This document shows, in pieces, positions 1-64,000 of a stretch of 64,000 bases of DNA. The number at the start of each line of letters is the position of its first letter. Position 1 is the first letter of the stretch. The DNA is taken from positions 1 to 64,000 of IMG/VR virus record IMGVR_UViG_3300020186_000021; one strand, given 5' to 3'. Position numbers and translations under genes: made by a program. Source of the stretch: a virus. Under the pieces are notes generated by a model that saw only the letters and a list, made by a program, of their open reading frames with translations, was not told where the DNA came from and did no database searches.

Positions 1-3000
1 TAGATAGAACATGAATAGTAGATACAATTGTATGAGTACCAAAAGCTTCTTGTGAATTAATTGAAACTGGTTTAATAATATGCTTAAGATGATGTGTGCC
101 AAATGCTTCTTCACTGTCTATTGAAGTTGGTTGTATTATTTGAACAAGACTATGTGCGCCAATGTATTCTTCACTATCAATTTGTACAGGGAAAATAGTA
201 AGATTTAATTGATGAGTTCCAAAAGCTTCTTCGCTATCAATTGATGTAATATTAATAACATGATTTAATTGATGTAAACCAAAAGCTTCATCACTACCAA
301 TAGCTTGAGTAAAGATAGTAAGATTTAATTGATGAGTACCGAAAGCTTCTAATGATGTTATAGAAGATGGTTGTATTACTTGAACTAAACTATGTGAGCC
401 AATGTATTCTTCTGAATCAATAGAAGATGGAACAATATAAAGATTTAATTGGTGTGAGCCAAATGCTTCTTCACTAGTAATACTTACTGGGAAGATAGTA
501 AGATTTAATTGGTGAGTACCAAATTCTTCTAATGATGCTATACCAAGAACATGAACATTTAAGTTTACTTGGTGTGTACCAAATGCTTCTAATGATGTTA
601 TAGAAGATGGATTAATATAAGCATTAGATGTTAATGTTGGAGTGCCAAATGCTTCATTACTATTGATTGAACTTGGTTCAATCTCATGAACCAACATTGT
701 AGTTCCGAAAGCTTCATCAGAAGTAACACCAATAGGATAGATGATGTAATTTAATTGGTGTGAACCGAAAGCTTCTAATGATGCTATACCAAGAACATGA
801 ATGTTTAGATTTACTTGTGGTGTTCCATATTCATCTTCAAAGATAGATGTTGTGTGAATATTTTGATGAACGATATGATATCCGAATACTTCTTCGGTAG
901 TAATAGCATTTACTATTATAGAAATAGAAAGTTGTGCTATACCAAAAGCTTCTTCCGAATCAATAGAAGTCGGTTGAATGTATACAGCTCCAGGTTGTAC
1001 TATTGGGAAACCAACCGATTCAGCCGAATTAATACTTGGTGGATAAATGTTTTGTTCAATATCATCCAGACCACCAAACATTTCTTGTGAGTTAATTGAT
1101 AGTGGTTGTATTACTTGAACTACATTTACATCATTTACAAATTCTTCTGTATCAATAGCATTAGGTTGTATTACTTGTACAACACTATGAGTTCCAATAT
1201 ACTCTTCACTATCAATTGAACTTGGTTGAATGTAAGCTATAGAAGTTAGTGTTGGAGTTCCGAAAGCTTCTTCAGAAGTTATTGAAGAAGGAACAACATA
1301 AAGAATTAATAGATGTGTACCAAAAGCTTCTTCCGAATCAATACTTGTGATATTGATAAGATGATTTACTTTATGAGAGCCAAAGGCTTCTAATGAAGTT
1401 ATTGAACTTGGTTGAATGTAAACAACTCCAGGTTGTATTACATGTGAACCAAAAGCTTCAGATGAAAATATCTCATTAATGAAAATCTTTAAATGTAATG
1501 TAGGTTCATTTACAGTTTCTTGAGTATTGATATCTTGAGCAAAGATAACAAAATTAATTTTTAGATTACCAAAAGTTTCTTGGCTTGTAATACTTTCAGC
1601 ATGAATCTTTTGATTTACTTTATGTGTACCAAAAGATTCTAATGAAGATATAGAAGATGGATAGATATTAATATTTCCACTTACTATTGTTGGAGTGCCA
1701 AATGCTTCTTCACTATCAATTGAGCTTGGCTCAATCTCGTGAACCAACATTGTAGTTCCGAAAGCTTCATCACTGTCTACTGAACTAGGTTTAATCTTTT
1801 GATTAATTTGATGTGTGCCAAATGCTTCAGCACTAGGAACTCCAGGCTCTTCTATTTCTAAATCAAGTTCATGTAAACCAAAAGCTTCTTGGCTAACAAT
1901 ACCAGATGGAAGAACGTAAGCCGTTCCAGGTGTTACAGTATGTGAACCAAATGTTTCAGTAGAATCAATAGAAGAAGGAACAACATAAAGATTTAATTGA
2001 TGTGTGCCAAATGCTTCTTCACTGTTAATAGAAGATGGGTATATAACAGCCGATAATGAATGTGAACCAAAAGCTTCCGAAGTGTTTATTGCTTGTGGGA
2101 ATATTCTAAGATGTAATGAATGTGAACCAAAAGCTTCTAGTGAGTCTATAGAAGATGGTTGTACGTAAACAACAGAAAGTATAATAGGTGAACCAAAAGC
2201 TTCAGCACTGTTTACGTGATCTGGATATATTATGTAACTAAACTTATGTAAACCAAAAGCTTCTTGACTTGTAATACTTTGAGCATGAATTTTTTGATTT
2301 ACTTTATGTAAACCAAAAGTTTCGGCACTATTAATAGAAGTTACTTGAATAGATACAATAGAAGTTATAGTTGGGAAACCAAAATCTTCTGCACTATTAA
2401 TAGATGGAGGTTCTATTTCATATTCAACTCCAGGAGCTTCATTGACATATTCTTGAGATAGAATACCCAACGGGAAGATAGTAAGATTTAATTGATGCAA
2501 ACCAAAAGCTTCTTCTGAATCAATAGAAGATGGTTTAATCTTATGTACTATATTGTGTACACCAAATACTTCTAATGAATCAATAGAAGATGGTAATATA
2601 TTTACATTGCCAGTTGTTAAGGTATGACTGCCAAAAGCTTCATTACTATTAATAGAAGATGGAACAATATAAAGATTTAATTGGTGTGTACCAAAAGTTT
2701 CAGCACTATCAATTGATGCTGGCTTAATATGATGTTTTATGTGTGGTAGTCCAACACCTTCTAATGAATCAATAGAAGAAGGAACAATATTAAGATTTAC
2801 TTTATGAGAACCAAATGCTTCTAGTGAGTTTATAGAAGAAGTAGAGATAATAACATCTCCAACTTCTATTATGTGAGTACCAAAAGCTTCATCAGATGTA
2901 ATACCAATTACATGAATATTAAGATTTACTTTATGTGAACCAAAAGCTTCTAATGAATCTATAGAAGATGGTTTGATTTTTTGGTTGATCTGGTGTAAAC

Positions 3001-4420
3001 CAAATGCTTCCGCACTAGGAACTCCAGGCTCTTCTATTTCTAAATCAAGTTCATGTAAACCAAAAGCCTCTTGGCTTATAATACCAGATGGAAGAACGTA
3101 AGCGGTTCCAGGAACTATTGTTGGAGTTCCGAAAGCTTCAGCACTAGCAATGTTGCCAGCATTATGTATTTTTAGATTTAGTTTGTGAGAACCAAAAGCT
3201 TCTAGTGTTGTAATAGATGTAGGAGAAATTCTTTGGTTTAGTTTGTGAGAACCAAAGGCTTCAACAGAAGCAATATTACCAACAAGATGTATTTTTTGAT
3301 TTAGCTTATGAGTTCCAAATGTTTCGGCCGATAGAATTGGTGGGCCAGTAGTATAGATAACCAAATGTAATTTTGGTATACCAAAAACTTCTTGTGATGT
3401 TATGGCTATAGGTTTAATTACGTGATTAAGTTTGTGTGTCCCGAAAGCTTCTGCGCTTACTATCGCTCCAACATTATGAATTTTTTGGTTGAGTTGATGA
3501 GTGCCGAAAGCTTGAGTAGAAGATATATTTCCCACCGTATTAATATTTTGGTTTATTTTATGTGAACCAAATGCTTCAGCAGAAGATATTCCTGTTGGTT
3601 GTATGTTTTGTGTCGGTGGGACACCAGCAAAAGTATATAATATTTCATTAGCAGGATTAATAAGTCCAGACCAAGGGTCGGAATATAATTCTCTAACTTC
3701 TGAACTTTGTAATGCTCTATTATATAAACGAACTTCAGATAAAATTTGATCTGCTTTATTAGCTTGAGAAGGTCCTCTTTCACCAAATAGCCAATCGGCA
3801 GCAGATAGATTTAAGGTAGCAGCCGTTCCAGATAAAGTTGATACTGCAACGTCAATACCATTAATGTAAATTTTTATATCTGAAGTTAAGGTAGCTCCAG
3901 GTGGCACAACTATAACCACATGAGACATGTAGTTTTGCGATATGGTACTCGCCGCCGTTCCCCAAATATGTCCAGCCGAACCGAAATCTATTTGTATATT
4001 ATCGCTAGAAGTTTGTATTAATAAATTTGTTCCGCTAGTAGTCCCAGCATTATATTGAACAATATCTTTAAGAGTTGCTGAATTTGATTTAATCCAGAAT
4101 GATATAGTTAATTGGTTTGCTCCAGTTGGATAAGCAGGAAGTCCAGCCGGAGTCGTAAATGATACAAATTGTTTTATGCTTGGGAAATTAAGACCAACAG
4201 CATTAAGAGGGCCAGGAGTAGTTGAATAAGTTATAGAAGTATTACTTATTGTGCCGTGATTACCATAACCTGAATAGTCTTTTAATGCTCCTGTACCACC
4301 AGTAGCAGTATCTACAGAACACGGCCAATAACCCACGAGGCCTTTGCTCAAATAGTGGTTTCCGTCCACTATTGGCTGCATTGGTTGGGCTATTAATTTA
4401 CTACGTCGGAAATTATACAT
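1..4420 (-). CDS. LamG-like head + EAFG tandem-repeat fibre/adhesin (partial)
   Basis: Open frame of 1473 codons starting at ATG 4420 and still open at the left edge, so the C-terminus is missing. Residues about 25-245 look like a LamG/concanavalin-type beta-sandwich: GLVGYWP with DYSGYGNHGT near the start, TISFWIKS in the middle and EVRLYNRALQSSEVRELY at the end. From about residue 270 on, the protein is about 58 tandem repeats of mostly 20 residues with the core S-x-EAFG-x-H-x-LN. Such sandwich heads bind glycans in other proteins, and EAFG-type repeats occur, as I recall, in phage tail proteins. I infer a virion fibre or adhesin. It lies downstream of gp21 and two unknown genes, and the coding direction matches the late block. 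The binding target is unknown. Confidence 0.85.
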   Translation of the reverse strand, partial: MYNFRRSKLIAQPMQPIVDGNHYLSKGLVGYWPCSVDTATGGTGALKDYSGYGNHGTISNTSITYSTTPGPLNAVGLNFPSIKQFVSFTTPAGLPAYPTGANQLTISFWIKSNSATLKDIVQYNAGTTSGTNLLIQTSSDNIQIDFGSAGHIWGTAASTISQNYMSHVVIVVPPGATLTSDIKIYINGIDVAVSTLSGTAATLNLSAADWLFGERGPSQANKADQILSEVRLYNRALQSSEVRELYSDPWSGLINPANEILYTFAGVPPTQNIQPTGISSAEAFGSHKINQNINTVGNISSTQAFGTHQLNQKIHNVGAIVSAEAFGTHKLNHVIKPIAITSQEVFGIPKLHLVIYTTGPPILSAETFGTHKLNQKIHLVGNIASVEAFGSHKLNQRISPTSITTLEAFGSHKLNLKIHNAGNIASAEAFGTPTIVPGTAYVLPSGIISQEAFGLHELDLEIEEPGVPSAEAFGLHQINQKIKPSSIDSLEAFGSHKVNLNIHVIGITSDEAFGTHIIEVGDVIISTSSINSLEAFGSHKVNLNIVPSSIDSLEGVGLPHIKHHIKPASIDSAETFGTHQLNLYIVPSSINSNEAFGSHTLTTGNVNILPSSIDSLEVFGVHNIVHKIKPSSIDSEEAFGLHQLNLTIFPLGILSQEYVNEAPGVEYEIEPPSINSAEDFGFPTITSIVSIQVTSINSAETFGLHKVNQKIHAQSITSQEAFGLHKFSYIIYPDHVNSAEAFGSPIILSVVYVQPSSIDSLEAFGSHSLHLRIFPQAINTSEAFGSHSLSAVIYPSSINSEEAFGTHQLNLYVVPSSIDSTETFGSHTVTPGTAYVLPSGIVSQEAFGLHELDLEIEEPGVPSAEAFGTHQINQKIKPSSVDSDEAFGTTMLVHEIEPSSIDSEEAFGTPTIVSGNINIYPSSISSLESFGTHKVNQKIHAESITSQETFGNLKINFVIFAQDINTQETVNEPTLHLKIFINEIFSSEAFGSHVIQPGVVYIQPSSITSLEAFGSHKVNHLINITSIDSEEAFGTHLLILYVVPSSITSEEAFGTPTLTSIAYIQPSSIDSEEYIGTHSVVQVIQPNAIDTEEFVNDVNVVQVIQPLSINSQEMFGGLDDIEQNIYPPSINSAESVGFPIVQPGAVYIQPTSIDSEEAFGIAQLSISIIVNAITTEEVFGYHIVHQNIHTTSIFEDEYGTPQVNLNIHVLGIASLEAFGSHQLNYIIYPIGVTSDEAFGTTMLVHEIEPSSINSNEAFGTPTLTSNAYINPSSITSLEAFGTHQVNLNVHVLGIASLEEFGTHQLNLTIFPVSITSEEAFGSHQLNLYIVPSSIDSEEYIGSHSLVQVIQPSSITSLEAFGTHQLNLTIFTQAIGSDEAFGLHQLNHVINITSIDSEEAFGTHQLNLTIFPVQIDSEEYIGAHSLVQIIQPTSIDSEEAFGTHHLKHIIKPVSINSQEAFGTHTIVSTIHVLS
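30..3600 (-). repeat. ~58-copy 60-bp coding tandem repeat array
   Basis: Reading down the window, a core resembling ccaaa(a/t)gcttct recurs about every 60 bases from position 39 to 3567; I count about 58 cores. Most spacings are 60 bp. Others are 57, 63, 66 or 69 bp, always multiples of three, so the frame is kept. On the minus strand the core reads EAFG followed by a His and LN. Individual copies differ in the outer positions, but some multi-copy segments are almost identical far apart, which suggests intragenic duplication. Confidence 0.9.
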
Positions 4421-4450
4421 AACGACTCTTCACACTCCTAAAGGGTTTTA

Positions 4451-4933
4451 TTAAGTCGTCGTATATGTTATACCAGTAAAAGTCTTTATTAAATTTCCTT
4501 CAGTTGCATTGAAAGCTAAGTTAGTTCTATTCTCAATAACAAATCCCCATTTTCTAGGAAGTATGCCACCAAAGAAAGAAGCAACAGAACCTATAGTTGC
4601 TTTATAGGTTAAAGCACCAGCAGTTGGAGTTGTTATGATAAAAGGTCCACGCAAATTTGTTGGTACTCTTAATGTAACAGCAGCATTAGTACCTAAAGAG
4701 TTATCGGTATAGTTTGTTCCATCTTCTGAACCATAGAACCAAACGTTGATAGCTTTATCTGAGGCCGGAGTGCCCGTAACCAAAGGTATAGCAAGATATA
4801 GTATAGCATCAATATATTTGTTTGTGCCGTTATCTACAGCATCGCAAGATCTTGCTGAAGCAGTAGCTAAAGAAGCAAGAGTACAAGTTATACTTGCTGA
4901 AGCTGAATATGTAATGTTTAATGTTGAAGCCAT
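4451..4933 (-). CDS. Small unknown virion-type protein (160 aa)
   Basis: 160-residue acidic, Ser/Thr/Ala-rich protein starting MASTLN at a clear ATG. The sequence is mostly predicted beta (many alternating hydrophobics, SASASITCTLASL near the start, GPFIITTPTAG in the middle) with no membrane segment or catalytic motif. It ends 30 bases before the start of the repeat fibre and follows the 191-residue gene after 10 bases, so it is probably co-expressed with both. Composition and place suggest a small structural or decoration protein. I do not recognise the family. Confidence 0.75.
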   Translation of the reverse strand: MASTLNITYSASASITCTLASLATASARSCDAVDNGTNKYIDAILYLAIPLVTGTPASDKAINVWFYGSEDGTNYTDNSLGTNAAVTLRVPTNLRGPFIITTPTAGALTYKATIGSVASFFGGILPRKWGFVIENRTNLAFNATEGNLIKTFTGITYTTT

Positions 4934-4943
4934 TTTTGTTTTC

Positions 4944-5519
4944 CTATATTATATTAGCGTAATGTTTTGTATCAATAATATCTTTTTCAGTCACGGCGTT
5001 TGGCGCCCCAGCAACACCACTAAATAATCTAAGAATTCTACATGAAATAATTTTATTACTTATATGAACAGAATACTTTTTCTGTCCTATTTTTGAAGCG
5101 TGTTCCAAAACATCTAAAACAGCCATCTTAAGCTTTTCTTTATCACCCCAATATGATGATATACCAAACATATTTAGAAAAAAATCTATGCCTAGTAATT
5201 TAAGAATTCTTAACAATCCATCACTTTCTTCGGTAGCAACAGTATTATTAACTGCATTTCCTGCTCCATGATATATTAAAAACTCAACTAGTTCTTTTAC
5301 AAGCTGTACATTATTAACTACCTTTAATTCCTCAAGCCAAGTTAGATATTCTAATGCTTTAGTTATACTAGTAGATTGTATTTCTGATTGTCTTTGTGGT
5401 TGATTCATTAAAGCAGCGATCTGCGCCGGATAAGCAAAATATCTACTATACCCTAAATGTTCGGGGTCAGTAAGTAATTCAGTCTTTAATGTTCTTATTA
5501 AATCTTTATGCGTGAACAT
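4944..5519 (-). CDS. Unknown protein directly downstream of prohead protease (191 aa)
   Basis: 191 residues, starts MFTHKDLIRTLK at ATG 5519; that ATG is next to the stop of gp21, so the two are translationally coupled. It looks mostly helical, with Leu-rich stretches such as ALEYLTWLEELK and LLRILKLLGIDFFLNMFG. In T4 the gene after 21 is the scaffold gene 22; this protein is shorter and lacks the strongly charged, coiled-coil look of gp22, so I do not call it a scaffold. Role unknown, most likely in head assembly from its position. Confidence 0.75.
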   Translation of the reverse strand: MFTHKDLIRTLKTELLTDPEHLGYSRYFAYPAQIAALMNQPQRQSEIQSTSITKALEYLTWLEELKVVNNVQLVKELVEFLIYHGAGNAVNNTVATEESDGLLRILKLLGIDFFLNMFGISSYWGDKEKLKMAVLDVLEHASKIGQKKYSVHISNKIISCRILRLFSGVAGAPNAVTEKDIIDTKHYANII

Positions 5520-6185
5520 TTATCCTCTGCTAAGTCGTTTCATGAAGTCTTCAAAAGCTTTTACGCTTACTTCACGAATCTTCTTAGCAGGAGCCTTAGA
5601 TATTTCTTTCTTGTAGCCGGCAATGGTACGTTCTTTGATGAGCCCATTATCCCAAACCCATTCTTTACCTTCCATGATGCCATTTACGAAAGCATCAGGA
5701 GCAGAAGGGTCGGCAACAATGTCACCAGCCGTTACAAGATAAAAATCATCTTGAACTATCTGTATATCGTGGCCTTCGGTTCTTAACGAACCCATACCAC
5801 GAGAAGATACGCCAAGTGAAGCACCAGCATCAATAAAAGCCTTAACGATTTTACCGTTAGGCAAGTCAACTAATATTTTAGCTTTACCAATAAAATTATC
5901 ACCATCTTCTCTTAATTCGGTAATCATATGCGATACACGATCAAGATTGATAGTCGGACCATCTGGATGTCCCAATTCACCAAAAGCACGATTCTTTTCT
6001 ACGTACTCTTTAATATATCTTTTAACTTCATTTTGTAGAAGTTCTTTAGGGTACATTCTTCCATTGCGGTTCTTCATTTCTGCTTGGAGAAAGATACCTT
6101 CAATGAAGTAGTTTTTACCGCCAGACTTTTCTTCGGTAATAACCTTGTACGCTAAATTTTCATTTACTTCTGTAATGAGTTTCAT
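5520..6185 (-). CDS. 21: Prohead core protease, T4 gp21-like
   Basis: 221 residues, close to the T4 gp21 size. This serine protease sits inside the prohead core, cleaves scaffold and capsid precursors during maturation, and then degrades itself. Visible marks are RNGRMYP near residue 40, GELGHP with His73, LGVSSRG with the candidate nucleophile Ser127/Ser128, and TAGDIVADPSAPDA around residue 155, all in the order expected for this family. It begins 9 bases after the tiny core gene and follows the portal gene, as in T4 (20-67-68-21). No intein or truncation. Assignment by family motifs and synteny is strong. Confidence 0.93.
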   Translation of the reverse strand: MKLITEVNENLAYKVITEEKSGGKNYFIEGIFLQAEMKNRNGRMYPKELLQNEVKRYIKEYVEKNRAFGELGHPDGPTINLDRVSHMITELREDGDNFIGKAKILVDLPNGKIVKAFIDAGASLGVSSRGMGSLRTEGHDIQIVQDDFYLVTAGDIVADPSAPDAFVNGIMEGKEWVWDNGLIKERTIAGYKKEISKAPAKKIREVSVKAFEDFMKRLSRG

Positions 6186-6194
6186 TTCTTAGGC

Positions 6195-6356
6195 CTAACG
6201 TTTCTCTTTAAAAAGTTTCTTGGAAAGCTGTACTTCTTTTTCGTCAAGTCTCTTAGCTGTCTTAGCCAAAAGAACTTCTTTTAGCGTCTTTCTGAAAGCC
6301 GAAAGGTTCATTTCTGAAGCTAACTTAATAAGGTTTTTTAGTTTCTTTTTTGACAT
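6195..6356 (-). CDS. Tiny basic prohead-core-like protein (53 aa; T4 gp67/68 position)
   Basis: Lys-rich 53-residue helix-forming protein starting MSKKKLKNLIK. I take ATG 6356 because AAAGGAT lies 11 bases upstream; an in-frame TTG at 6377 would add only seven residues and has no ribosome-binding site. It lies between portal and protease, exactly where T4 has the small prohead core genes 67 and 68. Sequence similarity is not visible by eye (gp67 is acidic, this is basic), so the role as an internal head or core peptide rests on position and size only. Confidence 0.6.
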   Translation of the reverse strand: MSKKKLKNLIKLASEMNLSAFRKTLKEVLLAKTAKRLDEKEVQLSKKLFKEKR

Positions 6357-6382
6357 ATATGTATTTATCCTTTCCAAGTTTA

Positions 6383-8491
6383 TTAAAATTCGTTACCATC
6401 ATCAAAATTAGTCATTTTAACCCCATCTTCTCCCGGAGCGGGAGCCGGATCAGGGTAAACGTCTTTTTCAGCTACAATGTCTTTATCCACAGTTTTCTGT
6501 TCATCCTCAGTCTGTTTTAGTACGTTCTTTCTAATCCACTTAACTGAGAAGTATTTTTGTGTGTATGGATCTATCAATTGAATAAGCTCAAGTCTGTTTC
6601 TAAGAATTTCAGAGTCTTTCAATTCAGTAAAGTGATTATCGTTAGCCCAATCAAAAGTTACTTGCTCTTTTATATTCTCCCATTCATCTCGGTTTACAAT
6701 ACCCTTTATAGTTAGTTGCTTTTCTAATAGTTCAATGAATAGGTGTGAGAATCTAATTCTTTGTCTATAGATGAATTTAGTAAACTTCAATTCATCACGA
6801 GTAATTTCAGCAGCACGTCCTAATTGGAAACCATTTTCTGGATCTAATCTTGATACTGGAACATTAAGTGCTTTATATAATTTCTTCTGAAAGTATTCAA
6901 CGTCTGCCATCTCACCAAGATTTTCACCACCTGGAAGTGTATCAATAGAAGTGCCCTGACTGTTCATCACAAAGATTCCAGCCGATAGAGCAAAGTTGTG
7001 ATAATCGTGATATCTGTGGTCTTTATCAATTGTTAAGGTTCCGACATCCATTCTTTCAGAAAGTATTTCTATTGAAACGACTTTATGGTTATGGAGTTTC
7101 TTTTCTTCATTCATCGCTTGCATTTTAGCCAAGCCAGGAGACCATTTTTCTAAGTATTCTGCTTTACTTAATATTTGTTTATCTTTCTCTCTCGTATAGA
7201 AAGGCATTAACGAATCTTGTGGTTTCAGATCTCTTGCTTCTATTTTAGTGCCGTCTCGCAAAATAAATTTGTGATCTGGTGTTGCTATAACTTCTTCGCC
7301 GTTGTCGAGAGTTATTTTAAGCACATCAGTATTTTTGCGTGTAACGCCAGCCCAAGATATCAGGCCAGGAACTATTTCTCCTTCGGGTGAAACAGAGTAT
7401 GTCCAGTTTTGTTTGCCTTGATCATATTCTAATATTAAATCACTTAAAGGAACTTGACGGCCATCTAGTAAATCTATCTGCGTATTCAATGAAAGGCATC
7501 CCTCTCTCCTCGGCAACCAAAAGTCTTCAAGCATAGAAAGTGTTCGTCTATCGTCTTTGACTTCTCCAGTTTCGATATTGTAGACCATCTTGTTACGATA
7601 TCTTTGCATGATATCTCTAAGATATGCATCAGCTTTTGATTTAGGAAGATTACCAACATCAACATAGAAAATTCTTCTTTCTGGAGCACGAGCAATACGA
7701 TAGATAACCATCGCATCTTCCATCATTTTTAGTTGATTCATTCCTTTTAATGCTTTATGTAGATTAGAAAGAATGGTAGAAGAAAATTTATCTACAATAC
7801 CAGAATGAACAAATAGAATTGAATCAGTAGAAATTTTAATACCTTCTACGGTAGTAGATGCGCCAGTGTATGTGGTATTACCAGAACCACCACGAAGAAG
7901 TCCTCTTTGGTTGAACACGTAATATTCATCGGCAACTTTTAATAGCTCAACACCCTGTTCTGAAACATCTCTTTCTATTTCTCTAACTTTACGAATTTGT
8001 CTTGGGTCAATATATCGAAGTTCTAAGATCCCATTTTTCTTTTTTTGATCGTCTAGTATAACGTGAAAAAACAGTCTACCGTCTATATACCATTTTCTGA
8101 ATAGGTCGTATGAGTTTTGATTCCAATTTAATAGAGTAAGAATATTATCAAACTCTTCATAGATTGCTTCTTTAACTTCTTTCTTTTCTTTGATATTGCT
8201 GAGATTAATTTCTACGGCATCTCTTTGTCCATTAACAACAATTGCTTCATTAACAATGTCGTCTATAGCACTATCTACTTCAGGTAGAAGTGCCATTTCT
8301 CTATAGCGTGTGATTAATTCAAATTCGTTTTTAGAAGAGCCTTCAAGGTCAATGAAGGCTCCGTAGGCACCAACACCTTCAACGGTTACTGCGCCATCTT
8401 CATTAGTAGGCGGTACAAAAGACTTAGCATCTTCTTTAGCTTTTTCTAGTTCAGTCTTTTTTAATGTATAACCGAATAATTTAAAATCCAT
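6383..8491 (-). CDS. 20: Portal protein, T4 gp20-like, interrupted by an intein
   Basis: 702-residue reading frame. Residues 1-331 and 511-702 join to a 523-residue portal, very near T4 gp20 (524). The portal dodecamer forms the DNA entry vertex, starts prohead assembly, and docks terminase and then the neck. Recognisable pieces are YREMALLPEVDSAIDDIVNE, RALFFHV-like strands near 140, YRIARAPERRIFYVDVGNLP near 262, FWLPRREG ending at 331 and, after the insert, TLPGGENLGEM and LYKALNVPVSRL. The insert at residues 332-510 is a mini-intein, described separately. The start ATG 8491 has GGAGAGCAA directly upstream. Excision is needed for an intact portal, because the insert splits a very conserved segment. 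Confidence 0.95.
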   Translation of the reverse strand: MDFKLFGYTLKKTELEKAKEDAKSFVPPTNEDGAVTVEGVGAYGAFIDLEGSSKNEFELITRYREMALLPEVDSAIDDIVNEAIVVNGQRDAVEINLSNIKEKKEVKEAIYEEFDNILTLLNWNQNSYDLFRKWYIDGRLFFHVILDDQKKKNGILELRYIDPRQIRKVREIERDVSEQGVELLKVADEYYVFNQRGLLRGGSGNTTYTGASTTVEGIKISTDSILFVHSGIVDKFSSTILSNLHKALKGMNQLKMMEDAMVIYRIARAPERRIFYVDVGNLPKSKADAYLRDIMQRYRNKMVYNIETGEVKDDRRTLSMLEDFWLPRREGCLSLNTQIDLLDGRQVPLSDLILEYDQGKQNWTYSVSPEGEIVPGLISWAGVTRKNTDVLKITLDNGEEVIATPDHKFILRDGTKIEARDLKPQDSLMPFYTREKDKQILSKAEYLEKWSPGLAKMQAMNEEKKLHNHKVVSIEILSERMDVGTLTIDKDHRYHDYHNFALSAGIFVMNSQGTSIDTLPGGENLGEMADVEYFQKKLYKALNVPVSRLDPENGFQLGRAAEITRDELKFTKFIYRQRIRFSHLFIELLEKQLTIKGIVNRDEWENIKEQVTFDWANDNHFTELKDSEILRNRLELIQLIDPYTQKYFSVKWIRKNVLKQTEDEQKTVDKDIVAEKDVYPDPAPAPGEDGVKMTNFDDGNEF
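6962..7498 (-). other. Mini-intein inside portal gp20 (179 aa)
   Basis: Residues 332-510 of the portal frame. The N-terminal splice block starts with Cys332 (CLSLNTQIDLLDG), block B is ATPDHKFIL with the Thr-x-x-His pattern (His407), and block F/G is HNFALSAGIFVMN ending at Asn510, followed by Ser511 as the +1 extein residue. The host sequence reads REG before and SQGTSIDTLPGG after, so removing 179 residues restores a continuous portal of normal length. There is no room for a LAGLIDADG or HNH homing endonuclease. The usual penultimate His is Met509 here, which may slow Asn cyclisation. Codon use resembles the flanking gene. Confidence 0.9.
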
Positions 8492-8566
8492 TTGCTCTCC
8501 TGTTCATACTATAATAGGCTTGTGATTATCTCCAAGACCTTCACTTGATATTTAGGTGAGCCTAAA

Positions 8567-9160
8567 TTATTCTTTGCTGGCGTCAAGAACCCATAAGTCG
8601 TACTGAAGGGTTACAGTGAAACTTTCAATTTCATTTTCGGTTGCCCAATTTGTTTCAATAGCAGAAACTTCAGTTGGAAACAAACCTTGAAATTGGTACT
8701 TTCTAATTGGAGACTGATCATCAGCTTTTCCAAATTGTAATACCTTACCGTCTACCTTATATGTATCTGGAGTTGATGTAGCACCAGAGTTACGTAAGTT
8801 AGTTGTATGTCCGTTGATAGCTCCCATCCATGATTCAAAAGCATTTCTTAAAGCAAAATCTTCATCGTTGATAATAGTCAATGTCCATTCAGGGAATGTT
8901 CTATTACCAGCAACCTTAATTTTTCTACCAAAGTATGATACTTCGATTGGAGCAATAGTTGAAGAGGGTAAAGAAGCAGCATTACATAGAAAACTTAATT
9001 TGTTTTTGAATGTAGTTTTATCTGCCGCTTGTGAACCGCCTTGTGGAAGAATTTGACCTCCGCTTATAGCAAGCGGAAGGTCTAGCTCTACTCTAAAGAG
9101 TGACGGACGTGCTCCACCAAACTCTAATGCTGTCTTGATATCTTGAATTTTAAAAGCCAT
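8567..9160 (-). CDS. 19: Tail tube protein, T4 gp19-like
   Basis: 197 residues against 163 in T4. It polymerises into the inner tail tube through which DNA passes. The family is recognisable from the start MAFKIQDIKTALEFGGARPSLFRV, CNAASLPSSTIAPIEVSYFGR around residue 60, FPEWTLTIINDEDF around 90 and the final beta strands with TVTLQYDLWVLD. It sits between sheath (27 bases upstream) and portal (75 bases downstream), the T4 order. An AATAAATA box on the minus strand at the end of the sheath gene may act as a weak late promoter. ATG 9160 is preceded by GGGAGAAACCAAA. Confidence 0.95.
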   Translation of the reverse strand: MAFKIQDIKTALEFGGARPSLFRVELDLPLAISGGQILPQGGSQAADKTTFKNKLSFLCNAASLPSSTIAPIEVSYFGRKIKVAGNRTFPEWTLTIINDEDFALRNAFESWMGAINGHTTNLRNSGATSTPDTYKVDGKVLQFGKADDQSPIRKYQFQGLFPTEVSAIETNWATENEIESFTVTLQYDLWVLDASKE

Positions 9161-9187
9161 TTTGGTTTCTCCCTAAGTTAATATTTA

Positions 9188-11341
9188 TTAGAATTTACCA
9201 ACAATTTCAGCAAATTCGACACCAGTTCTTACAGCAATAAAGTTCAACTGAATGAAGTTGATCGAACGTGCTGGCTTGATGTAAATATCTCCAATAAACT
9301 CGTTACGGTCAATTACTTCAGGAGTGTTGTTAGATGTATCACATACAACTTTGAAGTCATATATTCCACGTCTACCTTGAACATCTCTCAAGAAAGGCTC
9401 AACAAGGTTTCTAAATTGTGATCTTGTGAATGAATCGTTGAATTCAAACAAAGTAAATTTAGAAGCACGAGCAATTGCTTTTTCAAGAACAATAAACAAT
9501 CTACGAACGTTAATACGATCAAACGCACTTGGTTTAGCAAGAAGAGTTTTATCTCCAAACAATACAGTGCCTTGAGCGTGTTCGTCAATTACAGAATTGA
9601 TTCCAGAAAGATACAAGTCATCTCTTTGCGCTTTGTGTGGGCTATAAGCAAGACGTAATACATTTTTAATATTACCTCTGTTATATCCAGCAGGAGAGTA
9701 CCAAGGATCAGCAATAGTATCTGTTCTAACACATAGACCAGCAATATCACCATTCAAAGGAACCCATCTCTTAACGTCATTGTATTTGTCGTATTGAAGT
9801 TTCCAACCACTGTCCATAAAAGCATACGAGCTTGATGGAAGAGTATCGCGGAATTCAATAGAATCTTCAACTTCGTTATCTACGTTATCAACTACGTCAG
9901 CTTTTTCTGGTGAGATAAAAGCAACACAATCTTTACGCACTTCACAAACGTTATTGATTACAGAAATTGCGATTGCTGAAGATGCTTCACCTAATAGAAC
10001 AAGTGATACATCAACTAGATCAGCATTAGCAAACAAATCGTAACCTTGAATACGTGCGCCCTCTACAGCGCCTCCAGTATTCACATCACGTCCACCTTTC
10101 AAGCGAACTGTGTATGGCTTATTAATAGCAGTGAAAGCAATACCAGCGGCACTACTTCCCCAGTTTAATCCAGCAGGAAGATGATCTGTCCAACGTATTA
10201 GGTTTGACACTTCATTGATTTTATTTACGTAATAAACAGAAGCACCATCTGGACTCTTAGCATCAGCAGCTTTAGAAAGGAAAGCATGTCTTTCAAGAAC
10301 AGCACCTTTAGTACCAGAGATATCTCCATTTGCGTCAATAACTACAACGTGAAGTTCATCAGCAGAACTAGAACGATCAGCAGCATAGTCAGAAGTTCCA
10401 GGAGCAACACCGATAGCATCAGCGAATTCCCATTTAGCAGAAAGTGAAGCACCAAGTAATACAGGAGAGAAAGCGGTATCGGTATCTGCTGAAGTAGCAG
10501 ATACTACAGAAGCGATCTTTCTTTCTTGACCTGAAGCTAAATCTCTAACGATAGAACCAACAGTTAATTTATTTAAGAAGTCAGTTCCAGTACCAGTTAA
10601 AGTAACACCAGAACTAGAAACAGTGCCAGCAAGGTTTTGTTTAAATGCGTTAGCAGTTGCAGGATTAGTGCTACCACTTGGACAAATAGAAACCAAAATA
10701 GCATTACCTAATGCTCCAGGATACTTAGCAGCAAAAGGTCCAACGTTAGCTAAACCGCTAGAATAGTTTTGTGTATAGTCATCGTCATTCTTAATAAGAA
10801 CTCCGATACCAGGAGCAGCAGTTCCAGTACCTTCTTCTGAAGTAGCATTTAAAGCTCCAACAAAGATTTTAATGGTAACAGCAGCAGAACTTAAATCTGG
10901 AGAAAATGCAGCATCAATAGTTAATGCGATATCACTTGCAACAGCAGTTACATTTCTTTCGTCAAGTCCAAAAACAATAGTGTCTCCAGGACGTACACGT
11001 AAAGCACCAAGCAAGAAGCCTGAACCAGTTACAGCAGTTCCAGTAGAACTTACGCCAGTGAAGGCAACAGATTGTGTTGCTGTGCTTGCAGCACGAACAA
11101 TACGAAGTTTATTTCCGTAAGCTAAAAAGTTTGCGGCAGTGAAGAACGAAGTAGCAGTTTCCAAATCGGGTTTACCGAATCGTCTTACTACGTCATTTTC
11201 GTTTCCAACAAGAACGATCTCGTTGAGCGGCCCCCATTTGAACACACCACAGAAACCACCGTCAGTAGTTGATACGGCAGGGACAATAGTAGTAAGATCA
11301 ATTTCACTTACATTTACTCCGGGCGATACTTGAAATCCCAT
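9188..11341 (-). CDS. 18: Contractile tail sheath, T4 gp18-like
   Basis: 717 residues (T4 gp18 is 659). It forms the outer sheath whose contraction drives the tube through the cell envelope. The N-terminus SPGVNVSEIDLTT, the FCGVFKWGPLNE turn and the C-terminal part (NVRRLFIVLEKAI, FEFNDSFTRSQFRNLVEPFL, IYIKPARSINFIQLNFIAV) are typical. Two inserted modules near residues 94-155 and 237-300 share a pattern (VTGTGT-like turn, then V-x-VGS or RPGD, then ATS..D.AFSP) with other proteins of this window and explain the extra length. An exact TATAAATA box lies about 73 bases upstream of ATG 11341, and the start has AAGGAGAAAAAAC. Confidence 0.96.
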   Translation of the reverse strand: MGFQVSPGVNVSEIDLTTIVPAVSTTDGGFCGVFKWGPLNEIVLVGNENDVVRRFGKPDLETATSFFTAANFLAYGNKLRIVRAASTATQSVAFTGVSSTGTAVTGSGFLLGALRVRPGDTIVFGLDERNVTAVASDIALTIDAAFSPDLSSAAVTIKIFVGALNATSEEGTGTAAPGIGVLIKNDDDYTQNYSSGLANVGPFAAKYPGALGNAILVSICPSGSTNPATANAFKQNLAGTVSSSGVTLTGTGTDFLNKLTVGSIVRDLASGQERKIASVVSATSADTDTAFSPVLLGASLSAKWEFADAIGVAPGTSDYAADRSSSADELHVVVIDANGDISGTKGAVLERHAFLSKAADAKSPDGASVYYVNKINEVSNLIRWTDHLPAGLNWGSSAAGIAFTAINKPYTVRLKGGRDVNTGGAVEGARIQGYDLFANADLVDVSLVLLGEASSAIAISVINNVCEVRKDCVAFISPEKADVVDNVDNEVEDSIEFRDTLPSSSYAFMDSGWKLQYDKYNDVKRWVPLNGDIAGLCVRTDTIADPWYSPAGYNRGNIKNVLRLAYSPHKAQRDDLYLSGINSVIDEHAQGTVLFGDKTLLAKPSAFDRINVRRLFIVLEKAIARASKFTLFEFNDSFTRSQFRNLVEPFLRDVQGRRGIYDFKVVCDTSNNTPEVIDRNEFIGDIYIKPARSINFIQLNFIAVRTGVEFAEIVGKF

Positions 11342-11413
11342 GTTTTTTCTCCTTAAAGTTTTAAGTGCTCCACCTCAAATCTGAGCAGGCCTTTGTATAG
11401 CTTTAGCACTAGA

Positions 11414-11421
11414 TATTTATA
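11414..11421 (-). promoter_or_regulatory. T4-type late promoter box (TATAAATA) for the sheath gene
   Basis: The minus strand reads TATAAATA at this place, identical to the T4 late promoter -10 element. It lies in the 109-base gap between terminase and sheath, pointing into gene 18. There is no -35 hexamer, as expected for late transcription that depends on a sliding-clamp-coupled sigma factor; no such factor gene is in the window. Confidence 0.7.
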
Positions 11422-11450
11422 ATTTTACTGTCTTTATAATATTCCAAATA

Positions 11451-13178
11451 TTACCAGTCTTCAAAACTCTCATCTTGATCGTCTTTTCCGGTATAGTCAA
11501 ACTCATTCCATGATCTTTTGCTCTCTTCCCACTCATTAACAACTTCCCAATTAGTTCCGTCATTATCTTTGAAAGTCTCAACAGCTTTAACATGGTCTTC
11601 ACTTGAAGCGATAATTCCAAAGGGAAGCATCTCTTCTCTCATACTCTCTTCTTTCTGGTCAGCCATCTTCTTTCGTATATCCACGTCTGTCAATTCCTTG
11701 AAGACGGGCTGAGTAGCTAACCAACCAAAAAGAACTAAACACATAACCAAGTCATCATTATGACCTGCCCCTGCGGCAAAGCTTTTTCCAGTTGCTACGA
11801 AAGCGGCTAACTCTTTAATAGTATCTTTGTCGTGGATTAATAGTTGATCATTTTCAATTATACTTTTAAGGTTTGAACACCCTAAAGATTTAATTGGGGC
11901 CGTGGTCTTTACTCCTAACTTAGCGTTTTTCTTAAACCCTGCCGAGATTCTTTGACCTCCTCTCCCCATATTAGTAGTAGAAAAGATGTTTTCGTATTCT
12001 AGATCTGAGTGTAAAGTTTCTGCTACTTGACTTCCGATATTATTTGTTTCAATCAATACATGCGATGTGTTATATTTAGTGGCCACGTTATATATGATAT
12101 TGGGTAGCATCATTGGAGATACTTTGTTATTTCTGTATTTTGCTACCACCCTATAAGGAGCTTCGGTAACATCAATCACAGTCATAGCAGAATAATCTAA
12201 ATTTTGTCCTTCTGCGGTATCCACAATGGTCATATAGATATGTTTTTCTTGTGGGAATTCGTAAATGTCTATATCATTAATTTTATGAAGAGGTTCTCTT
12301 TTTCTAGTTCCCAGTGACATCATTTTAGATGGAACAATAAGCGTATTCACAGAACCTAAGAATTCGCAATTAAATTCTTGATTAAATTTTTCTTGTCCTA
12401 ATTGTTTAATTTGGTCTTCAGCCCACTTAGCATCACGTCCAGGAACAACCGACCAATGAGCTTCAATAGGTTTATAAAGATTTTCTTTTGCTAGAGCAGC
12501 TTCCCAATAATCATAAAATAAATTCATACCATTCGGTGTTGATACCATGAATAGTTTTGTTGTAGTACCTGAAGAAATAGTAGGATATACAGAAGTAATA
12601 AACTCGTTAGCAATATTTTGTGGTACGAAAGCAAACTCGTCCAAGAAAATAATATTATATGTGTTACCACGAATAGAACTTTTAGCAGTAGAAGCAGCAA
12701 CAACTTTTGAACCATTTTCTAATTCAATAGAACCTCTGTTCCACGATACGATACCTTGTTGCATCCATAGTGGTATATGTTCAAAAGCTAATTGAAGTTT
12801 AGCTAAAATATCTCTAGCAATCTGAGCCTTGTTAGCAAGCACAGCAATATTTTGCATCGGACCAAATAATACAGTCCACATGATGTAAGCAATTGTTACA
12901 GTAGATTTTCCTACCTGCCTTGGTAGTTTTGCAATAACAAAACGTTCATCAATATATGCTTGAAGTAATGTTTTTTGAAAGTCATATAGATCAAAAGACA
13001 CAAGTCCTCTATCCACGTGAACGATCTTCATGTAAGTCTGAATGAAATATAATGGATCATTGGTGCATTTAATACGCTCCGCAATTTGATCGGTAGTATA
13101 AGCCATTTGAACGCCAGCGCACTTAAGGTTAGGATTACGTTTGTAGTGCCGCATAGTCTGTGGATTATATCTAGGCAT
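11451..13178 (-). CDS. 17: Terminase large subunit, T4 gp17-like
   Basis: 575 residues. This ATP-driven DNA-packaging motor also cuts concatemers. Walker A is LPRQVGKST (85-93), Walker B IIFLDE (176-181), and coupling motif STPNG lies near 213. The RNase-H-like nuclease carboxylates appear as TIVD at 320, IETNN at 377 and GHNDD at 473-476. The gene overlaps the gp16 gene by 8 bases, so the two subunits are translationally coupled. There is no intein here, although large terminases are a common intein site. The C-terminal 40 residues are acidic (DDQDESFEDW end). Confidence 0.97.
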   Translation of the reverse strand: MPRYNPQTMRHYKRNPNLKCAGVQMAYTTDQIAERIKCTNDPLYFIQTYMKIVHVDRGLVSFDLYDFQKTLLQAYIDERFVIAKLPRQVGKSTVTIAYIMWTVLFGPMQNIAVLANKAQIARDILAKLQLAFEHIPLWMQQGIVSWNRGSIELENGSKVVAASTAKSSIRGNTYNIIFLDEFAFVPQNIANEFITSVYPTISSGTTTKLFMVSTPNGMNLFYDYWEAALAKENLYKPIEAHWSVVPGRDAKWAEDQIKQLGQEKFNQEFNCEFLGSVNTLIVPSKMMSLGTRKREPLHKINDIDIYEFPQEKHIYMTIVDTAEGQNLDYSAMTVIDVTEAPYRVVAKYRNNKVSPMMLPNIIYNVATKYNTSHVLIETNNIGSQVAETLHSDLEYENIFSTTNMGRGGQRISAGFKKNAKLGVKTTAPIKSLGCSNLKSIIENDQLLIHDKDTIKELAAFVATGKSFAAGAGHNDDLVMCLVLFGWLATQPVFKELTDVDIRKKMADQKEESMREEMLPFGIIASSEDHVKAVETFKDNDGTNWEVVNEWEESKRSWNEFDYTGKDDQDESFEDW

Positions 13179-13725
13179 CTTTCTTGACTAACCCCATTTT
13201 CTTTATGATCTCATCCAGTTGAGTAGTCGTACCAACAAATAAATTATTGTTGACAACTTCAGGACCAGTGTCAGAAATTTGTTTTGCTTTCTCATTTTCG
13301 ATCTTAACCTTATCTTTGTGCATGGTCATCAAGTCTTTCTGAGCATCAGCAATTGTTTTAACTAACAAACTTAAAACTTCAAAAGCTCTAGGATGTTGGC
13401 TTGCGTTAGCAATCTGAGATAGATTGTTTAGTGCTTCAACAGATCGTTCAGTAATTGTGTATAGATTATCTCTCACATACTTATAGTCTGTTTCAACCTC
13501 TTCAGTATGTGTATCTTTCTTTGGTGCTAATACCGGCACAGCTTCTTCAAATATTACCGGCACTAATGGTGAGCCGTCTTTAGCTGCCGTAGGAAGTTTA
13601 GTCTCTTCTGTTTTCTCAGAAGAAATAACAGGTAAAGTATTTCCAGTAATAGCACGAAGATCGTCTTCAGTTGCTACAAACTGATTAAATTCCTGATCAT
13701 TATCTTTTATAATATCGTCACTCAT
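13171..13725 (-). CDS. 16: Terminase small subunit, T4 gp16-like
   Basis: 184 residues. The small terminase recognises DNA and regulates gp17. The N-terminal 60 residues are acidic and probably disordered, the middle (YKYVRDNLYTITERSVEAL, PRAFEVLSLLVKTIADAQKDLM) is a helical coiled-coil as in gp16, and the end NNLFVGTTTQLDEIIKKMG matches the C-terminal signature of this family. It sits directly upstream of gp17 with an 8-base overlap and 8 bases after gp15. Confidence 0.9.
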   Translation of the reverse strand: MSDDIIKDNDQEFNQFVATEDDLRAITGNTLPVISSEKTEETKLPTAAKDGSPLVPVIFEEAVPVLAPKKDTHTEEVETDYKYVRDNLYTITERSVEALNNLSQIANASQHPRAFEVLSLLVKTIADAQKDLMTMHKDKVKIENEKAKQISDTGPEVVNNNLFVGTTTQLDEIIKKMGLVKKDA

Positions 13726-13733
13726 ATATCACC

Positions 13734-14627
13734 TTAAATAATTTTTGGTTTCCCAAATTGCTCGCCAGTATGTAAAATTTCAGTTTTTATTTTTAATACA
13801 ATGTCTTCATCTAATCCAGTCTCAGGATTAAACTTCTTATTGTCTGTATATTCAGTATAGCTTTCACTGAATCCAAAATCATCTTCAAAAGTTTCTCCAG
13901 GAAGAGCTTCAATTAAATGCCGTGCCGATCTAGGTGTTGCGTTTCTTGCTATTTGATCTTGAACAGAATTTCCAATAGGCCCAACAAGAATATCTGTTTG
14001 TATTTTTGTAATAACATCTTCTGGTTTTACTGGCCCATAGAATAAAGTCTTAACTTCAAAATTTAGAGTCCAAATAATATCTCTTCTTGTTAGCCAATCT
14101 TCTTCATAGTTATCAGCCATAGAAACAGCTTGGAGAGTGATTGGAACGTCATCAATAAGATTTACTTCTGGTATAGCTTTAATAGTTACAGTATAGTCAG
14201 GAGTGAACCAAGGAAGTATTTGTTCTATGATCTGGTTAGCATCATCTATGTACTTAGCAAGCACGTAAAGCTCTAGGCCGAGCTTGTACGACACTGGATT
14301 GTACTGTCTGTTCACATGTGAACCATCGCCTGCAATAGCCTTTTTATTTCTATGCATTGTGTTTAGTTTTCTTGCTCCATCATAATTGAATGAAACAATT
14401 TGAAAAGCTAAACGTGGAAGTTCTATTGTATAACCTTGATTGAAATCTGGCTCTTTAGATGTTCTTGATAAGTATCTTTCTTTTGGACCGTAAGCCAAAG
14501 GGACTTTAATACGCTTGATCTCTTTACCTTGTGCGTCTCTTCTTACAATAGAGATATCATTGAACAGTGAACCAAACACTGAAACAACTTTTCTCATTGT
14601 TCTATGGTAGAATATATTGCCAAACAT
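13734..14627 (-). CDS. 15: Tail sheath stabiliser/completion protein, T4 gp15-like
   Basis: 297 residues (T4 gp15 has 272). It caps the top of the tail and contacts the neck. Family signs are the start MFGNIFYHRTMRKVVSVFGSLF with NDISI, LPRLAFQIVSFNYDGARK in the middle, and the run of beta strands VTIKAIPEVNLIDDVPI and RRDIIWTLNFEVKT. The gene overlaps gp14 by one base and precedes gp16 by eight, the T4 order 13-14-15-16-17. Nothing unusual is seen. Confidence 0.92.
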   Translation of the reverse strand: MFGNIFYHRTMRKVVSVFGSLFNDISIVRRDAQGKEIKRIKVPLAYGPKERYLSRTSKEPDFNQGYTIELPRLAFQIVSFNYDGARKLNTMHRNKKAIAGDGSHVNRQYNPVSYKLGLELYVLAKYIDDANQIIEQILPWFTPDYTVTIKAIPEVNLIDDVPITLQAVSMADNYEEDWLTRRDIIWTLNFEVKTLFYGPVKPEDVITKIQTDILVGPIGNSVQDQIARNATPRSARHLIEALPGETFEDDFGFSESYTEYTDNKKFNPETGLDEDIVLKIKTEILHTGEQFGKPKII

Positions 14628-15484
14628 TAGAAGTCATCCTCAGAAAATGGATTGTTCTCAGTGAAATCTATAATAGAATCACTCTCTGTCTGAATAGGAA
14701 CATTCTCTGCTAATGGATCACTAATAGCTTGAGTATTAAGAGATGTTAGAGAATATGAAGCGGCACTTTTAACACCTTTAACTGGGCCGTTAGTAGGATC
14801 AAACACACCAAAAATATCTTTAACTTGAAGTTGTCCAGCAGGAAAGATTGCTTGAATAACAGTAGCTTTTGCATCTGCTTCTAATAGATCTAAACCTTGA
14901 TAAACAATTTCGCCTTGTTGAAAAGTACCAACACCAACTCCAAGTTTTAAGAATATACTTGATGCCGCTATATCAGCAATTTCATCAATTGCATCAACTC
15001 CAGTTTTAACTTCTTCATGTGAGAAAGCATACTGTTCACATTTTAATTCGTAAACATATCTTTCGCCAAGATTATAAAATACACTTTCATGTTCTACATA
15101 TCTAATTTCTAATAGTGCATTGTTTAGAGGAAAGTAAATTAAATCACCTTCTCTTGGTCTTTCTAATTCTGTTCCTACTACATCGTTAAATCTTGTGCGT
15201 GAAATAGTTAAAGTGATCTGATCTTTGATATCAATCCCGAACTTGTTCATTAAAGTTCCTTGACCTTCAAAGCCATCTACGTTTTTAATGTACACTTCTA
15301 TATCATATACGTCATCAAATTTAGAGAGAACATCTTCACCTAATACTAGATCTATTTTTTGGTTTGATCTTGGAAGGTACACACAATCTATGCCATGTAT
15401 TTGTATGGCCTCACGATTGAGATCGTCAACCAGATTTTGTTCTGATCGCGGATTAAATAGATTGAAGTAACGATTGGTTCCCAC
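14627..15484 (-). CDS. 14: Neck protein, T4 gp14-like
   Basis: 285 residues (T4 gp14 is 256). It forms part of the neck that closes the filled head and binds the tail. The N-terminus (NRYFNLFNPRSEQNLVDDL, then IQIHGIDCVYLPR) and the middle LTISRTRFND with REGDLIYFPLNNALLEIRYV are typical. The start is GTG at 15484; the sequence AAGGTGG just upstream fits a ribosome-binding site and no ATG is available nearby. A CATAAATA box about 30 bases upstream is one base away from the late promoter consensus. Confidence 0.92.
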   Translation of the reverse strand: MGTNRYFNLFNPRSEQNLVDDLNREAIQIHGIDCVYLPRSNQKIDLVLGEDVLSKFDDVYDIEVYIKNVDGFEGQGTLMNKFGIDIKDQITLTISRTRFNDVVGTELERPREGDLIYFPLNNALLEIRYVEHESVFYNLGERYVYELKCEQYAFSHEEVKTGVDAIDEIADIAASSIFLKLGVGVGTFQQGEIVYQGLDLLEADAKATVIQAIFPAGQLQVKDIFGVFDPTNGPVKGVKSAASYSLTSLNTQAISDPLAENVPIQTESDSIIDFTENNPFSEDDF

Positions 15485-15525
15485 GGTTCCACCTTAAATT
15501 GTTGCTATAGGGTATTTATGCCCTA

Positions 15526-16488
15526 TTATCCAACCATAAAATCAGGTGGCAACTCAAACTCTTTACGAATACGCTCTCTGAGTTTTTCTAAATCTCTTTG
15601 TGCTTCATCGTAGATTACTTGTCCGTTGAGAGTTATCCCGCCTGGAAGTTGAATACCCGAAAACTTTTTGAGGTTATTTCCCCACTGTTCTTTGATTAAG
15701 TTGTAGCAATACTCTCTAACAATTTCATCTCCGTAGACTTCTTTATATTGTTCTGGATCTAATGCTACCCATGCTTCTATAATTACAAATTGGTCTACCA
15801 TGTAATCATTGATATCAATATAAAGCGTATCTGTTTTTCTATTAAAACGTAAACCCTTTTTACCTCTGAATAGAAATTCCCAAGTAGCAATATATGTTTT
15901 GTAAATATCGTAGGTAATTAAATCAGTAGAAGCCATGCTGAACATATTGTTCAATGCCCATTGATATTGAAAGTCAAATATACCACCCATATTTCCACCA
16001 AGCGAAGAACTCTGTGGAGGTAATATATCGGTAACACTGATTACTCTATCACCAACTGGAATAGATTTTGTATCTATATCTCCAATAACGATTGCATTGG
16101 GAGTATTAGAAATAACGAATGTGCCGGCGGTAGTTTGATTGGTGACTGTTTCTCCTGGCGTAAAGCTTCCAGCCGCAGTAATAAAGCGCACATTAAGGCC
16201 AACAACATCATAAAAATACGCTGTAGCATTGCTTGTGTTTCCCTTCAATACTTGTCTTTTTTCAAAAACTCCAACAGGAGCTCCAGTGATTACAAAACTT
16301 GATGCGGTGATTTGATGTTTAAGATAACAACGCTCTACACCATCAAAATGATAGTCACGAAAATACGCTAGACCTTCATCTATGCGGTCTTCAATTTGAT
16401 CTTCATCCAAATTTAATTCAATAACAGGAGCACCCAACTTTCTCAGGCACCACTCTATTAAATCAACTCTGGTAGCTGGAAGTGGCAT
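15526..16488 (-). CDS. 13: Neck protein, T4 gp13-like
   Basis: 320 residues (T4 gp13 is 309). It is the head-completion and neck component that contacts the portal. LIEWCLRKLGAPVIELNLDEDQ at the start, EDRIDEGLAYFRDYHFDGVE and the C-terminal YKEVYGDEIVREYCYNLIKEQWG with LPGGITLNG are typical. Residues about 65-130 hold a Gly/Thr-rich beta stretch (GNTSNATAYFYDV, GETVTNQTTAG) that looks like a small inserted module of the kind common in phage structural proteins. ATG 16488 follows the holin gene closely. Confidence 0.92.
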   Translation of the reverse strand: MPLPATRVDLIEWCLRKLGAPVIELNLDEDQIEDRIDEGLAYFRDYHFDGVERCYLKHQITASSFVITGAPVGVFEKRQVLKGNTSNATAYFYDVVGLNVRFITAAGSFTPGETVTNQTTAGTFVISNTPNAIVIGDIDTKSIPVGDRVISVTDILPPQSSSLGGNMGGIFDFQYQWALNNMFSMASTDLITYDIYKTYIATWEFLFRGKKGLRFNRKTDTLYIDINDYMVDQFVIIEAWVALDPEQYKEVYGDEIVREYCYNLIKEQWGNNLKKFSGIQLPGGITLNGQVIYDEAQRDLEKLRERIRKEFELPPDFMVG

Positions 16489-16490
16489 GG

Positions 16491-16994
16491 TTATTTTCTC
16501 TTTGGTTTATCTTTAATTCTTTTTGGTGTTGATGCGCCGTTGCCGTTGGATCTAAATCTTTCATTTGATAATGCTCTCATAATAGCACCCAATGCACTCA
16601 TCTTTCCTTTAGTCATCTTATCAAGATTCTCAAGAATAGATTTTAATTCTGTTAATGCAATATAGCTAGTAACCATTGAGGTTAGAGGAACAACATCAGC
16701 CCCAAATAACAAATACTCATTAATTATTCTACAGACAACTATAGTAACAAAATACACAAGAAGTTTGGATATAGTTCTTGATAGCTTTGAGCTTGTAATC
16801 TTTTCTTTCTTTTTGAAAGCAGCTATGACACCAGTGATAAGATCGCAAGCAACAAGAAAAACTACTCCAAAGATGATGCTTGATATAGGAGCAAGAAAAG
16901 CAGTGATTAATAGTAATACTTTAGTTAAGAAGATTTTGAGATCTACTAACTCAAATACATCAGAAACAATATTGAAATAAGATTTTATTGACAT
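16491..16994 (-). CDS. Holin, Phage_holin_4 type
   Basis: 167 residues with hydrophobic segments around residues 22-55 (IFLTKVLLLITAFLAPISSI, then FGVVFLVACDLITGVIAAF) and 70-95 (LLVYFVTIVVCRIINEYLLF). The pattern DLITGV followed by a Lys-rich loop and KLSRTISKLLVY is the hallmark of the toxin-secretion/phage-lysis holin family. The C-terminal tail is strongly basic. Holins open the inner membrane for lysis. Its place between the neck and fibre genes differs from T4, whose holin gene t follows the fibres. No endolysin is recognised in this window. It overlaps the next gene upstream by one base. Confidence 0.85.
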   Translation of the reverse strand: MSIKSYFNIVSDVFELVDLKIFLTKVLLLITAFLAPISSIIFGVVFLVACDLITGVIAAFKKKEKITSSKLSRTISKLLVYFVTIVVCRIINEYLLFGADVVPLTSMVTSYIALTELKSILENLDKMTKGKMSALGAIMRALSNERFRSNGNGASTPKRIKDKPKRK

Positions 16995-17224
16995 TAAAAG
17001 AACCCCACTAGAAATGTGGCAGTTGTTCCAGTGGCGTATATTTTTCTAATGACTAGATTCTCTAGGTATGTACCAGCAGGAACTGATTTAAGTTGAGTAC
17101 CACCTGGCACATCTTTGACTAGTTCAAGTGTGATGTCACCAGCGCCCCCAACATACAGTGAAGTAATGGGTCTTGCTAGATCTGCACCGTTATTCGGTGT
17201 AATAGCTACGCTCTGTCTTGCCAT
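16994..17224 (-). CDS. Small spike-base-like virion protein (76 aa)
   Basis: 76 residues with the pattern ITPNNGADLARPITSLYVGG, then VPAGTYLENLVIRKIYATGT. This resembles the small spike-base proteins known from gene transfer agents and many phages (RCAP_Rcc01079-like), which sit on the virion surface. All beta with no membrane segment. Stop and the holin ATG overlap by one base. An AATAAATA box about 30 bases upstream of ATG 17224 may be a late promoter variant, and GGAGACTAATC gives a good ribosome-binding site. Confidence 0.7.
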   Translation of the reverse strand: MARQSVAITPNNGADLARPITSLYVGGAGDITLELVKDVPGGTQLKSVPAGTYLENLVIRKIYATGTTATFLVGFF

Positions 17225-17275
17225 GATTAGTCTCCTAAGTAATGATCTTACATTATTTATTAAAACTTGTAGCCA

Positions 17276-17479
17276 CTATGGATATAGTAAATCTGCTAAG
17301 TCTTTTATTGTTTTGTTTAATTCCAAAGGGTCTGCATTACTAGTCTGGGCAGACACCGATTCATTTGTGGAATTATCTGTAATAGTTATGTCATAATAAG
17401 ATGGTCTGTTCTCACTATCAAAAACCATTCTATATGATGCGGTATACGGTAGTGGCCATGTATTAGGTGCTAGTGGCAT
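17276..17479 (-). CDS. Unknown small protein in the fibre cluster (67 aa)
   Basis: 67 residues starting MPLAPNTWPLPYTASYRMVF, with SENRPSYYDITITDN and a short acidic helix at the end (LNKTIKDLADLLYP). The ATG is next to the stop of the S74 fibre gene, so it is coupled to it. No family recognised; a fibre accessory or small virion protein is possible from position alone. Confidence 0.65.
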   Translation of the reverse strand: MPLAPNTWPLPYTASYRMVFDSENRPSYYDITITDNSTNESVSAQTSNADPLELNKTIKDLADLLYP

Positions 17480-17480
17480 A

Positions 17481-18581
17481 TTAATTCTCCAATACTGTTA
17501 TTCTTGCTTTAGCGGCTTCAAGTTCTTCTTTAAGTTTCTTAATAGCTCCAACTAGATATGGAATGATATGATCAGTTTGCATTGACCAAGCTTCAAAGCC
17601 CTCATCACCAAATTCTAAATTATTATTAGAGTCTCCAGCTACTACTGCTTCAGGAATTTCATCTATTACCTCTTGTGCTAAGAAACCTGTTCGGACTCTT
17701 GCTGAACCATCGTCATATTCTGGTTTGAATGTATATCTTATAGGATCTAAACCACATACTTTATCTAAAGCATCAGAACTAGATATACTTATGATACCTT
17801 GTTTTAATCTCTGATCTGAAGTGTTAAGAGCATTAACGGCATAGATGGTTGCTACTCGGGCCCCGGAACTGCCAATATCATATGCGTTATTTGCTTCCGC
17901 TCTAAGTCCACCTGCGGCTGCTATAGACCATCTAGCAGAACCTCCAGTAAAGAAATACATATCTCGATTGGCTGATATATCTAATGTATCATCGACATCA
18001 CTTAATCTAAAATATCCATAAGTAGTTCCATCAACTTGAACATTAAATCCTGAAGTAGATGCAGCCGACGCACTACCACGATTAAGTGTGACTCTAGTTC
18101 CGATGGTAGAATCTATATATAGATTTCTAATATAATTAGAACCATTTCCAATATCTGAAGTAATATTTCCATTAGGAACATAATGTCCTCCAGAATCTAC
18201 ACGCCATCTTATAGAATTATTAGTAGATAGTCTTAATTCTCCTGTTGTACTTCTGCTTCCTATATTAACATTACCAGAACCACCAGTAGTAGCATCTCCG
18301 CCATATATTTCTAATGTACCCTCTCCACCAGCAAATTCATTACCATAGATACCAATATATGCACCTCTACCAGTAGCAAAATCTCCGCCGCCCTCAATAA
18401 GAATTCTTTTATTATCAGAACCATCGGTAGTATTAGCTTTAATGGTATAAGTAGTAGGCGTATAAGTAATACCACCAGCGCCACCTCCACTGCCAGCAGT
18501 ATCGTCTACATATTTTTTTGTAGCAAAGTCGTTTTGACCTGTCGGAGCAATGTATGTTGTACTTGATACTATCTTTGCCAT
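17481..18581 (-). CDS. Tail fibre with C-terminal S74 intramolecular chaperone
   Basis: 366 residues. Residues 1-245 are fibre repeats also found in the neighbouring 1639-residue protein (DGSDNKRIL, GRGAYIGIYGNE, TNNSIRWRVDSGG, DIGSSGARVATIY). From about residue 250 it is a peptidase S74 chaperone domain: SDQRLKQGI holds the Ser-Asp cleavage dyad, followed by LDPIRYTF, RTGFLAQEV, IIPYLVGAIKKLKEELEA and a C-terminal coiled coil. Such domains trimerise the fibre and then cut themselves off. It begins two bases after the large fibre gene, suggesting the two are one functional set. Confidence 0.9.
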   Translation of the reverse strand: MAKIVSSTTYIAPTGQNDFATKKYVDDTAGSGGGAGGITYTPTTYTIKANTTDGSDNKRILIEGGGDFATGRGAYIGIYGNEFAGGEGTLEIYGGDATTGGSGNVNIGSRSTTGELRLSTNNSIRWRVDSGGHYVPNGNITSDIGNGSNYIRNLYIDSTIGTRVTLNRGSASAASTSGFNVQVDGTTYGYFRLSDVDDTLDISANRDMYFFTGGSARWSIAAAGGLRAEANNAYDIGSSGARVATIYAVNALNTSDQRLKQGIISISSSDALDKVCGLDPIRYTFKPEYDDGSARVRTGFLAQEVIDEIPEAVVAGDSNNNLEFGDEGFEAWSMQTDHIIPYLVGAIKKLKEELEAAKARITVLEN

Positions 18582-18582
18582 A

Positions 18583-21500
18583 TTATGTTGCCGTTGAAAC
18601 CGCTAAGTATTCTATATTACCAATCCAAGAAACTGTTTCTGCCGCCGCTCCAGTAATTCTGATTCTTATATCATTACTTGAAACATCTACATCAAAATCA
18701 TATCCCGGAGAACCATAGGTTTCTATTTCTTTAATTCTTCCTCCCAAGTCTGAAGCAATAACAGCAGCTCCAGCATTGTTTCTATAGACAGTGAACTTAA
18801 GTTTTCCACCAATACCTTTGGCTGTAGTGCTATTAAATCTTCCGCCAAGAGTTACAGTGAATATGTAGGTAGTATTATCTGCTAATGTTAAAGTATAAAG
18901 ATTAGCTGTAGTCGCATCAGTTGTATTTGCTACTACGGGAATTTCAAATTTACCTGAAGGTGTGTAGCCAGTAAATGCTCTATGTTGTGTTCTACCATTA
19001 GCATCTATAGCTAATCTTGTTGTAGCATTAGTGCCAAGATTTAGTTCTCCGGTAGTGCTATTAACTTGAATGTTAATACCAACACCAGCCGTACCAATTC
19101 CAGATTGTATTTGAATACCACCAAGTCCAGCATGTTCATTACCATTGATAGTAATGTAACCGCCTCTAGCAGTATCTAAAACGTTGCCGCCACCCGATAG
19201 AATAAGTCTAGCACTGTCCGAGCCATCAGAAGTAGTAGCGAAAATATAACCGTTTGTTGTGCTGAACTGTAAGTTAGAATTTGATGAGTTTATTATTCTC
19301 CATCTCTCTGCTCCGGCAGTTGATATAGTAATATGTCCACCAGAAACGTTACCGGCAACAAGATCTATTCTTCCCGTATTAGCTTCTTCATTACCAAAAA
19401 GAGAAATATAAGCTCCACGAGAAGAACCAATATCACCACCACCAGATATTTCTAATCTCATGTTGTCTGTGCCATCAACAGTACCAGTTGTGATATTAAG
19501 TGTGTTAGTTGCAGTGCCAGTGATTGCACCTCTAACTAAAAGATCGCGCAAGTAAATGTCGCGTATACCTAAGCTAGAATTACCAATATCTTTTGTATTA
19601 TTTGAGCCAGGTACTAAATGTCCAGCATTTTGAACTTGCCACTGAACAGCATTTAGAGTTTCAAAATAGATTGAACCTGCACCGCCTGCTAATATTTCTA
19701 CTGAACCGGTGCTTCCGTGCTCATTTCCGTAGAGATATATTGTACCGCCTCTAGAATCACCTTGAATTCCACCACCACAAAGTAATAGTCTTTTTGTGTC
19801 TGCGCCATCAGCAGTATCAGCATGAATTCTTGAAGTTGAACCACTGAATACTAGGTCGCCGTCTGCACCAGATGCTTTCCAGTTTCCGATTGCTCCTGCA
19901 TTAAAGTAAATATCAGCAGCACTGTTACGAGTGTAGAGATATAGATGTCCGCCAGCGTCACCAGTTGAAAGTGTTGCACCACCAGAATTACTTTCGTTGC
20001 CGCCAAGTTCTAGATATGCGCCACGTCCTACTTGTGCAAATCCAGCAGCACCGCCACCACCAATTATAATTTTCTTATTGTCTGCACCATCAGCAGTATT
20101 TGCAGCAATAGAAAATATAGAAGGAGTGTACTGAATGTTACCGGCAACTTGTAATGCTCCAGCAACATCGAGAAAGAATCCGGTCGCAGGCGCAACACCA
20201 ATACCAACACGACCCTCAAAATAGTTCTTAGTATTCCCGCCACCGTTTGATGCTTGAAAGATACCCCAAGCATTAGTGATAGAGCCAGCTATACCAAAAT
20301 TTAAAGTTTCTGCATATAGTGCATATGAATTAGATATTGTGCCGGTTGGATTAAGAGTATGGAGTCCAACTCTCGACCATGTACCATACTGTTCAGCAAG
20401 GGTTCCAGCAAAATTTGCTGTATTGAAGTAATGCTCAACTGCTATACCAATTCTATAACCAGAATCAGTTATACCAACATTTATTTTAGGATCATAACCT
20501 CTAAACTCTGCAACTTTTTGATAACGAGTTACAGTGGAAGTAATATCTGGATATTTTGCATTGAATATGAAGTTCACGCCATCCACGGTTGGACGATCTC
20601 TAGTAGTGAAAGTTCTTAATGTGCCAGAATTTTGATCTACCGGTGTATTACCGATAGAAAGTTGATAGATGTTAGCATTAGAGCCAACGTCCATTCTAAT
20701 ATCTGCGCCGGCTACTGCACCCGATTGAATTATTACTTTTCCTAAATCTGCATGTTCATTACCAGAAACTCTAATATATGAGCCTCTGCTAGTCGCTTCT
20801 GCACCACCGCCGACTAGAGAAATAGAGTTAGTATCTGTCGCATCAACAGTGCCTTGTCGAATAATTCCAGAAGACTTATTAAATACAAGATCGCCGCCGT
20901 TAGTTACATCTTGCTCTAAGTTACCTGAAGTATTTTTTATTCTCCATCTATTACTATTATTAGTATAGAATCTAAGATCATTAGACTGTATAGAACCGAA
21001 ATATAGATCGCCTGAAGCACTATTATATTCTATACCACTTGTAGGATTTTGTAATAGAATACCATTACCATTTGTAGGATCTTCCGCAAGTCTTCCTGTG
21101 GTATCAATATACCATCTATTTAAATTGGTTGTATTAAAATATAAATCATGAGAAGTTGTATTTCCTACTATTGATCGTGAGTTAGCAACATCAAGTGTCC
21201 AACGAGAATCAATAGTGGCAGAAGTTTGAATTAATCTACTAACACCAGCAGTGGCAGCAAGGGTTAAAGATTGATTAACATAATCAAATGTGCCAACATA
21301 AGCAGAACCAGCAATATTCATTAATTTAATTTTCTTAGCACTAGCTGAACTAATAGTAGTATCATCAGCAACACTTAATTTAATTAAACCAACATCAGCA
21401 CTATTAGCAAAGTTTCTACCATTTAAGAATGTATCATTAGCTAATGTGCTTAATGAGCCACCACCAGCACCTCCAATTATATTATCTACATAAAGATTTC

Positions 21501-23502
21501 TAACTCTTAATGAAGTAGTTCCAATATCATATGTGCTGCCGACAAAAGGAACATAATGACCTGAAGATAATACAGACCATCTAGTAGTAGCACCTCCAGC
21601 TTGTAATAATATAGGAGCAGTTGCGCCTTGCGCTCTTAGATATAAAGCAGCTCCAGAAACCGTTGGGCCAGTAGAAATTAACATTTCACTGCTTACTGTA
21701 CTACCACTAGCAACAATGAAAGCTCCGAGAGTGCTATTACCAAAAATCAAGTCCATAGCATTATTGCCATGGAATATACCTTTACCATTACGGTTAATGA
21801 TTATATTATCGCCATTGGTTGCATTTTGAACTAGTTGTCCTGTGCTATTGAATGACCAAGTAACTAAAGTATTTGCTTCAATATCAATAGTTGGTGTTGC
21901 GTGATTGGTTTGTAATCTTATTTTACCTGAAGCAACAGCTCCACCTTGTAGGAATACTTGACCACCAAAAGCATTTTCATTACCTCTAAGTGTTAGAGAA
22001 CCAGTTCTAGTTGGCAAACTCGCGTTTGTTCCCGCGCCGCCACCGCCGGCAGAAAGATATAGTGATGCGTTATCTGCTCCATCACTTGTTGTAGTACCAA
22101 TAAAGCCGGTAGTTGTTCCAGTAAATTCTAATTCACCATCGTTAGCAACATATAACCATTTTGCACCACCAGAATTTCCTTCAAGAGTTATATTGGCACT
22201 ATTACCACCAGTAGTTAAATTAATTCCAGCAGAAGCATTATTGGTTTGAAGTTGTATTGTTCCATTAGCATCTTGTCCACCTTGAATTAAAACTTTTCCG
22301 TTGTTAGAAGATGGAGCTTCATTACCATATAATTCTATGGTAGCACCACGAGAACTTCCTACATCTCCACCACCCGCCAATTTTACATATGTATTATCAG
22401 CACCATCAGAAGTTCCAGCAGTAATTTTATTACCAGTTGTTCCTTGTAATTTAATATATGGTAATGCTCCTGTACCCGAAGCGAAAGACATAACTCCAGC
22501 AGCATCAGCTTTACTAATAGCATCAACTCTTAATTCATTTTGTGCATAGATGCGACTAACTCTTGATGTATCAGTACCAATATCGTAAGTATTGCTGGCT
22601 CCAGGAATAAAACTTCCAGTAGAATTTACTTGCCATCTACAAATGTTGTTAGTAAATATAGAAAAACTTGATGCAGCAAATAAACCAATACTTGTTGCGT
22701 AAACATTGTTGACAGGAGAACTAGCACTACCAAAATTATATGCTGAAGCACTAGCAGGAACTAAATGACCAGAGCCGTCTATGTCCCATCTTTGTGTTGA
22801 GTTAGTCCAAAATCTAATTGGATAATTTCCAGGAGTAAAGAATTGTATTTTACTTCCAACTGCATCACCAGAAAATATCTGTGCTAAGCCAGGATTAGAT
22901 TCTTCATTACCAGAAAGTTGTAAACCAGCTCCTCTAGCAGGATCTATACCACCAGTATTACCGCCACCATTAATAACTATTCTTTGATTATCAGCACCAT
23001 CAACAGACGCCGCATGAATAGTCATGTTGTTATTATATTCTAATGAACCACCTGAAGTAAGTGTTAATCGCAAAATATTTGAGGAATGTAATTGTATAGT
23101 ACCATTACTTCCAGTTGCGTTAATAGAGATTAAAGAGTTAGTAGCATTGCCACTAGTAAGAAATATAGAACTAGGATTTACTGAAGCCTCATTACCAGCA
23201 AGAGTAATGAAAGCACCTCTAGCGTCGTTAGCACTATCAGAAGAACTTAAAAGAAGTGTTCTAGTATCAGCACCATCAACAGAATTAGTTCCAACAACGT
23301 GCGTTAAACCAGCACTAGAAGTCCAAAGAAGTTTGTTGGATTCAAAGTAAGCTAAAGCTCCAGTACCTTCTTTAACAAAACGAACTTGCGTGCCGTCAGT
23401 TGAAATGAGGGTATCAAGAGTCCCAGACTCTACGCCAATTAATTGATCAGACACTAGATTAGTGTTTCTGTCAATCTGTCCTATACCACGAATTCTTGCC
23501 AT
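18583..23502 (-). CDS. Giant repeat tail fibre (1639 aa)
   Basis: Built from about nine copies of a block of 120-190 residues: DGADN followed by a GGG turn, RGAYI-x-L-x-GNE, a Gly-rich turn, then RW-x-I..G.L.P and DIG with RNLY. I count nine GNE motifs. This beta-rich repeat is typical of trimeric fibres. One insert near residues 860-960 (YQKVAEFRGYD, LNPTGTISNSYALYAETLN) resembles beta-helix fibre parts. The last 140 residues end ITGAAAETVSWIGNIEYLAVS, a tip-like strand set that also ends the 746-residue fibre. There is no chaperone of its own; the adjacent S74 protein shares the same block. Likely a long receptor-facing fibre. Confidence 0.88.
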   Translation of the reverse strand: MARIRGIGQIDRNTNLVSDQLIGVESGTLDTLISTDGTQVRFVKEGTGALAYFESNKLLWTSSAGLTHVVGTNSVDGADTRTLLLSSSDSANDARGAFITLAGNEASVNPSSIFLTSGNATNSLISINATGSNGTIQLHSSNILRLTLTSGGSLEYNNNMTIHAASVDGADNQRIVINGGGNTGGIDPARGAGLQLSGNEESNPGLAQIFSGDAVGSKIQFFTPGNYPIRFWTNSTQRWDIDGSGHLVPASASAYNFGSASSPVNNVYATSIGLFAASSFSIFTNNICRWQVNSTGSFIPGASNTYDIGTDTSRVSRIYAQNELRVDAISKADAAGVMSFASGTGALPYIKLQGTTGNKITAGTSDGADNTYVKLAGGGDVGSSRGATIELYGNEAPSSNNGKVLIQGGQDANGTIQLQTNNASAGINLTTGGNSANITLEGNSGGAKWLYVANDGELEFTGTTTGFIGTTTSDGADNASLYLSAGGGGAGTNASLPTRTGSLTLRGNENAFGGQVFLQGGAVASGKIRLQTNHATPTIDIEANTLVTWSFNSTGQLVQNATNGDNIIINRNGKGIFHGNNAMDLIFGNSTLGAFIVASGSTVSSEMLISTGPTVSGAALYLRAQGATAPILLQAGGATTRWSVLSSGHYVPFVGSTYDIGTTSLRVRNLYVDNIIGGAGGGSLSTLANDTFLNGRNFANSADVGLIKLSVADDTTISSASAKKIKLMNIAGSAYVGTFDYVNQSLTLAATAGVSRLIQTSATIDSRWTLDVANSRSIVGNTTSHDLYFNTTNLNRWYIDTTGRLAEDPTNGNGILLQNPTSGIEYNSASGDLYFGSIQSNDLRFYTNNSNRWRIKNTSGNLEQDVTNGGDLVFNKSSGIIRQGTVDATDTNSISLVGGGAEATSRGSYIRVSGNEHADLGKVIIQSGAVAGADIRMDVGSNANIYQLSIGNTPVDQNSGTLRTFTTRDRPTVDGVNFIFNAKYPDITSTVTRYQKVAEFRGYDPKINVGITDSGYRIGIAVEHYFNTANFAGTLAEQYGTWSRVGLHTLNPTGTISNSYALYAETLNFGIAGSITNAWGIFQASNGGGNTKNYFEGRVGIGVAPATGFFLDVAGALQVAGNIQYTPSIFSIAANTADGADNKKIIIGGGGAAGFAQVGRGAYLELGGNESNSGGATLSTGDAGGHLYLYTRNSAADIYFNAGAIGNWKASGADGDLVFSGSTSRIHADTADGADTKRLLLCGGGIQGDSRGGTIYLYGNEHGSTGSVEILAGGAGSIYFETLNAVQWQVQNAGHLVPGSNNTKDIGNSSLGIRDIYLRDLLVRGAITGTATNTLNITTGTVDGTDNMRLEISGGGDIGSSRGAYISLFGNEEANTGRIDLVAGNVSGGHITISTAGAERWRIINSSNSNLQFSTTNGYIFATTSDGSDSARLILSGGGNVLDTARGGYITINGNEHAGLGGIQIQSGIGTAGVGINIQVNSTTGELNLGTNATTRLAIDANGRTQHRAFTGYTPSGKFEIPVVANTTDATTANLYTLTLADNTTYIFTVTLGGRFNSTTAKGIGGKLKFTVYRNNAGAAVIASDLGGRIKEIETYGSPGYDFDVDVSSNDIRIRITGAAAETVSWIGNIEYLAVSTAT

Positions 23503-23530
23503 TTGTTAAATCTTCTTTTCCAATATTTAG

Positions 23531-24718
23531 TTAATATTTAATAATATGATTTAATACATAAAACGGAGGGTTGCTTGTATTAGAAGTTATCGGAGAGTTA
23601 CCATCTATAGCTCCTGTTACATTACCAATTCTACCAGCAAAAGTTCCAGATGCGTGTACATGAACGCCAGTGCTTGAAGAGTTACCAACAAAAGCAGGAG
23701 TAGTAAATGAATGAGTGTGTGCTGATTCAGTAGCAGGAGCTCCAGTAACAGTATGAACGTGTGCGGATTCTGCGGTGATTGAGCCTGTATTCACCTCATG
23801 ACTATGAGATCCTGCTCCACCGCTTGAACCACCTAAAGAATTTACTGTGATTGCGTGATTGTGATTACTGTTATCACCACCAGAAACAATAGCAATACCA
23901 TGAGAATGGTTAGATTCTCCACCAGCATTTATATAGACTCCGGTATAACTATATTCTGTGGCGCCTGCTCCAGGATAAGAAGTTAAATTTGATGCATCGA
24001 AATCGTAAGTTGCTTTTACACCATTTTGATAAGGAGCAGAACCATTACCTGATCCAGGATTAGCTGTAGTTGTTTGATAATGTAAATGTTGTGGGTCTTG
24101 AATATTATGTCCGTGTAGACCATCAGTGTTCGTATTTCCATTAACATTGTGAGAATGGTTTGCTGATTGTAAACCAGAACTCGCACTATGTCCATGACTA
24201 ATATCATGAGTGTGGGCTCCAACAGTATCAGTGCCTAAAGTGTGTGCGTGGCTGTGTGAAGTGGCGGAAGTAGCAATAGTTCCTAATCCGTGAGTGTGAG
24301 CAGAACCAGCTCCAGTAGTTCCGGCAGAATGTGAGTGATCTAATACAATAGTATGAGAACCTGAAGAACTAATATTAAGATCTGCTCCTGCTCCCATACC
24401 ATGAAAGTGTCCTGCTACAGTATGATTATGATCTATAGAACCACCAAAAGTTCCTAGAATATTTCCTGTGCCTGAAGCAGCTTTACCTAAAATAAATCTT
24501 TGTCTTATGTCTGGGATATTAAATGTAGTAGAACCATCACCAGCTCCGTGAATAGTATTAACAGCATTAAATAGATCTAGATACGTTGTTCTTGAAATGG
24601 GTGAACCATCACATAATAGCCAGCCTGCCGGAACCGTAGAAGCACCAAACGCAACAATTGTTCCGACTGGGACCCCTGCGCATCCTACGACTGTTGTGAT
24701 GTTTCGTAGTTTAGCCAT
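23531..24718 (-). CDS. Collar-domain, His-rich short fibre/receptor-binding protein
   Basis: 395 residues. Residues 15-85 form a phage tail-collar domain: GTIVAFGASTVPAGWLLCDG, ISRTTYLDLFN, then FNIPDIRQRFILGK. The rest is packed with H-x-H motifs (HSHAHTLG, HTHDISHGHS, HVHTVTG, HTHSF) in a Gly/Ser/Thr-rich background. In T4 gp37 and gp12, comparable H-x-H sets hold iron or zinc ions along the trimer axis at the receptor tip, so I infer a metal-stabilised tip. It ends NPPFYVLNHIIKY, as do the related 746- and 861-residue fibres. A late virion protein. Confidence 0.88.
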   Translation of the reverse strand: MAKLRNITTVVGCAGVPVGTIVAFGASTVPAGWLLCDGSPISRTTYLDLFNAVNTIHGAGDGSTTFNIPDIRQRFILGKAASGTGNILGTFGGSIDHNHTVAGHFHGMGAGADLNISSSGSHTIVLDHSHSAGTTGAGSAHTHGLGTIATSATSHSHAHTLGTDTVGAHTHDISHGHSASSGLQSANHSHNVNGNTNTDGLHGHNIQDPQHLHYQTTTANPGSGNGSAPYQNGVKATYDFDASNLTSYPGAGATEYSYTGVYINAGGESNHSHGIAIVSGGDNSNHNHAITVNSLGGSSGGAGSHSHEVNTGSITAESAHVHTVTGAPATESAHTHSFTTPAFVGNSSSTGVHVHASGTFAGRIGNVTGAIDGNSPITSNTSNPPFYVLNHIIKY

Positions 24719-24731
24719 AGTTAAATTACTC

Positions 24732-26972
24732 CTAAACCGCTAGACTTACTGATTGGTATCTTACTGTGCCCGTCCAATTTACTGTTTCGCCAGCAGCACC
24801 AGTAACCAACACAGTTACATTGTTACCACTAACTCCTAAATCTACAGAATAATTTGTTGGGTTTTCAGCAATCAAGTCAGCAATTTCTGGCGAATCTATT
24901 AGCGCCGCGGAACCTCCATTGTTTCTTCTTACGCCACCAAATACTCTTGCAACATAACTTTTATTTGTGCCAGTGTTTTGAAATCTTGCAGTTAATAAAA
25001 CTTCAATCCATGTTACAGTTAAATCAGGTAAAGCAATTGATAAAGCGGTTTGTTGTGTTGCGTTTGTTGTTTGAAAACCAAAAGTTTTCTTTATTTCTTG
25101 CGAACCAGCATAAGCAGAATGTGTTTGTTGTGTTAATATACCAGTAAAAGCAATATCATTTGCTATATTAGTAATACCACTAGCAAGAATATTATCACTA
25201 TACTTAATGAAGTGTTTAATTGCTACAAACGGAGGGTTACTTGTTCCAGTAGATGTTGAAGTCAACAATAAACCAGCTCCACCAGTTTGTCCAGTAGCAG
25301 TGGTTGATAGAGTGTGTTGATGATCTATAGCACCACCTGAACTACCAAGAGTAGAACCAGTTCCTGAAACTGCTAGACCAAGTAAAAACTTTTGTCGTGT
25401 ATCGGGCAGATTGAAAGTAGTTGAACCATCTCCAACACCATATAGAGTTCCAATAACTGCAAATAGATCAGCATAGAAAGTTCTTGAGACTGCCGAACCA
25501 TCACAATGTAAATAACCTAAAGGAGCAGTAGAAGCAGAATGAGAAATAATAGAACCAATAGGTCCAGAACTTGATACACCAGGAGCAGTCGCCCAAATAA
25601 TCTTATCTAAACCTGAATCGTATCTTAGATATTCGGCATCATCTGGAATACTTGTAGCATCAAAAGATTTATTACCCGAACCTGTTACAACTTTCTTTGC
25701 AACCCCTTCTTCAATATAATCCCATTGACTTAAACCGCTATTAAATAATACAGTCTGTCCGTTGGTTGGAGTAGCAGGAAGAGGAAATCCATCTAAGGTA
25801 GCAGAAGCAGAAAATGGTAAGCTTCCAATAGTTACAAATTTCTTTGCTCCAGAACCAGCAGCATCTTCAATCAAAAGAACGTCTGAATTTGTTGGTGTAG
25901 CTTTAACAGTAAAAGAACTAAAATCACTTGCGGCTCTTTTTAACTGTGCATCATTAGTAACGTTAGAAAGTCCAACTTGTGTTTTAGTTACTGCGTGTGG
26001 GTTAGCAAGATCTGATATATGTGCATCAATTTGAGTATGAGTATTTGTTCCAGCACCAGAAAGATTTTGGTGAACTAGATTAGAATTAATTTGTGTAAAC
26101 GTTACCCGCTTTTTGGCATTACCGGCCGCACTATCTTCAATTAAAAATACATCAGCAGAAACAGGAACAGTTTTAGCAGTAAAACTTATGTAATCACCAG
26201 AAGCTCTTTTTAACTGTGCATCATCAGTAACGTTAGAAAGTCCAACTTGTGTTTTAGTTACTGAGTGTGGATTACTTACGTTGTTTACGTGAGTATCAAA
26301 TTCAGTTTGTCTAATAATGTTTTGTAGATCTGTTAATACACCAGCCTGAAATTTATCAGTAGTTTCATTCCATAGAATTTCAGCATCAGTAGATGAACCA
26401 CGTTCAATAAGAATACCAGCATCTTCAGTGGGAGCTCCAGTCCAATCTGAATTAAGAGTGATTATATTATCAGCAATATTTAAGTTTGCTGTATTGATTG
26501 TAGTAGTGGTTCCGCTTACAGTTAAGTTACCAGAGATACTAACATCACCAGAAAAGTTACCAGTAACAGAAAAGAGTTGATTGATTCTTAATCCAGAACT
26601 ACCTAGATCATAAGAAGCATTGGCAACAGGCAAAAGAGCATGAGAAGTATTGATTCTCCAACGGGCAACGTTAGTATTATAGAAATCAAGTGTTCCTGCC
26701 TGTGTATTACCTAATACCGTATCGTTTCTACCAAGAAGTCTTAAGTCTTCGTCTTGAAGGTCTACGTGAGCATCTATGACTGCTTGGGCGGCTATTACTT
26801 GTGAACCTGTGAGATTAGAAACACCATCCCCACGAACCATGATAACAGTTGTGAGCGTAAGACCGTCTTTGGGCGCAATAGATTGTACTTTGATGTCTCC
26901 AAGTGCTTCAAGATCTTTCTTGAGCTTGGAAACATTTACATTTATGATGGCACTTGTTAGAGTGGTTGACAT
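24732..26972 (-). CDS. Tail fibre with NPH-TKTQVGL repeats and collar domain
   Basis: 746 residues. Residues 1-215 hold fibre repeats (LLGRNDTVLGN, ARWRINTSHALLPV, DLGSSGLRIN). Two near-identical blocks of about 85 residues follow, each starting NPHSVTKTQVGLSNVT or NPHAVTKTQVGLSNVT and ending in KKFVT or KKRVT; this motif is common in phage tail fibres. A collar domain comes next (GSIISHSASTAPLGYLHCDG, STTFNLPDTRQKFLLG) with IDHQH, and NPPFVAIKHFIKY closes that part. The final 150 residues resemble the end of the 1639-residue fibre. Probably a side fibre sharing its tip module. Confidence 0.87.
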   Translation of the reverse strand: MSTTLTSAIINVNVSKLKKDLEALGDIKVQSIAPKDGLTLTTVIMVRGDGVSNLTGSQVIAAQAVIDAHVDLQDEDLRLLGRNDTVLGNTQAGTLDFYNTNVARWRINTSHALLPVANASYDLGSSGLRINQLFSVTGNFSGDVSISGNLTVSGTTTTINTANLNIADNIITLNSDWTGAPTEDAGILIERGSSTDAEILWNETTDKFQAGVLTDLQNIIRQTEFDTHVNNVSNPHSVTKTQVGLSNVTDDAQLKRASGDYISFTAKTVPVSADVFLIEDSAAGNAKKRVTFTQINSNLVHQNLSGAGTNTHTQIDAHISDLANPHAVTKTQVGLSNVTNDAQLKRAASDFSSFTVKATPTNSDVLLIEDAAGSGAKKFVTIGSLPFSASATLDGFPLPATPTNGQTVLFNSGLSQWDYIEEGVAKKVVTGSGNKSFDATSIPDDAEYLRYDSGLDKIIWATAPGVSSSGPIGSIISHSASTAPLGYLHCDGSAVSRTFYADLFAVIGTLYGVGDGSTTFNLPDTRQKFLLGLAVSGTGSTLGSSGGAIDHQHTLSTTATGQTGGAGLLLTSTSTGTSNPPFVAIKHFIKYSDNILASGITNIANDIAFTGILTQQTHSAYAGSQEIKKTFGFQTTNATQQTALSIALPDLTVTWIEVLLTARFQNTGTNKSYVARVFGGVRRNNGGSAALIDSPEIADLIAENPTNYSVDLGVSGNNVTVLVTGAAGETVNWTGTVRYQSVSLAV

Positions 26973-27031
26973 TGTGTTTCCGCCTTAAAATTGTTAGAGC
27001 TATAGCTCCAATTATTTAGTTTGAAACCGCT

Positions 27032-27967
27032 TTAGGCAGATTCATACTCCATATCAACTTCAACGGTCCACTCGGTTGGATTAGCTTCGTAATTTACCCC
27101 AAATTGTCTGTGTATGTCAAAGTGATTGACGCTACCCCATCTAATGATTCCATTCTCAAGAGTAGTAGAAGAACTTAATGTTACTGAGCCAGTAACAAGT
27201 GTACTACCGTTGTTTGGAATTGGTAAAAGAATTCTAATCTTGTTATCAGGTGTTCCGCTTAAAGTTACTGTAGCTTGAAACCTTAATTTAATACATCTAC
27301 CCTGATCAATATACTCAGCAACGTTAATAGTATAACTATCAATGGCCATTCCACCGAAAGTATCTAACGCACTAGCATAAGCAGTATATAATAAATTAAG
27401 TTTATCAGCAGTCACGGCCATTGGCCCAATTTTATCATTAGTAATAGCAAGAGGATCTACAGTAACTAGATCAGTTCTTTCAATACCAAGAATATAAAAA
27501 TCTACAAAATCGCCAAACGCAGGAGCAGTTGTAAAAGTAACTATTGCTCCTGATAGAGTAAAATGTGTTGTTGCTCTTTGTTGAATACCTTGTTTGAATA
27601 CAATAATACCAGCAACATTTAATGGAGATAATGGTAAAGTAAAAGCAGTTGTAACACCATCACCTAATGCTTGTACTAGTAATGGGAAAGCTCCTGCCAC
27701 TGAAGGCACTTGCATTTCTTTACCCATATAAACAAGATATAGACTATAACCAATTTGAGGCACAAAAGAAAACTGGACTTTCTGACCGCCTTCAGTTAAA
27801 GCATATTCAGTGCCAGGCTCTAATATAGTTCCAGCATAGTTAATAAGCAAAGAACCAGTTGAGCCGACTTGATAGATGAGAGTAAATTCGTCATTAACTC
27901 CATCAGGTACAATTACTTGTTTATCAAATAAACCGTATGCTACATCTCGTCCTAAATACTTTGCCAT
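27032..27967 (-). CDS. Fibre-associated protein (311 aa)
   Basis: 311 residues. The first 180 contain two strand-rich units with the pattern VPDGVNDEFTL and GDGVTTAFTLPLSP, then DFVDFYILGIE. These D-G-x-x-x-x-F-x-L units also begin the 861-residue neighbour, so both may use the same attachment module. Residues 180-311 (GPMAVTADKLNLLYTAY, then a beta sandwich ending TEWTVEVDMEYES) look like a receptor- or tip-side domain. No collar or chaperone. The gene is 10 bases from its upstream neighbour. The specific function is not recognised. Confidence 0.75.
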   Translation of the reverse strand: MAKYLGRDVAYGLFDKQVIVPDGVNDEFTLIYQVGSTGSLLINYAGTILEPGTEYALTEGGQKVQFSFVPQIGYSLYLVYMGKEMQVPSVAGAFPLLVQALGDGVTTAFTLPLSPLNVAGIIVFKQGIQQRATTHFTLSGAIVTFTTAPAFGDFVDFYILGIERTDLVTVDPLAITNDKIGPMAVTADKLNLLYTAYASALDTFGGMAIDSYTINVAEYIDQGRCIKLRFQATVTLSGTPDNKIRILLPIPNNGSTLVTGSVTLSSSTTLENGIIRWGSVNHFDIHRQFGVNYEANPTEWTVEVDMEYESA

Positions 27968-27977
27968 CTATATCACC

Positions 27978-30563
27978 TTATGTTTTAATTATGAAATGCA
28001 CTGTGTGGAATGGAGGATTATTTGAAGTAGTTGTTACTGCTCCAGCGGAACCCGTATTGGCAGCACTTGGCCCAAATGTTGAAAAATTTGAGTTGCCCGA
28101 AATACCACCTGCTACATTACCAATAGATCCAGAAAATGTATTAGCTGCATGAGTGTGAACGCCTGAAATATCAGTTTTATTTGTCGCACCTAAAGCATTT
28201 ACTGTTATAGTATGGGAATGTGATGCATCATTAAAAGTTACGTTAGCTGTAGTTGGAACACAAACAGCACTTACTCCTGTGCCGATCCCATTTGTTCCCA
28301 CTCCTGTTCCGTTTACATAAATTGTATGAGAGTGATCAACATTCGCCGTATTAGTTGTAAATGCATGGCTGTGGGTACTTGATGCGGTATCTATATTCAT
28401 AGTACCAGTATTAGCAGTCACATTACCATCATTTTTGTCGGGTTTTCCAGTAGAACCTGAATTTACTCCGGCACCTCTTGAAGTATCAGTGGCATGATTA
28501 TGTGAACCGTCTGTATTTGTGCTTCCAGTATGGGAGTGATTCGCGTTAGCGTTCATTCCGGCCATACCGTGAGTATGTCCAGGATCAAAAACACTGTGAG
28601 CATGTCCAGGATCACTAATATTAATAGTATGTGCGTGGGCACTTTGAGATATAGAAGCTCCAGTTGAAGAACCAAGAGAACTTGCAGTATGTCCGTGCGA
28701 TATATCAATATTTGTAGTATGAGTTCCCGATAAACCAGTTATGGCTAATGTTGAGCCACCGCCACCTGTATCTTGTGCATGAAAATGTCCAGGAACCGCA
28801 TGCGTGTGCGAACTTAAATCGTGTGTATGGGCGCCGCTAGTATGAGTATGATCTATTGAACCACCAACACCCGAAACTGGACCCCATAAAGATCCTGTAC
28901 CTGAAGCGGCTTTACCTATAGGAAATCTTTGTCTTAAATCTGGTATTCTAAAGTTGCCACCACCTTCTCCGCCGGTATTAAAGGTTGTACTTAATACAGA
29001 AAATAAATTACTATATGTGGCTTGTGAAACTACTTGCCCTTGACATAGTAGATAACCAGCAGGGGTAGCGCCATCAACCATCCACATTTTCATAGTTCCT
29101 GTAGGAACAGCAGCAAGAAGATCTAATGCTAATTGGTCTACTTGAGTTTTTAATGCTGTAAGATCTACACCATCAACAGTTGCTCCACCAGTAGGTAAAA
29201 TAACGTTACCTGTTACAGTAATATTACCTAAAGCACTTAATGTTGTAACATCGGTAGCTCCAAGACTTGCGGTGCCTTGAACAAATAAAGCAGAATATTT
29301 TTTTGTTGCTGTACCTAATGCAATAGTATTTGTCACTTCAGGAGATAATGCACTATTAGCATTATCTAATTTTATTTTAGTTACGCCAGCAACTTGAAGT
29401 AGTGTATCACCTTGAGAGTTTAAAACTGTTTGATCGCTTGCATTTATTTTAAGTAGACCTCTAGCAGTACCACCAAAATCTTTACCGCGAAGATTTTCTT
29501 CATTGTTTAAAAGAATTTTAGAACCATCTACTGCATCGGAACCAATGTCAGAATTTTGAACTGCTCCAGGTGCAATCTTATCTGTAGTTACACTATTGGC
29601 AGAGAGCGCAGCGTTGTTTACAGTTCCTGGAGCTAATAAACCAGCCTGTCCTGGAGATAAAGAAGCACGTCTAGCAACAGTAGAAAATCCTAAATGAAGA
29701 ATTTTTATAGGATCTCCTATATTAGGAGGACTAGCGAATGTTATACTAAGACCATTAAGAGCTAATGACCAATCGCCTATAAATGATTGATCTGGATCAT
29801 CACCATCTCTTTCTGTGCCTACTTGATATACTAATAATGTTTTAGCGTTTACGGCAAATTGTGATAGAGCAAAAGTAGTAGTAGTCCCATCTCCAACATA
29901 TCTATCGCATACAAAGTTTCTTAAATTTTGTTGTAATTGATCTGGTCCAACAGATGCCTGTGAAGGAACAAAATTATAAGTAGCATCACCTTTATGAATA
30001 ACATAAATTTTATCATCAATGGCAGGAATATATCCAGCTTGAAAGGTGATTTCTTGATTTGTATTATTTCCTACGCCACCTATTACATAATCAAGTTCAG
30101 GTTCAAGAACTTCCCATTCAGTTGTTCTTCCCCAAGAAACATCTATTGGAGCATTATATTCATCAAAAAAAGTTCCTATAATAAAAATTTCAATTTGGTC
30201 TCCAGTATAATTTATAGAAGCAACTCTATAAACACCATCATTACCAGCACCCGATCCTGAGATGTGAATATTAGATGAATCATTATCAGTTGTGGGAGCT
30301 TGAACTATAGATAAGGCGGCCGCCACATCTGTATTAATCGTAGTGATTCTATTAGGTGAAACTAAAGAAATTGGAGCGCCACCGTTTTCAACAATAAGTT
30401 GGTCTAAAAGATATCTTTTACGAACAACTACTACATTACCTTCGTAACCACCAGGAACTTCTTGAGATAAATTAAAAGTAGAAGATACACCATCAGGAAC
30501 AATGTCATCTTGAGCATTAGGTCCGAAAATTAATAATGTTCTACCGTTACCGATATAAGCCAT
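27978..30563 (-). CDS. Large collar-domain, His-rich tail fibre (861 aa)
   Basis: 861 residues. The N-terminal part has VPDGVSSTFNL, GDGTTTTFALSQF and fibre linkers (SPGQAGLLAPGTVNNAAL, NSVTTDKIAPG). The middle carries GTATKKYSALFVQG with TVDGVDLTALKTQVDQL, and the collar domain begins near residue 500 with GTMKMWMVDGATPAGYLLCQ, then FRIPDLRQRFPIGK. The last 300 residues are again H-x-H-rich (HTHTSGAHTHDLSSHTH, SDPGHAHSVFDPGHTHG) and end NPPFHTVHFIIKT. Same architecture as the 395-residue protein, so two paralogous metal-rich tips are encoded. Likely receptor-binding. Confidence 0.88.
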   Translation of the reverse strand: MAYIGNGRTLLIFGPNAQDDIVPDGVSSTFNLSQEVPGGYEGNVVVVRKRYLLDQLIVENGGAPISLVSPNRITTINTDVAAALSIVQAPTTDNDSSNIHISGSGAGNDGVYRVASINYTGDQIEIFIIGTFFDEYNAPIDVSWGRTTEWEVLEPELDYVIGGVGNNTNQEITFQAGYIPAIDDKIYVIHKGDATYNFVPSQASVGPDQLQQNLRNFVCDRYVGDGTTTTFALSQFAVNAKTLLVYQVGTERDGDDPDQSFIGDWSLALNGLSITFASPPNIGDPIKILHLGFSTVARRASLSPGQAGLLAPGTVNNAALSANSVTTDKIAPGAVQNSDIGSDAVDGSKILLNNEENLRGKDFGGTARGLLKINASDQTVLNSQGDTLLQVAGVTKIKLDNANSALSPEVTNTIALGTATKKYSALFVQGTASLGATDVTTLSALGNITVTGNVILPTGGATVDGVDLTALKTQVDQLALDLLAAVPTGTMKMWMVDGATPAGYLLCQGQVVSQATYSNLFSVLSTTFNTGGEGGGNFRIPDLRQRFPIGKAASGTGSLWGPVSGVGGSIDHTHTSGAHTHDLSSHTHAVPGHFHAQDTGGGGSTLAITGLSGTHTTNIDISHGHTASSLGSSTGASISQSAHAHTINISDPGHAHSVFDPGHTHGMAGMNANANHSHTGSTNTDGSHNHATDTSRGAGVNSGSTGKPDKNDGNVTANTGTMNIDTASSTHSHAFTTNTANVDHSHTIYVNGTGVGTNGIGTGVSAVCVPTTANVTFNDASHSHTITVNALGATNKTDISGVHTHAANTFSGSIGNVAGGISGNSNFSTFGPSAANTGSAGAVTTTSNNPPFHTVHFIIKT

Positions 30564-30572
30564 GAAATACCT

Positions 30573-30920
30573 TTAACTATTTACGTCTTCTACTAATGAT
30601 AGAATAACATCTACTGTTTCGCCAGGAGTATCACATTTAACTTCAATGTAATCTCCAGCTTCAAGAACAATCTTTTGACCATCAATAATTTGAATAGCAG
30701 AACCCACAGGAACAGGAGCGAGCTTAACAATATTTGCTGTAACACCAGCCGAGATATCATAAAGTCTTGCGGTAATCTGAACACCAGTATTGCCGTTGTT
30801 AGCAACGTCAAGTTCAATAGCATAACTATCTTTTAGAGCCGGGGCGGTATAGATAGTCTGAAAGGAATTTCCTATAGCTGCCTTTACCGCGTTTTTAAAT
30901 AATCCATTTAGTGCTGTCAT
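30573..30920 (-). CDS. Small conserved virion-type beta protein (115 aa)
   Basis: 115 residues, beta-rich, with the pattern QTIYTAPALKDSYAIELDVAN, ARLYDISAG, VPVGSAIQIIDGQKIVLEAGD and VDVILSLVED. Small proteins of this shape occur beside fibre and baseplate genes of many phages. The function is not known to me; a fibre or baseplate decoration is plausible. It lies 9 bases from both neighbours in the fibre block. Confidence 0.7.
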   Translation of the reverse strand: MTALNGLFKNAVKAAIGNSFQTIYTAPALKDSYAIELDVANNGNTGVQITARLYDISAGVTANIVKLAPVPVGSAIQIIDGQKIVLEAGDYIEVKCDTPGETVDVILSLVEDVNS

Positions 30921-30929
30921 ATTACCTCT

Positions 30930-31334
30930 TTAACTCATCGCTATTGCGCGGATTAAAATATTTCTTTGTACTGTTCCTATTGCTAGGTACGTAGAATTTA
31001 GTGCTGTTATAATATCCATTGTTGCTAATTGTGAAGCTGCCAATGCGGGAGTAAAAGCAGTGTCAGTTTTAGCAGTAGTAGCAGAAGTTATTTCAATAAT
31101 AGTTCTTTCTGCAAAAGTTCCAATATCTCTAACACGACTACCTACAATAAGTTCTGTAACAAAGTTTGTTCCAACACCAACTAAGCTATCACCAAAAGAA
31201 GTTACCGAACCAGAAATAGGATAAACCAATGGAGCAATAAGACGTTGAAAGTCTCCTTGTTGAAGAGCAAGAAGATTAGTCTTCTGTCTCCACAAGTCAA
31301 AACTGTCTGTGTCTGGTACTTTAAGAATTGGCAT
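30930..31334 (-). CDS. Small virion protein with the shared GTGT/VGS module (134 aa)
   Basis: 134 residues. The start MPILKVPDTDSFDLWRQKTNLLA is followed by SGSVTSFGDSLVGVGTNF, ELIVGSRVRDIG, ERTIIEITSATTAKTDTAFTP. That middle part is the same module found twice in the sheath and more than once in the DUF4815-like protein. The end is helical (NSTYLAIGTVQRNILIRAI). I infer a small baseplate or fibre adaptor. It overlaps the next gene upstream by 14 bases. Confidence 0.7.
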   Translation of the reverse strand: MPILKVPDTDSFDLWRQKTNLLALQQGDFQRLIAPLVYPISGSVTSFGDSLVGVGTNFVTELIVGSRVRDIGTFAERTIIEITSATTAKTDTAFTPALAASQLATMDIITALNSTYLAIGTVQRNILIRAIAMS

Positions 31335-31560
31335 TTTTCAATATCTCTAAAATTTGATTTATACCAGTTTTCAATTCTGATACGTCTGTCTCTAATCTAT
31401 TTATTCGCTCTTCTTTGGCCTGTTCTAACTCTATTTTTTGTTTACTAAGAGCTTTTTGCTTCTTATGATTTCTATAACCATTTTCGTCTATATTAATCAC
31501 TGAACCAGTATTCAAATCTCTACGTAGTTGTGGATTATTTTCAACTAAAGAAGTTTTCAT
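31321..31560 (-). CDS. Small charged coiled-coil protein (79 aa)
   Basis: 79 residues from ATG 31560 (GGAT upstream at good distance); another ATG at 31569 would add three residues. The C-terminal 45 residues form a strong heptad coiled coil (LSKQKIELEQAKEERINRLE, then DVSELKTGINQILEIL). It overlaps the end of the 134-residue gene and is adjacent to the stop of the giant DUF4815-like gene, so it is co-translated with structural proteins. Could be a chaperone or trimerisation factor for a neighbour; unknown. Confidence 0.65.
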   Translation of the reverse strand: MKTSLVENNPQLRRDLNTGSVINIDENGYRNHKKQKALSKQKIELEQAKEERINRLETDVSELKTGINQILEILKNANS

Positions 31561-31561
31561 G

Positions 31562-34500
31562 CTATTCATCCAAACCAATTAATCTGAAGTTTCTGATAAG
31601 TGGAGGTCTTGCAGGATTACCACCTCTCATAACTACTTTAACTTGGGCTCCAACATAACCAGGCAGATCATTCAAAGTAGCTTCATAAGTATTAAATTCA
31701 TTAAGACCGTCATTAGCATCTGGAATAGCGGGCTGTAATACACTATTAATATCAAGATTAAACTCACCTTTAATCCAGTTAAGCTTATCTATGTGCTTAT
31801 CAGAATTTACAGGCTCAAGTTTATAATAAAGTTCTAATTGACACGAATTATGTCTATGAGCATCAAACATAACCTTAAGAGAATTTGATTCTCTTGGTAC
31901 TACTAATTTCTTAGAAACATACTTAGCGGCACAGCTTCCACCAGATGGAGCTATTTCATCAATATATCTATCTTTTTGTGTTATAGTTATAGCGTTTGTT
32001 TCGATAGTAGCGGCAGTTAATGTTCTATAATCAACTTCAATTTCTGCTAGTTTAGGAGCTCCCAAATTTGAATCAACAACAGTATTATCTGGACTATATT
32101 CTACAGAAGTAATTAATCTATCTGTAAAGCTTCTTGTTCCAGTTGCACCAGAAATAGTCAAATATTTACCAATATCTAGTTTGCTAATATGTTTTGCTGC
32201 ACTAGGGTCAGCAGTTTTAATTTTAACATTAGCTGGATCAGTATGTATCACTTCAGGTCCAAATGTTACCCCAAATGCCACATCAACAGTTAATGAAGTA
32301 TCACTTGCAATAGTTCTAACTATTCTTTCTTCAGAAGAAGAACTTACTTTAATCTTAGAGCCAACTTTCAATTCAGATAAGTATTTTGCATTTATATCAC
32401 CTGTAACAGTTATGCTTCCTGACGCACCTGAAGACTGTCCAGATAGTGCTCCAGTAGATGTAGTAAACCAAAACAGGCTTGCAGTAGTAGCAACAATTGG
32501 AGATACAGTAGTAGGTAAGCACTGATAATTATCAAATACATCATTCACAATCTGTGATGCAACAACTCCAGAACCACTAATACCACGAGGATCATCCAAT
32601 CTATGTGAAAGTAGGAACGCACTCATACGAGATCTATCAATAACAGGAGATAGATTTTTATTTGAACTCTTTAATATAGCACGAATATTTAATGATTTCT
32701 TATCACCTAAACCAGAAGTAGATACTTGTGATGGGCCAGGAGGAACATCTCCACTATTATGTTCATTAATATATGAACTGATCTGCATTGGCTTATCAAA
32801 AATAATTTTTTCGTTAGGTGTTAGATTTTTTCTAGGAAGAACTTCATATGGTTGTGTTATTAAATCATTAACACCAGCAGAAGAAGTTGTTTGAACGTTC
32901 CAAGTAATATCTGTTTGTGGTAATGCTAATGGAGTAGTCAATAACATTAATTCTTCAAATCTTCTATTTTCAGACGCCAATATTTGCGAACCGCCCACAC
33001 GTCCATCAACAGTGGCATTTGTTCCAAGATCTATAATGTAGTAATCCATTTCTGTTAATAATACACTATGTCCAACATAGTTAAATAATGTCGAAGCGTC
33101 TAAACCATTTAATGAAGAAGCGTCAGGAAGAGCAAAGGTTGTTCCTTGTACATTAGTGCTTGATGCTAATTGTAATGAAGTGAACGCACTCGCAATAGTT
33201 AAAGAAGTAGCATTAGCAATTGCTGTTACTTTCTTTTGTTCTCCAGTTACGGGATGTTGAATAAAACTTCCAACAACAAGTTCGCTAGTGAATAGAGTTC
33301 CAGATCCTGTTACAGTTGTTCCTACACTACTTAATGCACCAGTAAGAGTAATGTCATAATTAGGTTGAAATACTACTTTACTTATAGGCGCATCAGTAGT
33401 TAAACCATGATTAGGATGAAGTATTCTAACTCTGCTTGATCCAGTTTTTGTTTCAATAGGATCTAAAGTAAGTTTCTTTAATGCTAATTCATCATTAACA
33501 AATTCTATTTCACCATTGACAGCAGTATTAAATTCTGCTTTCCAAATGCTGAACTTTATATCAATAGTTTGATCGGCAGACCAAGATATTCCGTTTTGTG
33601 ACTTAAAGAAGATACCTTGAATATATGGGTCTTTTAATATTGGCGTATTAGTTCCAATTTCAGTATTAACTTCACCCTCATCTCTGAAAGCATCAAGTCC
33701 TTCTCTGCTTGTTACGTCTGGGCCAGATTGAGCAACCCAAACATTATATTCGTTACTATCAGATATTAAAACAAAACAAAAACTTTCATTCTGTGAAAGA
33801 TATATTGGACTTTCAAAAGTAAATCTTGTTGGTATCATATCATCAGAAGGAACCGTACCAAGAGTTACTGGAACTCCAGAAGTTATTGCTCTACCAGAAG
33901 AATTAGTAACATTAGTTGAAGGCCATGGGCCAGAATTATCAGTAGTAGCATCAATCTGAGAATCGGAGTTATCATAACCCACAACAGTTAGAGTTCCATT
34001 AATCAGATCTACTTTATTAGTTACTATTTCAACCGCTTCTTTAATTATCTCACCGAACGGAAGAACTTTATTAGATGGATTACCACCTTCATCTAAAGGT
34101 CTAATCTGTAATGTAATTGAAGGTTGAGAACTTCCTGTTGGCTTCTTATAAAAGAAAACATCTACGGCCGTGATAAAACATCCGCCATTTTCGTAAATGA
34201 AGAAACTCTGTGCTATAGGATCTCTTGGACACGCTTTACCTTCTGAGAATGTTTCAGAAGTTTGTAAAGAAATATCACTTGAGCTTGTTGTGCTGCCTCG
34301 GTCAACAGTAAACAATCTTGTTGAATAGGTTGTTTCTTGTTGAACATCAATCCATCCACGTGCAGTATATTTACCTTCACCAGCAGAAGCAGGAGGTGGA
34401 TTCTTTTGATTGTTTGGAGAGGTAGTTAGTCGGAATATACGATCACCAACTTTGAATTTCTTTCCTTCTCTATTAGGAATTTTGTAAGTACCTTTAAGTC

Positions 34501-37500
34501 TTCCTTTACTGTCGCATATAAGATCGTTACCATAAGCTCCACCATCTGGCTTACAGTCTTCAGCAACATCAACATCATCAAAGAAAGGATACAATCTAGC
34601 AAATGGCATAAAAGCTTTGGCACTGAAAACTATTTCTCGCTCGCGCATAAACTCTGCCATTGCAGTTTCAATAATTCTCGAACCAAATGAAACTGGATTT
34701 GAGAAACCTTGATCGACAAAAGTTGAAGTGAAAGTTTGTGTGATTTGTTCGCCAGTAATAGTTGTTGTAGTTCTAAACTTATCAGCAATTTCTGTGCTAC
34801 GGCCAGCAGGAACTTCTTCACCAGAATTTACATAACCTTCTGGAATAACAACTTTACCTTTGCCTTTCTTTATTTGATTCTTAAGTTTCTTTTTTTCTTT
34901 CTTAGGAAGATCATCAAAGAATTCATGACCACCAACCTTAATAACTTCTCCAATCTTAGTTGATTCTGTTTTGCTACCAGTCCATTGCTGTGTAGTAGAA
35001 GTATAATCAATAGTTGTGCCTGTCGGTCCGAATGATTTCTGTGCAGCTTCATACGCACCGGAATCAACAACATTTAATGGTTCAACAGTTTTAGTTTCTC
35101 TCCATTCATCAGACCAAGGAGTAATATCTACTGCTCCAACAAATGTGAATACAGCATAAGGATTTACATTAGCTACTTTACTTGCTTTCTTTTGTTCAAG
35201 TAGTTTATTTGGAGTGTAAGGAAGAGTGTATATATCTCCAGTCTTTTGATATCTGGCAGCTACTCTTAGTGCATTTTGTTGAATAGTATTTGGCTCTAGT
35301 AATACCTTTTCAAATAGTCCAGCATTTTGTTGAACTATAATAGGTCTAGCTGTGCCAGCAGTACGATCAACGGCAGCTTTATAGTCAGCACTACCTAAAT
35401 CGCCATTGAATGTTCCGAAGTTATCAACTAAGAAACCATTCTTAAATTTATCATTACCTTGAGCATCAGTGATCTTAAGATCTTTTGTATTTACTTCAAG
35501 TAAAGAAAGAGTAGTATAGTATTCGAGATTAGAAATTCTCTTTTCAAGTTTACCAATATCGCGCATTGTATAACGCTTATTATCTCGGAATCTAGGAAAT
35601 ACCGAAGCCGGCAAAGCAGTATATGGAGCAAAATCTAAAGCATAGATTACCATTCCTGTTTCTGGTTCATCTGGAGCTTGAGGTTTAACATCAGGAGTTC
35701 CTGACTTAATAAGAAACTTACTACTCTTATCTAAGAATAGTTTATCAATACGTCCTTCGTAGAAGTGATAATCACATCTAAAATTTTCTTTTGGTAATTC
35801 AAGAGTAGTAGCAAAACCAGAACCAATACCACCAGGCTCTATTACTCTAGGTCTAAAATCTACAGCAGAAGCTAAATCATATTCTGTACCATCAGCAGAA
35901 ACATATATGCCAATTTCTTCATAGTCCATTTGCTTACCAGGACCTCTGAATGGATATGAATCTACACAGAAATAATTACCAGAAGTACCATGTTGAAAAT
36001 AATCAAATTCTACTCTTACTCGTCCTCTTGGTCTGGTTACTCCGGGACGTAATACTACTTTAGCGATATCATAAAAATAATCTCTTTGACCATCATCTAA
36101 AATATAAAGACCAGTAATATCTCTATCTGTTGGAGGAAGAACTTCTAAATCGCTTGGCACTGACGTATAATTTTGAGATTCTACAACTCTAGTTATTCTA
36201 AGTACGTCTGCTCTACCAAGAGAAATTTCTGATACATCCGAGCCTGCACTAACTACACTTTCACCAGAGTATACTCCAAGAGGAAAAGAACCTTTAACTA
36301 AAGTTTTAGATCTTTCTTTTGAAGCAAAATTTCCACTATGTATTACAGGAGTGATTACATAAAACCCATTAAGACCAGCAGAAAGCGTATCAGTATTATT
36401 TAAGTGAAATGTTACTTGTGCTCCAAGTGCTTGAACTTCACATTTTCCAGCAGAAGGATTTCCTGCAACATATGGAATAAGTTCTAACCAATCACCAGAT
36501 AATCCACCAAGATTAATTACTGCATATCCAGAAGTATTAAAATCTTCAAACTCTTCATTAGGATCAGATAAAGTAAATTGTAGTTCATCAGATACAGGAA
36601 CAACTCCATTACCCACAACTCTACGTGAAGTATATACAGTATCAATTCCAGCTAGAGAAGTATCAACAAAACCTTGTGAACCCCCATGAAGTGTGTATAC
36701 AACATCATCTGGTAGTCTGAATAATAATCCCGAATTTTGTGAATTGGTTTCTGGAGACACAAAAGAATAATCTATAGTAGAACCCTCAGGCCAAAGTGCT
36801 CCTGCTGGATTAGGGGTAACATCTAACACATTATCGTTTGATGGAGTAGAAAGGAGTCTATAGATAGTAGCTGTTGGCCCTTGGCTTACTTGAACAAAAT
36901 CTCCTGCTTGTAGTCTTTGTAGTTCATCGTTTTTCCAAGATGTTCCCGTACCAATTAATTGATTAGGTAATTTAGCAACAGAACCAGTTAATCTAAAATT
37001 TTGAGTTACACAATCACAAGTAAAAGTTGGATTTGGTGAGTATATAGATTTTAATTGTCTAAGTGACTTGCCTGGATCGGCTTTCATATCAAAAACAAAT
37101 AGGCGATATACTCCATCAACACTACCATTAACACCACTGAAAAATTCTACGGCTAATACTCTAGCAGTGCCTATTTTATTTCCAGAAGATGCACCTCCAG
37201 TTACTATAGGACGATCATAAAGTTCAACAGTGTCATATGTCTCAAGAGTTAATGCTCCATACATTTTCTTAACATATAAAAATGTTCCAAGAGGAGTAGA
37301 TATAGTTTTATTATTTCTATATCGTAATGTTCTTGCTTTAACAACATCTATTATAGTAGTAGAAAGTTTTTCAATTTCATAACCCTTAACGTATGCTTTA
37401 CCTGGATCAACTTTGATACTTAATCGATCATCACATAGTTGAATAAATGAACTAGCATCTCCAGCAGTATTATATGAAGTTCCAGGAACCCACACTGAAA

Positions 37501-38590
37501 TAAAATCAGGATGAAGCACTGCATTTCCTGGCTCGGCTAAACCAAAAGTAGATATTGATATTTTTTGAGCTTCTAATTGAGTATCAAAATGAAATTCCTT
37601 TTCATTATGAATACCATTATTAATATTATTTCTTAGGAAATCTCTAATCTGGATTTGAAATGGTACTACACTATAGTCTCCACTTTCATCATTTGTTCTT
37701 CTAGCTAATGTATCTTCAAGGACTGAATATTCAGTTCGTATAACTCTTGCTTGAACAACACCATCAACAACTCTAAGAAGAGAAATAAAATCCGAATCGT
37801 CAGTGTTTAAAGCAGCTTGAATTAAATCAGCAGATATATGAAGTCTGTCGGCTCCTGGAGCCGCATAGTTTGGTGAACCCAACGCATTATCTAATAGCGT
37901 TTCATCGTCATCGGATGTTATAACACTTTCAGTTATTTTAAGTCCAACCAAAGCCGTTGGTTGGTTATTCCATGTTGCTTGATCTTCGGTGTCTGGCGGA
38001 GTAATAAAAACAGTTTGTTGATCAACAAGAATAAAATTACCATCAAAGAAATATACACCCTCTTCGACTATAACAGAAGATATTAAACCGATAGAATATT
38101 GAGTAGCAGGAATAGTAGTTGTAATTGGAACTATTTCATCTGTTTGTATGATTTCACCCAAAACAAAAGAAGTAACTAAACCGCTAGTAGAAGCATTAAG
38201 ATAGTTAAGATATAATCTTGCTTCATTAATAGTGTCTGCTTCTCTAACCCCGATTACTTTAGCACGAACACCACTAGCACTAATTATTTCTTTTCCTAAC
38301 CAATAAGTATTAAGTTCAGTTAAGGTATTAGCATATGAGGTTCTTGGAATTTTAATGAAGCCGTTATTGTTAATATAACGAACTCCTTCTTTAGAGCCTG
38401 GAAGAACCTGTGAACCCTGTTCAAAGATGTGTCTTCCCATTCTTTCAACTTGCTTCTGTAAAGCAGTTTGAATTTGTGTTAGTTCTCTTGCTTGAACTGC
38501 TCTTCCTGGACGGAATAGGATTTTATAGAATTTTTTATTCTCATTATAATCATCAAAATATGGTGATTGATTTAAATCTATTTTAGTCAT
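31562..38590 (-). CDS. Giant baseplate/fibre structural protein, DUF4815-like N-terminus (2342 aa)
   Basis: The start (SPYFDDYNENKKFYKILFRP, then GRAVQARELTQIQTALQKQ) matches the DUF4815 region found at the front of large phage structural proteins. The rest is a series of beta modules. Modules resembling the sheath insert appear near residues 530, 1750 and 2050 (VTGSGTLFTSELVVGSF, ELKVGSKIKV). Around residue 1300 is a charged segment (KKEKKKLKNQIKKGKGK), followed by FSAKAFMPFARLYPFF. The C-terminus ends in a beta domain (SLKVMFDAHRHNSCQLELYY, PPLIRNFRLIGLDE). A TATAAATA late promoter lies 28 bases upstream. In T4 this position holds genes 9-12; I infer a baseplate-to-fibre connector. Confidence 0.85.
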   Translation of the reverse strand: MTKIDLNQSPYFDDYNENKKFYKILFRPGRAVQARELTQIQTALQKQVERMGRHIFEQGSQVLPGSKEGVRYINNNGFIKIPRTSYANTLTELNTYWLGKEIISASGVRAKVIGVREADTINEARLYLNYLNASTSGLVTSFVLGEIIQTDEIVPITTTIPATQYSIGLISSVIVEEGVYFFDGNFILVDQQTVFITPPDTEDQATWNNQPTALVGLKITESVITSDDDETLLDNALGSPNYAAPGADRLHISADLIQAALNTDDSDFISLLRVVDGVVQARVIRTEYSVLEDTLARRTNDESGDYSVVPFQIQIRDFLRNNINNGIHNEKEFHFDTQLEAQKISISTFGLAEPGNAVLHPDFISVWVPGTSYNTAGDASSFIQLCDDRLSIKVDPGKAYVKGYEIEKLSTTIIDVVKARTLRYRNNKTISTPLGTFLYVKKMYGALTLETYDTVELYDRPIVTGGASSGNKIGTARVLAVEFFSGVNGSVDGVYRLFVFDMKADPGKSLRQLKSIYSPNPTFTCDCVTQNFRLTGSVAKLPNQLIGTGTSWKNDELQRLQAGDFVQVSQGPTATIYRLLSTPSNDNVLDVTPNPAGALWPEGSTIDYSFVSPETNSQNSGLLFRLPDDVVYTLHGGSQGFVDTSLAGIDTVYTSRRVVGNGVVPVSDELQFTLSDPNEEFEDFNTSGYAVINLGGLSGDWLELIPYVAGNPSAGKCEVQALGAQVTFHLNNTDTLSAGLNGFYVITPVIHSGNFASKERSKTLVKGSFPLGVYSGESVVSAGSDVSEISLGRADVLRITRVVESQNYTSVPSDLEVLPPTDRDITGLYILDDGQRDYFYDIAKVVLRPGVTRPRGRVRVEFDYFQHGTSGNYFCVDSYPFRGPGKQMDYEEIGIYVSADGTEYDLASAVDFRPRVIEPGGIGSGFATTLELPKENFRCDYHFYEGRIDKLFLDKSSKFLIKSGTPDVKPQAPDEPETGMVIYALDFAPYTALPASVFPRFRDNKRYTMRDIGKLEKRISNLEYYTTLSLLEVNTKDLKITDAQGNDKFKNGFLVDNFGTFNGDLGSADYKAAVDRTAGTARPIIVQQNAGLFEKVLLEPNTIQQNALRVAARYQKTGDIYTLPYTPNKLLEQKKASKVANVNPYAVFTFVGAVDITPWSDEWRETKTVEPLNVVDSGAYEAAQKSFGPTGTTIDYTSTTQQWTGSKTESTKIGEVIKVGGHEFFDDLPKKEKKKLKNQIKKGKGKVVIPEGYVNSGEEVPAGRSTEIADKFRTTTTITGEQITQTFTSTFVDQGFSNPVSFGSRIIETAMAEFMREREIVFSAKAFMPFARLYPFFDDVDVAEDCKPDGGAYGNDLICDSKGRLKGTYKIPNREGKKFKVGDRIFRLTTSPNNQKNPPPASAGEGKYTARGWIDVQQETTYSTRLFTVDRGSTTSSSDISLQTSETFSEGKACPRDPIAQSFFIYENGGCFITAVDVFFYKKPTGSSQPSITLQIRPLDEGGNPSNKVLPFGEIIKEAVEIVTNKVDLINGTLTVVGYDNSDSQIDATTDNSGPWPSTNVTNSSGRAITSGVPVTLGTVPSDDMIPTRFTFESPIYLSQNESFCFVLISDSNEYNVWVAQSGPDVTSREGLDAFRDEGEVNTEIGTNTPILKDPYIQGIFFKSQNGISWSADQTIDIKFSIWKAEFNTAVNGEIEFVNDELALKKLTLDPIETKTGSSRVRILHPNHGLTTDAPISKVVFQPNYDITLTGALSSVGTTVTGSGTLFTSELVVGSFIQHPVTGEQKKVTAIANATSLTIASAFTSLQLASSTNVQGTTFALPDASSLNGLDASTLFNYVGHSVLLTEMDYYIIDLGTNATVDGRVGGSQILASENRRFEELMLLTTPLALPQTDITWNVQTTSSAGVNDLITQPYEVLPRKNLTPNEKIIFDKPMQISSYINEHNSGDVPPGPSQVSTSGLGDKKSLNIRAILKSSNKNLSPVIDRSRMSAFLLSHRLDDPRGISGSGVVASQIVNDVFDNYQCLPTTVSPIVATTASLFWFTTSTGALSGQSSGASGSITVTGDINAKYLSELKVGSKIKVSSSSEERIVRTIASDTSLTVDVAFGVTFGPEVIHTDPANVKIKTADPSAAKHISKLDIGKYLTISGATGTRSFTDRLITSVEYSPDNTVVDSNLGAPKLAEIEVDYRTLTAATIETNAITITQKDRYIDEIAPSGGSCAAKYVSKKLVVPRESNSLKVMFDAHRHNSCQLELYYKLEPVNSDKHIDKLNWIKGEFNLDINSVLQPAIPDANDGLNEFNTYEATLNDLPGYVGAQVKVVMRGGNPARPPLIRNFRLIGLDE

Positions 38591-38617
38591 ATTCTCTTAT
38601 TACCAAAGTCTGTATTC

Positions 38618-38625
38618 TATTTATA
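38618..38625 (-). promoter_or_regulatory. T4-type late promoter box (TATAAATA)
   Basis: Exact minus-strand TATAAATA just past the end of the gp8-like gene, 28 bases before the ATG of the 2342-residue gene. The spacing leaves room for a short leader with TAAGAG as ribosome-binding site. No -35 hexamer. Confidence 0.7.
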
Positions 38626-40365
38626 TTAGAATTCTATAATAGCTTTTATATCTTCTATCTGGTCAGGGGCTCGCAGAACAGGTCTACGATTTTCTATGTA
38701 AATGATTTCTCCAACATTCTTTTTAATTTCTTCATTTATTACTCCCGATAAAGCAATAGTTCCTGTAGCACCACTAGTTAAACCACTAACCACTTGTCCA
38801 CCAGCAAATGAAGCATAACCTGTTATTTCATCTTGAAAGAAAGTTATTGTTCCTGTTCCAGGACCAGTAGCAACATAATCTATAACTTTAGCAGTAGCTC
38901 CACCAGTAGTGATATCTTCATCTGGAGCAAAATCGCCACCCAAACCAGGACTAACACCAGTTAGATTTAATTTCTTTGTAGCAATACGAGTATCTTCAGT
39001 CGCTAAAGAACCATCTAAGTTTCTAAGATCTCTAACTACTCCAATTTGTCTATAGTCATTAGATATAGGAAAGTCTCCAGCACCTTCTTCATATTTCAAT
39101 CTAACATTCAACATGGCAAAGAAAGCACCAAGTTCTTTTTCTATATCTGAACCATGACCACCCGGAGCAGCTATCTGCGCTCTCACTGAAGCACCAGAAC
39201 CACCAGCTCCAGTAATAGACACAGAAGCAAAAGTGTAACCAGAACCACCAGCAGTGGAAATAATTTTTGTTATTTTATATTGGTCAGGCCCAGCAAGAGT
39301 TTCAACAACTGCTTTGGCTGTAGCGCCTGTTCCGTTTCCTGAAATAGTAAGGTTTGGCGTTATTTCATATACAGAACTTCCGTCAACAGACCAAGCAACA
39401 TTTACAGTAACAATACCAAAAGTTTCATCATATGATGTAATGTTTCTTACTGTGCCTGCTCCAGTTCCAGAAACTATATGAATCTGTGCTCCAACATATG
39501 CTGAGGCCACAATAGAAAATCCAGAATCTAAAGAACCTGTGGTTCCGCTAAACCCCTGTAGTGTTCCTGAATGAACGTAAATATATCCGGAACCTTTATT
39601 ATCAATAATAAAAGTATCAATAGTACCTTCAGTGGCAGCCTGTTGAACCAACCATTGTGAACTACCATCATCTTCTGCTAGTTGAACTACAGGTATCCAT
39701 CTTTCAGTTAAAAATTTAACTACCTGGCCGGGAGTAATTGTTGTTAGATACTTCCATCTATAACCATCTGAGCCCTCAAATATAAATGGAGCAGCTAAAG
39801 GTTTTTGTGGTTTAACTGTAGATTTTGCTGAAAGATTATTACCTAAACATTTGAATAGATGATATTCATCAGTCAATACATAAAAAGATCCTGCGGTATA
39901 GCTATTAAGATTACCATCAGCAATTTCAGCAGTAGTTGGATGATTGAATAGATCTTTATCTTGATCGTCAAAGGGTTTATATACAGTTTCACCTGTAGCG
40001 TCCCAATCAAATCTAGGAACAACAAGAGAAGAATAAGTTTCAGTGACTTTCTTTAAACCTAACATAGCATCCCAAATACGATACTCTTCTGATATCGTAT
40101 CTTTAGCTAGAGGTGGAGCCAACTCATTAGTTCCGTTCAAAAGATCTGTTGGCCAAGGTCTAGCTCTACCAACAAACAAATATAAATTTCTATCTACAGC
40201 ATGAGAACCAATTTCAGTTTGAAGATCTGCAATTCTTTCTGCTTCGGTTACACCAGTAAGATTGATTGTGTTACCTATAACACTTGTTCTAGGATGACCG
40301 ACAAGATTTTCTAAGAAGTCTTTAGCGTTCTGTATTCTGAATCTATTTTTAATTATTGCGGTCAT
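38626..40365 (-). CDS. 8: Baseplate wedge protein, T4 gp8-like
   Basis: 579 residues (T4 gp8 is 334, so it is enlarged). gp8 is a dimeric wedge protein joining the baseplate arms. Family signs are LYLFVGRARPWP, FYVLTDEYHLFKCLGNN, FIFEGSDGYRWKYLTTI near residues 85-215 and YRQIGVVRDLRNLDG near residue 440. The insert around 255-400 (GFSGTTGSLDSGF, SGNGTGATAKAVV, GGSGYTFASVSITGAGGSG) is Gly-rich and of the type seen in other far-T4 wedge proteins. An exact late promoter box lies 22 bases upstream of the start. Confidence 0.88.
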   Translation of the reverse strand: MTAIIKNRFRIQNAKDFLENLVGHPRTSVIGNTINLTGVTEAERIADLQTEIGSHAVDRNLYLFVGRARPWPTDLLNGTNELAPPLAKDTISEEYRIWDAMLGLKKVTETYSSLVVPRFDWDATGETVYKPFDDQDKDLFNHPTTAEIADGNLNSYTAGSFYVLTDEYHLFKCLGNNLSAKSTVKPQKPLAAPFIFEGSDGYRWKYLTTITPGQVVKFLTERWIPVVQLAEDDGSSQWLVQQAATEGTIDTFIIDNKGSGYIYVHSGTLQGFSGTTGSLDSGFSIVASAYVGAQIHIVSGTGAGTVRNITSYDETFGIVTVNVAWSVDGSSVYEITPNLTISGNGTGATAKAVVETLAGPDQYKITKIISTAGGSGYTFASVSITGAGGSGASVRAQIAAPGGHGSDIEKELGAFFAMLNVRLKYEEGAGDFPISNDYRQIGVVRDLRNLDGSLATEDTRIATKKLNLTGVSPGLGGDFAPDEDITTGGATAKVIDYVATGPGTGTITFFQDEITGYASFAGGQVVSGLTSGATGTIALSGVINEEIKKNVGEIIYIENRRPVLRAPDQIEDIKAIIEF

Positions 40366-40386
40366 CTTAGTTTTATCCTCTAGTAA

Positions 40387-40394
40387 TATTTATA
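40387..40394 (-). promoter_or_regulatory. T4-type late promoter box (TATAAATA) for the gp8-like gene
   Basis: Minus-strand TATAAATA in the 37-base gap before ATG 40365, followed by TTACTAGAGGATAAAAC, which supplies the ribosome-binding site AGAGGA. No -35 hexamer is present. Confidence 0.7.
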
Positions 40395-40402
40395 GCACTA
40401 AT

Positions 40403-42487
40403 TTAAGTGTGTGAGATTTCAGCTATTCCAAACTTTTCTAAACTGTTAATGCTAGTTCCGTCACTGTTTCTAACAATAGGTTCAGGCATTATATTTATCT
40501 TCGTCCAAGGTTTTTCTGTCATCTCTTTTACTGTTATATCTTTAAAGTCTTTTATCTGATAATTAGCAAATTGAGATATAAAAACACCTTGAATACCCCA
40601 ATAGCCAGCATTAACACCATTCAACTCTCCAGTAATATCGGTTTTCTCAAATGGTCTATATGTGAATTTATCTCGCTCAATAGAACGGTAAGAAGGTCCA
40701 AGTTTGGCTTGATTAATACCTTCATATAGATCGTGGATTAAAATAAGCTCTGTTTGTTGTGATTTAATACGAGCATCTATAGGATCAAAATAAAATGGAT
40801 TTACTTGTCTACTATCTCTTCTTTGGAGATATTGAGAATTGAATCTAGTGTCTATTCTTTCTTTTATATGAAATAATGTACCTGGATACTCAGACTCGTG
40901 ATCGTTCAACCAGTCTTGCGCTTCGATCTGTGAAGCAAATACAGCTAATACTTTCAAATTTACATCTAGCACCACATAGTCGGTTGATAGATATTCGGTG
41001 TATGGTAAGGTTCCTAGCTCTTTTAACCACTGTATAGCAAGCTGTTCATTATCAAATACATTCAATGGTTGATTATTAATATCAAATACCACCCAAACAA
41101 ATTTAAAATGGTCGTGGATTCTAAGCATTGAAGTGCCAACCTGTCCATATCTTGAAGAAAGGTTTACACCAGCATCTATCAATTCTTGAGATCTGAATCC
41201 ACCAAACATCTCTAAACCGGCAGGATGGATCATTCGCTTTAATGCGTCTCTATATTTTTCTATAGACTCATTAACAAATACTACATAAGAAAATTGTTGG
41301 TAATACTTACCGTCTTGAATATATTTTGATGCGGATATTTGACCATCTTCATTTAAAAAGAATCCGGGATACTTAGTTTGTGCGCCGATTACTGCTTCTA
41401 ATGATGCTACTACCGTACCTCCGGGAGCAGTTACTAGTGGAGCACTTGTATATCCTGCTCCGAAAGCAGTCATCTTAACTTTCTTTATCGCACCCAAACT
41501 ACCAACAGATTGAACTACAGCAGTAGCTCCAACGCCTGGCCCACCAATCAATATAGGGTCTCCGGTTGAATACCCTTCGCCGCCGCTCACAACTTTAATT
41601 GAATCTACTATTGGATAAATTACCCCTTCAATATCAACATCCGCAGCTTTGATAACTTCATCACCTTCAAATAAACCAGATATACTCGAACGATTTAAAA
41701 ATAATTCATATACAGTTAAGAAACCTTCTTGAACGAATTGTACTTGTTCAACAAACGCCGAAGCATTATTGTTTAGTCCTCTAATTCGTCTACCGACTAA
41801 ATCAAAAGGATTACCCACAGTAGATCTGATACGCAATGTAATTGGTTGAATCCATTTACCATCAGACACTCGCAACATGTCTATTCTAGGATAATAAAAA
41901 TCAACATCTATATTAAACAATATTCTGAAAAAGAACTTATATGACTTTTCTGTTCCTTTAGCACGATAGAACTCTCTAATGTTTTTTAAAACATTTTCTT
42001 TATCAGCAACAATACCTCTTGGTATATTAGTTAAAAATTCTTTAAAGAATTGTTCTGTAAAAATATCAATACTAGTTTCAACATCTTGATATGTTTTTAA
42101 TCTTGCTATATCAAATTGAACATTTCTATAATTTTCCATCCATTCATAATATGCTTCCATGAAGTTTATGAAATGTGGATGATCTTCTCTAACAAAACTA
42201 GGAAGCTGAGAATATATTTGAGATGATATTAAAGGAACACTTGAAGTATTACTAATATTAGGAATACCAAACGTATTGTTGGCATCAGCTATACTAGAAT
42301 TTAATGTAATGTTACCAACACTATGATAACCAAAAGTTTCTTGTGAAACTATAGAAGGAGTGAATATTGTTAAATTAAGTTCGGGCGTACCAACTAATAG
42401 TGGACCAATACCAATAGGTCGAATAACCCAAGCCCAGTTTTCTTCTGAGATAATACCTAAACCAGATAAGTCAATAAACTGAGTCAT
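40403..42487 (-). CDS. Baseplate wedge protein at the gp7 position, with EAFG-like repeats at its N-terminus
   Basis: 694 residues between gp6 and gp8, the place of T4 gene 7. Residues 125-200 (EAYYEWMENYRNVQFDIARL, then NVLKNIREFYRAKGTEKSY and FFRILFNIDVDFYYPR) are typical of a conserved wedge protein of T4-like phages from water. Residues 20-80 carry degenerate copies of the repeat of the giant fibre at 1-4420 (SQETFGYH, NTFGIPN, LNLTIFTPS). The middle has Gly-rich turns (VVSGGEGYSTGDPILIGGPG) like gp8. The C-terminal 200 residues contain two similar units (VVFDINNQPLNVFDNEQLAI and VVLDVNLKVLAVFASQIEAQ). The exact name gp7 is inferred from position. Confidence 0.8.
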   Translation of the reverse strand: MTQFIDLSGLGIISEENWAWVIRPIGIGPLLVGTPELNLTIFTPSIVSQETFGYHSVGNITLNSSIADANNTFGIPNISNTSSVPLISSQIYSQLPSFVREDHPHFINFMEAYYEWMENYRNVQFDIARLKTYQDVETSIDIFTEQFFKEFLTNIPRGIVADKENVLKNIREFYRAKGTEKSYKFFFRILFNIDVDFYYPRIDMLRVSDGKWIQPITLRIRSTVGNPFDLVGRRIRGLNNNASAFVEQVQFVQEGFLTVYELFLNRSSISGLFEGDEVIKAADVDIEGVIYPIVDSIKVVSGGEGYSTGDPILIGGPGVGATAVVQSVGSLGAIKKVKMTAFGAGYTSAPLVTAPGGTVVASLEAVIGAQTKYPGFFLNEDGQISASKYIQDGKYYQQFSYVVFVNESIEKYRDALKRMIHPAGLEMFGGFRSQELIDAGVNLSSRYGQVGTSMLRIHDHFKFVWVVFDINNQPLNVFDNEQLAIQWLKELGTLPYTEYLSTDYVVLDVNLKVLAVFASQIEAQDWLNDHESEYPGTLFHIKERIDTRFNSQYLQRRDSRQVNPFYFDPIDARIKSQQTELILIHDLYEGINQAKLGPSYRSIERDKFTYRPFEKTDITGELNGVNAGYWGIQGVFISQFANYQIKDFKDITVKEMTEKPWTKINIMPEPIVRNSDGTSINSLEKFGIAEISHT

Positions 42488-42490
42488 CTA

Positions 42491-44290
42491 TTAAACCTTT
42501 TTATTCAGATCTTTAGTTGCCAGAATTATATCTTCATCTTCCATTAAAAGGATCTGGTTACGTAATGATTCAACGTCTTGTACTTTAGGTACAATAACAA
42601 AATCAACATAGTCTTTATTATCTGGAATGCTTTGAACTAAGAAGCCATCTAAAACTATTTCTCCAGTTTCATAGTTGACGGTTCCGATATTATTTTCTAT
42701 GGTAACTTTTTGATCATTTACTATGCGAAATAATGATAATACACCTTTACCATCATCCCCTGCAAATGTTGTATTACCTTTATATATGAAAGCACTACTA
42801 ACTATAGATGCTAAACCGTTAGCCGCATCACCTTTATCTATTGAGTTATTCAAGCTGATTTCAAATTTTGTTGGTACATTGAATGGAGGAAATATACGAT
42901 ATTTCATTTTAATATTAGTTAAATTTCCTTCAATAGCTATATCAGCTTCATCAATAGTTTGAACAAACTTACTATATCTAAAATCTGCGTCAAACCCATT
43001 TAATTCAGCAGATCTAAATGCTATAATAGCATCTTTAACTTTATTTTTAATATCAGCTTCAGATAAAATAGTATTACTACTCTTATATAATATTAAACTT
43101 TCTATCTGCAATCTTAGATAATCAGGCTCTACAATTTTTACTTCGATTGAAATTGGATTTCTAGGTCTAATATATGCTTCAATTAAAGCCGCTTTTTGAT
43201 CTTCAGATAATGATGTTCCAGTAAATGGCTTGAGCGACATGAATACTCTTCCATATTGTGGAGGTACATTATCTTCTCCTCCCCATACTCTGAGATATTG
43301 AATTGATGGTATATCTTTCTTTACTAATGTCTCATAATCTAATCTAGTTACTGCTCGATTTTGTGCATCATAATTTAATGGTGCCAATCTTTTAATGTTA
43401 TCAATACTTTCTTGCTCAGTAAAACCCTTGGCCGGAATAGTACAAACAATTGTTGATTGATCATAACCGCCAACTTTTTCTACAGGAACAAATTTCTTTG
43501 CGCCAACAGATAAGCTGCCAGATGAAACAATATAATCTACAATAACAATGTTGCCATCAATTAAACCTTTACCTACTACACCATCACCGAAAATAATTTC
43601 ATATTTTTTATCTGTTGCCTCTTGCAGAAAATACACTTGCGACTCAGGAGTTAATTCATTTATATCTTCGTGCAGATTATATGATCTTATTGTATTATTA
43701 GTTTCTGAATCTTGTACAGTAACTTTTAATTGAGTGGTATCTATATTACTATTAGGTATAATAAATCTCTGTTTTATGCTTAATGACGCATCAAAAGTCC
43801 ATCTATGGGTTAATCTTGTTCCCTCAATTAGTTCTAAACCTGTAGCAAGATATTTACCAGCATTAGGTTGTATTAATATAGATTGTTTTGGACTGAAGAT
43901 ATATTTCTTATTATCAACAACAGCATAAAATTTTTGAGTAGTATCTATGAATATACTTGTCGGGGATGTTGCTCCTGGACCGAAAGCTGGAAAGATTTCT
44001 AAATCAATAGTAGCAACATTTGAACGAACTGATCGTGGAGTGTAACCTAAATGTTTTGCTCTTGATACTACACTATCTCTAAGAACAGCACTATCAAGAA
44101 ACATTTCACTAGCAAGCATGTTTAGATAGAAACCGTTATAGGCAGTATTATATGCCAATAGATCTAGTAGCACCGAAATACCAGCACCATCAAAATCATA
44201 ATCTTTGAATTGATCTTGTGATTTTAAGAATGTCTTTAGATTATCTTTAATCTTAGCAAAGTCTAATTCGGTGTATTTTATTTGTGCCAT
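42491..44290 (-). CDS. 6: Baseplate wedge protein, T4 gp6-like (baseplate J family)
   Basis: 599 residues (T4 gp6 is 660). gp6 forms the wedge ring that ties the baseplate together. Typical segments are DFDGAGISVLLDLLAYNTAYNG with FYLNMLASEMFLDSA near residues 40-70, RAKHLGYTPRSVRSN, EIIFGDGVVGKGL near 230, NAQ-NRAVTRLDYETLVKK near 310 and the C-terminal VNYETGEIVLDGF. It lies four bases after gp25 and four before the gp7-position gene. Confidence 0.94.
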   Translation of the reverse strand: MAQIKYTELDFAKIKDNLKTFLKSQDQFKDYDFDGAGISVLLDLLAYNTAYNGFYLNMLASEMFLDSAVLRDSVVSRAKHLGYTPRSVRSNVATIDLEIFPAFGPGATSPTSIFIDTTQKFYAVVDNKKYIFSPKQSILIQPNAGKYLATGLELIEGTRLTHRWTFDASLSIKQRFIIPNSNIDTTQLKVTVQDSETNNTIRSYNLHEDINELTPESQVYFLQEATDKKYEIIFGDGVVGKGLIDGNIVIVDYIVSSGSLSVGAKKFVPVEKVGGYDQSTIVCTIPAKGFTEQESIDNIKRLAPLNYDAQNRAVTRLDYETLVKKDIPSIQYLRVWGGEDNVPPQYGRVFMSLKPFTGTSLSEDQKAALIEAYIRPRNPISIEVKIVEPDYLRLQIESLILYKSSNTILSEADIKNKVKDAIIAFRSAELNGFDADFRYSKFVQTIDEADIAIEGNLTNIKMKYRIFPPFNVPTKFEISLNNSIDKGDAANGLASIVSSAFIYKGNTTFAGDDGKGVLSLFRIVNDQKVTIENNIGTVNYETGEIVLDGFLVQSIPDNKDYVDFVIVPKVQDVESLRNQILLMEDEDIILATKDLNKKV

Positions 44291-44293
44291 TTT

Positions 44294-44683
44294 TTATCTT
44301 ACTCTTTCTAAGAACATATCAACAACCAATATTTCTGATATAGCGTCTACTGAAAATGTTATTGTTATATTATAACCATTTTCTTCTGTATTAACTGAGG
44401 CCAATGTAGATATTAAAGTTATTCTTTTTTCATGTTTTCTTAAAACGTCTTCAATAGCTATTTCAATACTCTTTTGTGTTAATGGATTTATAAGCTCAAA
44501 TAATAACTCTCTAACGCCTGAACCAATTTTAGGTTGAAAGACTCTTTCATATAGACCAGTTAGTATGAGATTTCTAACAGAACGTTTAACCGCATCAGCA
44601 TCTTTCAACGGTAAAAGATCTCCAGATACGGGATGAGGTATAAAGTCTAAGTCTAAATCTTTATATTTCTTAACTACAGGCAT
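44294..44683 (-). CDS. 25: Baseplate wedge protein, T4 gp25-like
   Basis: 129 residues (T4 gp25 is 132). It links baseplate wedge and sheath initiation and is conserved in all contractile injection systems. The DLDLDFIPHPVSGDLLPLKD start, AVKRSVRNLILTGLYERVFQ, PKIGSGVRELLFE and the helix LTQKSIEIAIEDVLRKHE are typical. It directly precedes gp6. A TATAAATA box lies 32 bases upstream, within the last codons of the preceding gene. Confidence 0.95.
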   Translation of the reverse strand: MPVVKKYKDLDLDFIPHPVSGDLLPLKDADAVKRSVRNLILTGLYERVFQPKIGSGVRELLFELINPLTQKSIEIAIEDVLRKHEKRITLISTLASVNTEENGYNITITFSVDAISEILVVDMFLERVR

Positions 44684-44715
44684 GAGTATATTAACCTTTT
44701 GGTATATCCAAGAGT

Positions 44716-44723
44716 TATTTATA
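44716..44723 (-). promoter_or_regulatory. T4-type late promoter box (TATAAATA) for gp25-gp6
   Basis: Minus-strand GTATAAATAAC overlapping the 3' end of the 93-residue gene. It points into gp25 and the wedge operon, with AAAAGG as a possible ribosome-binding site further on. Same box as before the sheath and gp8 genes. Confidence 0.65.
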
Positions 44724-45000
44724 CCACTTTGGCCAAGATGTTCTTAAGTGTTAATGCTGTTTGTATTATTACTTCTGAAGATGGTGTTCTCTCTGGATCA
44801 TATACATCCACCAATGCTTCATTGAATTCTTTGGAATTCAATATCTCGCCAAACCTATTTACAGCTTCTTCTAACCTTTCACTATAATCAAGAAACTCTT
44901 CTACTGCTTCTAAATGAACTACTGTTTCTCCCTTAGCGTTCTTTTCTACTATCGGCCCTGACAATTTCATATACTTAATTTTAGTTGTAGTAAAATGCAA
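44719..45000 (-). CDS. Unknown acidic protein between spike and gp25 (93 aa or 83 aa)
   Basis: 93 residues from ATG 45000, overlapping its upstream neighbour by 20 bases. ATG 44970 (MKLSGPIVEKN, 83 residues) avoids the overlap and may be the true start; neither has a strong ribosome-binding site. Acidic and helical (HLEAVEEFLDYSERLEEAVN, then ALTLKNILAKVV). No family recognised. Genes of this place in relatives often encode baseplate accessory proteins, so a structural or assembly role is possible. Confidence 0.65.
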   Translation of the reverse strand: MHFTTTKIKYMKLSGPIVEKNAKGETVVHLEAVEEFLDYSERLEEAVNRFGEILNSKEFNEALVDVYDPERTPSSEVIIQTALTLKNILAKVV

Positions 45001-45280
45001 GTAACCACATTATTACTATACTAGTATATAGGCCCGATAAAAATAATATAATATTAGTGGCTTTAGCTTTCCACAGTAAACCAATACAAAGAATAGCAAA
45101 CATCTTAACTAAAATTAGTCCCGGAATCACACCAAGCTCCACCATAACATATTTAACTAGCGGATTACCCTCTGCGCCTATTCCAAATGTATTGACACCA
45201 AAACCTGTTAGAGTAGCATCAGCCACTTGAAGTGTAATTAAGAAGACCGCAAGTTTACTAGAAAGCTTCATGTCTAACAT
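44981..45280 (-). CDS. DUF5658-like small membrane protein (99 aa)
   Basis: 99 residues with three probable membrane segments (about 8-25, 50-70 and 75-95: KLAVFLITLQVADATLTGFG, PGLILVKMFAILCIGLLW, NIILFLSGLYTSIVIMWLLA). The pattern DATLTGFGV then GAEGNPLVKYVM followed by a Lys in the second helix resembles the DUF5658 family. The start may be ATG 45280 or 45271. It overlaps the end of the spike gene by 23 bases. A membrane protein inside a baseplate operon is unusual; an envelope or lysis-timing role is only a guess. Confidence 0.7.
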   Translation of the reverse strand: MLDMKLSSKLAVFLITLQVADATLTGFGVNTFGIGAEGNPLVKYVMVELGVIPGLILVKMFAILCIGLLWKAKATNIILFLSGLYTSIVIMWLLAFYYN

Positions 45281-47180
45281 CCGCTGAAAGTATTAATTGA
45301 TGATATGAACCGATACGTAAAAACATCTGTGTTGGATATTCAGCTCCTGGTTTACTCCAACGGTAATGATCTCTACCTCCGTTGCCATTACCTTTATAAA
45401 CACCAGCTTCAAGTATTCGTGTTCCTGGTGTATGTACTGGCCTTGTAACTTCCCATTCTACTATTCTACCATCTTTGTGTTTATATTTGATAGTTACTGT
45501 CTCTAGTGCTCCAGTAGGAAGTGCTTCTACTAAGAAATGAGGAACACCCAAAGTCAAACTTAAAGTAACTGCATTACCATCACTATCTGATATTGGTTTC
45601 CATAAATCTCCTGTGTGTTCTTCCCAAACAAAACCTTCTTTTGGTGTAAATGGTTCTGCCACCAGATTATCTTTATTATCAGCAGTGTTAATATGAGTAC
45701 AAGGTAGTGGTATTGCAGGCAGAGGAGGTCCTATAGGAGAACTTCCAGCCGTCATAGCAAATTTAACATTAGCTTCAACAACAGGAGTTACCATATGAAT
45801 TTGTGGAGCGGTTGTATGTATACCACCACCAGCAGTTAAACATATATCTCCGCCAGCGTCTAATAAAATATTGCCGACGACTTTTGTTTCTAAATTACCT
45901 TCAACGGCAAGAAACACGTTACCCTTTACTAATACTCTAACATCACCCTCAATAACAGTATATGAATTCTTCTTTATTCTATTATTAGAATCACCTTTAA
46001 CAATAGTATTATGGTTGCCACCAGCATCTTGATTCATGTCGCCGCCGGATTTTAGATTCATCTCTGCGCCAGCATTGATTCTAAAGGCTTGGGCAGCACT
46101 AAAATTAGCAAAACTCTTTGTTGCAAAATTATGTTCTTCTACTACAAAATGAAAGCCTTTTTTTACTACTTTGTTTACTTGCGTACCGTCAGGATGTATT
46201 TCATTGAATGTTCCAGATCTATGATACGAATGTAATCTTTCTGCGCCAGGAGTATCATCTATTTCTTGATAATGGCCAGCTTCACTTTCATATACGTGAT
46301 TAAAAGGATACTTGGCTGCGTATGGTGTTTCTGGTTCACCAAACGCTTCTGCTTCTGCTCCCTGATCACTACCTACACCCAATGCTTCATGAGCGGCAGC
46401 ATCACCAGTTTGAAGATCACCTTTCTTTTTTGCAACTATAGTTTCTTCAATCTTTTCGTTTCTTGATATTCTTGGTGTAGTAGGTTCATTTAAAAATGGC
46501 TCTAATGGATACCTACTCATCGGATAAGATATGGTAGTAACTTCTCCACCAGAAAAAATATCGTCGCTGCCTGCTCCCGTTCCGGGAATACCATCACCAT
46601 CAGGATCACTTATTTGAAGTGCGTCAACGGCATCATATTTTCCATCACGATTTACGTCCCACTTATATAATGCTGGATCATAGTCTTGCGTTAATTCACC
46701 AAACGCAACGTTTTCTCCAGGCAACTTATTCGGGTCATCAAATCTACCTAACCCAACTACAGCTTCTCCCTCTTCACCTTCTTCAGCTTCAATAATAGGA
46801 GAAAACTCAGGAGGTCTTGGTTGTAGAGTGCTTAATAATTCTTCTTCTGGAGTTGGATCGTGATATCCTTTTTCGGGGTCTGCTTTATCTTCGGGAATTC
46901 CTGGAGTGAAACCACACACAATTGGTTGTTGTGCTTCAGAACCGTCCATGAAGAAACCCCACGTCCAATCACCCTCGCGCAACCCTACAGGACTTCTTCC
47001 GTTATCAATAGGTAGACTTGGTAGAGCCCAAGGAAGTGCCTCAGTCGGCATCTGTGTTTTATCTTGAGTGTGCCAGCCGAATATTCTGATTTTACAACGG
47101 CCAAGAAACAATGGGTCTTTGCGGTCTTCGACAACGCCTTTCCACCATATCATTTCTTTTCCGAACCAATTACTTTCCAT
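45258..47180 (-). CDS. 5: Baseplate central spike, gp5-like OB-fold plus beta-helix, no lysozyme domain
   Basis: 640 residues. Residues 8-95 form the gp5-type OB fold (WWKGVVEDRKDPLFLGRCKI, then RIFGWHTQDK and GWTWGFF-like strands). Residues 360-460 are an intertwined beta-helix needle (AGAEMNLKSGGDMNQDAG, IEGDVRVLVKGNVFLAVEGN, GDICLTAGGG) as in gp5 and VgrG. No T4 lysozyme domain is present between them; instead there is an acidic linker with a calcium-loop-like DVNRDGKYDAVD at 175-186 and DPDGDGIPG at 192-200. The last 140 residues form an extra beta domain. The trimeric spike pierces the outer membrane on contraction. Confidence 0.88.
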   Translation of the reverse strand: MESNWFGKEMIWWKGVVEDRKDPLFLGRCKIRIFGWHTQDKTQMPTEALPWALPSLPIDNGRSPVGLREGDWTWGFFMDGSEAQQPIVCGFTPGIPEDKADPEKGYHDPTPEEELLSTLQPRPPEFSPIIEAEEGEEGEAVVGLGRFDDPNKLPGENVAFGELTQDYDPALYKWDVNRDGKYDAVDALQISDPDGDGIPGTGAGSDDIFSGGEVTTISYPMSRYPLEPFLNEPTTPRISRNEKIEETIVAKKKGDLQTGDAAAHEALGVGSDQGAEAEAFGEPETPYAAKYPFNHVYESEAGHYQEIDDTPGAERLHSYHRSGTFNEIHPDGTQVNKVVKKGFHFVVEEHNFATKSFANFSAAQAFRINAGAEMNLKSGGDMNQDAGGNHNTIVKGDSNNRIKKNSYTVIEGDVRVLVKGNVFLAVEGNLETKVVGNILLDAGGDICLTAGGGIHTTAPQIHMVTPVVEANVKFAMTAGSSPIGPPLPAIPLPCTHINTADNKDNLVAEPFTPKEGFVWEEHTGDLWKPISDSDGNAVTLSLTLGVPHFLVEALPTGALETVTIKYKHKDGRIVEWEVTRPVHTPGTRILEAGVYKGNGNGGRDHYRWSKPGAEYPTQMFLRIGSYHQLILSADVRHEAF

Positions 47181-47240
47181 AAATCTCTACATATGTTTTA
47201 TCAATCATAGAGATATTTAGTTCAGTTTTAGAAACCTATA

Positions 47241-47396
47241 TTACCTTACGATGATATAATAAATGACGTAGAACCAGCCAAACAGTCCATGAACTATAGC
47301 CCAAATTAAAGACTTATGAAGACTCCATGAAATAATCATTGCTAGTGCTTCACCTACACCACATTTAAAAACAACTTTCACTTCGTCTTCTGACAC
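47241..47396 (-). CDS. Tiny membrane protein (51 aa, GTG start)
   Basis: 51 residues from GTG 47396, with GAGG six bases upstream. An in-frame ATG at 47408 overlapping the previous stop would add four residues. The C-terminal half is hydrophobic (ALAMIISWSLHKSLIWAIVH, then GLFGWFYVIYYII), a pattern seen in small membrane proteins of many phages. Function unknown. It ends about 60 bases before the spike gene. Confidence 0.6.
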   Translation of the reverse strand: MSEDEVKVVFKCGVGEALAMIISWSLHKSLIWAIVHGLFGWFYVIYYIIVR

Positions 47397-47397
47397 T

Positions 47398-47682
47398 CTA
47401 AACCTCATGCCCGTTATGCTCTATGATTGTATCTACCACTTCTGTCCACTCTCTATAAAGATCTCGTTTAAGTTTAGCTCTCTTAGCAGCTTCTAAAATT
47501 TTAGTTTCTTTCTTGTTTCTGAATAATGATATAATCATCTCTTCATCTAATGAGAAACCTACTCCACGCTCAAGAATATTACCAACTGCTCGACTATTGA
47601 GATTCAATTGATAATGGAGATCTTCCCAATCAGGATAAACTTCTTTACACTTAGCAACAAACGATTCAGGGTATTTAAACAT
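47398..47682 (-). CDS. Unknown protein (94 aa)
   Basis: 94 residues, mixed charge and probably helical (YPESFVAKCKEVYPDWEDLH, ILERGVGFSLDEEMIISLF, KRAKLKRDLYREWTEVVDTI). Follows the 230-residue gene after 12 bases and overlaps the tiny membrane gene start region. No recognised motif. Confidence 0.65.
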   Translation of the reverse strand: MFKYPESFVAKCKEVYPDWEDLHYQLNLNSRAVGNILERGVGFSLDEEMIISLFRNKKETKILEAAKRAKLKRDLYREWTEVVDTIIEHNGHEV

Positions 47683-47694
47683 AATATATTTCCT

Positions 47695-48387
47695 TTAACT
47701 ATCAAACCAAAAAACTATTCTACCTTGCGTATCTGGATCAGTTCTCTCAGCAGAATATAACATACCAATCAAAGCATTAAGACTAGTATATTCAAAATTA
47801 CCAAAATTTATATTGAACAGGTCTATAGGGTCTGGACAATCATCAAGCTTTTTAAGAAGAGGTTTAACTTTCTTCTTTGTCATATCATATTGGGAGTAAT
47901 TAAATTCGATCTGCTCTCTTAGATAGATCTGTCTAACGTGAAATAATTCTTTTGTGGTCAACCACGAATGAGAATGATAATCTGGATGCATGATCTCTTC
48001 TCTTTTTCTGTTTTCTGGATCTGCATCTTGTAATACTTTGATTGAATAACATAAACAGGTTTTCCAATTTTCTGCTATACTCTTTGCAACAAAAGACTGT
48101 CCAAAATCCGACGAACCTGATTCTTTTAATTCTTCATCGGGTATTACTATTAGTTTATATTTGTAACTAGCATCAAATCCAGGAGCTGGATCATCGGGTA
48201 AACCTCTTGGTGAATAACCAAATGGAGAAGCACCTCTTACTTGAGCCATTATACTAAACAGCTCGTAATTTCTACCAACATGAAATTCAGAACAAGCGGA
48301 ATGAATCCAAACAGATTTTTCTGGTATACTTTCTAGTTGGTCTTTCTTAGAGTACCACTCAGGATATATGTGAATATCGCAACCCAT
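47695..48387 (-). CDS. Conserved GCDIH-type hypothetical protein (230 aa)
   Basis: 230 residues starting MGCDIHIYPEW. The pattern GCDIH, then RNYELFSIMAQVRG and RGLPDDPAPGFDAS, is the signature of a widespread phage and bacterial hypothetical family whose activity I do not know; the clustered Cys, His and Asp residues could bind metal. WLTTKELFHVRQIYLREQIE near residue 145 and SLNALIGMLYSAE near the end are helical. It has its own sigma70 promoter directly upstream, so it belongs to the early-type block rather than the late block. Confidence 0.8.
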   Translation of the reverse strand: MGCDIHIYPEWYSKKDQLESIPEKSVWIHSACSEFHVGRNYELFSIMAQVRGASPFGYSPRGLPDDPAPGFDASYKYKLIVIPDEELKESGSSDFGQSFVAKSIAENWKTCLCYSIKVLQDADPENRKREEIMHPDYHSHSWLTTKELFHVRQIYLREQIEFNYSQYDMTKKKVKPLLKKLDDCPDPIDLFNINFGNFEYTSLNALIGMLYSAERTDPDTQGRIVFWFDS

Positions 48388-48393
48388 ATTATA

Positions 48394-48422
48394 ATAATAC
48401 CAGATTAATCATATACTGTCAA
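48394..48422 (-). promoter_or_regulatory. Sigma70 promoter for the GCDIH gene
   Basis: Minus strand TTGACA, 17 bases, then TATTAT, with TGG just before the -10 (extended -10). The ATG of the 230-residue gene follows almost directly, so the leader is very short. Confidence 0.75.
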
Positions 48423-48502
48423 CATAAAAAAACTTTTCATTAGAGTAGGCGCGTACAGTCGCCTCGTGTTATTTTCTCGTCTTCCAACGCTACCTTATAA
48501 GC

Positions 48503-48611
48503 CGCCGGGCCCGGGAGTTTAACCCGGAACCCTTACACCAGAATCCGCTCTCTGTCCTCAACACGGACAGTGCGGTGTTCTTTAGCCGCTCTTTCGTTGA
48601 GCTAGCCCGGC
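48503..48611 (-). ncRNA. tRNA-like structured RNA (~108 nt), possibly a degenerate tRNA-Asn
   Basis: The minus strand has a 7-bp acceptor stem GCCGGGC (48611-48605) with GCCCGGC (48510-48504), then G as discriminator. After TA comes a D-arm GCTC-AACGAAA-GAGC. A T-arm CCGGG-TTAAACT-CCCGG is joined directly to the acceptor. A hairpin CTGTCC-GTGTTGA-GGACAG (48570-48552) has a 7-nt loop with U33 and GTT as possible anticodon, extended below by CCGC/GCGG. It is not a normal tRNA: about 17 extra bases precede the anticodon hairpin and about 24 follow it, G18-G19 and C56 are missing, and CCA is not encoded. Asn tRNAs do have G73. Confidence 0.5.
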
Positions 48612-48639
48612 ATAATTTTAAACCTTATAAGCTCTCTAA

Positions 48640-48933
48640 TTACTGATACTTCCAAGTTCTTGTCTCATAATCATATGACGTTTTGAAATATATAGCTGCC
48701 GACTTAGCAAACTTTTTCCAACACGTACCACTAGCAGATCCAACAGCTTGTCTTGGACCTCTATACTTAACATAAAACTTTGAATTCGGAAACGTCTCTT
48801 TCAATATCTCTTTAACCTTGTCTAGTACCTCAAGCGGAACGTTCTTAACAATACTTGATTCATTCTCTGGACTTTTAACCAGCTTCAATGCTTCATTATA
48901 CTTCTTATTCAATAAACTAAATTCAATTTTCAT
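48640..48933 (-). CDS. Unknown small protein (97 aa)
   Basis: 97 residues from ATG 48933, chosen because AGAGG lies 8 bases upstream; an ATG at 48939 is too close to it. The first half is helical (KKYNEALKLVKSPEN, VLDKVKEILKETFP), the second beta and basic with KYRGPRQAVGSASGTCWKKF and AKSAAIYFK. This resembles small conserved phage proteins of unknown role. A strong promoter lies 36 bases upstream. Confidence 0.7.
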   Translation of the reverse strand: MKIEFSLLNKKYNEALKLVKSPENESSIVKNVPLEVLDKVKEILKETFPNSKFYVKYRGPRQAVGSASGTCWKKFAKSAAIYFKTSYDYETRTWKYQ

Positions 48934-48968
48934 TCTCATTACCTCTTATTCTTATTGTCTATACTTAT

Positions 48969-48998
48969 AGTATACCATAGATCCAATGCTCTTGTCAA
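48969..48998 (-). promoter_or_regulatory. Sigma70 extended -10 promoter
   Basis: Minus strand TTGACA, 18 bases, TATACT, with TGG before the -10. It drives the 97-residue gene. The stretch ATGGTATACTATAAGTATAG recurs with small changes at several other promoters of the right block. Confidence 0.8.
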
Positions 48999-49073
48999 TA
49001 CTTATTTGGAATATAATAGGGTAATAAGTAACGGAAATAGGGTAATGAAACCAGTATATTACCCCATTTAGAA

Positions 49074-49090
49074 CTACGAGTTTTTCTTAG
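49074..49090. repeat. 17-bp hairpin element, copy 1 (GTTTT loop)
   Basis: ctacgagtttttcttag: a 6-base imperfect inverted repeat around the loop GTTTT, located at the stop of the 78-residue gene. A near-perfect copy is at 62983-62999 and an inverted copy at 61350-61366. Confidence 0.5.
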
Positions 49091-49323
49091 AAGAGTATAG
49101 TTTTAAGTGGATTAACGTCTTCAGTTTCCGCAGTTTGTCTTGAATAACCTTCAATCCGTGGTTCAACTTTAACTGGAATCTCTCCAGCATCTTTACGACC
49201 TTTGATATAGAATTCATATTCCTTTTCGTCTCTTGCAAGCTCTAGTGTATCTGTTTTGTTTAATACGTCTTGTCTACCCTGCTCAAAAGCTCTTTGATAA
49301 CGTTTAATGTCTTCACTATTCAT
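49087..49323 (-). CDS. Unknown charged protein (78 aa)
   Basis: 78 residues, highly charged: MNSEDIKRYQRAFEQGRQDV, ELARDEKEYEFYIKGRKDAG, then an extended tail. Follows the 64-residue gene after 8 bases. No family recognised; no motif beyond the charged helix. Confidence 0.65.
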   Translation of the reverse strand: MNSEDIKRYQRAFEQGRQDVLNKTDTLELARDEKEYEFYIKGRKDAGEIPVKVEPRIEGYSRQTAETEDVNPLKTILF

Positions 49324-49331
49324 TGATACCT

Positions 49332-49526
49332 CTATTGTATTTGATGATTACCTGATTGCAATTGACTTGTTTGATAATGGAATTTAAGTTCAATTATTGC
49401 TTCTTCACTGCTAAGAAACGAACAACTATAAAGCGACCACGACGGCTGAGCAACCCAACGATCTGATAGCTCATAAACCTTACCAATAACAACCCCATTA
49501 AGCACAACTGATATTTCATTTTTCAT
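49332..49526 (-). CDS. Unknown small protein (64 aa)
   Basis: 64 residues, beta at the start (NEISVVLNGVVIGKVYELSD) with aromatic WVAQPSWSLYSC, then a short helix SSEEAIIELKFHYQTS. Adjacent to the 63-residue gene with one base between. Unknown. Confidence 0.6.
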   Translation of the reverse strand: MKNEISVVLNGVVIGKVYELSDRWVAQPSWSLYSCSFLSSEEAIIELKFHYQTSQLQSGNHQIQ

Positions 49527-49527
49527 A

Positions 49528-49719
49528 TTAATGTTTCTCCGAAAGATATAAAGGATCTATTTGCTGATTATGAACTGAACCTTCCGTGAAGTAAATTCGT
49601 ACTTCGTCTTTTATTAAGACTGCGATTCCAATTCTTCCGTGTAGCTCGTGATATGGTTGAAGTGTACTAGGTGAATTCACCCATACACGTTTTGGAGTAT
49701 TTAAATTTTCTTTATTCAT
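49528..49719 (-). CDS. Unknown small protein (63 aa)
   Basis: 63 residues from ATG 49719, chosen because GGGAGA lies at the right distance; a longer in-frame start at 49746 lies deep inside the upstream gene. Beta-rich (RVWVNSPSTLQPYHELHGRI, GIAVLIKDEVRIYFTEG), possibly a small SH3-like fold. Overlaps the upstream gene end by 8 bases. Confidence 0.6.
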   Translation of the reverse strand: MNKENLNTPKRVWVNSPSTLQPYHELHGRIGIAVLIKDEVRIYFTEGSVHNQQIDPLYLSEKH

Positions 49720-49909
49720 ATTGATCTCCCAAAACAACTTCTTCAACTTCTCTTTCTTCTATTGTCTCAATCAAGCTCTTTACCGTCTCACTAGCATCAC
49801 GATAATGCTCACCCTCTAGTAGACTTCGACTAGCTAGTACAACGTCTTTAAGCTCTTCTAATAGCTTCAATAGTTCTTCTTTTCTACTTGGAAAATATAT
49901 TGCTTTCAT
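49712..49909 (-). CDS. Unknown acidic helical protein (65 aa)
   Basis: 65 residues, almost all helix: FPSRKEELLKLLEELKDVVL, then SLLEGEHYRDASETVKSLIE and an acidic end. Could form a coiled coil. Follows the 84-residue gene by 8 bases. No family recognised. Confidence 0.6.
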   Translation of the reverse strand: MKAIYFPSRKEELLKLLEELKDVVLASRSLLEGEHYRDASETVKSLIETIEEREVEEVVLGDQYE

Positions 49910-49917
49910 GTTACCTC

Positions 49918-50172
49918 TTATAGTTTAACAATGCTAAGTGGAAATTTCTTGTCTAATGTCTCTTGCTCAACTTCGATCACGTTAAAAGCAGAATGAGTAT
50001 TTCCAATAACCTTCTCACTAAAAAATTGATTGATATGTTTAGTAGTAGTCTTACTATGTTTTTTACTTGTCTTGAAAACTTCTCCAGTCAACTTATTGAC
50101 ATAAGCAACCGGAGTAGTATAACTAAACAAAACTAAAGTTTCCGGACTTTCAATTATTGTTGCTGTACTCAT
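49918..50172 (-). CDS. DUF8033-like small protein (84 aa)
   Basis: 84 residues with ETLVLFSYTTPVAYVNKLTG, then VFKTSKKHSKTTTKHINQFF. The pattern of a Y-x-TPVA strand followed by a Lys-rich S-x-TT-x-KHIN segment recalls the DUF8033 family of small phage and bacterial proteins; I am not certain. Good ribosome-binding site AAGAGG upstream. Function unknown. Confidence 0.65.
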   Translation of the reverse strand: MSTATIIESPETLVLFSYTTPVAYVNKLTGEVFKTSKKHSKTTTKHINQFFSEKVIGNTHSAFNVIEVEQETLDKKFPLSIVKL

Positions 50173-50182
50173 GATTTACCTC

Positions 50183-50469
50183 TTATGAATGAATATATAA
50201 AGCTACTGATTTACCTCTGAAAATACTAACTTCAGCTACAACTTGATTAGCTTCAAGATTTTCAAGTTTGATTTCATTTTTTTGAAACGGTCCACCATTA
50301 GATGAAACCGGAACCGCATGACCATTATCCAAAAATTATTTTTAGAACCCTCATCCCAATATGAAGCTAAACCCATTCCAGGTTTAAAGTTTTCTAGTTT
50401 AACATTACGACCACGATATCCAGTCACTTGCTTAATTTTTTTTACTTGCGTATCACTTAATTGAATCAT
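50183..50469 (-). pseudogene. Small gene split by a -1 frameshift (about 95 aa if joined)
   Basis: The frame from ATG 50469 reads sensibly to residue 46 (QVTGYRGRNVKLENFKPGMG, LASYWDEGSKNNF) and then turns into low-complexity sequence. In the -1 frame the reading continues as LDNGHAVPVSSNGGPF and KLENLEANQVVAEVSIFRGK to a stop at 50183. The switch lies at a run of five T on the minus strand (50335-50331), where one more T would restore the frame. This may be a real mutation, a sequencing indel, or slippage on the Phe codon. AAGAGG is upstream of the next gene. Function unknown. Confidence 0.6.
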
Positions 50470-50507
50470 AATATAACTACCTCTTAGTTCTTATTGTCTA
50501 TACTTAT

Positions 50508-50537
50508 AGTATATCATGGAATAACTGCTACTGTCAA
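50508..50537 (-). promoter_or_regulatory. Sigma70 extended -10 promoter
   Basis: Minus strand TTGACA, 18 bases, TATACT preceded by TGA. It points into the frameshifted gene and the 84-residue gene. Near-identical to the promoter at 48969 from the -10 box through the transcription start. Confidence 0.8.
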
Positions 50538-50571
50538 CAACTATTCCACGATATCTAAGTGGTTGATTTTA

Positions 50572-50829
50572 TTAGATTTTAGTTAATAGACTTGGTGAAC
50601 ATTTCCAGTTTCCATTATTAATATCTTTAACTTTAATGCTTTTTAGGTTTACTTTGGTAACTTGACCAGTTAATTTTTGATTATATTTTCCTGTGAAGGA
50701 AACCCGATCTCCAACACTAAAGGTAATTGCTAGTGCGGCTTGCTTATAGTTTAAAGCTACTACGATACGATGATTTAATTCTCTTAGTTCTTCTCTGCTT
50801 AGTTTGTTCAATTCGTTTTGTGTAATCAT
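50572..50829 (-). CDS. Small KOW/SH3-like protein (85 aa)
   Basis: 85 residues from ATG 50829 (GAGG eight bases upstream). A helical start (TQNELNKLSREELRELNHRI) is followed by a beta part ITFSVGDRVSFTGKYNQKLT, GQVTKVNLKSIKVKD and WKCSPSLLTKI, which looks like a small SH3 or KOW barrel as in some phage transcription- or RNA-binding proteins. The fold is inferred by pattern only; binding partner unknown. The leader from its promoter is about 100 bases long. Confidence 0.65.
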   Translation of the reverse strand: MITQNELNKLSREELRELNHRIVVALNYKQAALAITFSVGDRVSFTGKYNQKLTGQVTKVNLKSIKVKDINNGNWKCSPSLLTKI

Positions 50830-50937
50830 GTTCAATACCTCATTATAAAATAAACGGTTTATATGTCTCTGGTGGGAAAGGTGGAAACCGTAAACACCTC
50901 AGAATGAATTTGATATCAACTCACTCTCTATACTATA

Positions 50938-50967
50938 AGTATATCATGGATTATCCGTCACTGTCAA
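50938..50967 (-). promoter_or_regulatory. Sigma70 extended -10 promoter
   Basis: Minus strand TTGACA, 18 bases, TATACT preceded by TGA. About 105 bases upstream of ATG 50829; the leader between them contains no ORF that I can support. Confidence 0.8.
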
Positions 50968-51008
50968 CAGTTATTCCAAGAGACTATAAGGTATTGATTT
51001 TGTTCAAT

Positions 51009-51587
51009 TTAATAATGACGGATTTCTAAACCCTTACTAGTTCTTAGTTTGTTTACTCTTGCTAGTGCGGTCTTACGTTTATTAATGCGCTTTACAGTAT
51101 CATCATAATACTTTCCTTGGGATTCTTCATCAGTATCATAGCGATAACTGTGGCCGACTGCATACTTCACCCAACACGGCCGACAAGCATTAACAATCCA
51201 GCCCTGACCTAATTGGATAGATGGAGCGGAACAAGTCTCACAAGTAGAATCACATTTTTCTTCTGCTTCTCTGATAAGTTTACTCATTTCATCAGTCTCG
51301 CCATGCATATAGAATCTAAGTCCGCCAAACTTTTCTTTAACCTGAGCAACATGAAAATTTTGCTGTTCGTCTAACGGTAATGTATTGATTAATGCTTCAA
51401 TCTTTAAGCATAGTTCTTTTAGGATAGGAAACCACCCACCACCACACTCAAAACCAAAAGCAATCGGATGAAAAGGTTCTCGACCTTTAGCGGCCCATTG
51501 ATCATTAAGTTTTTGTCTCTCTTCCCAGAACGATCTGAAAAGTTTAGGACAACTATCTGTTATTTCTTTCTCTAATTCATCTTTCAT
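51009..51587 (-). CDS. Conserved phage protein with CxxC zinc-binding pairs (192 aa)
   Basis: 192 residues. The sequence FGFECGGGWFPILKELCLKI, then VAQVKEKFGGLRFYMHG, then CDSTCETCSAP and NACRPCWV matches a conserved phage/bacterial hypothetical family with a Cys4 zinc site in the C-terminal half. The end is basic (KRINKRKTALARVNKLRTSK), which could bind nucleic acid. It overlaps the next upstream gene in an ATGA arrangement. Activity unknown to me. Confidence 0.78.
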   Translation of the reverse strand: MKDELEKEITDSCPKLFRSFWEERQKLNDQWAAKGREPFHPIAFGFECGGGWFPILKELCLKIEALINTLPLDEQQNFHVAQVKEKFGGLRFYMHGETDEMSKLIREAEEKCDSTCETCSAPSIQLGQGWIVNACRPCWVKYAVGHSYRYDTDEESQGKYYDDTVKRINKRKTALARVNKLRTSKGLEIRHY

Positions 51588-51823
51588 AATTTACCATAAA
51601 AAACTTGATCGTATATCCACATTAAAGTCATCTGAGATAGTTTAAGATTATCTAAATTTGAACCACTCTCTTTATCCAATTGATTTTGTAATGCTACTAT
51701 TTTAGTTTGTAGTCTATCACAAAATAATCTTTTTTCAACGCCAGTCAACTTAGGAAGTTGTTCATTTTCAAACTGTCTCTTCCCATGCCTCCTTTCAAAT
51801 GCGTCTAATATATCTCTACTCAT
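51584..51823 (-). CDS. Unknown helical protein (79 aa)
   Basis: 79 residues, helical: MSRDILDAFERRHGKRQFEN, LTGVEKRLFCDRLQTKIVAL, and a final helix LSQMTLMWIYDQVFYGKL. ATGA overlap with the downstream gene and an 8-base overlap with the upstream one. Its C-terminal helix resembles those of the next four genes. Confidence 0.65.
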   Translation of the reverse strand: MSRDILDAFERRHGKRQFENEQLPKLTGVEKRLFCDRLQTKIVALQNQLDKESGSNLDNLKLSQMTLMWIYDQVFYGKL

Positions 51824-52037
51824 CGTGTGTTAAGTTATATACTTCCTCTAGTGTTGCCACTAATCCATTTTCAGAATTTTTACTCAATTCATTTTGAGCT
51901 AACATCAGTATAAACTCTAATATACCTTTTGTCAAGAGAATATCTTCTTTCTCTTTTGTCTTCTTAGTATTATCTGGCATTTTATCCAGTTTAGCTTCGA
52001 TGCGAGCCACAAGTTCATTTAATTTATTCTTATTCAT
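51816..52037 (-). CDS. Unknown helical protein, tandem small-helix family (73 aa)
   Basis: 73 residues: NKLNELVARIEAKLDKMPDN, KTKEKEDILLTKGILEFILM, LAQNELSK, then an acidic tail. The middle helix pair has the same order and spacing as in the 125-, 156- and 86-residue proteins upstream, suggesting duplication. Function unknown. Confidence 0.62.
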   Translation of the reverse strand: MNKNKLNELVARIEAKLDKMPDNTKKTKEKEDILLTKGILEFILMLAQNELSKNSENGLVATLEEVYNLTHDE

Positions 52038-52045
52038 ATTGTCTC

Positions 52046-52423
52046 CTAAAATAGGTCATCGTGTTTTGCTAAGGCCAAAAGAAACTTCATTGCATATAAA
52101 CTAAACAATATAGTTTCTCTTTCTTGTTTTGTTATTGTGTAATCTTGATACTGTACATTCAAATCTTTCATTCTATCTGATATTAATTGGCAGAACTCTT
52201 CTCTCTGTTTTTCGTTTATTCTTGTATATCTTCTACTTTGAGGAAGACAACGTTCAATAGTAGTAGCCATTATCTTCCAGATGTATCCCTGAAGCTTTTC
52301 GTTATCTGTCGTTTCACTCTTAACTGTATTGGTTATTCTATTCTGTAATTGCTCATAGAAATATAATAGATCTTCTTTATCATACCACCTTAATAGAAAC
52401 CCCACATCTTTAAAAAGTTTCAT
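52046..52423 (-). CDS. Unknown helical protein, tandem small-helix family (125 aa)
   Basis: 125 residues: FLLRWYDKEDLLYFYEQLQN, then IWKIMATTIERCLPQ, INEKQREEFCQLISDRMKDL and the end KQERETILFSLYAMKFLLAL. The last helix (polar E-rich start, then LLxLA) matches its neighbours. Probably a small helical-bundle protein of unknown role. Confidence 0.65.
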   Translation of the reverse strand: MKLFKDVGFLLRWYDKEDLLYFYEQLQNRITNTVKSETTDNEKLQGYIWKIMATTIERCLPQSRRYTRINEKQREEFCQLISDRMKDLNVQYQDYTITKQERETILFSLYAMKFLLALAKHDDLF

Positions 52424-52424
52424 A

Positions 52425-52895
52425 TTAATCTTTTAGTTGATTGACAAATACTTCCGTTACAAGTTCCCTGCTCATTTCTAATATATCAATTGATAACGTC
52501 AATGCGTCTTTTTCTTCTTGTGTCTTAGCAACAAGTCTTATTCTTATTAGACTGGCGATTTTTAAATTGAGTTTATCCACATATTCCCGCGCTCTATATG
52601 AAGTTACTGACCTATCTCTTTTTTGAATATTAAAATTATTAGGAATTCCTACACCCGCATAAACTGGATTCTGGCTTGGTGGAGTATGAACGTGGGCACC
52701 CATTATTCCCGGAACAGCTCCCATCGGTATATGAACATTATGAGCATTTTGACTCCATGAATGTGTTACTGGATGAGTAGATGCTGTACTAGTAGCTGAA
52801 CCAATATCATTAGCATCAAGATCTTTGAATTCGTGTGCTGCCTCATTTAATTGAGTATTAAGTGATTTCTTAAATAGCTTTTTAAACCACTGCAT
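52425..52895 (-). CDS. Unknown protein with His-rich linker and C-terminal helix (156 aa)
   Basis: 156 residues. A basic helix at the start (MQWFKKLFKKSLNTQLNEAA), then a His/Ser/Gly/Pro-rich segment (HPVTHSWSQNAHNVHIPMGA, GIMGAHVHTPPSQ) that looks disordered, then a helical domain YVDKLNLKIASLIRIRLVAK, EEKDALTLSIDILEMSRELV. The end belongs to the tandem helix family. The amphipathic first helix may touch membranes. Overlaps its upstream neighbour by 14 bases. Confidence 0.65.
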   Translation of the reverse strand: MQWFKKLFKKSLNTQLNEAAHEFKDLDANDIGSATSTASTHPVTHSWSQNAHNVHIPMGAVPGIMGAHVHTPPSQNPVYAGVGIPNNFNIQKRDRSVTSYRAREYVDKLNLKIASLIRIRLVAKTQEEKDALTLSIDILEMSRELVTEVFVNQLKD

Positions 52896-53142
52896 CGGCC
52901 CTCAACTTTTTTGAATATGATAGTATTATTTTTAATGATAGTGCGGTAAGCAAATAGCTATTATAAGCATCTGCGGAAGATTTATCATCTAATTTTTCTA
53001 CTTGGACAACAAGCTCTGCCAGCTTCGCGCGGATCATCGCTTCAGTAAGTTTTAACTCACGTTCCGATATAGTATCATCACGTCTAAGGACTTCATTTAA
53101 TAGAAAGTCTTTAATCGCTTTCTGCGCCGAGTTTTCTTTCAT
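52882..53142 (-). CDS. Unknown helical protein, tandem small-helix family (86 aa)
   Basis: 86 residues: AQKAIKDFLLNEVLRRDDTI, SERELKLTEAMIRAKLAELV, then LLTALSLKIILSYSKKLRAD. The final helix fits the family of the neighbouring genes. It overlaps the next gene upstream by 32 bases. Unknown function. Confidence 0.62.
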   Translation of the reverse strand: MKENSAQKAIKDFLLNEVLRRDDTISERELKLTEAMIRAKLAELVVQVEKLDDKSSADAYNSYLLTALSLKIILSYSKKLRADAVV

Positions 53143-53368
53143 TACGAGTAGTCCTTAATAGCAATGCGTTTGGCCTTTCTGTGTCTTTTACCTGATTAGG
53201 TTCAATAACATCATGTGAACCCATCCACCATTCCTTATTAGCATTAAATGTTACATAGTCTGTAACGGCCCGAGTTATGTCATCAAATCCACCTTCATAT
53301 CCTGGAACTAACACTTCAAGATCTTGTGGAGCTGTCTTTAGTAATTCAATTAATTCACCAACTTTCAT
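53111..53368 (-). CDS. Conserved small phage protein (85 aa)
   Basis: 85 residues starting MKVGELIELLKTAPQDLEVL, VPGYEGGFDDIT; this start is shared by a common family of small phage and plasmid hypothetical proteins. The rest is extended and charged. ATGA overlap with the upstream gene. Confidence 0.7.
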   Translation of the reverse strand: MKVGELIELLKTAPQDLEVLVPGYEGGFDDITRAVTDYVTFNANKEWWMGSHDVIEPNQVKDTERPNALLLRTTRNERKLGAESD

Positions 53369-53616
53369 ACTTGATATTCCTTTTCTAAAAAAGCAATAGC
53401 AGCACGAATTAGCATGGCAGATGTTCCAGTGTTTAAAAGAAGTGTACTATCATTAATACCTTGATATTGAGAATTGCGAATACTTTCTAATTTCTTATTA
53501 AGCACAAATTTAAGTGCATATGGACTAGATAGGGATGAACCATATCCATAATGTTCGCAAGCTATCCGAATAGCATCTTTTACTTGACCTTTTTCATAAT
53601 CATTCAATTCTAACAT
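53365..53616 (-). CDS. Unknown small protein (83 aa)
   Basis: 83 residues: LELNDYEKGQVKDAIRIACE, SSPYALKFVLNKKLESIRNS, then TSAMLIRAAIAFLEKEYQV. Helical throughout. Ends in an ATGA overlap with the next gene. No recognised family. Confidence 0.62.
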   Translation of the reverse strand: MLELNDYEKGQVKDAIRIACEHYGYGSSLSSPYALKFVLNKKLESIRNSQYQGINDSTLLLNTGTSAMLIRAAIAFLEKEYQV

Positions 53617-53629
53617 AATGAAATTATCC

Positions 53630-53860
53630 TTATACTAATTCAGTGCCATCAATCAAACGCTCTTCGGCCGATGAGGAAAGAATACCTCTAGTGGCAAGCT
53701 CTTCTCTTACAATAGCTTTACATTCACTATGTTTAAGTTTCTTATCTGGAGTATCCGCAACAAGTGCTTCATTCAGCATCTTGTTATTTTTCTTTGCTAG
53801 ATCTCTTGTGCTTAATGCTCTGATTGCCGCTTCTTCTTCTGTTGTATGATATGTTGCCAT
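53630..53860 (-). CDS. Unknown small protein (76 aa)
   Basis: 76 residues, helical and mixed charge: TTEEEAAIRALSTRDLAKKN, KLKHSECKAIVREELATRGI, SSAEERLIDG. AGAGGTAATACAA supplies the ribosome-binding site. The upstream gap of 34 bases contains TATAATAAATAG, a possible promoter box, but no clear -35. Unknown function. Confidence 0.62.
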   Translation of the reverse strand: MATYHTTEEEAAIRALSTRDLAKKNNKMLNEALVADTPDKKLKHSECKAIVREELATRGILSSSAEERLIDGTELV

Positions 53861-53894
53861 TTGTATTACCTCTATAAACTAATAGACCTATTTA

Positions 53895-54224
53895 TTATAC
53901 TTTACCTGACATGAAAAACCAGTTCTCAAGAAAGTTATCCAAACTCATTACCTTACCCAATGTTCCAGTATGGATAAAAACCATCTCTGTTTCATTTATT
54001 GAAATAATCTCTCCGGTAATTTTGACAAACAAAACCTCATCGGTCTTCTGGTCTTTAACAACACGGAAGAAAGTATACGTTTCACCCACAGTTAAATCTT
54101 CTAATGATTCATCATCAATCTTATCGAAATAATCTTCAAATACATCCCTTTCAACAAACGTATAAAATCGCCCGCCGGTGTATGGAATATAAGTACCCTC
54201 TAAATGGTTTTCAAAATTGTTCAT
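53895..54224 (-). CDS. Unknown beta-rich protein (109 aa)
   Basis: 109 residues, acidic and beta: GTYIPYTGGRFYTFVERDVF, LTVGETYTFFRVVKDQKTDE, VLFVKITGEIISINETEMVF. The VGETYTFFRV strand set suggests a small barrel. ATGA overlap with the upstream 193-residue gene. No recognised family. Confidence 0.65.
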   Translation of the reverse strand: MNNFENHLEGTYIPYTGGRFYTFVERDVFEDYFDKIDDESLEDLTVGETYTFFRVVKDQKTDEVLFVKITGEIISINETEMVFIHTGTLGKVMSLDNFLENWFFMSGKV

Positions 54225-54802
54225 ACTCTACCTCTATATGCTTTTGTGAATAAATTTGGCTCATAGTCGGCAGATTCAAACACGAATGTTCGATTACCTC
54301 GACCTTTTAATTGACTGTAAAATTGTCCTATCTTATTTGCTTTCCAATCACCAACAGTAACTTCAGTGCCCAGGCCAGGCCAACGTGGATTACCATTAGT
54401 ATCATTACCGGCAGATGTTCCGATCAGCATAGCTTTTTCACCGAATTCTTTATACAGAACACTGTCTTGATTCCATTTATGTCCTGAAGCTTTTAAGAAT
54501 CCTTTCAGTTTACCGTTATCATCAGGGGAACTAATAATTAAAAAGCTCTGTTCAACAACGGGCTTTCCGTTTTCTACATAGTGCCCAGTTAAATTAATAA
54601 AACCAAAACCATTAGTTTGTATACTAAATTTCAATTGCTGATTGCGTCTTATGTTTTCTTTTAACTCGAACTCACTTCTAAAAGCAGTCATCATCCCAAT
54701 AGTTTTTTCTTGAGAGTGTTGATAGATACGTCCAATAGAAGTCTCATGAAGATACTGTTCTTTGAATCCGAAAATCTTTTTAAATCTACCCTGTATACTC
54801 AT
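54221..54802 (-). CDS. Conserved phage protein of unknown function (193 aa)
   Basis: 193 residues from ATG 54802, which overlaps the previous stop by one base (TGATG) and has AAGGA six bases upstream; a GTG one codon earlier is less likely. Residues 38-85 read MMTAFRSEFELKENIRRNQQ, LKFSIQTNGFGFINLTGHYV, EN, then EQSFLIISS and WNQDSVLYKEFG with AMLIGTSAG, a pattern found in conserved phage proteins of unknown role. The C-terminus is basic and aromatic. Confidence 0.72.
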   Translation of the reverse strand: MSIQGRFKKIFGFKEQYLHETSIGRIYQHSQEKTIGMMTAFRSEFELKENIRRNQQLKFSIQTNGFGFINLTGHYVENGKPVVEQSFLIISSPDDNGKLKGFLKASGHKWNQDSVLYKEFGEKAMLIGTSAGNDTNGNPRWPGLGTEVTVGDWKANKIGQFYSQLKGRGNRTFVFESADYEPNLFTKAYRGRV

Positions 54803-55032
54803 CACTCGTCCTTCAATAAATTATTATCTAATAGTACATCAGTTACAATACCTAATTCAGTAAGTGCGTTTTCAACTTCTTCTAATTCGTTTGATAGATC
54901 TTCTACTTCAGAATTTAATTCTTCAATTTTATTTCTCAATTCAGTAGCTCTCGCATCTAACACAAACTCAATAACTCCTACATCAGGATTCTTAGTTTTT
55001 GGAAGCTCAATTATCTTTTTCTTTTTACCCAT
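54802..55032 (-). CDS. Small coiled-coil protein (76 aa)
   Basis: 76 residues. After a basic start (MGKKKKIIELPKTKN), residues 20-70 are one long heptad coil: DARATELRNKIEELNSEVED, LSNELEEVENALTELG. Its promoter lies at the end of the upstream gene and leaves almost no leader. Unknown role; likely self-associates. Confidence 0.65.
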   Translation of the reverse strand: MGKKKKIIELPKTKNPDVGVIEFVLDARATELRNKIEELNSEVEDLSNELEEVENALTELGIVTDVLLDNNLLKDE

Positions 55033-55036
55033 ACTA

Positions 55037-55252
55037 TTAGTGTATCACGTCCAGTAACAATAAGTCAAGTTCTAACTGTAGTTTAGCAAACCAATCAAAT
55101 CTATCTTCCAAATATATTCGCACATCTTCTTCCATCAGATACTCTTCTGGAATGGATACAACTTCGTGTTTTAATTGAATTAAAACCTCGCGCAAAAACA
55201 TGACGTGTTCTATATCCAAGCAGTCATATTGTGGATTATAGAAGTGTTTCAT
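55037..55252 (-). CDS. Unknown small protein (71 aa)
   Basis: 71 residues from ATG 55252; a TTG six bases further upstream is less likely. Acidic, helical: LDIEHVMFLREVLIQLKHEV, EEYLMEEDVRIYLEDRFDWF, LQLELDLLLLDVIH. No motif recognised. The ribosome-binding site is weak. Confidence 0.58.
   Translation of the reverse strand: MKHFYNPQYDCLDIEHVMFLREVLIQLKHEVVSIPEEYLMEEDVRIYLEDRFDWFAKLQLELDLLLLDVIH
55039..55068 (-). promoter_or_regulatory. Sigma70 extended -10 promoter inside the end of the 71-aa gene
   Basis: Minus strand TTGACT, 18 bases, TACACT preceded by TGA. It would start transcription right at the coiled-coil gene (ATG 55032). Confidence 0.65.
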
Positions 55253-55299
55253 ATTCAACTTATATTATGCCGGCTCCAGTTAAATCAGAGTACCATTGA

Positions 55300-55503
55300 T
55301 TAAGCTCTTTTTTCCCAATCGGAATGATTACATCGGTTACAAACATTTTTACTTAAAGCAGCATGAGAAAATTTATATATCAATTCGTTTTGTTTTAATT
55401 GGTCTATCTTTACCTCACCAAAACAAAGTGCTTCTATAACTAACAATGCTTTTACTTTAATATCTGATAATGCTTGTTCCTTATTAGTATCTATGCGCTC
55501 CAT
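55300..55503 (-). CDS. Unknown small protein with C-terminal CxxC (67 aa)
   Basis: 67 residues: a helix (ALSDIKVKALLVIEALCFGE) followed by KIDQLKQNELIYKFSHAALS and the end KNVCNRCNHSDWEKRA. The single CxxC with a nearby His could hold a metal or redox site. It starts one base after the stop of the 49-residue gene. Confidence 0.62.
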   Translation of the reverse strand: MERIDTNKEQALSDIKVKALLVIEALCFGEVKIDQLKQNELIYKFSHAALSKNVCNRCNHSDWEKRA

Positions 55504-55504
55504 A

Positions 55505-55654
55505 TTATTGCTTTAACTGTACATCATTCAACGCATTATTAGCAAGATCTAATTCTTTGAATATAACTTCTAAATCATGTTCAAATAGTTCCATGTCTTC
55601 AGGATGAATAGTACCAGAAGCATATTGAGTACATGCGTGTTTCAAAATTTCCAT
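55505..55654 (-). CDS. Very small acidic protein (49 aa)
   Basis: 49 residues: MEILKHACTQYASGTIHPED, MELFEHDLEVIFKELDLANN, ALNDVQLKQ. ATG 55654 has GAGA eight bases upstream and the stop is one base before the next start, both typical for this operon. Helical, acidic, unknown. Confidence 0.6.
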   Translation of the reverse strand: MEILKHACTQYASGTIHPEDMELFEHDLEVIFKELDLANNALNDVQLKQ

Positions 55655-55711
55655 TGCTTCATCTCGCGCACAAATTATTTAAAATTCTTGAGAGTTCGAC
55701 TGATGGTAAGC

Positions 55712-55972
55712 TCATACTTCAATCACCTTCATTGGCTGTCTAATTTTTCTTTGATTAAGAATATCTTTCACTGCTTCAATAAGTTTATCTTTCTGTTCTG
55801 CATCTCTAACATATACTGTTATTTGATAACCAGAAAGAAATAATGCTACACTAATAAAAGCATCATCTTGTCCACCTAAAGCTGAATTGGCAAATACTTC
55901 ACCAACACCTCCGATTCTATCAACGTCAAGGACTAATTCTCCTTGTACGCTGTTCACTCTCAAATAACTCAT
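55712..55972 (-). CDS. Unknown small protein (86 aa)
   Basis: 86 residues: SYLRVNSVQGELVLDVDRIG, GVGEVFANSALGGQDDAFIS, VALFLSGYQITVYVRDAEQK, then a helix. A beta-alpha pattern. AGGAG lies 6 bases before ATG 55972. No family recognised. Confidence 0.63.
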   Translation of the reverse strand: MSYLRVNSVQGELVLDVDRIGGVGEVFANSALGGQDDAFISVALFLSGYQITVYVRDAEQKDKLIEAVKDILNQRKIRQPMKVIEV

Positions 55973-55974
55973 AA

Positions 55975-56058
55975 TTAACTCCTATAATGTATTATACCTA
56001 ATATCACCCACAAGATCGGAATCACCCAAGGCAATAGAAAGTTCCAGTCACCTCTCAC
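55975..56058 (-). CDS. Possible tiny membrane peptide (27 aa)
   Basis: GTG 56058 has AAGGAAGAG upstream and the frame ends two bases before the next ATG. The product is one hydrophobic segment (WNFLLPWVIPILWVILGII) with a short charged end. Such peptides occur in phages, but with only 27 residues and a GTG start this could be chance. Confidence 0.4.
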   Translation of the reverse strand: MRGDWNFLLPWVIPILWVILGIIHYRS

Positions 56059-56076
56059 ACATTACTCTTCCTTTTG

Positions 56077-56367
56077 TTATTCCGCAGATGGTGGCGGATT
56101 AAATCCTCTGAACTGTGCTAATGTAAGTGTAGGAAAACCTAACTGCTTTCTAAGTCCATTAACACGTCTAAGAAGATTTCCCAAACGACTAAGATTTCCA
56201 GTCTGTCTTCGCGCAAGCCTCACGCTTGTTACTTGTAGTCTATGAATCAACTTATCTCGCGCCAGTCTCTTAGTATCTGGAAGAATTGCTAACGGCTCAG
56301 CATCAATAGCTCCAACAACTTGTGGTGTTGGCTCTGTTAGTGTTACTTGTGGTGTATCTTCAGTCAT
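56077..56367 (-). CDS. Unknown basic protein with Thr/Pro-rich start (96 aa)
   Basis: 96 residues: TEDTPQVTLTEPTPQVVGAI (a disordered direct repeat TPQV), then basic helix DKLIHRLQVTSVRLARRQTG, LSRLGNLLRRVNGLRKQLGF and LTLAQFRGFNPPPSAE. The Arg-rich helices might bind nucleic acid. Directly after the 97-residue gene. Unknown. Confidence 0.63.
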   Translation of the reverse strand: MTEDTPQVTLTEPTPQVVGAIDAEPLAILPDTKRLARDKLIHRLQVTSVRLARRQTGNLSRLGNLLRRVNGLRKQLGFPTLTLAQFRGFNPPPSAE

Positions 56368-56368
56368 A

Positions 56369-56662
56369 TTAACTCCTAGTTATAGCTAAAATCTTTTCAA
56401 TCTGTTTTTGTATTGTCGGTTTACGAATATCTGGTGGCCACTTGATAAATGTTTCATTAGTCTTTAGCAGCTTACCTAAGAATGGCATAATCAATTTTTC
56501 TACCTCAAGCAATTTTGCTTTATACTCAGCAATTGTTTCTTCCTCTGTGGCAGCAACCGCTTGATCTACCGCTTGATTCATTTCATCTTCTGATACACCA
56601 GTGAATCCGAAATCGTCTTCAAAGATATCATATTCTGCTAATATTGATTTTACGTCTACCAT
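56369..56662 (-). CDS. Conserved T4-like phage hypothetical protein (97 aa)
   Basis: 97 residues. An acidic start (SILAEYDIFEDDFGFTGVSE) leads to the helical part EYKAKLLEVEKLIMPFLGKL, then ETFIKWPPDIRKPTIQKQIE and KILAITRS. The pattern of a E-x-x-I-x-P-x-L helix, an I-K-W-P strand and QIEKIL-ITR at the C-terminus is found in small proteins of many T4-like phages. Function unknown. Confidence 0.72.
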   Translation of the reverse strand: MVDVKSILAEYDIFEDDFGFTGVSEDEMNQAVDQAVAATEEETIAEYKAKLLEVEKLIMPFLGKLLKTNETFIKWPPDIRKPTIQKQIEKILAITRS

Positions 56663-56663
56663 G

Positions 56664-56825
56664 TTATAACTCCAATGCGCCTATGCGCTGTTCAAAATTT
56701 TGTACTATAACATCTAGCAGTGCAGTATATGTAGATATGGCCTCAAGGACTTCTTTAATTTCCTCAACCGTAATAATTTCTTGTGCTACTTTTTCTGCTA
56801 CTATATCTTCTACTGGATTACTCAT
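56664..56825 (-). CDS. Small acidic protein (53 aa)
   Basis: 53 residues: MSNPVEDIVAEKVAQEIITV, EEIKEVLEAISTYTALLDVI, VQNFEQRIGALEL. ATG 56825 has GAGGA seven bases upstream. It ends two bases before the next ATG. Amphipathic helices; unknown. Confidence 0.65.
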   Translation of the reverse strand: MSNPVEDIVAEKVAQEIITVEEIKEVLEAISTYTALLDVIVQNFEQRIGALEL

Positions 56826-56854
56826 ATTAAATTCCTCAATTGCATAAAGACTAA

Positions 56855-56883
56855 AGTATACACTATCACATCAAGAAATACAA
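56855..56883 (-). promoter_or_regulatory. Probable sigma70 promoter
   Basis: Minus strand TTGTAT, 17 bases, TATACT. The -35 is weaker than at the others and there is no TGn before the -10. It points into the 53-residue gene and its followers. Confidence 0.5.
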
Positions 56884-56896
56884 GCATAAAAATAGT

Positions 56897-57187
56897 CTAT
56901 CTCTTAGTTCCATTCTTCCTACCTGTTAATAGACTTCTAATTTCTTTCTTTACTTTAATAAGATTTTCTCTATCACGATTCGCCCAAGCATGTGCTGTAC
57001 ATGCTGTGGCTTCTTGATATTGTAAATCTTCTTCGGTGTGCTTCTTAATAAACATAAGAGCGTCCATATATGTAGGACAAGTATCTCCTGGATGCACAAA
57101 ACCTTGCACCTCGTTTGCTTCTTCCAGTGAAGAATAAATCTTTACATTAGCCGAACATAGATCTGGAACAAATACTTTCTTACTCAT
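56897..57187 (-). CDS. Unknown protein (96 aa)
   Basis: 96 residues: SKKVFVPDLCSANVKIYSSL, EEANEVQGFVHPGDTCPTYM, then a helix with TACTAHAWANRDRENLIKVK and a basic end. Two Cys and several His, but no regular metal pattern. Overlaps its upstream neighbour by 8 bases. Confidence 0.62.
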   Translation of the reverse strand: MSKKVFVPDLCSANVKIYSSLEEANEVQGFVHPGDTCPTYMDALMFIKKHTEEDLQYQEATACTAHAWANRDRENLIKVKKEIRSLLTGRKNGTKR

Positions 57188-57455
57188 ACTTCATCTTCTT
57201 ATTAACATAGTCAAGTGCTTTATCAAAAGCATCACATTGTTTTCTAGTATTCAATCTGCTATTCCAGTTAGCCATTTCAGCGTCTATTAGATCAGCAGCA
57301 TCAAGCAATCTCTTTCCTACTCTAAGTTTTTCTTTCTGTGTTATACGCTTTTCATCCAACGTAAACATCGCATCACCAATAACCTGATACATCTCAGCAA
57401 GTAAAGCTCCAGACCTCATGATTAGTTCTTTGTCTGATAGTTTCTTTTTACTCAT
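57180..57455 (-). CDS. Unknown helical protein (91 aa)
   Basis: 91 residues, helical: KKLSDKELIMRSGALLAEMY, GDAMFTLDEKRITQKEKLRV, GKRLLDAADLIDAEMANWNS. ATGA overlap with the upstream gene. No recognised family. Confidence 0.62.
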   Translation of the reverse strand: MSKKKLSDKELIMRSGALLAEMYQVIGDAMFTLDEKRITQKEKLRVGKRLLDAADLIDAEMANWNSRLNTRKQCDAFDKALDYVNKKMKYE

Positions 57456-57739
57456 ACCAATTCAAGTTCTTCAATTTGATATTCTGTTCCGGTATAATCT
57501 AAAGAAAAGTGTGGGTCAAAGTTTTTTATTTCAGATTCCAGTAATGCTTTTACATCTTTATCATTATAAGCGGCGCAATCAATACCATTTTCATAAAGTG
57601 CATTATGTTCTTTTAATATAGTATGAAGAATAGAAACCCTAAATTGTGCTTGTTGTTTATCGGTAAATGCCATTACATTCCATTCATAATGATCGTCGTA
57701 TATACCAGTTTGGCCTCGCACTATGTAAATGGTTGACAT
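57452..57739 (-). CDS. Conserved small phage protein (95 aa)
   Basis: 95 residues: STIYIVRGQTGIYDDHYEWN, VMAFTDKQQAQFRVSILHTI, later FDPHFSLDYTGTEYQIEELE. The YIV.GQTG.YDD...W pattern recurs in phage hypothetical proteins that often carry a short alpha/beta fold. Role unknown. Confidence 0.68.
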   Translation of the reverse strand: MSTIYIVRGQTGIYDDHYEWNVMAFTDKQQAQFRVSILHTILKEHNALYENGIDCAAYNDKDVKALLESEIKNFDPHFSLDYTGTEYQIEELELV

Positions 57740-57743
57740 AATT

Positions 57744-57962
57744 TTACCTTCTCTGTTTATTATACTCTGTTAATCTAAACCAGTCAAGCATCATTTGAAA
57801 GTCTTCCATTATATCCTCTTCAGTAGCTTTCACCACTGCTGGATCTTCTCCACGTTGTAACTGTAGATCATTCAACTCAAGTGCATCATTTAACATTCTG
57901 CAAAGTGCTTGTCTTACGTACTCTTTAATATCTGCTTGTGTTGGTTCTCTATTAAGTTCCAT
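57744..57962 (-). CDS. Unknown acidic helical protein (72 aa)
   Basis: 72 residues: ELNREPTQADIKEYVRQALC, RMLNDALELNDLQLQRGEDP, EEDIMEDFQMMLDWFRLTEY. All helix. Adjoins the upstream gene without a gap. Unknown. Confidence 0.6.
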   Translation of the reverse strand: MELNREPTQADIKEYVRQALCRMLNDALELNDLQLQRGEDPAVVKATEEDIMEDFQMMLDWFRLTEYNKQRR

Positions 57963-58208
57963 TTAACTACCTCCCAAATCCACATCGTCTTCGTCAAGTT
58001 CTGAACCACCTTCTAGTCGTCTATCACCATCTCCAGGAACATAAACTATAGTAACCAAATAAGTTCCAGCTTTGAAGTCATCATCGTTCTTCAATCGTTT
58101 ATATTCCGCATCCTTAGGAAAGTCATGTATCTCTGACACGTCTCTTTCAAGATCATAAAGATCTTCTTCTGAATACTCTTTCTTTAATAGCACGTATTTT
58201 TCTTTCAT
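57963..58208 (-). CDS. Unknown acidic protein (81 aa)
   Basis: 81 residues: EKYVLLKKEYSEEDLYDLER, DVSEIHDFPKDAEYKRLKND, AGTYLVTIVYVPGDGDRRLE, then a very acidic tail (GSELDEDDVDLGGS). One-base overlap with the gene upstream. Unknown. Confidence 0.62.
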   Translation of the reverse strand: MKEKYVLLKKEYSEEDLYDLERDVSEIHDFPKDAEYKRLKNDDDFKAGTYLVTIVYVPGDGDRRLEGGSELDEDDVDLGGS

Positions 58209-58429
58209 TATATTACTCTTTCAATAAAACATTTTTCATCAAACATAATTCTTACAAGCATCTTTGCAAACTCTTCTCTATTATCACACACAATAGGTTT
58301 ATCTGTCTGCTCTTTAGACCGCGACTTTGTGACGTGAAGATAAAACTTTCCATCGTGTCCATTAACTACTGTGACAACTGAATTAGCCAACATCACCATC
58401 TCGTTATCAATATCAAAAGTAGTTTTCAT
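58208..58429 (-). CDS. Unknown small protein (73 aa)
   Basis: 73 residues: a strand-rich start (TTFDIDNEMVMLANSVVTVV, NGHDGKFYLHVTKSRSKEQT) and a helix REEFAKMLVRIMFDEKCFIE. Follows the zinc-ribbon gene after 35 bases. Unknown. Confidence 0.6.
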   Translation of the reverse strand: MKTTFDIDNEMVMLANSVVTVVNGHDGKFYLHVTKSRSKEQTDKPIVCDNREEFAKMLVRIMFDEKCFIERVI

Positions 58430-58464
58430 ATTATCAATCTATATCGTTTAATCGCTAAGCCGTC

Positions 58465-58683
58465 CTATTCACCATCAGCACGTCCAAGTAAGTCTCGTAC
58501 ATCATCAATCGTCATCTCTTTAGCACCACACACCACACACGACTCTGTGCCGTACTCGTATTCTGAACCGCACGTCTCGCAATATACATCAGCGTGTTCT
58601 TTACAGTCTGAACACATGCTTCCGTTTATTAGCTTTGCTCCACAGCAACCACTCAGCAACCTAGGAATAACTATATCAATCAT
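58465..58683 (-). CDS. Double zinc-ribbon protein (72 aa)
   Basis: 72 residues. Metal ligands are seen in order: CCGAKLINGSMCSDC (residues 12-26), then YCETCGSEYEYGTESCVVCG (34-53). Two small Cys4 ribbons follow one another, which in phages usually means protein or nucleic-acid binding. The end is acidic (DVRDLLGRADGE). It starts by an ATGA overlap with the frameshifted gene upstream. Confidence 0.72.
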   Translation of the reverse strand: MIDIVIPRLLSGCCGAKLINGSMCSDCKEHADVYCETCGSEYEYGTESCVVCGAKEMTIDDVRDLLGRADGE

Positions 58684-58819
58684 TTTCTAAACTCACTTAA
58701 AAACTTTTCTGTTATCTCATAAAACGAATACCCAGAATTTTCATCCACAGGAATGTAACACCTCGTTTGTTTAACTCAAACCTAATCTGCTCAAACTCAT
58801 TTAGTGACCGACCTTTCAT
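58680..58819 (-). pseudogene. Small gene with a single-base frameshift (about 46 aa if joined)
   Basis: The frame from ATG 58819 reads MKGRSLNEFEQIRFELNKRG and then drifts to an early stop. In the -1 frame the text continues IPVDENSGYSFYEITEKFLS and EFRK to a TGA at 58682-58680. Both ends are ATGA overlaps with the neighbouring genes (ATG 58819 with the previous stop, this TGA with ATG 58683), which strongly supports one gene spanning both frames. One base is missing near GGTGTTACATT. Real decay, slippage or a sequencing indel are all possible. Confidence 0.62.
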
Positions 58820-58998
58820 GCTAACACCTGTCTCTGAATTAAAATATTTCTCAGTAGCTTAATAGTGTTCTTCAACCTCTCTCTTAATTGTACACTATAA
58901 TCAGGTCTACTGTCAAGCAGCTTTTTACAGTCTTTGAGAATCAAAACAAGTTTCCAAGATGGTACGTTCTGGTAATTTACGGAAGCTTTGTGTATCAT
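58816..58998 (-). CDS. Unknown small basic helical protein (60 aa)
   Basis: 60 residues: MIHKASVNYQNVPSWKLVLI, LKDCKKLLDSRPDYSVQLRE, RLKNTIKLLRNILIQRQVLA. Two amphipathic helices. A TTGACA-18-TACAAT string lies inside the gene at 58887-58916 and may be a further promoter. It ends by ATGA overlap into the frameshifted gene. Confidence 0.62.
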   Translation of the reverse strand: MIHKASVNYQNVPSWKLVLILKDCKKLLDSRPDYSVQLRERLKNTIKLLRNILIQRQVLA

Positions 58999-59057
58999 AT
59001 CACCTCTAATATAAAATTTCTGAATTCGTCTCTAACTATTCTCAACTTAGTGTGTCG

Positions 59058-59417
59058 TTATATACTCTTAATCTCTTTCCATTGGTACCTTGTGTGATAT
59101 TCAAAATCGTCTGGTGTTATGTGATTAGGTTCTGCGACCTTTAGAGCATCCGGGACGAACAAAACAAAATCTCGCTGTATAAGTTCTGCGACCTCTTGAT
59201 CTGTTCTGTTCTTGTATGCTTTGCGGAATTCGTTGTAAGCAAAGTTTAATAGTTTATTATATACTTCGCTTGATGGTGTAATCTTTGGATGATTAGCTAA
59301 TCTGGAAAGTGCGTTCTTATCTAAACCCGATTCTTTGCTTAGGTTAGTGAGATAAAATTTTTCACCTCTTAGTTCTGCAACTTCTTCAATTAATTTTTTT
59401 AATCTAAATCTCAACAT
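59058..59417 (-). CDS. HTH transcriptional regulator, Cro/CI-type (119 aa)
   Basis: 119 residues. Residues 1-55 form a helix-turn-helix: LRFRLKKLIEEVAELRGEKF, YLTNLSKESGLDKNALSRLA, with NHPKITPSSEVYNKLLNFAY. This looks like a Cro/CI-type DNA-binding domain. The remaining part (KAYKNRTDQEVAELIQRDFV, LFVPDALKVAEP) is helical then extended and may mediate dimerisation. Its promoter has a perfect consensus, so it should be one of the earliest proteins made. Targets unknown. Confidence 0.75.
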   Translation of the reverse strand: MLRFRLKKLIEEVAELRGEKFYLTNLSKESGLDKNALSRLANHPKITPSSEVYNKLLNFAYNEFRKAYKNRTDQEVAELIQRDFVLFVPDALKVAEPNHITPDDFEYHTRYQWKEIKSI

Positions 59418-59448
59418 TGTTTCACCTCAATCATCATGTTATAATACT

Positions 59449-59477
59449 ATTATACCATACTCTTTGGAGGCTGTCAA
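59449..59477 (-). promoter_or_regulatory. Perfect sigma70 extended -10 promoter for the HTH regulator
   Basis: Minus strand TTGACA, 17 bases, TATAAT, with TGG before the -10: consensus in every element. The ATG of the regulator lies 32 bases further down. The flank TATTATAACATGATGAT is partly repetitive and might hold an operator. Confidence 0.85.
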
Positions 59478-59485
59478 TAGTCAAA

Positions 59486-59779
59486 TTAAGATGTCTTAAC
59501 CTGTTGATATAACTCTTTAAGTTCTTCAAGCTCTTGATCGATTAAACTAAGCTCATATTCTAAATGTCGCTTAGCCTCTTGTTTTCTTGCAAACTCTTTA
59601 TTAAGGAATTCTCGGAGTGTAGAAAAATCACTAATAGGGTCTGAAATTTTTTTACCAGATTTTTTTGGAATGGGTTTTAAAGTTTCCGCTAGGGTCTGAA
59701 ATTTTTTTACCAGATTTTTTGGAATGGGTTTTAAAGTTTCCGCTTTTGGAATGGGTTTTAAAGTTTCCGCTGTCGTCAT
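59486..59779 (-). CDS. ETLKPIPK-repeat coiled-coil protein (97 aa)
   Basis: 97 residues. AETLKPIPK occurs three times in the first 40 residues (positions about 4, 13 and 31), separated by Lys/Phe-rich spacers; the rest is a charged coil (EFARKQEAKRHLEYELSLID, QELEELKELYQQ). The DNA copies are nearly identical (ggaatgggttttaaagtttc on the plus strand), so the array is young. Repeat number may vary between strains. Function unknown. Confidence 0.66.
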   Translation of the reverse strand: MTTAETLKPIPKAETLKPIPKNLVKKFQTLAETLKPIPKKSGKKISDPISDFSTLREFLNKEFARKQEAKRHLEYELSLIDQELEELKELYQQVKTS

Positions 59780-59824
59780 AGGTACTCTCTTATATAAATG
59801 GTTCTTTTTTTATTTCCTACTTAA

Positions 59825-59850
59825 AACGGATCCTCACAACGGATCCTCAC
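59825..59850. repeat. 13-bp direct tandem repeat (two copies)
   Basis: aacggatcctcac occurs twice back to back in the gap between the AAA+ ATPase gene and the repeat protein. Minus strand reads GTGAGGATCCGTT. Possible operator or leader element; no other copy seen. Confidence 0.5.
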
Positions 59851-59882
59851 ACGAACCTTGTATTCTTTTTAATTTTAATCGA

Positions 59883-59903
59883 GCCGGGATTCTTAGTCCC
59901 GGC
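59883..59903. terminator. GC-rich hairpin after the AAA+ gene (weak terminator candidate)
   Basis: GCCGGGA-7-TCCCGGC forms a 7-bp stem 13 bases after the stop of the AAA+ ATPase gene. The minus-strand sequence that follows is TCGATTAAAATT, without a proper T-run, so intrinsic termination would be poor; it may instead be an mRNA stabiliser. Confidence 0.35.
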
Positions 59904-59915
59904 CCTGTCTATATG

Positions 59916-60854
59916 CTATTCCTTACACATTGTTATTCTTGCTACACGTTCCCAATCATCCGGGAGACTCTTGCGTAACTGTGTAATCTTAATAGCTGTT
60001 CTACATGACAACTCTCTAAGACTATCAGCATGGTCTTTAATAAAGGTAATAGCATCCACAGCTTCATCTTTTCCGAATTCGCCCTTATTGTACATCACCT
60101 TGATCACATCAATGATACGTACTATAAAATCTTTCTTGGTTCTAATACCTAACGTGAGATAATGCGCTCTTGACATTAAGGCTTCCAAATGTGGTGTTAG
60201 TTTTGATCTACGTGCTAACTCGGCATCAAAGTCTATATTGGTAATGAATATAACTGTTCCGTGATACTCGAAACACTTGTCTATAGCGTCTCCGCCAAAG
60301 TGGTATTCACTAGACCATCTTAGGATTCTTTTCTTTGTGCTATCACAAGCGGCCTTAAGTAGTGATAAACTTGCTAGGTCAAAGAATACCGCATCACAAT
60401 CATCTAAGATCAATACTGAACCTTTTGATCTTGTGTCTGATAAACCTCTATACAACCCGATAGCTGAGGCGGAACCTGATAGGGTAACAACTACGTTATC
60501 CCGGCATAGTGCTTCTACTGTGTTTGTTACTGTGTGAGTTTTACCAAGTCCCGGAGGGCCGCTTACTATTAGGGCCCGAGTTTCACCTGAAGCGGCGGAA
60601 CTAGAAAGTGATTCTAGTATCTCAAAACGATCCCGGATTCTTACTGCAATCTGTTCTTCCGTTTCTGTCTGTACAGGCTTTGCTTGCGTAATCACTACAC
60701 CATAGCGGCCGCGCTCTTGACGATTAGCAGGATCTTGGAGAAACGCTTTAAGCTCTGTAGTCTTAATTCCATTTTCCTTTGCTAGTGCTTTCACTTCGTC
60801 TCTTGTGAAACTAGTGGAACCGGAACTCTTTAATACTTCAACTAAATTACTCAT
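59916..60854 (-). CDS. AAA+ ATPase with N-terminal GRG-Y domain (312 aa)
   Basis: 312 residues from ATG 60854 (GAGGG upstream); a TTG nine bases earlier is less likely. Residues 1-55 hold a small domain (TSFTRDEVKALAKENGIKTT, ELKAFLQD, RGRYGVV) also found in the 81-residue protein at 61755. Residues 75-300 are an AAA+ core: GPPGLGKT (99-106), VLILDDCDAVF (147-157), VIFITNIDFD (201-210) as sensor 1, and AELARRSK downstream as an arginine-finger-type segment. Motifs are complete, so it should hydrolyse ATP. Not a T4 replication ATPase by pattern (gp44, gp41); a remodelling factor acting on host or phage DNA-protein complexes is inferred. Confidence 0.82.
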   Translation of the reverse strand: MSNLVEVLKSSGSTSFTRDEVKALAKENGIKTTELKAFLQDPANRQERGRYGVVITQAKPVQTETEEQIAVRIRDRFEILESLSSSAASGETRALIVSGPPGLGKTHTVTNTVEALCRDNVVVTLSGSASAIGLYRGLSDTRSKGSVLILDDCDAVFFDLASLSLLKAACDSTKKRILRWSSEYHFGGDAIDKCFEYHGTVIFITNIDFDAELARRSKLTPHLEALMSRAHYLTLGIRTKKDFIVRIIDVIKVMYNKGEFGKDEAVDAITFIKDHADSLRELSCRTAIKITQLRKSLPDDWERVARITMCKE

Positions 60855-60887
60855 AATTAACAACCCTCTATTTTTATCTTATAATCT

Positions 60888-60917
60888 ATTATAGCACATG
60901 TGTGGATGACTTGTCAA
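60888..60917 (-). promoter_or_regulatory. Sigma70 extended -10 promoter for the AAA+ ATPase
   Basis: Minus strand TTGACA, 18 bases, TATAAT, with TGC before the -10. It overlaps the last codons of the 74-residue gene and gives a short leader to ATG 60854. Confidence 0.8.
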
Positions 60918-61113
60918 GTATTGAAATTGCACATTCCACTATTTGTATCTGCTCATATGCAAGTTCTTGGATCCACTTAGCTTCCGTCTCATCCAATAGT
61001 ATAGCTTTCAAAATCTCATGCTCGGCTTCAAGCTCTGCCGTGGTGCTGAATGTTGCCAATGCTTTGCCTTCTACCCTAATGTTCGGAGCGAATATATCGT
61101 ATACTTTGCACAT
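60889..61113 (-). CDS. Unknown small acidic protein (74 aa)
   Basis: 74 residues: CKVYDIFAPNIRVEGKALAT, FSTTAELEAEHEILKAILLD, WIQELAYEQIQIVECAISIL. Strand start, then helices. It follows the 62-residue gene with one base between. Unknown. Confidence 0.6.
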   Translation of the reverse strand: MCKVYDIFAPNIRVEGKALATFSTTAELEAEHEILKAILLDETEAKWIQELAYEQIQIVECAISILDKSSTHVL

Positions 61114-61114
61114 C

Positions 61115-61303
61115 TTAGAATCCGTTACAGTCTTTTAAAATTGCTAGTTTGATTCTCTTTTCTATTAGTTGATCCATTAGATCCATACCTAGTGAAACAA
61201 CTTCACATCCTTTTAACTCGGATTCTAACAACATAACATCATATGTTAAATCGTTAATCTGTTCTATTACTTCTTCAATGCTTTTGTTTTCATTTCTTAT
61301 CAT
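61115..61303 (-). CDS. Unknown small acidic helical protein (62 aa)
   Basis: 62 residues: NENKSIEEVIEQINDLTYDV, MLLESELKGCEVVSLGMDLM, DQLIEKRIKLAILKDCNG. Acidic helices. Own promoter just upstream. Unknown. Confidence 0.6.
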   Translation of the reverse strand: MIRNENKSIEEVIEQINDLTYDVMLLESELKGCEVVSLGMDLMDQLIEKRIKLAILKDCNGF

Positions 61304-61309
61304 ATACTA

Positions 61310-61339
61310 AGTATACCATACAATCCACACTTAAGTCAA
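61310..61339 (-). promoter_or_regulatory. Sigma70 extended -10 promoter
   Basis: Minus strand TTGACT, 18 bases, TATACT preceded by TGG; the flank after the -10 (TAGTATATGATA) equals the one at 62863, so the two promoters are probably duplicated. Confidence 0.75.
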
Positions 61340-61349
61340 GACTATTCGG

Positions 61350-61366
61350 CTACGAAAAACTCGTAT
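61350..61366. repeat. 17-bp hairpin element, inverted copy
   Basis: ctacgaaaaactcgtat: same loop as at 49074 and 62983 but on the other strand. It lies between the 62-residue and the 89-residue genes. Confidence 0.45.
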
Positions 61367-61394
61367 TTTGGACAGCCGTAACTATGTGATATGA

Positions 61395-61664
61395 TTAGAA
61401 CTCTTCTAGGACTTTCTTGATTGCTTCGATCTTAAGCTTGAAATCGTCTCGGAGATCTCTCGGAATGCTTGGAAGCTTTCTTACTGTGTTTTCTAATTCG
61501 GCGGCTAGGTATAACAGAACCTCAGTTTGTAACGGCGCTTTAATTTCTTTGATGCGCTTAACCATTATATTGATATATTCCTGTCCAGGAATATGCGAGT
61601 CCGTGCCCTGCATAGCTGCACTAAAGAACGGAGTAAACAATAATTGCATGAACCTTTTATCCAT
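61395..61664 (-). CDS. Unknown protein (89 aa), start uncertain
   Basis: 89 residues from ATG 61664; ATG 61649 (MQLLFTPFFSAAMQGTDSHI) has AAAGG three bases upstream and is also possible. The product reads IPGQEYINIMVKRIKEIKAP, LQTEVLLYLAAELENTVRKL, then basic helix DDFKLKIEAIKKVLEEF. A TATAAATA box directly upstream fits a late-type start, but this is not a structural gene that I recognise. Confidence 0.6.
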   Translation of the reverse strand: MDKRFMQLLFTPFFSAAMQGTDSHIPGQEYINIMVKRIKEIKAPLQTEVLLYLAAELENTVRKLPSIPRDLRDDFKLKIEAIKKVLEEF

Positions 61665-61669
61665 AAAGT

Positions 61670-61677
61670 TATTTATA
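61670..61677 (-). promoter_or_regulatory. TATAAATA box (late-type, uncertain)
   Basis: Exact minus-strand TATAAATA six bases before ATG 61664. If used, the leader would only suit the second ATG at 61649. It may be chance in this AT-rich DNA. Confidence 0.35.
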
Positions 61678-61754
61678 AACAAAAAGCATACACGTCCCAC
61701 ATCGTATGCCAGGATGCTCAATAGGGCAGGTAGGAAATTTATTAGCCCTGAGGA

Positions 61755-62000
61755 CTATGCACTCACAACAGGAGCACCCACTACGGAAGTGTTAGTAGCT
61801 TCAACACCATTAAGGCTTGAAAGATCATACTGACCACGACCGGCCCGGAAGTTCTTGTTATTAAAGATGAACCGCACATCAGCAACCGCTCCGCCGTTCG
61901 ACTTAACGAACGCTAGAACCTGCTTTCGGGTCACAATAGGCCCTAGAGCCTGCACGATCTTCTCGGCCAACTCTTTCTTCTCTGTACTTACTTTAGTCAT
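61755..62000 (-). CDS. Small stand-alone GRG-Y domain protein (81 aa)
   Basis: 81 residues from ATG 62000, chosen for GGAG nine bases upstream; the longer frame from TTG 62015 is less likely. KKELAEKIVQALGPIVTRKQ, VLAFVKSNGGAVADVRFIFN and FRAGRGQYDLSSL follow the same order as the N-terminus of the AAA+ ATPase (T-R-x-x-V, K-x-N-G, an FLQD/FIFN step, then GRG-Y). I infer a shared small binding domain; the protein might compete with or regulate the ATPase. Confidence 0.68.
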   Translation of the reverse strand: MTKVSTEKKELAEKIVQALGPIVTRKQVLAFVKSNGGAVADVRFIFNNKNFRAGRGQYDLSSLNGVEATNTSVVGAPVVSA

Positions 62001-62072
62001 TTTATCATACTCCAATTTAAAAAAACTCTACTAGCGGCGCACCCGCCTTCGGTTTCTACTTTCTATAATACC

Positions 62073-62101
62073 AGTATATCACTGTTGCCAGCAATATGCA
62101 A
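62073..62101 (-). promoter_or_regulatory. Probable sigma70 extended -10 promoter
   Basis: Minus strand TTGCAT, 17 bases, TATACT with TGA before the -10. Points into the GRG-Y domain gene; leader about 65 bases. Confidence 0.65.
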
Positions 62102-62115
62102 GCATTACTCCAAAA

Positions 62116-62322
62116 TTATTCCCACACCTTGCGATCATCAGTCTCTCCTCGATAACCGGCCAAGTATGCTTCTATCTTTTTTGGATCTGTTAGTTCCAAC
62201 TTTGGCGCATTGTACGTGCCATTTGGATACTTGTGTGGTTCAATTCCTCTGCCGTAGTATGCATCAGCACTGGTACCACGATCATACGGCGAGCCGTGTG
62301 ACTTATCATATTGTGGATTCAT
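62116..62322 (-). CDS. Conserved small phage protein (68 aa)
   Basis: 68 residues from ATG 62322, with GGAGG five bases upstream. MNPQYDKSHGSPYDRGTSAD, AYYGRGIEPHKYPNGTYN recalls a widespread family of small phage proteins with HGSPYDRG and DAYYGR. Activity unknown. It ends with a short acidic and helical part. Confidence 0.75.
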   Translation of the reverse strand: MNPQYDKSHGSPYDRGTSADAYYGRGIEPHKYPNGTYNAPKLELTDPKKIEAYLAGYRGETDDRKVWE

Positions 62323-62323
62323 A

Positions 62324-62614
62324 TTAACCTCCGAAACATGATACATAAGGTTTAGTATATCTGTGATAACTTCGGATTTTGGATTGCTTATTTCTAGCAG
62401 TCACATTCTTGATCTTCACTTCAACACCTTGAGCTTTTAGAGCTTCAAGAAGTTGTCCGGCATCACAATCTTGTTCCAAATATACATGATTGTTTCTTTG
62501 ATAGCTGTACTGACTAATCGACTGAGCAACTCCGGCCGCCTCAACTACTGAGCGCCGAACCTTCAACCAACCATGTCCCGGATCTGTTAAAAATAGAAGT
62601 GTAATCTTTTTCAT
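62324..62614 (-). CDS. Conserved DPGHGWLKV-type small protein (96 aa)
   Basis: 96 residues: LLFLTDPGHGWLKVRRSVVE, VAQSISQYSYQRNNHVYLEQ, DCDAGQLLEALKAQGVEVKI, then a basic end (RNKQSKIRSYHRYTKPY). DPGHGWLKV and the VYLE-x-DCD strand mark a conserved phage hypothetical family. Adjacent to the previous gene. Confidence 0.74.
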   Translation of the reverse strand: MKKITLLFLTDPGHGWLKVRRSVVEAAGVAQSISQYSYQRNNHVYLEQDCDAGQLLEALKAQGVEVKIKNVTARNKQSKIRSYHRYTKPYVSCFGG

Positions 62615-62856
62615 TATGCTATACCTCTAATGTCATCTAAAATATCTAAAAGATAATTATTAACATCCCGAACCTGAATAGTAGGATCGTTATGAAAACT
62701 TGTAGACTCCAAATGTTTTCTGAATTCTTGGATAGTCTTTTCAGCATTAGCAAGCCGGGCTTCTAATATTGCTGCCTCTTGTTTCAATCTTTCGCTATAG
62801 TGCATATTGTTTAACCTGTTATACCGTCCGTCTAATGTCTCTTGATTCTTTATCAT
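62614..62856 (-). CDS. Small coiled-coil protein (80 aa)
   Basis: 80 residues: KNQETLDGRYNRLNNMHYSE, RLKQEAAILEARLANAEKTI, QEFRKHLEST with a coiled-coil pattern. Shares one base with the next gene. Its own promoter is upstream. Confidence 0.64.
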   Translation of the reverse strand: MIKNQETLDGRYNRLNNMHYSERLKQEAAILEARLANAEKTIQEFRKHLESTSFHNDPTIQVRDVNNYLLDILDDIRGIA

Positions 62857-62862
62857 ATACTA

Positions 62863-62892
62863 AGTATACCATGGATTGTTGGCGGCTGTCAA
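62863..62892 (-). promoter_or_regulatory. Sigma70 extended -10 promoter
   Basis: Minus strand TTGACA, 18 bases, TATACT preceded by TGG. Same downstream flank as at 61310. Drives the coiled-coil and DPGHGWLKV genes. Confidence 0.8.
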
Positions 62893-62982
62893 TACTTAAT
62901 CCAAATAATTCTGGAATACTTTGGTATGATTCTTGCAAGGCCTCCCGGCCTGCCGGCGTCTACGAGAATGTTGTAGGCCTGT

Positions 62983-62999
62983 CTAAGAGTTTTTCTTAG
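62983..62999. repeat. 17-bp hairpin element, near-perfect copy
   Basis: ctaagagtttttcttag: perfect 6-bp stem with loop GTTTT; same element as at 49074 and inverted at 61350. It lies in the poorly coding stretch 62893-63325. Confidence 0.5.
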
Positions 63000-63121
63000 C
63001 CGGCCTAATTGGCATGGATTTTGCTTGGCCGATTGAGAATCCGGGAAAGAAAAATGCGTAATAACTAAGAATTTTTGGGCGTCCGGTGTGGAACGACCCG
63101 AACCCAAATACAAGTATTAGC

Positions 63122-63269
63122 GGAACCTTGGAAGTCTGAATAGTCTGAATAGTCTGATGGAACCTTGGAAGTCTGAATAGTCTGAATAGTCTGATGGAAC
63201 CTTGGAAGTCTGAATAGTCTGAATAGTCTGATGGAACCTTGGAAGTCTGAATAATCTGATTAATCTCAG
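63122..63269. repeat. 37-bp tandem repeat, four copies
   Basis: Units start at 63122, 63159, 63196 and 63233. Each begins ggaaccttggaag and continues with two copies of tctgaatag plus tctgat. The first three are almost identical; the fourth has changes (aataatctgatt). No spacers, so not CRISPR. An iteron or protein-binding array is possible. Confidence 0.85.
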
Positions 63270-63325
63270 TATGTTCTATTGCTTTGCCGATATCTGCTGA
63301 TAGTCTTTCGTGTTCATGCATTATG

Positions 63326-63739
63326 CTAAGAATTCATTGGAACTTTCTCAATACTTTTTGCTTTATATAATACCTTGCCGTATTCACTCATAGCATCACA
63401 AACATAAAAATCTATTGACTGATATGTTTTTGCTAGGTATTGTACCATTTCATCAAATCTGTCTTTGTTCACATTATGCGATACTCTGAAATCTCCTTCT
63501 TCTTGCATTATACCTGACCATACTAGGAGATACTGGTCGGCAGCTTTCTTCAACTCTTGGTGAAATCTGAATATCTCGTAACTACCTTCTTTTATTACAA
63601 CTTCATCACGATCATGACTTACATACATATGCAGTTTTGTTATTGTTTCATTAATTCGGTATGAATTAAATCTCCCGTAATTCTGTACCACATGACTCAT
63701 TAATCCTCGGTTGATTGGATCTTCTATTTCTTCGTGCAT
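63326..63739 (-). CDS. Unknown protein (137 aa), paralogue of the right-edge gene
   Basis: 137 residues from ATG 63739 (AAGGA seven bases upstream); the longer TTG start at 63778 is less likely. LMSHVVQNYGRFNSYRINET, MYVSHDRDEVVIKEGSYEIF, then RFDEMVQYLAKTYQSIDFYV. The last part matches the right-edge gene (RVKELVRYLTNTYKNLEL), so the two are tandem paralogues. Alpha/beta; unknown activity. Confidence 0.67.
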   Translation of the reverse strand: MHEEIEDPINRGLMSHVVQNYGRFNSYRINETITKLHMYVSHDRDEVVIKEGSYEIFRFHQELKKAADQYLLVWSGIMQEEGDFRVSHNVNKDRFDEMVQYLAKTYQSIDFYVCDAMSEYGKVLYKAKSIEKVPMNS

Positions 63740-63813
63740 TTCTTTTTCCTTGTTTTCTTTGGAGGCTCTACTAACCAATTGGTACCGTTGGGGCCCATTG
63801 TGTGTGATCTACC

Positions 63814-64000
63814 TCATAAATTGGATTTTGTGGTTGTTATTGCGTTGCCAAGCAATCTATTCATCTCTTCAACTTCATCAGATACCCAGCCGTATTCTAT
63901 TTCAGGATGTCCGTTGCGGATGCTTACACTATGTAACTCTAAATTTTTGTATGTATTAGTCAAATATCGTACTAGTTCTTTTACTCGCTCTTCATCAATA
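63814..64000 (-). CDS. Partial gene at the right edge (61 aa visible)
   Basis: Only the C-terminal part is visible: ERVKELVRYLTNTYKNLELH, VSIRNGHPEIEYGWVSDEVE, EMNRLLGNAITTTKSNL and stop TGA at 63814. Its R-x-x-E-x-V-x-YL-x-x-TY helix resembles the 137-residue neighbour. The start is outside the window. Confidence 0.65.
   Translation of the reverse strand, partial: IDEERVKELVRYLTNTYKNLELHSVSIRNGHPEIEYGWVSDEVEEMNRLLGNAITTTKSNL

Follow-up and report, generated by a model that had tools for sequence, protein, structure and literature searches.

A predicted class 1 mini-intein in a T4-like portal gene and its relatives in the phage portal clip

The 64,000-nucleotide stretch of viral DNA analyzed here (the window; positions 1 to 64,000 of IMG/VR virus record IMGVR_UViG_3300020186_000021) contains a T4-like portal gene (6383-8491, minus strand) whose 702-aa product raises two questions: what is the in-frame segment that divides its portal homology, and does the methionine near the end of this segment, at a position where inteins usually carry histidine, set this copy apart? 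The ORF is a single frame, unbroken across the insert, with a head protease gene (Peptidase_S77) nearby. Portal_T4 (PF07230, Pfam) matches it at 2.1e-162 in two stretches flanking the insert, T4 gp20 at 5.3e-101, also in two stretches (phmmer, whole ORF), and the portal family phrog_213 (PHROG) at 1.2e-190; gp20 and Portal_T4 homology on either side of the insert places the product among the T4-like portals. The N-extein (7499-8491, minus strand, 331 aa) ends with LPRREG at T4 gp20 residue 341, and the C-extein (6383-6961, minus strand, 192 aa) begins with SQGTSIDTLPGG. Removal of the 179-residue insert leaves 523 of the 702 residues, near the 524 of T4 gp20, as the initial annotation had calculated.

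The insert (6962-7498, minus strand; portal residues 332-510, Cys1 to Asn179 in intein numbering) begins with Cys332, contains an ATPDHKF block, ends with HNFALSAGIFVMN and is followed by Ser511. It had been annotated as a mini-intein in a gp20 homologue, to be checked against HINT-type profiles, and several lines of evidence agree with this. First, the Pfam model Intein_splicing (PF14890) matches the insert at 5e-18 with 65.8 bits, over the cut-off of 35.8, and the NCBIfam model intein_Nterm (TIGR01445) matches at 3.8e-9, also above cut-off; PHROG gave no match to the insert at E up to 1. Second, the AlphaFold model of the insert, built from a 36-row alignment, has a mean pLDDT of 89.2, with 139 of the 179 residues at 90 or above, and is that of an intein fold, its top matches being Npu DnaE (4kl5, E 1.6e-10) in Foldseek and NrdJ-1 (8ubs, Z 20.7, rmsd 1.9 over 141) in VIA-align. 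Third, T4 gp20 and four intein-free relatives do not contain the segment, which rules out ordinary portal sequence. An intron is likewise ruled out, as the frame is open through the insert and the insert is predicted to fold as an intein.

The N-terminal splicing block (7196-7498, minus strand; intein residues 1-101) contains, according to our alignments, Cys1 and the block B TxxH residues T73 and H76, while the C-terminal splicing block (6962-7084, minus strand; residues 139-179) contains T154 (F:4), an extra histidine H164, H167 (F:13), M178 (G:6) and N179; block names are those given in the accessible part of PMC4031507, placed on the window intein by our own alignment. The penultimate (G:6) codon (6965-6967, minus strand; portal residue 509) encodes Met in place of the usual His, as originally described, and the next residue after the final Asn, Ser+1 (6959-6961, minus strand), opens the C-extein. 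With a HINT splicing fold, a Cys1 nucleophile, T73 and H76 in block B and N179 followed by Ser+1, the insert is, as judged from sequence and model, a class 1 mini-intein hosted by a T4-like portal gene; the penultimate His that it lacks, Met178 standing in its place, is common in class 1 and not obligatory. A class 3 intein is ruled out, since Cys1 is present and F:4 is, in our alignment, Thr154 and not a nucleophilic Cys. The class 1 mini-inteins Npu DnaE (4kl5), Ssp DnaB (1mi8) and Mtu RecA (3ifj) have Cys1, TxxH, a block F His and a C-terminal Asn, as does the window intein, and share its HINT fold across the splicing domain; however, the window intein is 20-26% identical to them, occupies another host protein and differs in having Thr at F:4, an extra His before F:13 and Met at G:6. 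By itself, the window copy is one further mini-intein of a known class.

In the phmmer alignment to T4 gp20, ORF residue 331 (T4 residue 341) is the last one matched before the insert and residue 514 (T4 residue 345) the first one after it, and alignment of the exteins to T4 gp20 places the insertion point between T4 residues 341 and 342. According to the portion of PMC4493910 available to us, the clip domain of T4 gp20 comprises residues 279-358 and is the attachment site of gp17 and gp13, and R338 and K342 of its inner loop face the DNA channel, where a change to Ala stops packaging. An unspliced 179-residue domain at this loop, present twelve times in the portal, should block packaging. Most likely, the insert excises itself after translation through a Cys1 thioester, transfer to Ser+1, cyclization of Asn179 and an acyl shift, which would yield a normal 523-residue portal.

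The absence of a homing endonuclease, noted at the outset, was confirmed within the limits of the Pfam search: the insert was without a match to any endonuclease family, HNH and LAGLIDADG included, up to E 1, so that the window copy has no endonuclease domain of a homing intein and holds a remnant only. This putative remnant of a deleted endonuclease region (7097-7186, minus strand; intein residues 105-134) has low pLDDT and aligns to the central region of all five large relatives tried, none of 1000 shuffles being as good in any of the five comparisons. HNH_3 was found in the portal inteins of L010 (1e-7, above cut-off) and L011 (9e-4, below cut-off). A strict HNH motif is present in 22 of 68 unique portal inteins; 26 of the 68 are no longer than 200 aa, and 10 of those exceeding 260 aa are without the strict motif. 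The nearest relative found, L005, has a 237-aa intein that retains the HNH motif and lacks a counterpart of window residues 105-134; as the two inteins retain different parts, they seem to have been shrunk by different deletions. The ancestor was probably larger, a homing intein that carried an HNH endonuclease, from which an internal deletion would have produced the mini-intein of the window.

A search with the intein only yielded 27 IMG/VR loci, and an alignment-based search yielded 385 viral relatives, of which the best 80, nearest to the query, were used; traits shared by this set may therefore be over-stated, and these inteins may have non-portal homes beyond the best 80 of 385. In these, 112 rows from 102 ORFs, many of them duplicates, contain both an N and a C block. 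The non-redundant set holds 72 inteins in 64 ORFs, one of them, L095, truncated where its contig ends, and yields 68 unique complete sequences; L095 and 10 incomplete intein matches were left out of the counts. All 64 non-redundant intein-bearing records contain PF07230 over its cut-off (50/50 and 14/14), and Cys1, TxxH, the F:13 His and the C-terminal Asn are each present in 68/68 unique portal inteins. Four intein-free portals, 45-48% identical to that of the window, occur among 8 loci, and cyanophage portals are about 52-55% identical in their matched parts; none of these qualifies as a near relative of the phage without the intein. Among the best 80 of 127 cellular loci, the nearest relatives are bacterial and archaeal inteins of GyrB and RtcB, with the host confirmed by Pfam for 4; for the others, flanking motifs are what we take to indicate GyrB or RtcB. 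The truncated L105 and L143 were dropped from the cellular counts. The RtcB intein model NF052663 matches the window intein at 1.7e-33, far below its whole-protein cut-off. Intein trees rest on about 130-150 columns and have many open forks; the portal inteins form one clade (100/99) when the last 20 residues are omitted and two long-branch rows are removed. Labelled 'other' in the 137-row tree, L119 (2615-5632) encodes a divergent T4-like portal (Pfam) with an HNH intein on a contig binned as Woesearchaeota and keeps the penultimate His; both it and L111 stand outside the two groups in the counts of 68 portal and 73 cellular inteins.

The view that Met makes this copy special was not borne out. 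Penultimate Met occurs in all 18 rows at the window's insertion site (site 341 in T4 numbering; 16 unique sequences), and in the 68 unique portal inteins the position is taken by Lys (30), Met (18), Cys (8), Gln (5), Tyr (3), Phe (2), Asn (1) or His (1). When two portal inteins from GTDB contigs are added, His is found in 2 of 70 unique portal inteins, leaving 68 without it, as against 73 of 73 unique GyrB/RtcB inteins. In 67 of the 70, three traits occur together: F:4 is Thr, Cys or Ser, another His precedes that of F:13 by three residues, and the penultimate His is missing; a 9-residue linker is present in 67/70 unique portal inteins. In two exceptions, one of the two inteins of L100 and that of L119, F:4 is Asp, the extra His is absent and the penultimate His is kept, and the L097 portal intein has Thr at F:4 and neither the extra nor the penultimate His. 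The window intein, with T154, H164, H167 and M178, is of the common portal type. In contrast, among the cellular inteins that could be parsed (72 of 73), F:4 is Asp in 62 and Cys in 10; their linker is 3 residues long and lacks the extra His, and each of them has the penultimate His. The change from His to another residue is reconstructed once on the 137-row tree and twice with the last 20 residues omitted and the two long-branch rows removed. Met as a phage-wide trait was ruled out: by reading, other inteins of the same virus population end in THN, THN, VHN, SHN and TGQ.

From these alignments we propose that His167, together with His164, substitutes for the missing penultimate His; Asn179 cyclization would then lean on block F His167, perhaps aided by His164, whose role is a correlation that a single event may underlie and against which the L097 intein, with neither His, counts. 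The accessible part of PMC5050341 describes class 1 inteins of mycobacteriophages, including six portal (PORT) inteins in cluster C1, in which the penultimate His is poorly conserved, with Gly, Lys or Ser instead; it also reports that a block F His can substitute for the penultimate one, that phage inteins without this His include a splicing one with Gly there, and that splicing of a phage intein became slower once the His had been introduced. The mycobacteriophage inteins are like that of the window in their portal hosts and weak penultimate His, a likeness drawn by description. The window intein, used as a query against the phage collection at E 0.01, matched 16 records, none of them from a Mycobacterium phage and none annotated as portal (4 are without annotation). 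It is also conceivable, and offered here as a tentative reading of the clade, that the C-terminal active site was rebuilt, F:4 changing from Asp/Cys to Thr and a linker six residues longer supplying a new conserved His, three residues ahead of F:13, which took over the role of the penultimate His; that the penultimate position could then drift to Met, Lys, Cys, Gln, Tyr, Phe or Asn; and that one lineage spread to about six clip positions, up to three at once.

Loss of the endonuclease and of the penultimate His would also be expected of a splicing-dead relic, in which the insert is no longer spliced and either the long portal is used or the locus is defective. We consider this highly improbable, as Cys1, TxxH, the F:13 His and the final Asn are retained in 68 of 68 unique relatives, the insert occupies a loop of the DNA channel and the portal frame is intact. 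Moreover, dN/dS between the window and L005 is low in both splicing blocks (0.14 in the N block and 0.07 in the C block, against 0.29 for all aligned intein codons; one pair, the intein middle not being comparable since different parts were kept), and the intein sequence is identical in four records, namely that of the window and three other IMG/VR records with 0 nucleotide differences, 3300020057_000027 among them. The latter is 99.0-99.96% identical to the window in five matches over 3 kb, shorter matches being lower, and this near-identity is why the two are taken as one virus population. The 'fixed relic' of the initial annotation is thus apt for the endonuclease, which is gone, but not for the splicing domain, which appears to be under selection.

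The same annotation offered a conditional switch on head assembly, for which this analysis gave no evidence. Slow or signal-dependent splicing (redox, metal, temperature) would in that case time portal assembly or packaging, for which a seat in the clip, to which gp17 and gp13 dock (PMC4493910, in the portion available), would be suitable; conditional splicing is known for other inteins, as described in the accessible parts of PMC6195587 and PMC7360933. However, the alignments contain no sensor feature, sporadic occupancy speaks against a needed regulator, and a non-His penultimate residue can speed splicing, as in the RDF intein (PMC5050341, accessible part). A switch is accordingly rated as improbable, only slightly less so than a dead relic.

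The preferred reading, a self-splicing intein that descends from homing elements, is also consistent with the distribution of its relatives over the clip. Insertion points, as placed by alignment to T4 gp20, are at T4 residues 316 (9 rows), 319 (2), 328 (10), 338/339 (8), 341 (18) and 353/354 (24). Inteins group by site: a tree of 71 rows (63 different) has 10 site changes, whereas shuffles give 40.7 and none of 200 is as low; near-copies inflate this grouping, so that it indicates clustering and not a number of events. A single portal gene, L009 (1-3423), contains three family inteins (417, 157 and 149 aa) at T4 sites 328, 341 and 353, separated by exteins of only 13 and 12 residues, and five more non-redundant portals have two complete family inteins with internal exteins of 11-25 residues. 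In the portal of L010 a second, different-looking intein of 147 aa (4163-4603) ends with VVHN before Cys and lies upstream of the family intein. Portal matches are interrupted further upstream, presumably by more inserts, in L062, L067, L038, L039 and L080; in L062 and L067 the break is at about position 200 of the PF07230 profile, and L038 and L080 have additional N-block matches.

At least 120 portals match the motif D[FY]W[LF]P[RS][RS][DE]G at the DNA level. Among the 120 matches listed, a non-random sample, none of the 119 readable past site 341 has an intein there, and a family intein elsewhere in the portal was found in 2 of 120; occupancy of site 341 is low in this motif-based sample. 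The residue after the site in the portals of this sample without an intein there is Gly in 113/119 and Ser in 3/119, whereas in the intein rows at site 341 it is Ser in 18/18. Eighteen stretches matched a pattern written for occupied sites. The haloarchaeal MCM inteins, according to the available part of PMC10643990, occupy four close sites in one gene, have LAGLIDADG endonucleases and include one whose +1 residue was converted to Ser upon invasion. The portal family is like them in using several close sites of one essential gene, and differs in its HNH endonucleases and phage portal host, as opposed to a cellular helicase.

Fourfold-degenerate sites suggest that the intein itself has moved. 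Between the window and L005, 11/53 such sites differ in the intein core against 75/131 in the exteins (p 7.6e-6), and against 33/60 in the 100 codons on each side (p 2.3e-4); fewer differences in the intein than in the exteins suggest, for this one pair, transfer between phage lineages after their portals had diverged. Codon constraint could likewise reduce synonymous change in the intein. If so, the intein may have been inherited vertically with the portal, its low synonymous divergence reflecting codon or structural constraint; that the transfer signal comes from this single pair is in favor of such inheritance. We regard it as unlikely, given the contrast with the immediately flanking codons, where the amino acids adjoining the site are equally conserved, and the variable size and site of the intein across the family.

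Taken jointly, we find it very probable that the insert can splice and belongs, its endonuclease having been deleted, to a family of homing inteins of the portal clip, with the splicing route, persistence and movement proposed here. The intein would persist because its seat on DNA-contacting residues makes imprecise loss harmful, and it probably moved among phage lineages within the homing cycle of its family. The family is a natural one that has lost the penultimate His, well known for its assisting role, on one or two branches, with many replacements, and it offers candidate compensating changes that can be tested individually. The DNA-contact loops of phage portals appear as a gathering place of homing inteins, some portals having two or three, and it would be prudent, in annotation and in marker surveys with gp20, to allow for some portal genes that are longer by about 150-500 codons per insert. 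A literature search of titles and abstract openings, partial in coverage, retrieved no T4-like portal inteins; the accessible parts of PMC10448857, PMC7468147, PMC4360716 and PMC3322345 make no mention of an intein in a portal gene, and that of PMC7468147 describes one in a minor head protein. The literature searched thus gave no sign of the T4-like portal intein family, of its sites or of the block F/G changes that its members share, which is no proof of their being unreported.

The same virus population (L202, L203 and L204; record G001) has further inteins in DNA polymerase B and ThyX and, by reading, two in a class II ribonucleotide reductase; an intein in a DnaB-type helicase is indicated by weak sub-cut-off matches and reading. 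Two of these, that of the helicase and the second of the reductase, are each divided between two ORFs and resemble split inteins. The split inteins gp41-1 and NrdJ-1 come from environmental T4-like phages, and they have a parallel in the split-looking helicase and reductase inteins of this population, NrdJ-1 being also the top structural match of the window intein; unlike them, the window intein is contiguous and lies in a structural gene. At the end of the helicase gene, on the opposite strand, there is an ORF (L203:1939-2496, minus strand) that presumably resembles a GIY-YIG homing endonuclease. Elsewhere in the window, a small ORF (59486-59779, minus strand) contains the peptide AETLKPIPK in three copies.
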